Of a stretch of DNA of 31,314 nucleotides, positions 1-31,314 are shown piece after piece. Numbering within the stretch: position 1 is the stretch's first letter; every line of letters starts with the position of its first letter. The position numbers were made by a program, and so were the translations under genes. Under the pieces are notes generated by a model. That model was not told the DNA's origin and ran no database searches. It worked only from the letters and a program-made list of their open reading frames with translations. The DNA is from a virus, in IMG/VR virus record IMGVR_UViG_3300030102_004478, positions 885-32,198 of that record. The stretch is one strand, 5' to 3'.

Positions 1-1
1 G

Positions 2-211
2 ACCTTTTCAAACAAAGCCGCAGGACAGTCAGGCTGTATTAAGTTCGTTAACGGTGGAAATCATACTGTAAACGCTCATGCAGATGTAGCCATAAGCGCA
101 ACTGCATTAGCCGCATTAGCCGTTACAGGAACCTACTTTGTAACTTATTATGTCACTGCGGCAAGTGGCGACAATACGGTCTTAGTCGGCGCGACAGCCG
201 CGTTAACGTAG
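2..211 (+). CDS. C-terminal end of a virion/tail protein (partial)
   Basis: An open frame enters from the left edge and stops at TAG 209-211, giving about 69 residues rich in Ala, Thr and Val that end in VLVGATAALT. The stretch GNHTVNAHADVAISATALAA followed by alternating small and beta-branched residues looks like the beta-rich end of a phage structural protein. Nothing catalytic is visible. It lies 9 bp upstream of the LamG/SPRY tail gene on the same strand, so it most likely belongs to the tail or capsid-decoration part of the virion operon. The start is outside the window, so the family cannot be named. Confidence 0.7.
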   Translation, partial: TFSNKAAGQSGCIKFVNGGNHTVNAHADVAISATALAALAVTGTYFVTYYVTAASGDNTVLVGATAALT

Positions 212-220
212 GAATAAGCC

Positions 221-2719
221 ATGAGCATTATTCAAGGGGTAAGTTCAGGTTCTGCTGTAGGCGCTTTCTATCCGTTTCCTATAGGTCAGTCGTTGAGATT
301 CAACGATGATGATGAGTCGCACCTTGACAGGACAATGGTTTCTGCTACCGACAATAAAAAATACACTATGGCGTTTTGGGTCAAAAGGTGCAGTTTAGGC
401 TCATTTCAGTTTATTTTTACAGCAGGAACAAGTCCAAACGGTTATTTTAGTTTTAATGATGACGACACAATAAAAATAAGAAATGCCGCTGGTTCTCACG
501 ATTTTGTAACCACACAAACATTTAGAGATATAGGTGCTTGGTATCACTTTACGTATTCGTTTGACTCTGCAAATTCAATAGCAAAACTGTACGTGAATGG
601 AACTCAAGTAACAGATTTTTCTACTCAAGTGCAACCCGGCGCAAATGAAGCAAGTGTAATAAATAGTGCCGTGGCGCATGTGATCGGCAATTTTTCTGCC
701 AATGGTCTCTATGATATCGACATGTATCTTGCAGAATTTTATTTTGTTGATGGTCACGCCCTAACACCAAGCACTTTTGGCGAGACAAAAAACGATATAT
801 GGGTAGCAAAAAATGCGACAGGAGCCATAACAGCCTTGACCAATGGTTTTGGAAACAATGGTTTTCACCTAACCTTTTCAGATAGCTCAGACATCGGAGC
901 CGACTCTTCTGGTGAGGGACATGATTTTACGCCAGACAGTGCTTTTCAAGCAAGCGACGTGGTCAATGATAGTCCAACAAAAAATCATGCCACGCTCGGA
1001 GCGCAACGAATTTTAACTCACACCTTGTCAGACGGTAATTTAAAAAGCACAAACAGCAGTGGGACGCACGGTGGAACCACCGCGACTTTTAACTATCCAA
1101 CATCGGGTAAGTGGTATCACGAGGTGACTATTCTCGCGGAGACAGATGACAAAGGACAAGGTGTTGGGATAGGGAATCAAATTGATAGGGACGTTACTGA
1201 TTGGGGTAACTATCTTAATCTAATTGCTTATCTTTCGGACGGGACAAAACTCGTTGATACGGGGTACGCATCGTATGGAACCGCCCACGCTGTGAATAAT
1301 ATTATTGGTGTAGCCTATAACGCCGATGATCAAGAACTAGAGTTCTACTTAGCTACTGCCGCTGGTCAAACAGCATCCAGCCAAGGAACGATAACTACAG
1401 CACAAATGGATGGGCTAGTAGACTTCAATAATTTATGCCCGCTAGTTTTTGGTAGAGAAGTTACGCAAACTTTTAATTTTGGCCAAAGTGCGTTTAATGG
1501 CACGGATGGTTCGGGAACATTGCCTACCGGATTTGCGGCACTCAACACAGCTAATCTTGCTGATCCTGAAATTGATCCAAATGATGATGAAACACCAGAT
1601 CAGTATATGGACACAGTCGTATACACACCAAATAATGGAACACTATCGGTTACGGGTTTAGAATTTCAGCCAGATTGGGTGTGGATAAAAGATAGAACCA
1701 CAGATATTGCACATGCGTGGTTTGACGTGCTTCGGGGAACGGCCACAGCAGGGTCCACCAATACGGCTATAGGCTCTAACAGAAATGATGCAGAAGGAAA
1801 TGGTAACGGAGTATTGTCTTCGTTTGACTCCAATGGCTTCACGGTTGCCGGAGGAAGCTCAGGATCAAATCCTCGAGCTTTAGTTAACAAAGGGACGACT
1901 GCAAATGATTACGTTGCATGGACGTGGAAAGCCGGTGGCGCTCCGACTGTTGATAACTCCGCAGGAGTAGGAGCAACACCAACGGCAGGAAGTGTGAAGA
2001 TTGATGGCGCAAATTTAGGTTCTGCACTTGCAGGGACGGTTGCGGCAACAAGGCTTTCAGCAAACACTGAAAGTGGGTTCAGTATAGTCACTTTTGAGGC
2101 ACCGTCTGTTGGTAGCAAAACTGTTGCACATGGGCTTTCAAGTCCGCCTGAAATGCTTATTTTCAAATCTAGGTCTAATAACACCGGTTGGATTATTCAA
2201 CATGTAGGAATTGCTGACGCTGATCCTTTTACAGATTTTATTAGTTTTACCACGGGGGCGGCTTCAGACAACGCAACTGTGAGCGATGACACGGCCCCAA
2301 CCAGCAGTGTTTTCACGATTGGATCAGGTTTTACCTCAGGGAACTATGGAGCAAATCAGGTCGCGTATTGTTTTCACAGCGTAGAAGGGTTTAGTAAAAT
2401 TTCACATTATGTTGGTAATGGTGCGACTACCGGTACGTTTGTATTCACGGGATTCAGACCGGCGTGGGTTATGATTAAAAGTATTAACAGCGGAGAGCGT
2501 TGGAATATTTTTGATAGCGCCAGAAATCCAAGCAACATTACTTCAGCAATTTTGTTTCCAGATCAAAGCGTTGCTGAGTCTACGTCTTCAAACGGGCCAG
2601 ATTTGTTATCTAACGGGTTCAGAGTGAGGGGCAACGTAGGTAACTGGAATCATGATAATGAAAGATATATTTATATGGCGTTTGCAGATCAACCTTTTAA
2701 GTACTCTAACGCGAGATAG
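221..2719 (+). CDS. Tail fibre/host-recognition protein with LamG-like, SPRY-like and DUF7483-like regions
   Basis: 832 aa; start ATG preceded by AGGAATAAGCC. Residues about 25-185 form a LamG/concanavalin-like lectin fold candidate (TMAFWVKR at 49-56, GAWYHFTYSFDSA at 105-117, AKLYVNGTQV at 121-130). Residues about 205-262 are the linker commonly seen in marine phage tail proteins (NGFHLTFSDSSDIGADSSGE). About 265-430 look SPRY/B30.2-like (GKWYHEVTI, GVGIGN). From about 465 to the end there are repeats of the type LEFQPDWVWIKDRT and GFRPAWVMIKS, resembling the phage tail domain listed as DUF7483. The likely role is binding surface carbohydrate or protein on the host; it carries no visible depolymerase catalytic motif. 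It sits between a virion gene and a tail chaperone-like gene. Domain names come from pattern recognition, not a search. Confidence 0.8.
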   Translation: MSIIQGVSSGSAVGAFYPFPIGQSLRFNDDDESHLDRTMVSATDNKKYTMAFWVKRCSLGSFQFIFTAGTSPNGYFSFNDDDTIKIRNAAGSHDFVTTQTFRDIGAWYHFTYSFDSANSIAKLYVNGTQVTDFSTQVQPGANEASVINSAVAHVIGNFSANGLYDIDMYLAEFYFVDGHALTPSTFGETKNDIWVAKNATGAITALTNGFGNNGFHLTFSDSSDIGADSSGEGHDFTPDSAFQASDVVNDSPTKNHATLGAQRILTHTLSDGNLKSTNSSGTHGGTTATFNYPTSGKWYHEVTILAETDDKGQGVGIGNQIDRDVTDWGNYLNLIAYLSDGTKLVDTGYASYGTAHAVNNIIGVAYNADDQELEFYLATAAGQTASSQGTITTAQMDGLVDFNNLCPLVFGREVTQTFNFGQSAFNGTDGSGTLPTGFAALNTANLADPEIDPNDDETPDQYMDTVVYTPNNGTLSVTGLEFQPDWVWIKDRTTDIAHAWFDVLRGTATAGSTNTAIGSNRNDAEGNGNGVLSSFDSNGFTVAGGSSGSNPRALVNKGTTANDYVAWTWKAGGAPTVDNSAGVGATPTAGSVKIDGANLGSALAGTVAATRLSANTESGFSIVTFEAPSVGSKTVAHGLSSPPEMLIFKSRSNNTGWIIQHVGIADADPFTDFISFTTGAASDNATVSDDTAPTSSVFTIGSGFTSGNYGANQVAYCFHSVEGFSKISHYVGNGATTGTFVFTGFRPAWVMIKSINSGERWNIFDSARNPSNITSAILFPDQSVAESTSSNGPDLLSNGFRVRGNVGNWNHDNERYIYMAFADQPFKYSNAR

Positions 2720-2728
2720 GAGAACCCT

Positions 2729-3289
2729 ATGTGGAAACTAGGTGATAAAATTATACGAGAAGGCCGATCATGGGTCGGGTCTGATGGCACACAATATTCT
2801 TCTTCGTGGGCGCGAATGACGGACACAGAAAAGAAAGCCGCAGGTTTAACCTATGTGGCTGACCCGAAGCCTTGGGATAACAGGTTTTATCATGGGTGGG
2901 ATTCAGAAGAAAAGAACTTAATCGAAAGAAAAATCGACGACGAAGACGCAACAGATGAAAGTGGCAATAAACGCAAAGATGAAAATGGCAATCAAGTCGT
3001 TATTCTTGGGCTTAAATCAGTTGCAATTGGCAACACAAAAGAATTTGCGAAAGGTTTATTAGAAAAAACAGATTGGTATGTTACACGTAAGGCAGAGGCG
3101 GGAACTGCTATACCATCCTCTGTTACAACTTATAGGACTGCTGTCCGAGATAAATGCAAAACTATCGAGGATGCAATAACTGCTTGTGATACTCACGCAA
3201 AGTTTGTGGCTCTGTATGATGTGCCTGTTGACGGCAAAGGCGTTGCAACAGGCAATGCACCGATCAACGATTGGCCTGATGAAATCTAA
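2729..3289 (+). CDS. Tail assembly chaperone-like protein
   Basis: 186 aa; start ATG with AGGAGAACCCT upstream. The N-terminal part is rich in Trp and charged residues (RSWVGSDGTQYSSSW). Residues about 111-141 read LEKTDWYVTRKAEAGTAIP, then V..YR.AVRD, which is the LL..TDW...R......P..V..YR..LRD signature of phage_tail_APC-type tail chaperones. By family, such proteins help fibres or tail proteins fold and assemble and are usually encoded next to the fibre gene, which is the case here. Its TAA overlaps the next ATG by one base (TAATG), suggesting translational coupling. Function is inferred from the motif and from position. Confidence 0.6.
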   Translation: MWKLGDKIIREGRSWVGSDGTQYSSSWARMTDTEKKAAGLTYVADPKPWDNRFYHGWDSEEKNLIERKIDDEDATDESGNKRKDENGNQVVILGLKSVAIGNTKEFAKGLLEKTDWYVTRKAEAGTAIPSSVTTYRTAVRDKCKTIEDAITACDTHAKFVALYDVPVDGKGVATGNAPINDWPDEI

Positions 3290-5229
3290 TGCCTTTAACT
3301 AAGCTTGCTTTTCGACCAGGGATCCAGAAAGAGATCACTTCCTATTCTAACGAGGGAGGCTGGAACGATTGCGACAAGGTTAGGTTTCGTGCAGGGTATG
3401 CAGAAAAAATAGGTGGCTGGCAAAAGTTTGCATCAAACTCGTACCTTGGCACAGCCAGAGCGTTACACCCATTTGTTGCGCTGGATAAAAGCCGTTTTGT
3501 AGGTGTTGGTACAAATAAAAAATACTACCTGCATTTAGGTGGAGATTTTATTGACATCACTCCTATCCGTTTAACAACAGCAGCTGGGGACGCGACCTTT
3601 GCTGCCAGTGACGGATCGTCAACAATTACGGTTACAGAAACTGGTCACCAAGCTGTAGCGGGTGATTTCGTAACCTTTAGTGGTGCGGCAACGCTTGGTG
3701 GTCTAATCACAGCAGATGTTCTTAACCAAGAATACGAAATACAAAGTATTGTTGGTGTCAACTCTTACACAATTATTGCTAGGACAGCGGGAACCACAAT
3801 TCAAGGTTTGACTGACGATGGGGTGATCAATAGAACACCTGTCACAGCCAACGCTTCTGATACAGGTAATGGTGGCAGTTCTGTTATTGCCACATATCAA
3901 ATTAATACAGGTCTTGATACCAGTGTGCAGGGCAACGGCTGGGGTGCAGGAACCTGGGGCCGTAACGGTTGGAACCAAGACGCTGACGTGGTTGGCTCTA
4001 ACCAAGCATTTTCTATTCTTCGTATCTGGACGCACGATAATTTTGGTGAAGACCTTCTTATGAATGTGCGTGACGGCGACATTTTTTATTGGGATGCCAG
4101 TGTAGGAACAAGCACTCGTGCCGTAAAACTGTCTTTACGCAGTGACGCTGACGTGGGCACACCCACAGTTGCTAAAAAAGTTATGGTTTCTGATGTAGAT
4201 CGTCACGTCATTTGCTTTGGTTGTGATCCTATTACTGAAATAGGCACACAAGACCCACTGTTAATTCGTTTCAGTAGTCAAGAAGACCCGACAACATGGA
4301 TACCATCAGCAACTAACACTGCCGGTGATCTACGCATAGGCTCTGGATCAGAGATCGTGGCTGCTGTAGAAACCAGACAGCAGATACTGGTTATTACCGA
4401 TGTGTCTGTGCATAGCATGCAGTTCCTTGGCCCACCGTTCACTTTTGGTATTCAGCTGATTTCTGAAAACACCACGATTCGGGGGCCTCAAGCCGCGATT
4501 GCTGTGGACGATACAGTGTTTTGGATGGGGCTACAGGAATTTTACGTGTACGCTGGTTCTGTCAGGAAACTTGCTTGTTCTGTTAAAGATCATGTTTTTA
4601 GTGACTTTAATACTCAACAATCAGAGAAAGTTGTTGCAGGAATTAATTCAAGTTTTGGTGAAGTATGGTGGTTTTATCCATCAGCAAGTTCTACCGAAAA
4701 CGATAAATACGTTATCTATAACTATGAGCAACAGATTTGGTACATTGGTAGTTTAGCTCGAACAGCTTGGCTGGATCGTGGAGTTAATGATTTTCCAATA
4801 GCAGCAAGCGTGGACAAATACTTATACAACCACGAGATTGGCTTTGATGATGGCAGCACCAACGGCCCGATTAGCGCACACATTGAATCAAGTCAGATGG
4901 ACATACAAGATGGTGATGGGTTTTTGTTTATACGGCGTGTGTTGCCTGATATCACATTTAGGGACTCTACTGGTTCTGGTGGCTCAAACCCGTCAGCTAA
5001 TTTTATTTTGAAAGCTCGTAACTTCCCAGGAGCCGACTACAGTTCTTCTGAAACAAGCAGTAATAGCATTACACAAACATCGACCAGCCCGATAGAACAG
5101 TTTACAGACCAAGTGCATGTACGAATACGTGGACGGTCTTTTGCTCTACGAGTTGAAAGCACAGCAGAAGGAGTGGGTTGGCGGTTAGGTAGTCCGCGTG
5201 TTGACATTCGACCGGACGGAAAGCGATGA
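3289..5229 (+). CDS. Phage stabilisation / tail accessory protein (P22 gp10-like)
   Basis: 646 aa. The N-terminus MPLTKLAFRPGIQKEITSYS followed by NEGGWNDCDKVRFR and EKIGGWQKF (residues about 17-47) is the opening typical of the phage stabilisation protein family, whose P22 member gp10 closes the connector and continues the tail channel. The body is rich in beta-strand patterns with Gly, Ser and Asn, with a run resembling a propeller blade (DRHVICFGCDP, ILVITDVSVHSMQFLGPPFTF, WWFYPSASS). P22 gp10 is shorter (under 500 aa), so extra insertions are present, notably at about residues 95-220. The gene overlaps its left neighbour by 1 bp and its right one by 4 bp. The alternative is a generic tail-tube/nozzle protein of another lineage. 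Confidence 0.65.
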   Translation: MPLTKLAFRPGIQKEITSYSNEGGWNDCDKVRFRAGYAEKIGGWQKFASNSYLGTARALHPFVALDKSRFVGVGTNKKYYLHLGGDFIDITPIRLTTAAGDATFAASDGSSTITVTETGHQAVAGDFVTFSGAATLGGLITADVLNQEYEIQSIVGVNSYTIIARTAGTTIQGLTDDGVINRTPVTANASDTGNGGSSVIATYQINTGLDTSVQGNGWGAGTWGRNGWNQDADVVGSNQAFSILRIWTHDNFGEDLLMNVRDGDIFYWDASVGTSTRAVKLSLRSDADVGTPTVAKKVMVSDVDRHVICFGCDPITEIGTQDPLLIRFSSQEDPTTWIPSATNTAGDLRIGSGSEIVAAVETRQQILVITDVSVHSMQFLGPPFTFGIQLISENTTIRGPQAAIAVDDTVFWMGLQEFYVYAGSVRKLACSVKDHVFSDFNTQQSEKVVAGINSSFGEVWWFYPSASSTENDKYVIYNYEQQIWYIGSLARTAWLDRGVNDFPIAASVDKYLYNHEIGFDDGSTNGPISAHIESSQMDIQDGDGFLFIRRVLPDITFRDSTGSGGSNPSANFILKARNFPGADYSSSETSSNSITQTSTSPIEQFTDQVHVRIRGRSFALRVESTAEGVGWRLGSPRVDIRPDGKR

Positions 5230-5519
5230 CCCGTAAAGTTGTCAGGCCGTTCTTTCCTGTTCCACCAGACACGTATGACCGTGGTTACTTTACAGAGATT
5301 ATTAGATCGTTTTCTGTGTTTTTACAACAGGTGCAGAATCCTGGTGATGCACGACACACAGACATAACAATAACTGATTTGCAAAGTAACGACCAAGGGT
5401 TAGAGGCTGGGGCTTTGTTTAATGCAGATGGCTTTGTTAAGATATCACAAATTCATAATCCGCACGTTGCAGGTACTTCCGCAACTGGCGCAGTTGGTAC
5501 AGTTAGTGTCACTACATAG
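5226..5519 (+). CDS. Small conserved virion-cluster protein
   Basis: 97 aa. The ATG overlaps the TGA of the upstream gene (ATGA), which points to coupled translation. N-terminal MTRKVVRPFFPVPPDTYDRG leads into a probable helix (YFTEIIRSFSVFLQQVQNP) and then a beta-like C-terminus rich in Thr, Val and Gly. No signal peptide, membrane segment or catalytic motif is visible. I do not recognise a named family. Its place between the gp10-like protein and the internal virion proteins suggests a minor tail or head-tail component. Confidence 0.6.
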   Translation: MTRKVVRPFFPVPPDTYDRGYFTEIIRSFSVFLQQVQNPGDARHTDITITDLQSNDQGLEAGALFNADGFVKISQIHNPHVAGTSATGAVGTVSVTT

Positions 5520-5525
5520 GAGCGG

Positions 5526-6245
5526 ATGTTGAGCCTTCTTAAAAAGTTAGCACCAATAGCAGGAGCAATCATAGGAGCGCAGTTTGGTAATCCTGCGCTC
5601 GGTTCTGCGCTTGGAGGTGGTATTGGCTCTTTACTTGCTGGTGCTGAATTAGAAGATGCAATTAAAACAGCAGCAATCGCAGGTATTGGTGGTGCTGCAC
5701 TAAAAGGCCCAGGTGCAGAAACAGCAGCAAGCACCGCTGCCAGTGCTCCAGCAGCGACGGCTAGTGCTCCAACCGTCGCTGCTGGTGCTGATGCGTTAGC
5801 AAAGTCTAAAGCTGCTGGTGCTGGTATTTTAGATCTTATAAAAGAAAATCCACTTACGTCCCTTTCACTTGGAACCTCGGCCCTTGGCCTTCTTGCTGCT
5901 GAAGAAGAGGAAGGTCAAGAATTAACTGATGATCAACTTCGTCAGATAAGAACGTTAGAAACTACAGACTATGAAGGTGATCCTGAGTCTGTCCCTCGTT
6001 TTGATTATTCAAAGATGGCAAAAGTTTTTCAAGAAGGCGGATACATAGAGGGTCCTGGCACCGGTCGTAGTGACAGTATTAACGCTGGTATCTTTCAAAA
6101 TGGTATGAAAGTTCAAGAGGCAAGGTTGTCAGACGGTGAGTTTGTGATGACAGAAAAAGCTGTCCGAGGTTTAGGACAAGGTGATCGTGCAAAAGGGGCC
6201 GCAAAAATGTACGAAATAATGCAGAAATATGAAAGGATGGCCTGA
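5526..6245 (+). CDS. Gly/Ala-rich internal virion protein with C-terminal DGEFVM motif
   Basis: 239 aa; ATG preceded by TAGGAGCGG. The first 60 residues are hydrophobic and small (PIAGAIIGAQFGNPALGSAL, GGGIGSLLAG), and an Ala-rich stretch spans about 60-100. The C-terminus carries GGYIEGPGTGRSDSI (about 171-185) and LSDGEFVMTEKAVRG (about 201-215). That pair is widespread at the end of phage virion or ejection proteins, though its biochemical role is unknown. The hydrophobic N-terminus could interact with membrane during DNA ejection (inference). It is followed by a TGATG one-base overlap with the next gene. A holin is unlikely: there are no clear separate transmembrane helices with a charged tail, and it is too long. 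Confidence 0.6.
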   Translation: MLSLLKKLAPIAGAIIGAQFGNPALGSALGGGIGSLLAGAELEDAIKTAAIAGIGGAALKGPGAETAASTAASAPAATASAPTVAAGADALAKSKAAGAGILDLIKENPLTSLSLGTSALGLLAAEEEEGQELTDDQLRQIRTLETTDYEGDPESVPRFDYSKMAKVFQEGGYIEGPGTGRSDSINAGIFQNGMKVQEARLSDGEFVMTEKAVRGLGQGDRAKGAAKMYEIMQKYERMA

Positions 6246-7240
6246 TGAGTACTGCTACAACACGTACAACGACCCTTTTACCTGAGTATCAAGAAAATTA
6301 TCTTAAAGATTTACTTGCTGCAGCACAGGCAAGAGCGGGTGAACCTACTTTCATACCAGATCGAGAGGTTGCCCCTTTAAGTGACGCACAACAAGCAGCA
6401 ATAAACTTAGGAATATCAGGGCTTGGATCTTTCTTGCCGATGCTCCAGGCAGGAGAACAAACCCTGGGAGCAGGGGCTGATGCTCTTGTGCAAGGTATTG
6501 AAACCGCACTTAGTGGTGCTCCCTTACTGGCTGGAACGACTGCTGCTTACGATCCGATGTCATACAAGGCATTCATGGATCCCTACACTGAAGACGTAAT
6601 TCGACAGGCAGAAAAAGATATTCAGCGTCAAGGCGATATCCAGCGTCAAGGTATTGGATCACAAGCAAGCAAAGGCGGTGCTTTTGGTGGCTCTCGTTTT
6701 GCGGTCGCAGAAATGGAATTGAACCGTAATCTGGGTGACCAGATGGCAAGAACTGGTGCACAACTCCGTTCTGCAGGATATCAACAGGCACAACAACAGG
6801 CACAGAGCGCATTCCAAAACCAGATGGCAAGACAGCAGTCGGCTGCACAGTTATTTGGGCAACTTGGGCAGGGCATAGGGCAACTTGGCTCTTCGTTAGG
6901 TAAAACTGGTATAGCACAAGCAGCTTTGGGTGAGGCAGCACAAGCAGGTCTACAAAAAGATATTAACGCTTTATTGAATCTAGGCGGTCTAGAGCAACAA
7001 CAAGCACAGACAGAACTGTCTGCTGCAAGGCAAACAGAAATTGAAAGACAGATGGAGCCGTTCCAACGTATTGGTTTCTTATCAGACACATTACGTGGTG
7101 TGCCTTCAACACAATCAACCTTAACACAAACACAAACACCTTCCCCGTCACTTGTTTCTCAACTCGGTGGTATCGGTCTTGGAATAACTGGTTTAGCTAA
7201 TTCAGGACTTCTTCAGTTCTTGCTTGGTGAGAGAAAATAG
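6245..7240 (+). CDS. Gln/Ala-rich internal virion protein
   Basis: 331 aa; the start ATG overlaps the previous TGA by one base. The centre contains QGIGSQASKGGAFGGSRFAV (about 136-155) and then NRNLGDQMARTGAQLRSAGY with long Gln/Ala helices (QQAQQQAQSAFQNQMARQQS), a pattern I associate with internal or ejected proteins of marine podoviruses. No transmembrane segment is convincing; the C-terminal 30 residues (LGGIGLGITGLANSGLLQF) are Gly/Leu-rich and might touch membrane. Second in a run of four probable ejection proteins. Function inferred from composition and position. Confidence 0.6.
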   Translation: MSTATTRTTTLLPEYQENYLKDLLAAAQARAGEPTFIPDREVAPLSDAQQAAINLGISGLGSFLPMLQAGEQTLGAGADALVQGIETALSGAPLLAGTTAAYDPMSYKAFMDPYTEDVIRQAEKDIQRQGDIQRQGIGSQASKGGAFGGSRFAVAEMELNRNLGDQMARTGAQLRSAGYQQAQQQAQSAFQNQMARQQSAAQLFGQLGQGIGQLGSSLGKTGIAQAALGEAAQAGLQKDINALLNLGGLEQQQAQTELSAARQTEIERQMEPFQRIGFLSDTLRGVPSTQSTLTQTQTPSPSLVSQLGGIGLGITGLANSGLLQFLLGERK

Positions 7241-7242
7241 TT

Positions 7243-8697
7243 ATGACAGAAGTACAAAATAGAAAAATGTTTCGCCGCAAAGACGCTCGTAACAAGTTAC
7301 GACAGCTTGGCGGCATTATGACTTCTAGCCCTGACTTAATGCAAAGCGTTCAAAAATTTAGTCGTGGTGGAATAGCACGAGCACAGCAACAACTTCAAAA
7401 CCAACTTCCAAATTTACTGGCAGGAAGCCCTACAATGGGCATAGACCCAAGGGCTGCTTTGATCGCTCAAGAAGATGCTTTGCGTGCGGCTCCTTTTGGT
7501 GGAACGATTAGTCCAGAGTTGGACCGAGCGTTAAGTATGCCTAGAACAGGAACAGGTGTAGCAGACAGAGATTTGGGCGACACAGATGAGGCAGTAGCTC
7601 TTACCGAACCATCAATTCCTGACCCTCCTGTGATAACTGAAACATCTTTACTGGTTGAGCCAGTAGAAACCGGAAAAGATATTGTAGATTACGCGAAATT
7701 ACTCAAAGACAGCAAAGCCTCTTCAAAAGAAGTACAAGACAAGATTTTTGAAATGTTGGCTGTCAAAAAACCAGGCGAAAAACTAAGCCTGGAAGATCGC
7801 TTCAAAAAAATGCAAGAAGTCCGAAAGAATGTGCTTGGCGATAACAAAGAGGCGGAAAAATCAATTGACGGTTTTAATTTAGCCATGCTTGGTTTTGCTA
7901 TTGCATCAGGTGATAGTCCAAATGCTTTGACCAATATTGCAAAAGGCGCTTTAGCTGGTGCTCAACAGATGCAAGCAACTGCTGAACGCAGACGTGCTCG
8001 TGCAGAACGGATACAAGAAGCAGACTTTCAACAAGCGGTGCAGGATGAAAGACTTGCTGAACAATACGAACGTGAAGAGCGCCGTTTTAGAGAAGGCAAA
8101 GCACTTACCTGGGCTACCACGGTGTATTCAGACGCACGACAAGACGAAAGATTTATTCAGCAAGCAGCCATTACACAAGCACAGCTAAAAACTAAACTTG
8201 CTCAAGAAATACGCATAGCAAACACCAAAGAAATTAATGAAGAGCGCAGATTTAAAGCCGAACAAAACACAAAGTTGCTTACATCAGTTATTAAAGGACT
8301 AGAAAGTGGCGAAGTTGCTTCGATAGCCTCTGCTAGTTTATTAGGAAAAGGAATCAAACCAAATGATCCTAATTACTTTTCGAGCTTAGTAACTGAAATT
8401 GAAGGTCTTGTTCAAAATCCAAATGTGATCAAAGCACTTAAAATAGGACAAAAAGGTAAATCACTTGATCCTGGAAAAGAAAGAGGTGCTTATATTGCTG
8501 ACGCTATTGCGAAACTAAGTGCGAAAGACATACGAGAAATTGCGAGTCAGTTTGATAAAGAAACAATGACGCAAGATGAATTAATTAAATATTTTGGAGA
8601 TGCTTATGACAAAGCACAAGGTAATGTTCCTACGCTTCAAGCTGCTCCAGGGGCAGAGACTGTTCTCAACCCTGATGACTTTACAGTTGTGGAATAA
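7243..8697 (+). CDS. Helical internal virion protein
   Basis: 484 aa; starts 2 bp after the previous stop, with GAGAG upstream. The N-terminus is basic (RKMFRRKDARNKLRQLGG) and includes FSRGGIARAQQQ near residue 40. Residues about 235-330 are extremely rich in Glu, Arg, Gln and Ala without Pro or Gly, so a long coiled coil is likely. The C-terminus is acidic (TVLNPDDFTVVE). No enzyme motif is seen. Gene order and composition place it as the middle member of an ejection-protein series comparable in position to T7 gp14-gp15-gp16; homology to those is not demonstrated. Confidence 0.6.
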   Translation: MTEVQNRKMFRRKDARNKLRQLGGIMTSSPDLMQSVQKFSRGGIARAQQQLQNQLPNLLAGSPTMGIDPRAALIAQEDALRAAPFGGTISPELDRALSMPRTGTGVADRDLGDTDEAVALTEPSIPDPPVITETSLLVEPVETGKDIVDYAKLLKDSKASSKEVQDKIFEMLAVKKPGEKLSLEDRFKKMQEVRKNVLGDNKEAEKSIDGFNLAMLGFAIASGDSPNALTNIAKGALAGAQQMQATAERRRARAERIQEADFQQAVQDERLAEQYEREERRFREGKALTWATTVYSDARQDERFIQQAAITQAQLKTKLAQEIRIANTKEINEERRFKAEQNTKLLTSVIKGLESGEVASIASASLLGKGIKPNDPNYFSSLVTEIEGLVQNPNVIKALKIGQKGKSLDPGKERGAYIADAIAKLSAKDIREIASQFDKETMTQDELIKYFGDAYDKAQGNVPTLQAAPGAETVLNPDDFTVVE

Positions 8698-8702
8698 TCC
8701 TC

Positions 8703-11700
8703 ATGGCAACATACAAACTTCAAGGGCCAGACGGAAAAGTCTATCAACTTGAAGGACCAGAGGGTGCTTCAAAAGAACAACTTGTACAAGTTCTTCAATC
8801 AAAACTAACAAAACAACCATCCGCTGACCCCGAACCTGAGACAGAATCTGAAGGTTTATTCCAAGAAATTGGTGAGGGTCTTTTATCTGGCAGTTCAAAA
8901 GCTGTGCAAGGTCTGGTAGAGACCGGCACCTTACTATACGACTTAGCTGCTGACGATGACATAACATCAGATGTTTCACAAAGATTTGACGATTTCAGAG
9001 CTTCTCTTGGACTCGATCCTGTTGGTCTTCCTGGTGAGATAGCAGAAATTATCACGCAATTTGTGGTTCCGGGTGGTCTTGCTGTTAAAGCCGTGGGCAA
9101 AGGTGTCAAAGTGGCGGACAAAGTTTTGTCACCAAAAGATGTTGCGTTACTTCCTGCCCAAATAGCTGTTGATCCAATAGGGACTGTTGTTAAGAGGACA
9201 GCGGCCCTCTCTCCTAAACTTAGGGGAAAAGATATTCTAGGAACAAAGCTTGGAAAACAAAGAGAGGCTTTTCGTAAAGGGTTAAGTCCACAAGATTTGT
9301 CAAAACCACAAAAATTTGCCCTAGGTGCAGCCACCTTGGGCGCAGTTGCTGGTGCCGATGTCATGGTTGCAACAGATGATGTTACAACTATCGGTGATTT
9401 TTTTGAGGGTGGACCGACACAGACGAGTCGTGAAATAGGGCTTTCAGGTCGTGAAGAGACTCTTCGTAGAATAGGCAACAAATTAAAAATTGGTGTAGAA
9501 ACAGGGGGTATTGTTGCTGCAACACCACCAGTGTTAGGTGCTGCAGGGGCAACTCTGGGGTTTGTTGGAGACAAAGCAGCAGGAGTTGTTGCACCGGTTT
9601 TGTCTCCAATAGCACGCGCAGTTCGTGAATCTACTATTCCCAAACAAGTTGCTGATTATTTAGCTGATATTGAAGAAAGACGTATTCTTAACTCACCTAC
9701 AGAGCCATTAAAAAATATTAAGAACCCTTTTACTGGAGAAGATATACAAATACCTATTCTTGGGGGTAATCTTGGAGAAGAAACCTTAGCTAATTTTTTA
9801 TCTATCTTTCGTTCTCGTGGTTATTTACCAGAGGACGTGGCACTCCAACGCCTGTTAATTGCTGCAGAAGGCGAGGCCAGTATAAGAAACGCCAAAGCAA
9901 TATTAGCTGATTTTCAAAACAACTTGGTGTCTGTAATAGAAAAACAAAGGAAGTTAGATCCTAACGGAGTAGATACTGATCTTCTTAAACTGCAATACTT
10001 TAACAACATCGAGGCTGCTTTAACTGCGACCAAAACTGAAGACTTAAACAATGCGCTTGCAGAACTGCCAAAAGAGATAAGATTAGATGTTCGTAAAATG
10101 TCTAACCAACTTGACAGCGCACAATCTGCTATTTTAAACAGCGATTATTTTAGAAACTTAACCAGAGTTGTAGGTGTTGATCCACAGACAGGAGCAGTTG
10201 TTAATGCACAAGCTGCTGAAGATTTACAAAAAACAATACGCCGTAACTTAAATGGGTTCTTGCGCCGTAGATTTGAAATATTTGAGAACGAAAACTACAA
10301 ACCTAGCGATCAAGTTCGCGCAGAAGCCATTGATGGGTTCTTGCTCGATGACGAATCTCTTTTAACATATTTGACGAAAGGATATAACGCTGAAGCACCA
10401 GGACCTGAAACACTTAGAAAATTTGGGTTGATAGAGGAAACTTTACCTGATGGTAGTACAGAACTTGCTCTTAGAACATTAGTTGATGAGGACGCTCTCA
10501 GAGCAAGAGCATCGTTAGGCACCGATCAATTTTTAAGATTTCATCAAATAAAAAACCGGGAGGCTCTTTCTAAAAGGACTGAAATAGCCAGGAACCGATT
10601 AAATCCAGCCCTCTTTTTAAGAAAAGGAGGCTTACCAGAGTATCAAAGAAAGTTGCTTGGTGAGTTTTTAGATGTTGATGAAGCTTTTCTTGGGACAGTT
10701 GCTGACATCTCTGAGTTTAAAGCGGTTGATGCTTTTTATGGAAAGATACGAAACGAACTTGATACTAATCCTGGTCTGAGACGCTTATTCCATGACACTC
10801 GTATAAAAGTCTCTCCAAATGCTAGTCCAGAAGTAGAAGCACGCGAAATAAAAAAAGCCAGAGACAAAAATCTTGCGTTAACACAACAGGGGTTCAAAGT
10901 TCTTGACGGTGAAATCATACAATCTGGAACAGACAAAGGTTTATTACAAAACACAGTGAGTCCAGCCCTCTCAAGCTATGGATCATTGCAAGGGTTTGCT
11001 GTTCCTGAAGCAGTATTTAATTACTTAAGTAGGCCCCTAAAACAAGACGGGATCACAGCAGCTTTATTTGCAGCTTTAAATACAGGTATTCGAGCTAAAT
11101 CAACCGTTCAATACTCAAAAACTGTTTTGTCCCCGATCACCCAAATACGAAACGTTACATCTGCTTCTTTGTTTGCACTAATGCAGGGAAATGTTGGACG
11201 TGGCGCAAACTTGGCAGAGTCGTTTGACTTAGTGCTAAAAAACTTTGCTGCATCTCCAGAACCTGAAGTGTTGAAAGAACTAACGGAGCTTCAACGGCTC
11301 GGGGTTTTAGGATCCCAGGCAGAGCTTCGAGAAATCCAAGACCTGATTCGTCAAGGTGCAGGAGTTAAGGAACTAGAATCCGAAATATTTGTTGAGGGTC
11401 TCAAACGTGTACCCAGCTATTCAGAAAAAGTTAATAGAAGCAAGTTTTCTAGATTGGTTTCTGCAACAAAGAAACCCATTAAATCAGCCTTAAAAACAGC
11501 AGAGACTGCGTATGCAGGAGGCGATGATCTTTGGAAAATATATAACTTTAAGTTTGAACAACAGAAGCTAGTCAATGCTTTTAGAGGCGTAAGCCCAGAG
11601 GACATATATCAAACAATAAAAGGGCAACCAGCACCTCAAGGGGCGATTATTAATGTAGACCGATTGATAACAGAAGAGGCGGCGGACATTGTTCGTAATA

Positions 11701-13157
11701 CTGTGCCAAACTACAACATGGTGCCCGAAGTCATCAAGGGGCTTCGCAAGGTCCCGCTTATCGGAAACTTCATTTCTTTCCCTGCTGAAATTATAAGGAC
11801 AGGGACAAATACAATTAATCGTGGCATTAAAGAACTGGCCTCTAAAAACCCAGAGCTACAAAAGACGGGGCTAAGGCGATTAACTGGTGCAATATTTACT
11901 GCGGGTGTAGTGCCAGTAGCTTTACAAAACTTAGCGATATCACTCACAGGTGTAGCAAAAGAAGAACTTGAAGCCTACAAAAAAGCTTTGGGTCCTTCTT
12001 GGCAGAAAGAGGCACGCTTAATACCAACAGGCAGAGATGAAAACGGTCTTCCGCTGTTTATTAATTACAGCTTTGCTAACCCTTATGAGCTAATTGAATC
12101 TATGGGTATAGCAGCCTTAAACGCTTATGATGAAGCGTTGGCTAGAGGACAGGACTACACTAAAGCCGTAAGTGACGCTATGTTAGCTCCGATAGCAAAG
12201 TTTTTTGAACCTTTTATCGGTGAGTCCATCGTTTATGCAAGATTTGCTGATGCTTTTCTTCGTGATGGTGAAACGGAAACAGGTGCCAGGCTCTACGCAG
12301 TAGAAGACTCTGATGGCGATAAAAACTATCGTCGATTCCTACATATTATGGATGCGTTTTTACCTAATTTTGTGCCTATTTCAACAAACTTGGGAGAACC
12401 ACAGGTAAAACGATTTGCTAGGTCTTTCATTAATTCCACCGGTCTTTTTGATGAAACAGTGTCTGAAAAAGACAAAATAGGGGTTGAGAGACAAATTGTT
12501 GGTGAGTTACTACGAGGCATAACAGGATTAACTGAAGAAGCGATAAACGTGGAACGCGGACTTGAGTTTGTGGGACTTGAGTACAAAACAGCTGACCAAA
12601 GTGCCTCTTCAATCTTTAACAGGGTAGGTACAGATAAAAACCTGGCAAACCCCGATGCAATTTATGATGCTTTTGTTTCAGCAAACGAAGCCAAATATCG
12701 GGTAGATACCAGGTTAAAATTAATCTTGGAAGAACTCGATAAGCTTGGTGTAAGTAAAAATAAAATTAGATCGGGTTTAGAAAGGAAGGTAGGGTCGGAC
12801 AACTTATCTCTAATTATGCGAGGCAAGTTCCAACCGTTTGAGATTTCGGAAGGTATTGAAAGTGTGATGCGTGACAACAAAACCTGGCCTTTAGTGCCTA
12901 AAGCTAGGATCAGAGCTTACGTTAAAGCACAGAGACGTGTACCGTTAAAGCAAGAAGATGTGCAAAAAGATGTTACAGAAGAAACAAAACCACAGGCTGC
13001 TGCACCATCTACCCCAACAACTCCTGTACCTACAGCAGGTATAAACATACCCGATGTTCAACCACCAATAGGTCCAGTATCACAAACATCTCCTATACTG
13101 ATACCGGACCCGATAACCAGAGCGTTAGCAGAACAACTGGAGGCAAGACGTGGATAG
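8703..13157 (+). CDS. Large internal virion (ejection-type) protein, 1484 aa
   Basis: The largest gene here. Its first 35 residues resemble a small repeat-like module (KLQGPDGKVYQLEGPEGASK). About 130-320 are Gly/Ala/Val-rich with several moderately hydrophobic stretches. The middle (about 360-960) is strongly helical and charged. Around 1058-1083 there is a hydrophobic segment (LTGAIFTAGVVPVALQNLAI), followed at about 1100 by RLIPTGRDENGLPLFINYSF, a pattern I have seen in large structural proteins of marine podoviruses. A Pro/Thr-rich tail (about 1425-1475) ends in ARG. Size and position, last before the lysozyme gene, match T7 gp16-type ejection proteins, but I see no lytic transglycosylase active-site motif at the N-terminus. 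It overlaps the lysozyme gene by 8 bp. Confidence 0.6.
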   Translation: MATYKLQGPDGKVYQLEGPEGASKEQLVQVLQSKLTKQPSADPEPETESEGLFQEIGEGLLSGSSKAVQGLVETGTLLYDLAADDDITSDVSQRFDDFRASLGLDPVGLPGEIAEIITQFVVPGGLAVKAVGKGVKVADKVLSPKDVALLPAQIAVDPIGTVVKRTAALSPKLRGKDILGTKLGKQREAFRKGLSPQDLSKPQKFALGAATLGAVAGADVMVATDDVTTIGDFFEGGPTQTSREIGLSGREETLRRIGNKLKIGVETGGIVAATPPVLGAAGATLGFVGDKAAGVVAPVLSPIARAVRESTIPKQVADYLADIEERRILNSPTEPLKNIKNPFTGEDIQIPILGGNLGEETLANFLSIFRSRGYLPEDVALQRLLIAAEGEASIRNAKAILADFQNNLVSVIEKQRKLDPNGVDTDLLKLQYFNNIEAALTATKTEDLNNALAELPKEIRLDVRKMSNQLDSAQSAILNSDYFRNLTRVVGVDPQTGAVVNAQAAEDLQKTIRRNLNGFLRRRFEIFENENYKPSDQVRAEAIDGFLLDDESLLTYLTKGYNAEAPGPETLRKFGLIEETLPDGSTELALRTLVDEDALRARASLGTDQFLRFHQIKNREALSKRTEIARNRLNPALFLRKGGLPEYQRKLLGEFLDVDEAFLGTVADISEFKAVDAFYGKIRNELDTNPGLRRLFHDTRIKVSPNASPEVEAREIKKARDKNLALTQQGFKVLDGEIIQSGTDKGLLQNTVSPALSSYGSLQGFAVPEAVFNYLSRPLKQDGITAALFAALNTGIRAKSTVQYSKTVLSPITQIRNVTSASLFALMQGNVGRGANLAESFDLVLKNFAASPEPEVLKELTELQRLGVLGSQAELREIQDLIRQGAGVKELESEIFVEGLKRVPSYSEKVNRSKFSRLVSATKKPIKSALKTAETAYAGGDDLWKIYNFKFEQQKLVNAFRGVSPEDIYQTIKGQPAPQGAIINVDRLITEEAADIVRNTVPNYNMVPEVIKGLRKVPLIGNFISFPAEIIRTGTNTINRGIKELASKNPELQKTGLRRLTGAIFTAGVVPVALQNLAISLTGVAKEELEAYKKALGPSWQKEARLIPTGRDENGLPLFINYSFANPYELIESMGIAALNAYDEALARGQDYTKAVSDAMLAPIAKFFEPFIGESIVYARFADAFLRDGETETGARLYAVEDSDGDKNYRRFLHIMDAFLPNFVPISTNLGEPQVKRFARSFINSTGLFDETVSEKDKIGVERQIVGELLRGITGLTEEAINVERGLEFVGLEYKTADQSASSIFNRVGTDKNLANPDAIYDAFVSANEAKYRVDTRLKLILEELDKLGVSKNKIRSGLERKVGSDNLSLIMRGKFQPFEISEGIESVMRDNKTWPLVPKARIRAYVKAQRRVPLKQEDVQKDVTEETKPQAAAPSTPTTPVPTAGINIPDVQPPIGPVSQTSPILIPDPITRALAEQLEARRG

Positions 13158-13578
13158 ACAAAGACTTTTTGCACAACTCCGATTACATGAGGGTGTCGAA
13201 CACAAGCCATACCAATGTACCGCTGGATACATGACCATAGGCGTGGGCCGTAACATCGAGGAACGTGGATTGTCCGACGATGAGATCGACTACATCCTCA
13301 ACAATGATGTCAACATTGCCACCGACGAACTGGTCAGAACTTTTGATTGGTACGCTGACCTTGATGAAGTGCGTCAGCGCGTCGTGGTAGATATGGTATT
13401 TAACCTTGGAATGCCCCGCTTCCAACAATTTAAAAAGATGATCCAAGCTTTGGATGAGGGAGACTACAAAGAAGCATCAATCCAGATGATGGATTCCAGG
13501 TGGGCATCTCAGGTAGGGCAGCGTTCAGAGCGTTTACGGGACATGATGGAAAGTGGCGAGGACTCGTCAGACTTTTAG
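13150..13578 (+). CDS. T4-type lysozyme / endolysin (GH24)
   Basis: 142 aa; GTG start with GGAGG at 13139-13143, overlapping the end of the 1484-aa gene. It hydrolyses the MurNAc-GlcNAc bond in peptidoglycan. The catalytic signature is RLHEGVEHKPYQCTAGYMTI: Glu14, then Cys23 eight residues on, then Thr29 five further on, i.e. E-x8-C-x5-T, the variant in which Cys replaces the T4 Asp20 (also known from P1-type endolysins). GVGRN follows at 31-35, and the C-terminal VFNLGMPRFQQFKKM and SRWASQVGQRSERL match the family's end. No signal peptide or SAR anchor is visible, so it should need a holin, which I do not find nearby. Being last in the virion operon it could also be virion-associated, but its full single-domain length favours lysis. 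Confidence 0.92.
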   Translation: MDRQRLFAQLRLHEGVEHKPYQCTAGYMTIGVGRNIEERGLSDDEIDYILNNDVNIATDELVRTFDWYADLDEVRQRVVVDMVFNLGMPRFQQFKKMIQALDEGDYKEASIQMMDSRWASQVGQRSERLRDMMESGEDSSDF

Positions 13579-15473
13579 CCAACCTCGCCCCAGTTGTCGC
13601 CTAACTCCTGATCTACGCTGCTTGGCACACGAAGATCAACACAAGTCTCCATAATTTCTTTAATTCGTGATGCTTGTTCCTCGGTGCTAATACTAAAACA
13701 CAACTCGTCGTGTACGGTCAGCAGAGGCACTAAACCCTCTTTGTAGCAGTCAACCATAGCCTTCTTTGTTTGGTCCGCTGCAGAGCCTTGTATGAGTTTG
13801 TTAAGGGCCTTATATGTAAACGCTCTGCGTATACCAGGACCATACTCTTTGATAGCCTCTTCGTGTTTTAGTGGTTTGTTATAACCAAAGCTATTTGGCT
13901 CCCACATGTCAAACCTACATTTTCTACCAAGTAGCGTTCGTATCTGTCCATGTCTAGCCGCTTTTGAGGCAACCATGTCTGCTAGACCTTTAACAAACGG
14001 GACTTTGTCGTGATAAGAGTTTAGTAGAGTCTTTGCTTCCTGTTTGGTTATATCAAGCGTATTTGCTAGTTTGCCCTGGCCCATGCCATACATGATCCCA
14101 AGATTGACAGTCTTTGCTTGCTTCCTGGTAATGCTTGCCATGTCAGCCACCATCTGATGAAAGTCCACCTCAGAGTCATGGTAAGCACTGACGATGCTCT
14201 CTACAGATGGATTTGGGTTGTGGTCCGAAAGAAGAGAGCAATAGTGAACCAATAACCTTGGCTCTTGGCTTGAGTAATCAAAAGATCCCCACTGGTCTCC
14301 CTCTTCTGGGATAAACAAACCACGAATCATCTGTTTAATCTCTGGGTCCCTTGCAGGTATCTGTTGCAGGTTTGGGTTACTTGAACTAAACCGCCCTGTC
14401 ACAGTGCCGCCGTCATCAGATCGCAACTGATTAAACTCACAATGTATTCTGCTGTTATGCTCGTATCTTAAAATAGAGTCGATAAAGGTGCTGCTGGCTT
14501 TGTTTAGCTCTCTGATTTTAAGGATCTTGTGAGCTACCTCGTGTGTACAGGCTTGTAAGAATGCTTTTGTTATTGATGGCTGCCCTGACTTTTCTGTGGT
14601 TGTGTACGGTATTTGATAGTAGTCGAGCACAGATGCAACACTTGTCGCTACCCAGGGTTCTACCAAAATACCTGTGTCCTTTTTAACACTAGCAAGCAGT
14701 TCTTTCTCTCGCTTTTGTAGTATGCTTTTCGTTTGTTCGGCCCTGTTTAAGTCAACGCGCACTCCCTTTTCTCGCATATCAAGAAGCAGTGGCGTTAGAG
14801 AAGTCTCTAACTCAAAAATATGAGTTAGCTCTTTCTTGTTTATCTCTGCCTTCAATATGTTCCACAAAGAAAATGTAAGACTTGCATCCTGCTCTGCGTA
14901 TGTACCAACATATTTAGCAGGGAGCTTCCATAGCTCTGCCTTTGCGTCGATACCCCAGCTAGAGGCAGCGGCACGTAACATCTTTTCACTTTTTACTGAG
15001 CCAACATAGTCGTAGCCAAGTGCATTTAACGAGTATGAAAACCTGTTTTCATCCAACAACGGCGCAGCAATCATGGTATCTACTATTTTCCCAGCCACCG
15101 TGATGCCCTCATGCCGCAACCAGCCCAGGTCATAAGTCGCATTGTGAAAGACTTTTGTAATATATGGTGTGTCGAGTTGTTTCTGCAGCCACTTAAAAAC
15201 TATGTTGGGAGCTAGATTACCGCCGCCTTCGTGTCTAACAGGAAAATACCCTGTGTAATCGCCTGTAGAAACAGCAACACCAATCACATACCCGTCACCA
15301 CGAACCCATCCAGGCCCTAAAGTTCTTAGGTTCGGGTCTTTTGTTTCTAGGTCTATGGCTATGGTGTCAACATGTGTTAGATCTGGAAAGCTTTGTGGAG
15401 CACACCAATCAACCTCTATCTGATCTAACTCTTGTCTTTCAATCCAGTTAATTGTGCTTGTGTCTTTAGTCAT
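13575..15473 (-). CDS. polA: DNA polymerase I family A (3'-5' exonuclease + polymerase)
   Basis: 632 aa; replicative phage polymerase. Proofreading motifs: Exo I DLETKD with Asp41/Glu43, Exo II NATYDLGW with Asp115, Exo III YAEQD with Asp196. Polymerase motif A is FDYSSQEPRLLVHY (Asp399, Glu404); motif B is TRKQAKTVNLGIMYGMG (Arg450, Lys454, Leu458, Tyr462); motif C is LLTVHDELCF (His588-Asp589-Glu590). There is no 5'-3' exonuclease domain, as usual for phages. Leu458 aligns with E. coli Phe762. Promoter-distal gene of the leftward replication operon; its ATG overlaps the upstream gene by 8 bp. Its stop (TAA) overlaps the convergent lysozyme stop by 4 bp. Confidence 0.96.
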   Translation of the reverse strand: MTKDTSTINWIERQELDQIEVDWCAPQSFPDLTHVDTIAIDLETKDPNLRTLGPGWVRGDGYVIGVAVSTGDYTGYFPVRHEGGGNLAPNIVFKWLQKQLDTPYITKVFHNATYDLGWLRHEGITVAGKIVDTMIAAPLLDENRFSYSLNALGYDYVGSVKSEKMLRAAASSWGIDAKAELWKLPAKYVGTYAEQDASLTFSLWNILKAEINKKELTHIFELETSLTPLLLDMREKGVRVDLNRAEQTKSILQKREKELLASVKKDTGILVEPWVATSVASVLDYYQIPYTTTEKSGQPSITKAFLQACTHEVAHKILKIRELNKASSTFIDSILRYEHNSRIHCEFNQLRSDDGGTVTGRFSSSNPNLQQIPARDPEIKQMIRGLFIPEEGDQWGSFDYSSQEPRLLVHYCSLLSDHNPNPSVESIVSAYHDSEVDFHQMVADMASITRKQAKTVNLGIMYGMGQGKLANTLDITKQEAKTLLNSYHDKVPFVKGLADMVASKAARHGQIRTLLGRKCRFDMWEPNSFGYNKPLKHEEAIKEYGPGIRRAFTYKALNKLIQGSAADQTKKAMVDCYKEGLVPLLTVHDELCFSISTEEQASRIKEIMETCVDLRVPSSVDQELGDNWGEVG

Positions 15474-15726
15474 CAGTAGAATCCAATAGCTCTTCTATAT
15501 CTTCAAGAGTTCCAGGCCAAACATATATGGGAGTGTCCTCACCGACATAAGCCCCTTGAATATTAAACTCAAAGTATTCCATCGCCTCTTTTGCGGTCAT
15601 ACCATCACGACCCATTAAAGTCTGAAACATCTTTGATGCGTCATATACGATGATGTAACCTTCTTTACCCCAAAGTTCGGTAAAGCCTATAATCGCGTCG
15701 TCAAATCCATCTGCTATCTGTGCCAT
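15466..15726 (-). CDS. Small conserved phage protein (GEDTPIYV motif)
   Basis: 86 aa, acidic. Contains YEFN-like helix MTAKEAMEYFEFNIQGAYVG followed by EDTPIYVW, a short pattern common in small phage proteins that often lie beside DUF3310 genes. The N-terminal part (FDDAIIGFTELWGKEGYIIV) looks like a beta-alpha unit. No catalytic residues are evident. It overlaps the DUF3310 gene upstream by 26 bp and polA downstream by 8 bp, so expression is likely coupled to both. Function unknown; a role in nucleotide or replication control is only suggested by position. Confidence 0.7.
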   Translation of the reverse strand: MAQIADGFDDAIIGFTELWGKEGYIIVYDASKMFQTLMGRDGMTAKEAMEYFEFNIQGAYVGEDTPIYVWPGTLEDIEELLDSTDD

Positions 15727-15934
15727 GTTTGATATCCATCATACGTTTTATAAACCACATCGCTTTCTCAAGATCTTCTTCGCCGTTTTTTTCGGCCCAT
15801 CTCCATAAATATTTAATAGCTGATCCTGTGCAATACGCTTCTATGCCTTTCAGGTTTTGGACTGCGGCAGTAATCGCCTCAATGCATTCAAGATCATTTC
15901 GTTTATAGTGAGACGGGTTAATCTTATCTGTCAT
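15701..15934 (-). CDS. DUF3310 protein
   Basis: 77 aa. INPSHYKRNDLECIEAI followed by AYCTGSAIKYLWRWAEKNG and EEDLEKAMWFIKRM covers the entire DUF3310 signature (NPxHYK, ECIEAI, GxxIKYLWR, EDLxKAxW). The domain also occurs in T7 gp1.7, a nucleotide kinase, so a link to dTMP/dGMP handling is possible; on its own the domain has no proven activity. The ATG overlaps the helicase TGA (ATGA, 4 bp), and the gene overlaps the 86-aa gene by 26 bp. Placement between helicase and polymerase genes fits a nucleotide or replication accessory. Confidence 0.85.
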   Translation of the reverse strand: MTDKINPSHYKRNDLECIEAITAAVQNLKGIEAYCTGSAIKYLWRWAEKNGEEDLEKAMWFIKRMMDIKHGTDSRWI

Positions 15935-17454
15935 AGCTCGTACCTGTACTTTGTTTCACTGTCTACGATATGCAGATTTTGTTTTGTTCGAGTGACTGCT
16001 GTGTAAAAAACACGGTGTTCGTCGTCCGGCGATTGTTGCAAGGTTTTGTGTGGCATGTAACCCATGTCCGTCAACAAAACTACATTGTCGTCTTCTCCTC
16101 CCTTCATGCGATGTATAGTGCTCAAAGCTATATCAGGAGTCTTTTTTATACCTTTCTTTCTTCGTTTGATAGCAGCAATGTAGTCTCTGTCCTCTCGTGA
16201 TAAATTAATCACGTCCTCTGCCGGGACTTCTTTCTTAACCATCAATCCGTGATTTTTTCTAAGTTCTTCAAAAGAAACACGTTTACTACTGTCCTCTATC
16301 TCTAGTGTTTTTGCAGATCCCCAAGCAACAGAGGCATAGTTCCCTCTTTTTGGACAGTTGATATACAAACTTTTTGCTTGCTCTATGGTTATAGACCCGT
16401 TCTTCTGCAACTCTTCCCATACTTCCATGCTGTTAAGTTGCGAGACATCAAAACTTAGATGTCCGTTCTTTAAAAACAAAACACCGTCTCTTCTTAAATT
16501 ATCTGCAAGTTCGTTAAGTTGCTTGGATGTACGTGACATAACAGTCCACGAACCTTGATCCATGTCTATCTCATCAAAGCTCATGTGATAGTTAATTGAT
16601 CCTTCGTGCGCAGTAGACCGCCAATCTTTAGGCTGACGAACAGAAATACGTTTAGCTAAGGTAGCAGCTAACCCGTGAACTGCTTGTGGCACTCGATAGG
16701 ACTGCTCTAAAACCTGGATGTTAGTGCATGCTTTCAACATCTTGGTTACGTCAACTCCGGTGTATCTAAAAATAGCTTGGTCATCGTCACCCGCATACCA
16801 CACACGTTTAGCTTGTTTCTTCAACACGTCAACCTGCTGCCACTGCAACGGGGTAAGGTCCTGTGCTTCGTCTATAATTAATACGTCGATAGTAGGGCCA
16901 TTGCCCTGCTTGACCATAAGATCAATCATGTCTGTAAAGTCGTATTTACCTAGCTCTTCCTTGTAAGACGCATATACTTTGTTTAGTTTTTCTAACAAAG
17001 GCCACCTTACATTGTGGTCTCCAAAATCGTTGTACTCACGCTCCAAAGGCACACACCGCATTTTGGCTCTGTGTATCAGCGTTAGGTATTTGTTACCTTC
17101 TTTGGCAGATAGCTGTAAGATTCCGTCAGCATCGTAGACATCCCTGTTATCAAACGACATCCCCATTTGAGCACCAACCTGTTTAAGATCGTAAACATTG
17201 ACAATCTCTTCTTTGCGTAACCCCAGAAACCTGAAACCCATTGAATGAAGGGTTCTAAAATAAGGGGTGTCTTTCTCTGTTAAGTTAAAGTTAGCACCGA
17301 CCCGTTCCCTCGCTTCGTGTATGGCCTTTCTTGAAAAAGAACAAAAAGCAATCCTGTCAGGTGTGGTGCCCCTGTCTAACTCTTGCTGAATAATGTTCAT
17401 CAAGGTATATGTTTTGCCACACCCAGGTGGTCCAAAAATTAATTGCTCACTCAT
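15931..17454 (-). CDS. UvrD/Rep-like superfamily 1 DNA helicase
   Basis: 507 aa; ATP-dependent DNA unwinding. Motif I (Walker A) GPPGCGKT at 8-15, a TxH motif RTLHSMGF at 67-74, motif II DEAQD at 195-199, motif III GDDDQAIFRYTG at 222-233, motif IV LEQSYRVP, motif V STIHRMKGGEDDNVVLL, and motif VI VFYTAVTRTKQNL near the end. It is shorter than bacterial UvrD or Rep (about 670-720 aa) because the 1B/2B insertions are reduced. It sits between an HTH protein and DUF3310 in the replication operon, and no DnaB-type or T7 gp4-type helicase is visible in the window, so this may be the fork helicase, perhaps with the SNF2 protein. Direction of unwinding cannot be read from sequence. Confidence 0.93.
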   Translation of the reverse strand: MSEQLIFGPPGCGKTYTLMNIIQQELDRGTTPDRIAFCSFSRKAIHEARERVGANFNLTEKDTPYFRTLHSMGFRFLGLRKEEIVNVYDLKQVGAQMGMSFDNRDVYDADGILQLSAKEGNKYLTLIHRAKMRCVPLEREYNDFGDHNVRWPLLEKLNKVYASYKEELGKYDFTDMIDLMVKQGNGPTIDVLIIDEAQDLTPLQWQQVDVLKKQAKRVWYAGDDDQAIFRYTGVDVTKMLKACTNIQVLEQSYRVPQAVHGLAATLAKRISVRQPKDWRSTAHEGSINYHMSFDEIDMDQGSWTVMSRTSKQLNELADNLRRDGVLFLKNGHLSFDVSQLNSMEVWEELQKNGSITIEQAKSLYINCPKRGNYASVAWGSAKTLEIEDSSKRVSFEELRKNHGLMVKKEVPAEDVINLSREDRDYIAAIKRRKKGIKKTPDIALSTIHRMKGGEDDNVVLLTDMGYMPHKTLQQSPDDEHRVFYTAVTRTKQNLHIVDSETKYRYEL

Positions 17455-17671
17455 GGTTTATCTTTTCCATCCATTGTTCTATCTCCTTTGTCTTCCATCG
17501 TATGGACCTTCCAATCTTGTACGGTGGGGGCAGCTTTTCATTGCGCACCCACCGGTATACCGTTGACCGGCTCACATTTAATAGGTCACATAGATCAGAC
17601 ACATTTAACAAACCGTGTAGATACACAGTCCTATGTCTGTGCGTAGGTTCCAAGGACTTAAAATGGTGCAT
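17447..17671 (-). CDS. HTH_17 (excisionase/AlpA-like) DNA-binding protein
   Basis: 74 aa from the preferred ATG at 17671: AAGGAG lies 9 bases before it, whereas the ATG at 17680 sits directly on the Shine-Dalgarno bases. LLNVSDLCDLLNVSRSTVYR followed by WVRNEKLPPPYKIGRSIRWK is the complete MerR-like HTH_17 fold (helix-turn-helix plus wing) seen in excisionases and AlpA regulators. It overlaps the primase end and the helicase start. No integrase is present here, so a role in replication initiation or transcription control is more likely than excision (inference). Possible targets are the repeat motifs at 20577-20603 and 30271-30357. Confidence 0.85.
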   Translation of the reverse strand: MHHFKSLEPTHRHRTVYLHGLLNVSDLCDLLNVSRSTVYRWVRNEKLPPPYKIGRSIRWKTKEIEQWMEKINHE

Positions 17672-19187
17672 GCTGCACATCTCCTTCGGGTAATTTAACT
17701 TCTAGTTCTTTGACTTCTCTGATCCACCAAACTCGGGTCCCGGTCCACTTTCCAGCCTCGTTCTTGTATTTGTAGATCGCGTTACAATCTTCGTTGTCGT
17801 TCATTTGTTTCAACCGTTCTTGCATCTGAGGTCTGCTAAGTTTTGTAAACCCACGTTGTTTCAAGAACTCCTGCAAACCTTTTATCTTGAAGTATGTTTT
17901 ACCGTCCTCTGTCCAGGGCTTACCTAGCTCTAGTTCTTCTGGAGACATTGCCCTAATCCTGGACGTGCAATACATTTCAACTAACTCTTTAAACTGACCA
18001 CCCGTAGTCAGTTCCTCTGCAACTTCTATCGTTGCTGCGTTAACCATCATTTCGTTAACCATAGGTTGCCATTCACTTGCTTTTAGCAAAGGAGGCATAT
18101 AATTAAGCTGCTCCATACATGCTTCTTGAAACTGTAGAGGGATCTGTAATTGTTTGGTGGTTAGCTCCAGGCGTTTCCCGTCTACGTCAAGAAAGTACAA
18201 GCGTGGCTCTGACAGCAGGATGGTAAGTCCACCTATGTTTGGCATGGTGTCATCTCTTTGTCCTACACCATACGGCCTGGTCTTGCATAAAGATTTATTA
18301 CAGTGAGAGCACATTGGTTCTTCTTTACACTGATACCCATACTCTTTTTTATCTAACTGAGCCTGGGTCTGCACAATCTCAGCTGCCGGTAACGGTGGTG
18401 TGCAATGCTTTTGATTAACTTCCTCCAGGTGCTTCTTCCAATCCTCTGGATACTTTTTTCTAAGATACGTGCCAACATTGAACATCACTTTATTGCGCGT
18501 TCCTTCTGGAATACCGTTACTTAGAAATAATTGAAGACACGGAGGTGCGTCTGAAAAAAGCTCCCGTTGAGTGCCAAAATCAATCTTCTCTAAATCACCA
18601 AGAGAAACTGTTTTCTTGTCAACAAGGTCAAGGAAATACTCTAGGTCTAACGCATCACTGGTTCCGTTGATTGCGTAGCGCGTGGTTTGGTCTGCAGCAA
18701 AATACGGAAGATTGATAAAGTTACCAACGTCGCCTCGCTCCACAAGAATCTGGTCTTGCTTTGGAAAAATCTCACAACCCGAGTAACCAATCGCTGCAGC
18801 AATCTCGATCAAATATTCACGAACATCTACAGCCAAATACCAATCATCAAGAAACAAAAACAGGTGCGCACCGCCAGACTTTGAGCGACACAGCACCACA
18901 GGTATGTTGTGCTCTTGTATCTTGTCTGCCAGCGCACGATGGTCCATTGGGTATGTATCAATGTCGATAGCCCCGAACTTGCATTTGTTGTCGCTGCGGA
19001 TAGGAATTTGCCCAACACCTGTTTCACCTTTCAGGTGCTGGGCAACAAGGTCTTCCGTGATCGGCTCTCGGACAACGAAACTTTTTGCTTCTGTTTTACC
19101 GTTGCGCCGAGTGTTCCCTATCTGCGTCTGCCCATGTGCTACGTCCGAACCAGCGAACGCAGCCATGAATCTTTTTGTAATAGACAT
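17658..19187 (-). CDS. Archaeo-eukaryotic primase (TOTE-like AEP)
   Basis: 509 aa; primer synthesis for DNA replication. Catalytic motif 1 is KFGAIDIDTYP with Asp75 and Asp77; motif 2 is RSKSGGAHLFLF with His108; later EIFPKQD (139-145) and GNFINLPYF (155-163) match the AEP domain of TOTE-type proteins (GNLIALP-like). A PriCT-like helical segment follows (PPCLQLFLSNGIPEGTRNKV, about 215-234), then a Cys cluster at 287, 293, 296 and 301 (CKEEPMCSHCNKSLC), probably metal-binding. The C-terminal 150 residues are a charged region of unknown role. No helicase domain is fused, unlike T7 gp4; the helicases are separate genes. The start is 3 bp after the SSB-like gene with no strong ribosome-binding site, so coupling is likely. 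Confidence 0.85.
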   Translation of the reverse strand: MSITKRFMAAFAGSDVAHGQTQIGNTRRNGKTEAKSFVVREPITEDLVAQHLKGETGVGQIPIRSDNKCKFGAIDIDTYPMDHRALADKIQEHNIPVVLCRSKSGGAHLFLFLDDWYLAVDVREYLIEIAAAIGYSGCEIFPKQDQILVERGDVGNFINLPYFAADQTTRYAINGTSDALDLEYFLDLVDKKTVSLGDLEKIDFGTQRELFSDAPPCLQLFLSNGIPEGTRNKVMFNVGTYLRKKYPEDWKKHLEEVNQKHCTPPLPAAEIVQTQAQLDKKEYGYQCKEEPMCSHCNKSLCKTRPYGVGQRDDTMPNIGGLTILLSEPRLYFLDVDGKRLELTTKQLQIPLQFQEACMEQLNYMPPLLKASEWQPMVNEMMVNAATIEVAEELTTGGQFKELVEMYCTSRIRAMSPEELELGKPWTEDGKTYFKIKGLQEFLKQRGFTKLSRPQMQERLKQMNDNEDCNAIYKYKNEAGKWTGTRVWWIREVKELEVKLPEGDVQHAPF

Positions 19188-19190
19188 AAA

Positions 19191-19970
19191 TTAGAAAGCG
19201 TCAACACTGTCTTTGTTTGCATTATCGAGGTCTTCAGCCACCGCTTTTGCCTCTCCAGATTGGATCGACTTTCTGAATGCTATGGCAGCATCTAACGTTT
19301 CTTTGTCCTCAACAAAACCGTCATGCTTAACAGCCCAGTTGAACCAGGTGCCCATGTCATTTGATTCCTCTACAGAGGTCAAATGCCATTTAGTCCCGAA
19401 CAACGGTGGACGAACAAGCTCACCGGTCTTTGGATGTTTCATGTGCAGCATTGTTAGTTGTGTCTTCCAACGCTTAGAAACCTTCAAACCAGAAGACTTC
19501 ATGTCCACAATGCCAAATCCAGGCACACCAGAGTCATCCATGACCAAACAATAATGTTGGTCTGACTTCACTAGCTCGTTGCCATCAGGCAGGGTTTCTG
19601 TTGATCCTGTCCTAACCGCCTTTGCAATGTCTGGGTCATCCTTGGACATTTCACCTAAGAATCCACCGCCACTAGCCCTGGGCACGAACTTGAGATATTT
19701 AGTCTCTTGGTAACAGGGTATCACCGTGATACCTGACTCACCGTCCCACTTTTGTCCGGTAACGGTATTGAAGATGTCTCCGTTGGAGGCACCCTCTATA
19801 TATGCAGGATCACGCTTACTAAGTTGTGGCGACAACGCCTGTAGTAAACGCACAAACGGTATTTGTAACTCGCTTGTGTCGTAATCCAGGCCCTCGCCTT
19901 CGTGTGACGAAAATAGATCTAACACATCCGCAGGTAGGTTAGACTCTTTATTAGTTACTGCTTTGCTCAT
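19191..19970 (-). CDS. Probable single-stranded DNA-binding protein (gp2.5-like role)
   Basis: 259 aa; ATG preceded by GAGGAAG. The central part alternates hydrophobic and polar residues (GITVIPCYQETKYLKFVPRA, YCLVMDDSGVPGFGIVDMKS, TKWHLTSVEESN), compatible with an OB fold. The C-terminal 20 residues are acidic and end in DSVDAF. An acidic tail with a terminal aromatic residue is the hallmark of phage SSBs such as T7 gp2.5, where it contacts polymerase and helicase. It is encoded directly before the primase. No SSB family signature can be recognised with certainty, so the assignment rests on tail, context and fold pattern. Confidence 0.6.
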   Translation of the reverse strand: MSKAVTNKESNLPADVLDLFSSHEGEGLDYDTSELQIPFVRLLQALSPQLSKRDPAYIEGASNGDIFNTVTGQKWDGESGITVIPCYQETKYLKFVPRASGGGFLGEMSKDDPDIAKAVRTGSTETLPDGNELVKSDQHYCLVMDDSGVPGFGIVDMKSSGLKVSKRWKTQLTMLHMKHPKTGELVRPPLFGTKWHLTSVEESNDMGTWFNWAVKHDGFVEDKETLDAAIAFRKSIQSGEAKAVAEDLDNANKDSVDAF

Positions 19971-19972
19971 TG

Positions 19973-20536
19973 TTACTTCCTCTTTATCTCTGCAGTTTTT
20001 GCAACATACGCCCCGAACATATCTAGATCAATCGGCAAGCCCTTTTCCACGCGCTCTTTTACAAACGCTTTCAAAGTCATCGCATGAATATGCGTTTTGC
20101 TTTCTGGATGGAACCCTTGTTTTTCTAGGTCTAGCATCATGTCCCTTGCTTTTGTGTCCTCGTCTTTACCGAAGGACAGGATTACATCGTTTTTAATGAT
20201 GTCATCCAAACCGTTGTCACGAAGCCATTGATATGCTTCGTCTCTACGATCTTTGGGGATTGAAGCAGAAACAAACGGTTTAATGGTTACGGACACCTCG
20301 TCTACATCTATACGAGTCATCCCCATTTCGCTCATCAGATCAGGAATACCCTCTGTCTGAATCTTGTGCCTCTGCTGTTTAATTGCTTTTACAGCGGCTT
20401 CTGCTTGCTCAAGATCTTTGTTCAAGGTCTCAAGCTGTCGAACGAGATGCGATAGACTTTTACTCGAAGTCGAATCGACATCTGTCAGCTGGTCAGCAGC
20501 GTCCAGTATTTCTTCAAACAACATAGTTTCGCTCAT
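19973..20536 (-). CDS. Conserved coiled-coil replication-operon protein
   Basis: 187 aa; first gene of the leftward replication operon, ATG with GAGGATG upstream. Residues about 25-62 form a heptad-rich coiled coil (LSHLVRQLETLNKDLEQAEA). Next comes a small domain with IPDLMSEMGMTRIDVDEVSV and IPKDRRDEAYQWLRDNGLDD followed by IIKNDVILSFG, then HAMTLKAFVKERVEKGLPID near the end. I have seen this domain order in other phage replication clusters, but no function is established that I can name. Ends 2 bp before the SSB-like gene. A nuclease-inhibitor or replisome-accessory role is possible but not shown. Confidence 0.65.
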   Translation of the reverse strand: MSETMLFEEILDAADQLTDVDSTSSKSLSHLVRQLETLNKDLEQAEAAVKAIKQQRHKIQTEGIPDLMSEMGMTRIDVDEVSVTIKPFVSASIPKDRRDEAYQWLRDNGLDDIIKNDVILSFGKDEDTKARDMMLDLEKQGFHPESKTHIHAMTLKAFVKERVEKGLPIDLDMFGAYVAKTAEIKRK

Positions 20537-20629
20537 ACAAGTACATCCTCTTCAGGTTAAGTTAGTATTGACTACCGTGACACAGTTTGTTACGTTGTGA
20601 CACGAAATGCAACATTAACTGAGGAGAAT
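20537..20629 (+). promoter_or_regulatory. Divergent control region with GTGACAC direct repeats
   Basis: 93 bp between the start of the leftward replication operon and the rightward SNF2 gene. GTGACAC occurs at 20577-20583 and again at 20597-20603, exactly 20 bp apart (about two helical turns). TTGACT (20568-20573), 17 bp, then TACGTT (20591-20596) is a plausible but weak sigma70-like rightward promoter; the first repeat lies in its spacer and the second just after its -10, where a bound protein would repress. TTTGTTACGTT at 20586-20596 resembles the motif near 30343. No convincing leftward promoter could be seen. Confidence 0.5.
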
Positions 20630-22081
20630 ATGCCTGTCAACTATTATTTTAAAACGACCCCATACGACCATCAGCTAAAGGCTTTGGACCAAAGCTTAAA
20701 CCGAGACAGCTTTGCTTTCTTCATGGAAATGGGAACCGGTAAATCGAAGCTGTTAATCGACACTATTGCCAATCGGGAAGACCTTTCTTTTATGGCTGTG
20801 CTGGCACCAAAAGGTGTCTATCAAAACTGGGTGGTCAAAGAAATACCAGAGCATCTGCCAGAGAACAGACCGTATCGTGTAATCCAGTGGAGAGCGCAAC
20901 CAAACAAAGAGCAGAAGGAAGAGATGAGGTCTGTGGTTGAGCCGTTTGAGGGCCTGACCATTTGGGTGATGAACGTCGAAGCCATGTCTACGTCAAAAGG
21001 ATCACAAGCTCTGTTGTGGCTGGCAAAACGCTTTGGCGACAAAGGTATGATCGCCCTGGACGAGTCCACCACAATAAAGAATGCAAAAGCAAAACGAACA
21101 AAGAACATTGTAAAAGCAGCGCACATGTTTGCCTGTCGTCGCATCCTGACCGGCAGTCCAGTTACACAATCACCTTTGGACCTATTCTCACAGTGTGAGT
21201 TTCTTGGCCCTCGGTTCTTGGGCTACGACAGCTACTATGCTTTTCAGATCAGGTACGCAATCTTACAGAGACGCAACGTGGGTAGTCATCAGTTCTCACA
21301 GGTTGTCGGCTATCGGCACATGGAAGAGTTGTCTGCAAAGCTGGATCAGTTTAGCTATCGCGTATTAAAGAAAGACTGCCTAGATTTGCCAGAAAAAACA
21401 TATATTGCTCGACAGGTCACACTAACTGATGAACAACGTAGAGCATACTGGGAAATAAAGAACGAAGCCTTGACTGTGTTGAACAACGAACTTGTGTCAG
21501 TCAACAGCATAATGACGCAGATGATTCGACTGCAGCAAGTGTTATCTGGTCACATCAAGACGGACAACGACAATACAGTGTCTCTACCAAACAACAGAAT
21601 CAAGTCTGTGCTTGAGGTCTTGGACGAGACCAGTGGCGGTGTAATTATCTGGTCTAGATTTAGACACGATATCAAAGAAATACAAAAAGAAATAAGCAAG
21701 AAGTTTGGTGAGGAGTCTGTTGTTTCTTACTACGGAGACACAACAGACGATGAACGGAAACAAGCTGTGCAGTTATTTCAAGACCCTGGTTCAAGTGTAC
21801 GATTTTTTGTTGGCAACCCACAGACAGCAGGATTTGGTCTGACGCTCACCGAAGCCAATACCGTGATCTACTATGCGAACGACTTTAACCTTGGCACCAG
21901 GATGCAGTCAGAAGACCGTTGTCACCGTATCGGACAAAAGAACCCCGTAACATACATTGACTTGTTGACCCCAAATACAATCGACGAACGTATTGTTAAA
22001 ACGTTACTCAAGAAAATAGATATTAGCGCAAAAGTTTTAGGCGAGGAGGCCCGTGAATGGTTACAACTAACCCCAAAGTAG
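20630..22081 (+). CDS. SNF2-family (SF2) helicase/ATPase
   Basis: 483 aa from ATG 20630, chosen because GAGGAG (20621-20626) precedes it; a GTG at 20597 is in frame but has no such site and lies in the repeat. Motif I MGTGKS (residues 34-39), motif II DEST (144-147, in place of DEAH), motif III LTGSP (173-177), motif IV-like GGVIIWSRFRHDI, motif V NPQTAGFGLTLTEAN (about 396-410), and motif VI QSEDRCHRIGQ (426-436). This is the SNF2/Rad54 double-stranded DNA translocase type common in phage replication modules. It probably remodels DNA or clears bound proteins during replication or recombination. It leads the rightward unit with the 67-aa and 1307-aa genes. Confidence 0.93.
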   Translation: MPVNYYFKTTPYDHQLKALDQSLNRDSFAFFMEMGTGKSKLLIDTIANREDLSFMAVLAPKGVYQNWVVKEIPEHLPENRPYRVIQWRAQPNKEQKEEMRSVVEPFEGLTIWVMNVEAMSTSKGSQALLWLAKRFGDKGMIALDESTTIKNAKAKRTKNIVKAAHMFACRRILTGSPVTQSPLDLFSQCEFLGPRFLGYDSYYAFQIRYAILQRRNVGSHQFSQVVGYRHMEELSAKLDQFSYRVLKKDCLDLPEKTYIARQVTLTDEQRRAYWEIKNEALTVLNNELVSVNSIMTQMIRLQQVLSGHIKTDNDNTVSLPNNRIKSVLEVLDETSGGVIIWSRFRHDIKEIQKEISKKFGEESVVSYYGDTTDDERKQAVQLFQDPGSSVRFFVGNPQTAGFGLTLTEANTVIYYANDFNLGTRMQSEDRCHRIGQKNPVTYIDLLTPNTIDERIVKTLLKKIDISAKVLGEEAREWLQLTPK

Positions 22082-22260
22082 AAAGGTGTTTACAAATTAT
22101 TAAACAGTACAAGTTTGGTAACAACACACACGACCAGACAGTCCAAGAAATGCATCATCTTTCAGGACTGTCGCCGTTTGTCTGTGATGCTTTCCTTAGT
22201 CATATAAAAAAGGATAATATAGTCGAGTTCCCTACCGGCGGCAGAAAGTTAGATGGCTAG
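22057..22260 (+). CDS. Small helical protein downstream of SNF2 helicase
   Basis: 67 aa; ATG with GAGGAGG seven bases upstream, inside the end of the SNF2 gene (25-bp overlap). Basic N-terminus (NPKVERCLQIIKQYKFGNNT) followed by a helical region and SPFVCDAFLSHIKKDNIVEF, which resembles the end of a small winged-helix unit. Overlaps the giant gene downstream by 8 bp. No family recognised; a DNA-binding accessory to the helicase is a guess from shape and position. Confidence 0.65.
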   Translation: MVTTNPKVERCLQIIKQYKFGNNTHDQTVQEMHHLSGLSPFVCDAFLSHIKKDNIVEFPTGGRKLDG

Positions 22261-25200
22261 ACAAAAACGCGACCCTACTGCAATCAGTCCAGGACTTGGT
22301 AGTGCTTTCGGTGAGTTCTTTCGAGGGCAAGGCGATGATGACAGCTATGTTGAGCAACTGGGCAGAGGACTAACTAAAGTTCCCGGAAAGGCGCAAGAGT
22401 TTCTGTCACAGGATATCGGGGACATTGCTGAAGATGTCTCGGACTTTGGGGTTGCTTTTGGACAAGAGGTTGCCAAACAAGCCAAAGAAAATCCATTAAA
22501 GTTTATTGCTGAAACATTTACTCCGTATGGTTACGTTGTCTCCGCAAGAGAAACCAGGGATCTGTTAGAACAAGCAGATGCTCTGCGTGCGCAAGGTCAG
22601 GTTGAACAAGCAGAGGGGCTTGAGGCACTGTCTACAGTTGCTCTGTTAGACCTGATTCCTGGCGGCCGGTTGTTCAGGAAAGCAGGAAATCGAATTGAGA
22701 TTGCAAACGATATTTCTAACCAAGATAGAAATAATTTCCCTATACCAGATCGCGGAGTTAGTTTTAAACCGGCTAAACAGCCATTCATACCAAAAGGCAA
22801 AATTGGTATAGACCAGCTTGAAAGCGGAATCATTAATAAACAACCCAAAGAATTAAAAGAAGCGGCTAGAAAGGCCGGTATTGCCTCGATTGTAACGGGT
22901 AAAAAGGGACAAAAGCAGATTGACTCTGAGTTGTTTAGAGAAAACATAAAATCATTTGACACTACAGGCGACCTTGTAGTCACGTCAAAGCCAATTAACA
23001 GAGGAACCTCAGAACATCCAAATATTGGCGGAGAAGACCCTGAAGGAACAAACCTCAACGGCAATGCCGGTGTTGTGACTTTCTTTAAAAGACGACCTGG
23101 TGGTGCTGCAGCCGTAGAAAACTTCGGTCCAAGAAGATCGGTTATACAAAATCTTATTGGACCTAATCTAAGTCAATACATAAATTCAGTCAGGGGAACG
23201 ACTGCAGAGGCACACGAGTACGACGCAAACTTTGATTCACCTGATGCCTCTATAGATGAACTGGTTGAAACCGAGTTAGAGCGTTTAAAAACAACCAACT
23301 TTGGTTTGAGCGAACAGTACGAAAATGTTGTCAGTAAGCTTTTAAACGATGACTTGTTTAAAAAAGAACTTAAAAACGCGATTGGAACAAGAAGGTTTAA
23401 AGACTTTAATAAACAAATCGCCTCAATAAGAACAGCTGCAACAACTCCAGGTGTGCTTGTTCCAGCTGGCATTACTGACAATGTTAATAGGCGAATAGTT
23501 GAATCGTTTGAAATTACAAATCCAGATCGTGGAGATGCTGAAACATTAGCACGAGGAAACCCATCACCACATGTAAATATAACTTTATTTAGTCGTCTTG
23601 GCATGAGTCCTGATGACATGGGCCGTTTAATGGCATATGCGGAACAAGAAGGATTAGATACTGTTTCAAAATCATTAACAGACCAAATGAATTTTGTTCG
23701 GGTTGCCCTAGAACAAGTGGAAAGAAATCAAAACTTACCTTTAGATCAACAAGATCCATTTTCCTCGTTAGATGTGTACAACGAACTAAGAGACACTTCT
23801 AGAGATTTGATTCCAGAATATACAACAAGTGATCTTGTTGAATTAGTCGATAAGGCCAAAGAAAAATTTAAAAAGCAAAAATTAGAGGTAAAAGACATTT
23901 TTCTCCCCTTTGCGAGATACGCCAATAATTTTGTGTTTGACAAAAATCTTACGTCTTCACTACGTCAAGAAACTACTTCTCCTGTAACTCCGATCCGGGC
24001 TTTGTTGGGGTCTGATGATTTATTTGAAGGACGAGGCGGAGGGTTTAGCTTTGGCAGAATAGGTAAAATGGAGCTACGCGACGATTACAGACCTGGAGTA
24101 ATCAGTGCGGGTTCTAATCAAAGGCTTTTTTACAACGAAAACTTTGATGACGACATAAATCTTGCAGTTGATGATTCGGTTGATGACATCAAGGGACTAG
24201 AAGATACTGACAGGCACAGTGGAGAGTTTCTTAGACCACTGGATCCTTATGTTGCAAAACACCAGGGCGGATTTAGTCGAGTTACCGATAATTTTGTGCT
24301 GACAAATACTGGTGGCAGGTTCTTTACTGAAGATGATATTGGTAAAGATCTAGAGTTTGAACAAAGCTTACTGCCAAGAGACTATATAGTAAATTCAAGT
24401 GGTCGTATTGATACAACTTACACAGGAGACGTTGGACCGGCAGGGAGCGTCTTAAAAGCCCGACATAGTTTAGAATATCAACCCGACCCACGCGGACAAG
24501 CAAATTATGGTAGTCAACTTGAGAAGGACCAAGCTGAAGCATTAAAAACAGCGGGTACACCTGTACGTTTTCCAGCTACAACCCTTAATCAAAAAGTAGA
24601 AAATTTAAAAGCGTTAGAAACAATTGCTGAAAACAAAGACGTGTTGATAAACAACCAGAATCCTACGATTAAAAATATGAAAAATAGACTGCATGTCGAA
24701 ATCTTACCCAAACCTTATCGAGCCGTGACATTTGGCAAAAGAGGGACAAAAGAAAAAGCAACCAACATATCCACGTTTCAAGACGTAAATCCACCTGTTA
24801 ATGTTGGACTAGATCGTAGCCTAAGACCTAATCAATTAGTCACACGAAGATCAGACGTAGAAAATCTTGGAGGGGAACTGTTTGATGGTCCTACTGATCT
24901 TTACAAAGAGATATCAGGAGGCAACATCAACAGCCAATACACAAGAGATATTAAAACTCTTTCTAAAGGCTTGGCTAAGTTTACAAAAGAGTTAAAGAAA
25001 CCTGTGGAAGAGTTAACTGAAGCAGAAGTTAATAACCTACATAAACAGTATTTTGATGATCTCGAGCTTTTTAATGCGTTTGAACGTGCAAATAAGCATG
25101 TTGCCAATACAGTTTTATTACTACCGCAAAGACAGGCCGATGGGTCACCAAGTTTGTCGGCTGTAGAAATGAAAAAATTGCTTAACGAATCTGCGGTCAA

Positions 25201-26176
25201 GTATTTTATGGACGAACGTATTCTGCAAAGAGGACCTAACCAAGTACAAAGAGATCTTTTAGGTGATACCACCCCCGAGATTATTCAACGAGCCGAAGCT
25301 GAAGATCTTTTGCTTAGTAAAAATGCTAGCCAAGCTGATAATTTAGAAGAAGGTTTAAAGCTTGGTGTGGAACAGCGGCAAACAAGAGACGAAACAGTTC
25401 AAGAGTTTGCAAGACTAAGAGAACCAACCTCGACTACTGCACCCAAACTTTTTGGTTACCTAGATGTTGATCTTGACGAAAGATTAATGCCTGATACCCG
25501 AAGGCCCTTAATTTTTAAACGCTACAGTCAATATCTTGGTCTCGATTCGGGTGTTAACGAAATTTTCCCAGGATACTTGTATGAAGCAAATGTTACGCAA
25601 CAAAAACAAATTAAAGGTGCGGTGCTTGATGCAATTAGGAACACAGATTCACAAGCAATTAGTTCTCCCGGAGTTGTTAGAATACAGTTACCCGACTTTA
25701 ACCCAAACTTACCTGCCGATGAGGTTCTTAATCCACAATACAAATACATGTCGTCTGAAGGCCAATTTAATGATCCACGTTTAAGTGCTAAGGCATCGGG
25801 TACAACAGAGCAATTTAAACCACAGGTTTATAAAGACATGCATCGTAATCATGTTTCAGTTGTAAAAGACCTAAACGCTGACTTACCCTGGGCGGAAAAA
25901 GGTGAAGTGCCAGAGGGTAAACCACGTTTTTACGCTGACATATTACCAACCGGTAATATTCCAGACCGTGTTTTGGCGACACCAGACAAAAACGAAACAA
26001 TTATGTTAAGGATTAGACCAGTGATTCGTTGGGATAAAGAGGCTGGCGACTACTTTAAAACGGAGCCGTTACCTTTTAGAGATGGTGGCTTGGTCAGCTT
26101 GCCCAAGATGGCTCCTGGTCTGGAGCCTTTGCTCAGAAAGTATCGCAGAGAAGGCACTCTCTCACACTTTATTTAA
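22253..26176 (+). CDS. Giant 1307-aa protein of unknown function, probably virion-associated
   Basis: The ATG lies within the end of the 67-aa gene with no strong ribosome-binding site, so coupling is likely. The N-terminus (ISPGLGSAFGEFFRGQGDDD, then LGRGLTKVPGKAQEFLSQDI) has the Gly-rich, amphipathic look of internal virion proteins, and about 100-140 are helical (LEQADALRAQGQVEQAEGLE). The rest is a mixed, hydrophilic, Asn/Asp/Arg-rich sequence without long hydrophobic segments. Near the C-terminus, PFRDGGLVSLPKMAPG (about 1274-1289) precedes a basic tail (LRKYRREGTLSHFI). No nuclease, protease, kinase, polymerase or toxin motif was identified. Although it adjoins replication genes, its features point to packaged or ejected protein, away from the main virion operon. 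Confidence is high that it is a gene, low for its function. Confidence 0.75.
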   Translation: MARQKRDPTAISPGLGSAFGEFFRGQGDDDSYVEQLGRGLTKVPGKAQEFLSQDIGDIAEDVSDFGVAFGQEVAKQAKENPLKFIAETFTPYGYVVSARETRDLLEQADALRAQGQVEQAEGLEALSTVALLDLIPGGRLFRKAGNRIEIANDISNQDRNNFPIPDRGVSFKPAKQPFIPKGKIGIDQLESGIINKQPKELKEAARKAGIASIVTGKKGQKQIDSELFRENIKSFDTTGDLVVTSKPINRGTSEHPNIGGEDPEGTNLNGNAGVVTFFKRRPGGAAAVENFGPRRSVIQNLIGPNLSQYINSVRGTTAEAHEYDANFDSPDASIDELVETELERLKTTNFGLSEQYENVVSKLLNDDLFKKELKNAIGTRRFKDFNKQIASIRTAATTPGVLVPAGITDNVNRRIVESFEITNPDRGDAETLARGNPSPHVNITLFSRLGMSPDDMGRLMAYAEQEGLDTVSKSLTDQMNFVRVALEQVERNQNLPLDQQDPFSSLDVYNELRDTSRDLIPEYTTSDLVELVDKAKEKFKKQKLEVKDIFLPFARYANNFVFDKNLTSSLRQETTSPVTPIRALLGSDDLFEGRGGGFSFGRIGKMELRDDYRPGVISAGSNQRLFYNENFDDDINLAVDDSVDDIKGLEDTDRHSGEFLRPLDPYVAKHQGGFSRVTDNFVLTNTGGRFFTEDDIGKDLEFEQSLLPRDYIVNSSGRIDTTYTGDVGPAGSVLKARHSLEYQPDPRGQANYGSQLEKDQAEALKTAGTPVRFPATTLNQKVENLKALETIAENKDVLINNQNPTIKNMKNRLHVEILPKPYRAVTFGKRGTKEKATNISTFQDVNPPVNVGLDRSLRPNQLVTRRSDVENLGGELFDGPTDLYKEISGGNINSQYTRDIKTLSKGLAKFTKELKKPVEELTEAEVNNLHKQYFDDLELFNAFERANKHVANTVLLLPQRQADGSPSLSAVEMKKLLNESAVKYFMDERILQRGPNQVQRDLLGDTTPEIIQRAEAEDLLLSKNASQADNLEEGLKLGVEQRQTRDETVQEFARLREPTSTTAPKLFGYLDVDLDERLMPDTRRPLIFKRYSQYLGLDSGVNEIFPGYLYEANVTQQKQIKGAVLDAIRNTDSQAISSPGVVRIQLPDFNPNLPADEVLNPQYKYMSSEGQFNDPRLSAKASGTTEQFKPQVYKDMHRNHVSVVKDLNADLPWAEKGEVPEGKPRFYADILPTGNIPDRVLATPDKNETIMLRIRPVIRWDKEAGDYFKTEPLPFRDGGLVSLPKMAPGLEPLLRKYRREGTLSHFI

Positions 26177-26416
26177 ATCAAATGTGCTCGTGCCATTCGT
26201 ATTGGCACCGTAGAATTGCGCAGCTTCAGCAATAAACGGTAGATCTATCAAGCAGCGAGTGCGGTTCGCTGAGTCCATGGCTGAGAAAGCTTTATGACAT
26301 GCAGCCAGGGCATCTCTTAACGTATCATGTCTGGTGTCAGTGATACCGATCTCAAATAACTTTTGAGATAACTCGTTGCCAGCAAAAACATTTGTTAGCG
26401 GTCTTGCTCCATTCAT
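26162..26416 (-). CDS. Small protein, last gene of the leftward small-gene block
   Basis: 84 aa; its ATG overlaps the TAA of the upstream gene by one base (TAATG). Helical pattern with DTLRDALAACHKAFSAMDSA and RTRCLIDLPFIAEAAQFYGA; two Cys. Its 3' end overlaps the convergent end of the giant gene by 15 bp, leaving no space for a separate terminator. No recognised family. Confidence 0.55.
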   Translation of the reverse strand: MNGARPLTNVFAGNELSQKLFEIGITDTRHDTLRDALAACHKAFSAMDSANRTRCLIDLPFIAEAAQFYGANTNGTSTFDLNKV

Positions 26417-26592
26417 TATTTGTTTTCCTTCATTTTGTTACGTTCGTGTTCCCTGGCACGCTGCCCAACTAATTTTGCAAAGTTCGTTAGCTCGGTTTCG
26501 TTGGCTATATACCCACGTCCACCAATACTGCACATGCCCTCGATATATTTGATACCAGCTTGCAAAGCCAGTTCTTTGATTAAATTTGACAT
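26416..26592 (-). CDS. Small basic protein of unknown function
   Basis: 58 aa from ATG 26592 (MSNLIKELALQAGIKYIEGM); an in-frame TTG at 26604 would add MESV but has no better ribosome site. The pattern IKELALQAGI followed by FAKLVGQRAREHERNKMKEN is helical and basic at the end. First gene after the structured gap 26605-26817, so its expression may be set by that region. It also contains, on the + strand at 26434-26444, an 11-base match (TTTGTTACGTT) to the control region at 20586. No family recognised. Confidence 0.6.
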   Translation of the reverse strand: MSNLIKELALQAGIKYIEGMCSIGGRGYIANETELTNFAKLVGQRAREHERNKMKENK

Positions 26593-26604
26593 GACCGATT
26601 CCAA

Positions 26605-26817
26605 AGATTTAGCCCTAACATTTACAGGACCAGGCTTTTGACTGAACAGTAACTAGGAAAATCCGCCCAAGGATAATTACTGCCAGCATCTCTGGCTTTC
26701 AACAGGAGGTCAACCCTGTGGAGATACTCTTAGCAGCTTACTGCACCTCTGATAACATGGTCATCATCGCAAACACTCAGTAAGCTACTAATAGGAGTGG
26801 TCCCAACCTTGATAAAC
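26605..26817. other. Structured intergenic region with three hairpins (possible ncRNA or cis element)
   Basis: 213 bp without a convincing gene, between the RHH gene and the 58-aa gene. Three inverted repeats follow one another: GCCAG/CTGGC at 26682-26686 and 26692-26696 (5-nt loop); ACAGG/CCTGT at 26702-26706 and 26715-26719 (8-nt loop); and a long one, arms 26727-26743 and 26778-26794, with 15 of 17 positions paired and a 34-nt loop. In a leftward transcript one mismatch of the long stem becomes a G-U pair, giving 16 of 17. No U-tract follows, so it is not a standard terminator; no tRNA T-arm or CCA end is visible. Candidate 5' UTR structure, small RNA, RNA processing site or origin-related cruciform. 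Confidence 0.5.
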
Positions 26818-27006
26818 TTATGACATTTGCTTCTCTACGTCTCTTACCGAGGCATACTGTTCTGGAAACAAATCAAAGTGATATTGTTTAATAACTTCTG
26901 CAGCTTGTCTAGTGATTGACCGGTTCTGCTTCTGTGCGCACTCCTTAAGCAATGCGTATTCGCCCAGGGGCACTGCAACGTTTCGATATCTGCCTTCACG
27001 CGCCAT
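26818..27006 (-). CDS. Ribbon-helix-helix (Arc-like) DNA-binding protein
   Basis: 62 aa. YRNVAVPLGEYALLKECAQK followed by QNRSITRQAAEVIKQYHFD matches the ribbon-helix-helix plan: a short beta strand (NVAVPL), helix A (EYALLKECAQKQ), an NRS turn, and helix B (ITRQAAEVIKQY). Such proteins bind DNA as dimers on tandem sites. It lies near the end of the small-gene operon with the 213-bp structured gap immediately downstream. Targets may be the control regions at 20537-20629 or 30154-30445 (inference). Confidence 0.75.
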   Translation of the reverse strand: MAREGRYRNVAVPLGEYALLKECAQKQNRSITRQAAEVIKQYHFDLFPEQYASVRDVEKQMS

Positions 27007-27007
27007 A

Positions 27008-27184
27008 TTATTCGTCTGCCTTATGAAAAGTTGTTGGTTCTGTGGGCATTATACCCTCAAACTCATCATAAATATACAGATATTGAACACCGTGCTTCTC
27101 ACCAAACTGTTCTCTGGTTAAATTTTCACAATCGTCTTGCAGTTGTTCTTGCAAGTTCGTGTATATCTTCTTGACTTGACCCAT
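27008..27184 (-). CDS. Small acidic protein of unknown function
   Basis: 58 aa from ATG 27184 (MGQVKKIYTNLQEQLQDDCE). This start is chosen because GAGGAG at the end of the upstream gene sits about 5 bases before it and the upstream TAA is only two bases away; a longer reading with an Arg-rich leader is a shadow of the neighbouring gene. The C-terminus contains FGEKHGVQYLYIYDEFEGIM. No family recognised. Confidence 0.6.
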   Translation of the reverse strand: MGQVKKIYTNLQEQLQDDCENLTREQFGEKHGVQYLYIYDEFEGIMPTEPTTFHKADE

Positions 27185-27186
27185 GC

Positions 27187-27399
27187 TTACTCCTCGTCTA
27201 TTGGTTCGTCTACGTCGTCTTGTGTGTAACCAGAAAACATTTCTGGCTTGTACTTCTTTTTTAACTCTTTCAACGTCCACTCGTAGCAGTGATCACAAAC
27301 ATAACCAACCGGAAACGGAATGCCTTGCGCATCTTCCATCACATAAAGGTCGTCGAGATAGTGACCGTTGGCACACGGGGACTCTTTGAAATTAATCAT
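27187..27399 (-). CDS. Small protein with putative zinc site (C-x3-H...C-x2-C)
   Basis: 70 aa. Cys9, His13 (PCANGH), Cys35 and Cys38 (VCDHCYEW) could bind one zinc ion; the C-terminus is acidic (DDVDEPIDEE). The ATG overlaps the previous TGA (ATGA), and no clear ribosome-binding site is present, so translation is probably coupled. No family recognised; candidate host- or phage-protein binder. Confidence 0.65.
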   Translation of the reverse strand: MINFKESPCANGHYLDDLYVMEDAQGIPFPVGYVCDHCYEWTLKELKKKYKPEMFSGYTQDDVDEPIDEE

Positions 27400-27701
27400 G
27401 GCGTAATGTACGCATGAGGTGGTGGCTCATCCCGGGGAATACCTCCACACTCGTACTCTGGTGCATATTTGGACCCCTCGAACAATTCATCAAAGTTCCA
27501 ATCACCAAAGTCTTGACCAAACTTGAACGCACTGTTCAACAACTCAACAAGTTGCCGTTTGTGTGTGATGTCATACTCGGTGATACTCATTTCGTCATGC
27601 GGACCTTTGACCTTGACCAAATATTTTCTCAAAGATGACTTGTTGCCAAAAAACAACACTTCATGCGTGTCGTAATTCAACACTCTAAAAACTGTATTCA
27701 T
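27396..27701 (-). CDS. Small protein of unknown function
   Basis: 101 aa. Predicted alpha/beta: NTVFRVLNYDTHEVLFFGNK, then SSLRKYLVKV and HKRQLVELLNSAF, ending in a Pro-rich tail (PRDEPPPHAYITP). ATG overlaps the TGA of the 51-aa gene upstream (4 bp), with AAGGAGGG in that gene's end as ribosome-binding site. No family recognised. Confidence 0.65.
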   Translation of the reverse strand: MNTVFRVLNYDTHEVLFFGNKSSLRKYLVKVKGPHDEMSITEYDITHKRQLVELLNSAFKFGQDFGDWNFDELFEGSKYAPEYECGGIPRDEPPPHAYITP

Positions 27702-27853
27702 TCAATGTTACCCTCCTTTAATTCATAAAACTGAAATACAGAAATGTCCCCCGTATCAACACACTTGGCAAGATATTGCTTAAACGTATCAATGCACTCT
27801 TCAATTGACTCATGCTCAACTTCATTATGAAAATGGATTTCAAACTTTTTCAT
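27698..27853 (-). CDS. 51-aa protein of unknown function
   Basis: A short gene, MKKFEIHFHNEVEHESIEEC onward, ending in YELKEGNIE. It is supported by an AGGAGC ribosome site 9-10 bases before the ATG, an ATG abutting the upstream TGA (TGAATG), and a 4-bp ATGA overlap with the next gene; the 5' end of the downstream gene's ribosome site is inside it. Alternating hydrophobic residues at the start (FEIHFH) and the IEECIDTFKQYLAK helix suggest a small beta-alpha protein. It fills an otherwise empty 150-bp interval. Confidence 0.6.
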   Translation of the reverse strand: MKKFEIHFHNEVEHESIEECIDTFKQYLAKCVDTGDISVFQFYELKEGNIE

Positions 27854-28045
27854 TCAATGTAGCTCCTGCGCAACGTAGTGCGGTTCAGTTGATTTAAGAG
27901 GCTGTGCGATGGTTGCTGTGTAGGTGTCTTCTTGCTCAAGAAGTTCACCGTAGTTTTTTTCCGCCTCTGCATACGTGTCGCACGTTAGATAATGATCTGT
28001 AAAATCCTCAACATCTATCTTCTTTGTCCATACGACTAAAAACAT
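27854..28045 (-). CDS. 63-aa protein of unknown function
   Basis: Starts at ATG 28045, which overlaps the upstream TGA by one base (TGATG), with GAGGGAG nearby; an in-frame TTG one codon earlier is less likely. MFLVVWTKKIDVEDFTDHYL is followed by an acidic helix (DTYAEAEKNYGELLEQED) and a beta-like end (TYTATIAQPL). Similar in plan to the 51-aa gene just downstream. No family recognised. Confidence 0.6.
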   Translation of the reverse strand: MFLVVWTKKIDVEDFTDHYLTCDTYAEAEKNYGELLEQEDTYTATIAQPLKSTEPHYVAQELH

Positions 28046-28467
28046 CAATGCACACTCCCTCTGTCCTGCTCCACATCCTCTTCTGGATCGTCATCCCAGC
28101 TACAGAACTGATGATTAATGTTATTCAGATTGAGAAAGCCCATGACTTGATACAGTTTTTCTCTGTCACCAAAGGTGTCACTGTCTACATGAACCATGAC
28201 TTCGGTCGCAACCTGTGCGTCTTTCTTAAACTCTTCGATGGATGGCACACACAATAACCTGACAATAATTTCACCGTCATCATTAAGCCAACAAAACATG
28301 ACCTTAATCGGGTTCGACTGTACTACTTCGTCAGTCCATAAATCATGCTCCCCCAGGATGGCTGATAGCGCACCCATAGTGCGCATCATGTCTGCAATCG
28401 ACTTGTTAGCGTCGTTTTGCATTTGTTTTTTAACCTCGTCTTTGAGGGTTAGTTTTTTCGGTTTCAC
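28045..28467 (-). CDS. Protein of unknown function (140 aa)
   Basis: GTG start sharing its G with the upstream stop (TAGTG), with AAGGAG about 10 bases before. N-terminal helix is basic (MKPKKLTLKDEVKKQMQNDA), followed by a possible alpha/beta domain with IKVMFCWLNDDGEIIVRLLC and ATEVMVHVDSDTFGDREKLY, ending in an acidic tail (WDDDPEEDVEQD). No catalytic motif seen. One of the larger members of the coupled block. Confidence 0.6.
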   Translation of the reverse strand: MKPKKLTLKDEVKKQMQNDANKSIADMMRTMGALSAILGEHDLWTDEVVQSNPIKVMFCWLNDDGEIIVRLLCVPSIEEFKKDAQVATEVMVHVDSDTFGDREKLYQVMGFLNLNNINHQFCSWDDDPEEDVEQDRGSVH

Positions 28468-28679
28468 TAATCCATTCTCCTTTCCATATCAATGCCGAGG
28501 TTCTCTGTGTAGAGAACCTCGTAACCTTTACCTTCGCACTTTGCGCACCGCTCGATGATTAACTCATCAACCGAATCCATGCCATGACCACCACAGTTGT
28601 CGCACTCCGCCTCGACATATATCGTGTCTTGGCGAAGCACAATCCGAAGTTGCTCAAACTGCAATATTGTTTTCATCAT
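28467..28679 (-). CDS. Standalone DnaJ-type zinc-finger protein
   Basis: 70 aa. It carries exactly two CxxCxGxG-type motifs: CDNCGGHG (26-33) and CAKCEGKG (45-52), the repeat that in DnaJ binds one zinc ion per pair. It is preceded by a beta-like region (LRIVLRQDTIYVEAE) and followed by a short basic end. No J domain (HPD) is present. The ATG overlaps the upstream TGA (ATGA). Many phages carry such small Zn proteins; their role may be protein remodelling or DNA/RNA contact, not established. Confidence 0.75.
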   Translation of the reverse strand: MMKTILQFEQLRIVLRQDTIYVEAECDNCGGHGMDSVDELIIERCAKCEGKGYEVLYTENLGIDMERRMD

Positions 28680-29014
28680 GCACCCTCTGGTGGCTGAAAG
28701 TACTCTTGTGGGTTCGTTGGCTCCTGAGCATTGTAATATTCAAACGCACGCCCTTGCACATCTTTAAAGATGTCTGAATCAACCCCAGGACACAAAAACT
28801 CATGGCATCTAGCCCTGCCCGTCTTTGGATCAAAATCACTGAGTTTGTTTAAGGACTCCACTTCAACACTTTCCAAGTGCCAGTAGTCCGGCTCGTGCGG
28901 ATAGTTGCTTTCGTAGAACCATTCACACCGGACTTCAAACCAGTTGTCCTCGCCCCCCGCATCTGGGTCACCGTAGTATTCCTCGTTAGAAGTGTAGTAA
29001 CCTTCCTTGATCAA
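28676..29014 (-). CDS. Acidic protein of unknown function (112 aa)
   Basis: TTG start at 29014 overlapping the upstream TGA (TTGA), with GGAGG about 10 bases before; no ATG occurs early in this frame. Unusually rich in Tyr, Trp, Glu and Asp (GYYTSNEEYYGDPDAGGEDN, CEWFYESNYPHEPDYWHLES). Its strong negative charge and aromatic content resemble DNA-mimic inhibitors in composition only. Two Cys near the C-terminus (RCHEFLCPG). No family recognised. Confidence 0.6.
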   Translation of the reverse strand: MIKEGYYTSNEEYYGDPDAGGEDNWFEVRCEWFYESNYPHEPDYWHLESVEVESLNKLSDFDPKTGRARCHEFLCPGVDSDIFKDVQGRAFEYYNAQEPTNPQEYFQPPEGA

Positions 29015-29418
29015 AGCCTTGCCTCCAAGTTTCTGATCTCGTCGTCGATATACATACGAACGAACTTAAGACCTAACAGCGTTGTTTGTCTACTGAACTC
29101 CTGTGCGAACTGTTTAGACACTTCTTGCGCAGCGTGTCTTTCAGCAATTTTCGTGGCGTGATACGCCACCTCTTCTTTTGCCTTGGCTGTCAATGCTCGT
29201 TTCTCTTCTACAGAGTGCGGATCTTTTGCAGCCTGTTGTATCGCTTCAGCAACACGCTCGCTTGCGGTCTGCTTCTGCCATGCCTTGCGGACTATGTGTG
29301 CGTATGAACTGACACAACCTGTTGCGTCCACAATCTCCTTTAAAGTTGCGTTTGGGTTTTTGTTTAAGAAAGAGATGATCTTCTGCTTTCTCTTGCCAAA
29401 TCCGATTCTTTTAGCCAT
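29011..29418 (-). CDS. HTH-domain protein with C-terminal helix bundle
   Basis: 135 aa from ATG 29418, with AAGGAGCGCAAA directly upstream; the frame is open 40 codons further but lacks a ribosome site. N-terminal QKIISFLNKNPNATLKEIVD followed by ATGCVSSYAHIVRKAWQKQ is a winged-helix/HTH pattern. The rest is a long Ala/Glu/Lys/Gln-rich helix ending in IDDEIRNLEARL, likely for oligomerisation. Probable transcription regulator; the hairpin at 29466-29489 lies upstream. Confidence 0.65.
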   Translation of the reverse strand: MAKRIGFGKRKQKIISFLNKNPNATLKEIVDATGCVSSYAHIVRKAWQKQTASERVAEAIQQAAKDPHSVEEKRALTAKAKEEVAYHATKIAERHAAQEVSKQFAQEFSRQTTLLGLKFVRMYIDDEIRNLEARL

Positions 29419-29465
29419 TTTGCGCTCCTTTGTTGAATCATTTGTTTTCGATCTAGTTAGACCGA

Positions 29466-29489
29466 CAATGCGCTCCGCAGAACGCATTG
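29466..29489. promoter_or_regulatory. Inverted repeat in the 85-bp gap before the HTH gene
   Basis: CAATGCG (29466-29472) and CGCATTG (29483-29489) are perfect complements around a 10-nt loop. It lies between the stop at 29504 and the HTH start at 29418, the only sizeable gap in the upper part of this otherwise coupled operon. There is no T-tract on either side, so an operator or a translational-control or RNA-processing hairpin is more likely than a terminator. Confidence 0.4.
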
Positions 29490-29503
29490 GCAGGTAACTT
29501 TCC

Positions 29504-29764
29504 TTAATTAAACTGACCAAGACAAAAGACCAAATCACCGTTTGGCAAAGTGCCTCTAATTAATTTATACGAAGGCCTCCTGCTCCCCTCTTCTCTTGGG
29601 CAATATTCCTCAAGAAGGCGATAGGCCATTTCTCTTGCTTGCTTATTAAAGTCCATTTCGTAATCCATACCCTCTACGATGGCATCCCACCCCTCTGCAA
29701 AAACCTTGATCCTTGAACCTCGGTGCGTGGTCGGGGCTAAATACTTTGCTACTATTGCTTTCAT
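29504..29764 (-). CDS. Conserved small phage protein (KYLxPTxxRGSR family)
   Basis: 86 aa; GGAGG 7 bases before the ATG and only 2 bp after the upstream stop. MKAIVAKYLAPTTHRGSRIK at the start and LPNGDLVFCLGQF at the end are the two conserved ends of a small protein found in many phages and bacteria (typically KAIxxKYxxxTxxRGSRxKA ... GxLxxGxYVFVF). Function unknown; the fold appears to be a small beta barrel plus helix (about 35-55, KQAREMAYRLLEEY). Confidence 0.75.
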   Translation of the reverse strand: MKAIVAKYLAPTTHRGSRIKVFAEGWDAIVEGMDYEMDFNKQAREMAYRLLEEYCPREEGSRRPSYKLIRGTLPNGDLVFCLGQFN

Positions 29765-29766
29765 TC

Positions 29767-30153
29767 TTAATCCTCCCAGCTAAGAAGCTCACTAAGAATC
29801 GTTGGTGCATCTTTGCTAGCCTCTTGAATTTCCTCGTGAGTTTTACCAACCATCCATTCGGGTTGGTTTCGATTTGGTCTGAGCCGTATCCAATTATCGG
29901 GGCACACATACGTATGGTACCTACGAACAAAGACCTGCTTTCGGCTGCCCTTGTAAAGATCGAATGTCTGTTCTTTAAATACAGAATTTTCCTTTGTGTG
30001 GAAAAACAAAGTGTTTGTCCATTCGGTGTCGTACAAAACTCTTTGTATTGTTGATGCCGGTCTGCCAATTCTTCCCGAGTAAAGAACGTACCTAGTCGGC
30101 TCTCGGTAAATGTGTTCTTGCTTCTTGGCCATGTGTTGTTCTTCATTCCACAT
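29767..30153 (-). CDS. First gene of the leftward small-gene operon
   Basis: 128 aa; ATG with AGGAG 9-10 bases upstream, about 25 bases after the predicted transcript start from the promoter at 30185-30212. Basic, aromatic-rich: REPTRYVLYSGRIGRPASTI, then FKEQTFDLYKGSRKQVFVRR and YVCPDNWIRLRPNRNQPEW. No catalytic signature recognised. Being promoter-proximal it should be made early and in quantity, so a host-takeover function is a reasonable guess. Confidence 0.65.
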   Translation of the reverse strand: MWNEEQHMAKKQEHIYREPTRYVLYSGRIGRPASTIQRVLYDTEWTNTLFFHTKENSVFKEQTFDLYKGSRKQVFVRRYHTYVCPDNWIRLRPNRNQPEWMVGKTHEEIQEASKDAPTILSELLSWED

Positions 30154-30184
30154 TGTAAATATCTCCTAGTTTTTACGTCTGTCC

Positions 30185-30212
30185 ATTGTAAACAACTTTT
30201 AAACAAAGTCAA
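30185..30212 (-). promoter_or_regulatory. Strong sigma70-like leftward promoter with AT-rich UP-like element
   Basis: Read on the minus strand: -35 TTGACT (complement of 30207-30212), 16-bp spacer, -10 TACAAT (complement of 30185-30190), each 5 of 6 to consensus. Upstream (30213-30250) is almost pure A/T, like an UP element. Predicted start about 30178, giving a leader of about 25 nt to the ATG at 30153. It would be read by host RNA polymerase, consistent with an early class of genes. Confidence 0.7.
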
Positions 30213-30271
30213 GTTTACATATAACACTAATTTTTTTAAAAAAAGTTTTTTGTTTTTTTCTGACAATTTAA

Positions 30272-30297
30272 CGTTACAAACGTTACAACGTTACAAA
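30272..30297 (+). repeat. Three tandem CGTTACAA(A) repeats
   Basis: CGTTACAAA (30272-30280), CGTTACAA (30281-30288) and CGTTACAAA (30289-30297) follow directly, with periods of 9 and 8 bp. The close, near-helical-turn spacing suggests an iteron or operator cluster bound cooperatively. They lie 60 bp upstream (in the leftward sense) of the -35 element. Confidence 0.75.
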
Positions 30298-30342
30298 CGC
30301 TCTGTGAGTCAATAAATACAGGCATCTTTTTGGAACACCCTG

Positions 30343-30357
30343 GTTACGTTTGTTACA
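30343..30357 (-). repeat. Reversed copy of the CGTTAC repeat
   Basis: GTTACGTTTGTTACA on the + strand matches the reverse complement of the tandem unit pair (GTAACGTTTGTAACG) at 12 of 15 positions. Its two GTTAC half-sites are 9 bp apart, the same period as in the tandem array. Probably a further site for the same protein. Confidence 0.5.
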
Positions 30358-30445
30358 CCTTTTACCGGGCATACTGACTCGTTTTTGATTTTGATTGTTA
30401 ATTAAGTTAATTTTCGTTACATAACTGTTATAGGGATTTCTGTTA

Positions 30446-30991
30446 ATGGTCGATAGAGTTGTCAAAAAAATCGAAGAAGAGACAGACCGTAATTTGACAA
30501 ACAGGCAAAAAACATTTGCTCGGTTGGTCGTGGATGGTGTGTATACAAATACTGAATGTGCAAGACGTGCCGGTTTCTCAGCACAGACCGCAAGGATCAA
30601 AGCGTCTTGTCTTTTGAACGGTCGAGACTTTCCACATGTTGTCGAGTACATCAAAGAACTACGCCATGAACGTGAACAAAAATATGGAGTTACGTTAATC
30701 GGGCAACTGCAACGGCTGTCTGAATTATCCAAATCTGCTGAAGAGGCGGAGCAGTTTTCGGCAGCAATCAACGCAGAAAAAATTAGGTCTGCCCTTGGTG
30801 GGTTGACTATTGACAGGCGCGAAAACATCAACCGACTAGATGACATGAGCAGGGCCGACATTCTGGCTAGATTGGCTGATCTTCAGAAGAAGTATCCGCA
30901 CGCATTTATTGAGGGAGAGTTCAAAGATGTCACGGGGGCCGGAGGCGAATTTCTGGAGTGCGATCAAAACCAAACTTCCGACAAACTGTAA
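30446..30991 (+). CDS. terS: Terminase small subunit
   Basis: 181 aa; recognises the packaging site on phage DNA and recruits the large subunit. LTNRQKTFARLVVDGVYTNT followed by ECARRAGFSAQTARIKASCL and LLNGRDFPHVVEYIKELRHE is the terminase_2-type N-terminal HTH domain (about 17-75). The middle (about 80-130) is a coiled helical oligomerisation region, and ALGGLTIDRRENINRLDDMS resembles the usual C-terminal part. AGGG lies 11 bases before the ATG, a weak site. The large subunit is not in the window and is expected to the right. Confidence 0.85.
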   Translation: MVDRVVKKIEEETDRNLTNRQKTFARLVVDGVYTNTECARRAGFSAQTARIKASCLLNGRDFPHVVEYIKELRHEREQKYGVTLIGQLQRLSELSKSAEEAEQFSAAINAEKIRSALGGLTIDRRENINRLDDMSRADILARLADLQKKYPHAFIEGEFKDVTGAGGEFLECDQNQTSDKL

Positions 30992-31314
30992 ACACTGGCG
31001 AGTTGAAAACCGCAACGGTAATGGGTTTCCAGATGTGTACGCTGTCTTAGATGGTTTCTGTTTTTGGTTAGAACTAAAAGTAACAAAGGCTAACAAGGTT
31101 TCTCTGTCCCCTTTGCAAATCTCTTGGCATACCTCGCATGCGCTTGCCGGTGGTGTTTCTTTCATCTTGGCCAAGCACCTCGGGTCGGGTGATGTATTTT
31201 TGTTCGAGGGCCAAGATGCGGTAGCCGTGGCACGAAACGGCTTGAAGCATGAACCTTTGTACCGTGGCACGGTGTCCGGTGCGCTCCAGACGATTGCGCA
31301 CTGCGCAGCAGTGC
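30927..31314 (+). CDS. VRR-NUC/resolvase-like nuclease (partial, runs off the right end)
   Basis: At least 129 residues with no stop before the window edge. ATG 30927 is chosen because GAGGGAGAG (30911-30919) precedes it; this places 65 bp inside the terminase gene in another frame. Glu6, then NGFPDVYAV (Asp36), WLELKV (Glu49, Lys51) and LSPLQISWH (Gln64) form the E...D...ExK...Q layout of PD-(D/E)xK nucleases of the VRR-NUC group, which cleave branched or flapped DNA. Next to terminase it may resolve replication intermediates before packaging. No other domain is seen. Confidence 0.8.
   Translation, partial: MSRGPEANFWSAIKTKLPTNCKHWRVENRNGNGFPDVYAVLDGFCFWLELKVTKANKVSLSPLQISWHTSHALAGGVSFILAKHLGSGDVFLFEGQDAVAVARNGLKHEPLYRGTVSGALQTIAHCAAV

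Follow-up and report, generated by a model that had tools for sequence, protein, structure and literature searches.

A gene-free interval with a retained inverted repeat in the leftward gene block of an uncultivated phage, and a gene fragment in the loop of its main hairpin

The interval and its neighbours

The DNA analyzed here (hereafter the window) is a stretch of 31,314 nucleotides, positions 885 to 32,198 of the 32,198-base virus record IMGVR_UViG_3300030102_004478. It encodes a DNA polymerase, an archaeo-eukaryotic-type primase and SNF2-like and UvrD-like helicases. Two of its proteins resemble proteins of phage Pam3, and its closest annotated phages at the protein level are distant ones, such as Phage DSL-LC04 (43%, primase) and phage 023Pt_psg01 (51%, helicase). 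A block of small leftward genes extends from about 30153 to 26162 and abuts the end of a rightward gene of 1307 aa. The genes of this block overlap or abut each other apart from the interval 26605-26817, which is the sole sizeable gap of the block, in agreement with an earlier note on this DNA that had described 213 bp without genes in an otherwise gapless operon. No ORF of at least 40 aa lies wholly within 26605-26817.

The upstream neighbour (26818-27006, minus strand) encodes a small putative DNA-binding protein of 62 aa, ribbon-helix-helix-like as judged by eye, which was matched in 46 of the 50 related records and had no match in Pfam or PHROG. In several records, the relatives of this protein are followed by small basic proteins of the NPIARQVREPRFRKRVVKSKK type. 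The downstream neighbour (26416-26592, minus strand), 58 aa when counted from its ATG, is conserved in relatives. Its start is probably this ATG at 26592, not the TTG at 26604, because the proteins of the relatives align from the ATG, and the true gap would therefore be about 225 nt. The non-coding interval on the minus strand then runs from the gene 27006-26818 to the ATG at 26592, that is, 26593-26817.

Scans of viral contigs found the interval in one other public genome, IMGVR_UViG_3300022074_000122, which is about 92% identical across most of the window and aligns with the interval at L001:2394-2595 (the labels L001, L010, L090 and G001 all refer to this record, hereafter the close relative). 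When viral contigs were scanned with patterns for the stem and for two conserved stretches, the close relative was the sole further carrier, and a covariance model built from the two sequences gave no third match among the 49 records searched. Apart from the loop of the main hairpin, about 200 nt of gene-free sequence within this packed block are retained there with an identity like that of the neighbouring genes. Elsewhere, the window has 152 nt with a 51-aa gene at 27697-27848 that are absent in the close relative, and the close relative has 99 extra nt (contig 26296-26394) with a small membrane-protein-like frame; these differences are small-gene turnover. A small gene in the interval itself was considered and rejected, with no frame whose start is kept in both genomes: the close relative has a 45-codon frame with a TTG start, and the window version is without a start codon and has an in-frame stop in the stem.

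More distant relatives are arranged differently at this place. The contigs L003, L004, L005 and L007 have the same flanking genes, with about 55-62% protein identity, and between them two small overlapping frames, the first membrane-protein-like and starting at the upstream stop codon, and the second basic (NYVHK type). The same arrangement was seen in L122 and L123, and the basic NYVHK-type protein was not found in the record of the close relative. Because these distant relatives carry two small frames between the same flanking genes, the gap seems to be a replacement specific to the lineage of the window and its close relative. In L003-L007 a hairpin with T-rich sequence behind it was considered as a terminator and rejected, since it falls within a small open frame in these contigs.

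The main hairpin and the smaller helices

The main hairpin is formed by an inverted repeat at 26727-26743 and 26778-26794, which in leftward RNA would be the 3' arm and the 5' arm, respectively. As the earlier note had claimed, the stem has 17 positions with 15 Watson-Crick matches and a loop of 34 nt. The mismatches are at 26729/26792 and 26734/26787, and the latter, C.A on the plus strand, becomes a G-U pair in leftward RNA alone (U26787 with G26734), which is also as had been claimed. Smaller hairpins are present as well, all on the minus strand: ACAGG...CCTGT at 26702-26719, where the sole change in the close relative falls in the loop; GCCAG-agatg-CTGGC at 26682-26696, identical in the close relative and predicted to have other pairing partners in leftward RNA; and a repeat at 26647-26655/26674-26682 that is part of a helix region at 26640-26687. 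Dinucleotide shuffling of the interval (400 shuffles) gave no 17-nt inverted repeat with 15 matches and twice one with 14, the highest value seen. When the window was cut into 291 overlapping tiles of 213 nt, two of them had a 15-match repeat of this length. The main hairpin is thus rare yet not unique in the window, since the rightward gene 5526-6245 contains an inverted repeat of like quality at 5745-5788, 16 nt long and 94% complementary, with 12 nt between its arms.

The main stem was retained in the close relative despite a changed loop, which is without 26 nt found in the window and is altered in the remainder. It has 12 perfect pairs there, and the G-U pair at 26787 is G-C. In the joint structure of the two genomes there are four varying pairs, all of which remain paired in leftward RNA. 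Three of them differ by one-sided changes, U-G/C-G in the main stem and U-G/C-G and G-C/G-U in the helix at 26640-26687; the fourth, G-C/U-A at the stem tip, is two-sided and hinges on the chosen alignment of the loop. This retention is partly expected because these two sequences were also used to derive the consensus structure, and when a structure is fitted to their rightward strands, it likewise keeps every pair. The earlier note had proposed that related intervals be aligned and inspected for covarying pairs; our alignment gave pairs kept in the leftward direction, and, with two sequences and a structure fitted to them, this suggests covariation only as a hint.

When the fold of the interval was compared with those of shuffled sequences, the leftward strand of the window was better than the shuffles (z about -2.1 to -2.3; z -2.10, 4/200) and the rightward strand was no better (z -0.43). 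In the close relative both strands folded strongly, with z -2.80 leftward and -2.89 rightward. The leftward fold would rank about 10th among 139 leftward tiles of the window, and leftward folding of the interval is unremarkable genome-wide. The strongest predicted fold among the tiles of the window, at 28351-28575 (z -4.7 leftward and -3.8 rightward), sits in coding sequence, partly in the gene 28467-28679, which has CxxCxGxG-like motifs. The selection on leftward RNA at which the earlier note had hinted receives weak support: the change of G-U to G-C, the two further changes that keep pairing and the leftward z of -2.10 speak for it, but there are two sequences and the close relative folds on both strands. 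Taken as a whole, the interpretation in that note is only partly supported.

Outside the main stem the best folds of the two genomes disagree. In the window, an inner helix (26610-26617/26625-26632) and a 3' strand at 26601-26608 (partner 26688-26695) are predicted within 26601-26632 on the minus strand, where they would cover the downstream neighbour's probable ribosome-binding site. In both genomes the GGA that precedes the ATG at 26592 by seven bases is predicted to be paired, though in different pairings. The motif GTATCTCC was retained although small indels adjoin it on both sides. A two-state switch, GTATCTCC/GAGATGC versus CCAGAGAT/ATCTTTGG, was considered and set aside: the state favoured by one genome (0.02/0.41) is the opposite of that favoured by the other (0.99/0.01), which may mean a switch or a poor prediction.

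A gene fragment in the loop

When related records were searched at the DNA level with the interval, the record of the close relative gave a second match (26 nt, 92% identity; E = 1.9e-5 for this record). The matching stretch of the loop (26747-26773, minus strand) is a copy of the FAMMTMLSE codons from a gene in this phage lineage that encodes 141 aa and lies on the minus (leftward) strand at G001:C1:32483-32905. The two are identical at 24 of 27 positions, 18 of them contiguous, and all three differences are synonymous; shuffled loops reached at most 20/27 in 60 shuffles. The 27-nt copy is missing from the loop of the close relative, though this genome carries the 141-aa gene. The gene is absent from the window's record, and the locus where the close relative has it falls beyond the end of that record. 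The version in the record of L004 differs at the FAMMTMLSE residues. Among nine short indels compared between the window and the close relative, the loop alone has such a remote gene source. The loop sequence at 26740-26780 may contain an assembly artefact. The copied fragment is the most informative new fact about this interval, and that the loop could accept a gene fragment counts against a role for the loop itself.

Possible roles of the interval

Directly observed are the repeat, the fact that one relative retains it, the small frames that other relatives carry at this place, and the copied fragment in the loop. We slightly prefer the reading that the interval is a folded untranslated spacer in the leftward polycistronic mRNA, acting in cis (probability roughly 0.4), because pairing is kept outside the main repeat and a gene-like identity is maintained in a packed block. 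The interval would have replaced the two small overlapping frames of related phages in the lineage of the window and its close relative. Transcription would run across it, and in the cell the leftward RNA would form the main hairpin and later helices able to cover the downstream neighbour's probable ribosome-binding site. The likely effect on expression would be to set how the message of the last two genes (26592-26162) is cleaved, how stable it is or how well it is translated, compared with that of the earlier genes.

Leader structures that cover a ribosome-binding site are a general class. The interval resembles them in the predicted pairing over the GGA before the ATG at 26592 in both genomes, and differs from them in that the window and the close relative pair differently and in having no Rfam match. 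Hairpins between the cistrons of phage mRNAs are also known, for example the RNase III sites of T7 early mRNA, so a hairpin in such a gap is an already known kind of feature. Here, too, the hairpin occupies a short gap in what is presumably a polycistronic phage transcript; the likeness to the T7 sites is one of position and hairpin.

Nearly as likely, the repeat is a DNA palindrome that has no role as RNA. It would date from the loss of the two small genes and have been kept neat by template switching of the polymerase. Switching from arm to arm would homogenise the arms and invert the spacer, and a copied scrap would have been caught in the loop. Conservation of the stem would therefore require no selection. 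Both homogenisation of the arms and inversion of the spacer by template switching have been described for short inverted repeats (PMC8604942), where the inverted spacers were changes of 2-5 bp in yeast genes. The present repeat is similar to those in its near-perfect arms, changed spacer and better alignment of the inverted spacer, but differs in its longer insert, the remote gene source and the two alleles known. The 12-nt spacer of the close relative aligned better when inverted (-0.4 versus -9.0 for the direct alignment, at about the 99th percentile of 2000 shuffles), a signal that is based on 12 nt. The gene copy in the loop, found for one of the nine short indels checked, also speaks for the palindrome, which would likewise give the strong folding of both strands of the close relative and the retention of rightward pairs. 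On the other hand, it does not predict that changes in the helix at 26640-26687 preserve pairing better leftward than rightward, nor that the remaining interval is retained at gene-like identity, and simple arm-to-arm switching does not supply a remote donor.

A narrower form of the cis-acting spacer, an RNase III-type processing site or a stabilising 3' hairpin within the leftward mRNA, seems unlikely when taken by itself. Its position between cistrons of a gapless block and an uninterrupted helix of at least 12 pairs in both genomes would fit such a site; in open-access literature, nothing was found on T7-type processing hairpins.

We consider it quite improbable that the interval is an independent small RNA gene or a cruciform for replication, both of which the earlier note had suggested for this gap of fitting size with hairpins. 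The promoter scan, which used the consensus for sigma-70-type sites only, gave one weak leftward promoter-like site (26702-26673, 9/12), within the number expected by chance and with a second hexamer that is worse in the close relative; no terminator-like site (a GC-rich stem directly followed by a U-run) was found on either strand of 26593-26817. Rfam gave no match in 25500-28000 at E values up to 5, no tRNA or tmRNA was found, annotated phages and plasmids gave no DNA-level relative of the interval, and bacterial genomes had no exact match to a 20-nt conserved stretch of it. Neither an independent small RNA nor an intrinsic terminator has support from these scans. The cruciform has no positive evidence, and nothing found links the interval to replication.

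Still less probable is an antisense role of the loop. The 141-aa gene is on the leftward strand, and rightward RNA of the loop would therefore be complementary to its mRNA, so that 27 nt matching this gene with 18 contiguous identities could be exposed to the message of the phage's own or a competing phage's gene. Against this, the rightward strand of the window folds at chance level, no rightward promoter-like site was found in the interval, the close relative has the 141-aa gene yet is without this loop, and the gene is outside the record of the window phage. The least probable reading is a loop-exchange site, in which fixed arms would hold a loop that acquires copies of phage or rival genes to give antisense or decoy RNAs.

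If the interval does act on mRNA as a folded cis-acting spacer, it would add a cis element to a little-described group of uncultivated phages. The two alleles with a shared stem, one of them with a gene copy, would make a clean natural example of loops gaining sequence, and because the source gene of the copy was identified, this idea is testable with more genomes.

The motif TTAGTCTAAT, which is repeated beyond the window in the close relative, had no occurrence in the interval. In the close relative's genome it belongs to repeated elements that lie between leftward small genes at L098:300-3050, mostly past the window's end. These consist of a TTGT...ACAA palindrome adjoining TTAGTCTAAT, one or two palindromic elements of 37-71 nt (TGCGCTTCGACGATTGCG...) and a leftward terminator-like hairpin, and the hairpin element is present there in at least six copies within about 3 kb.
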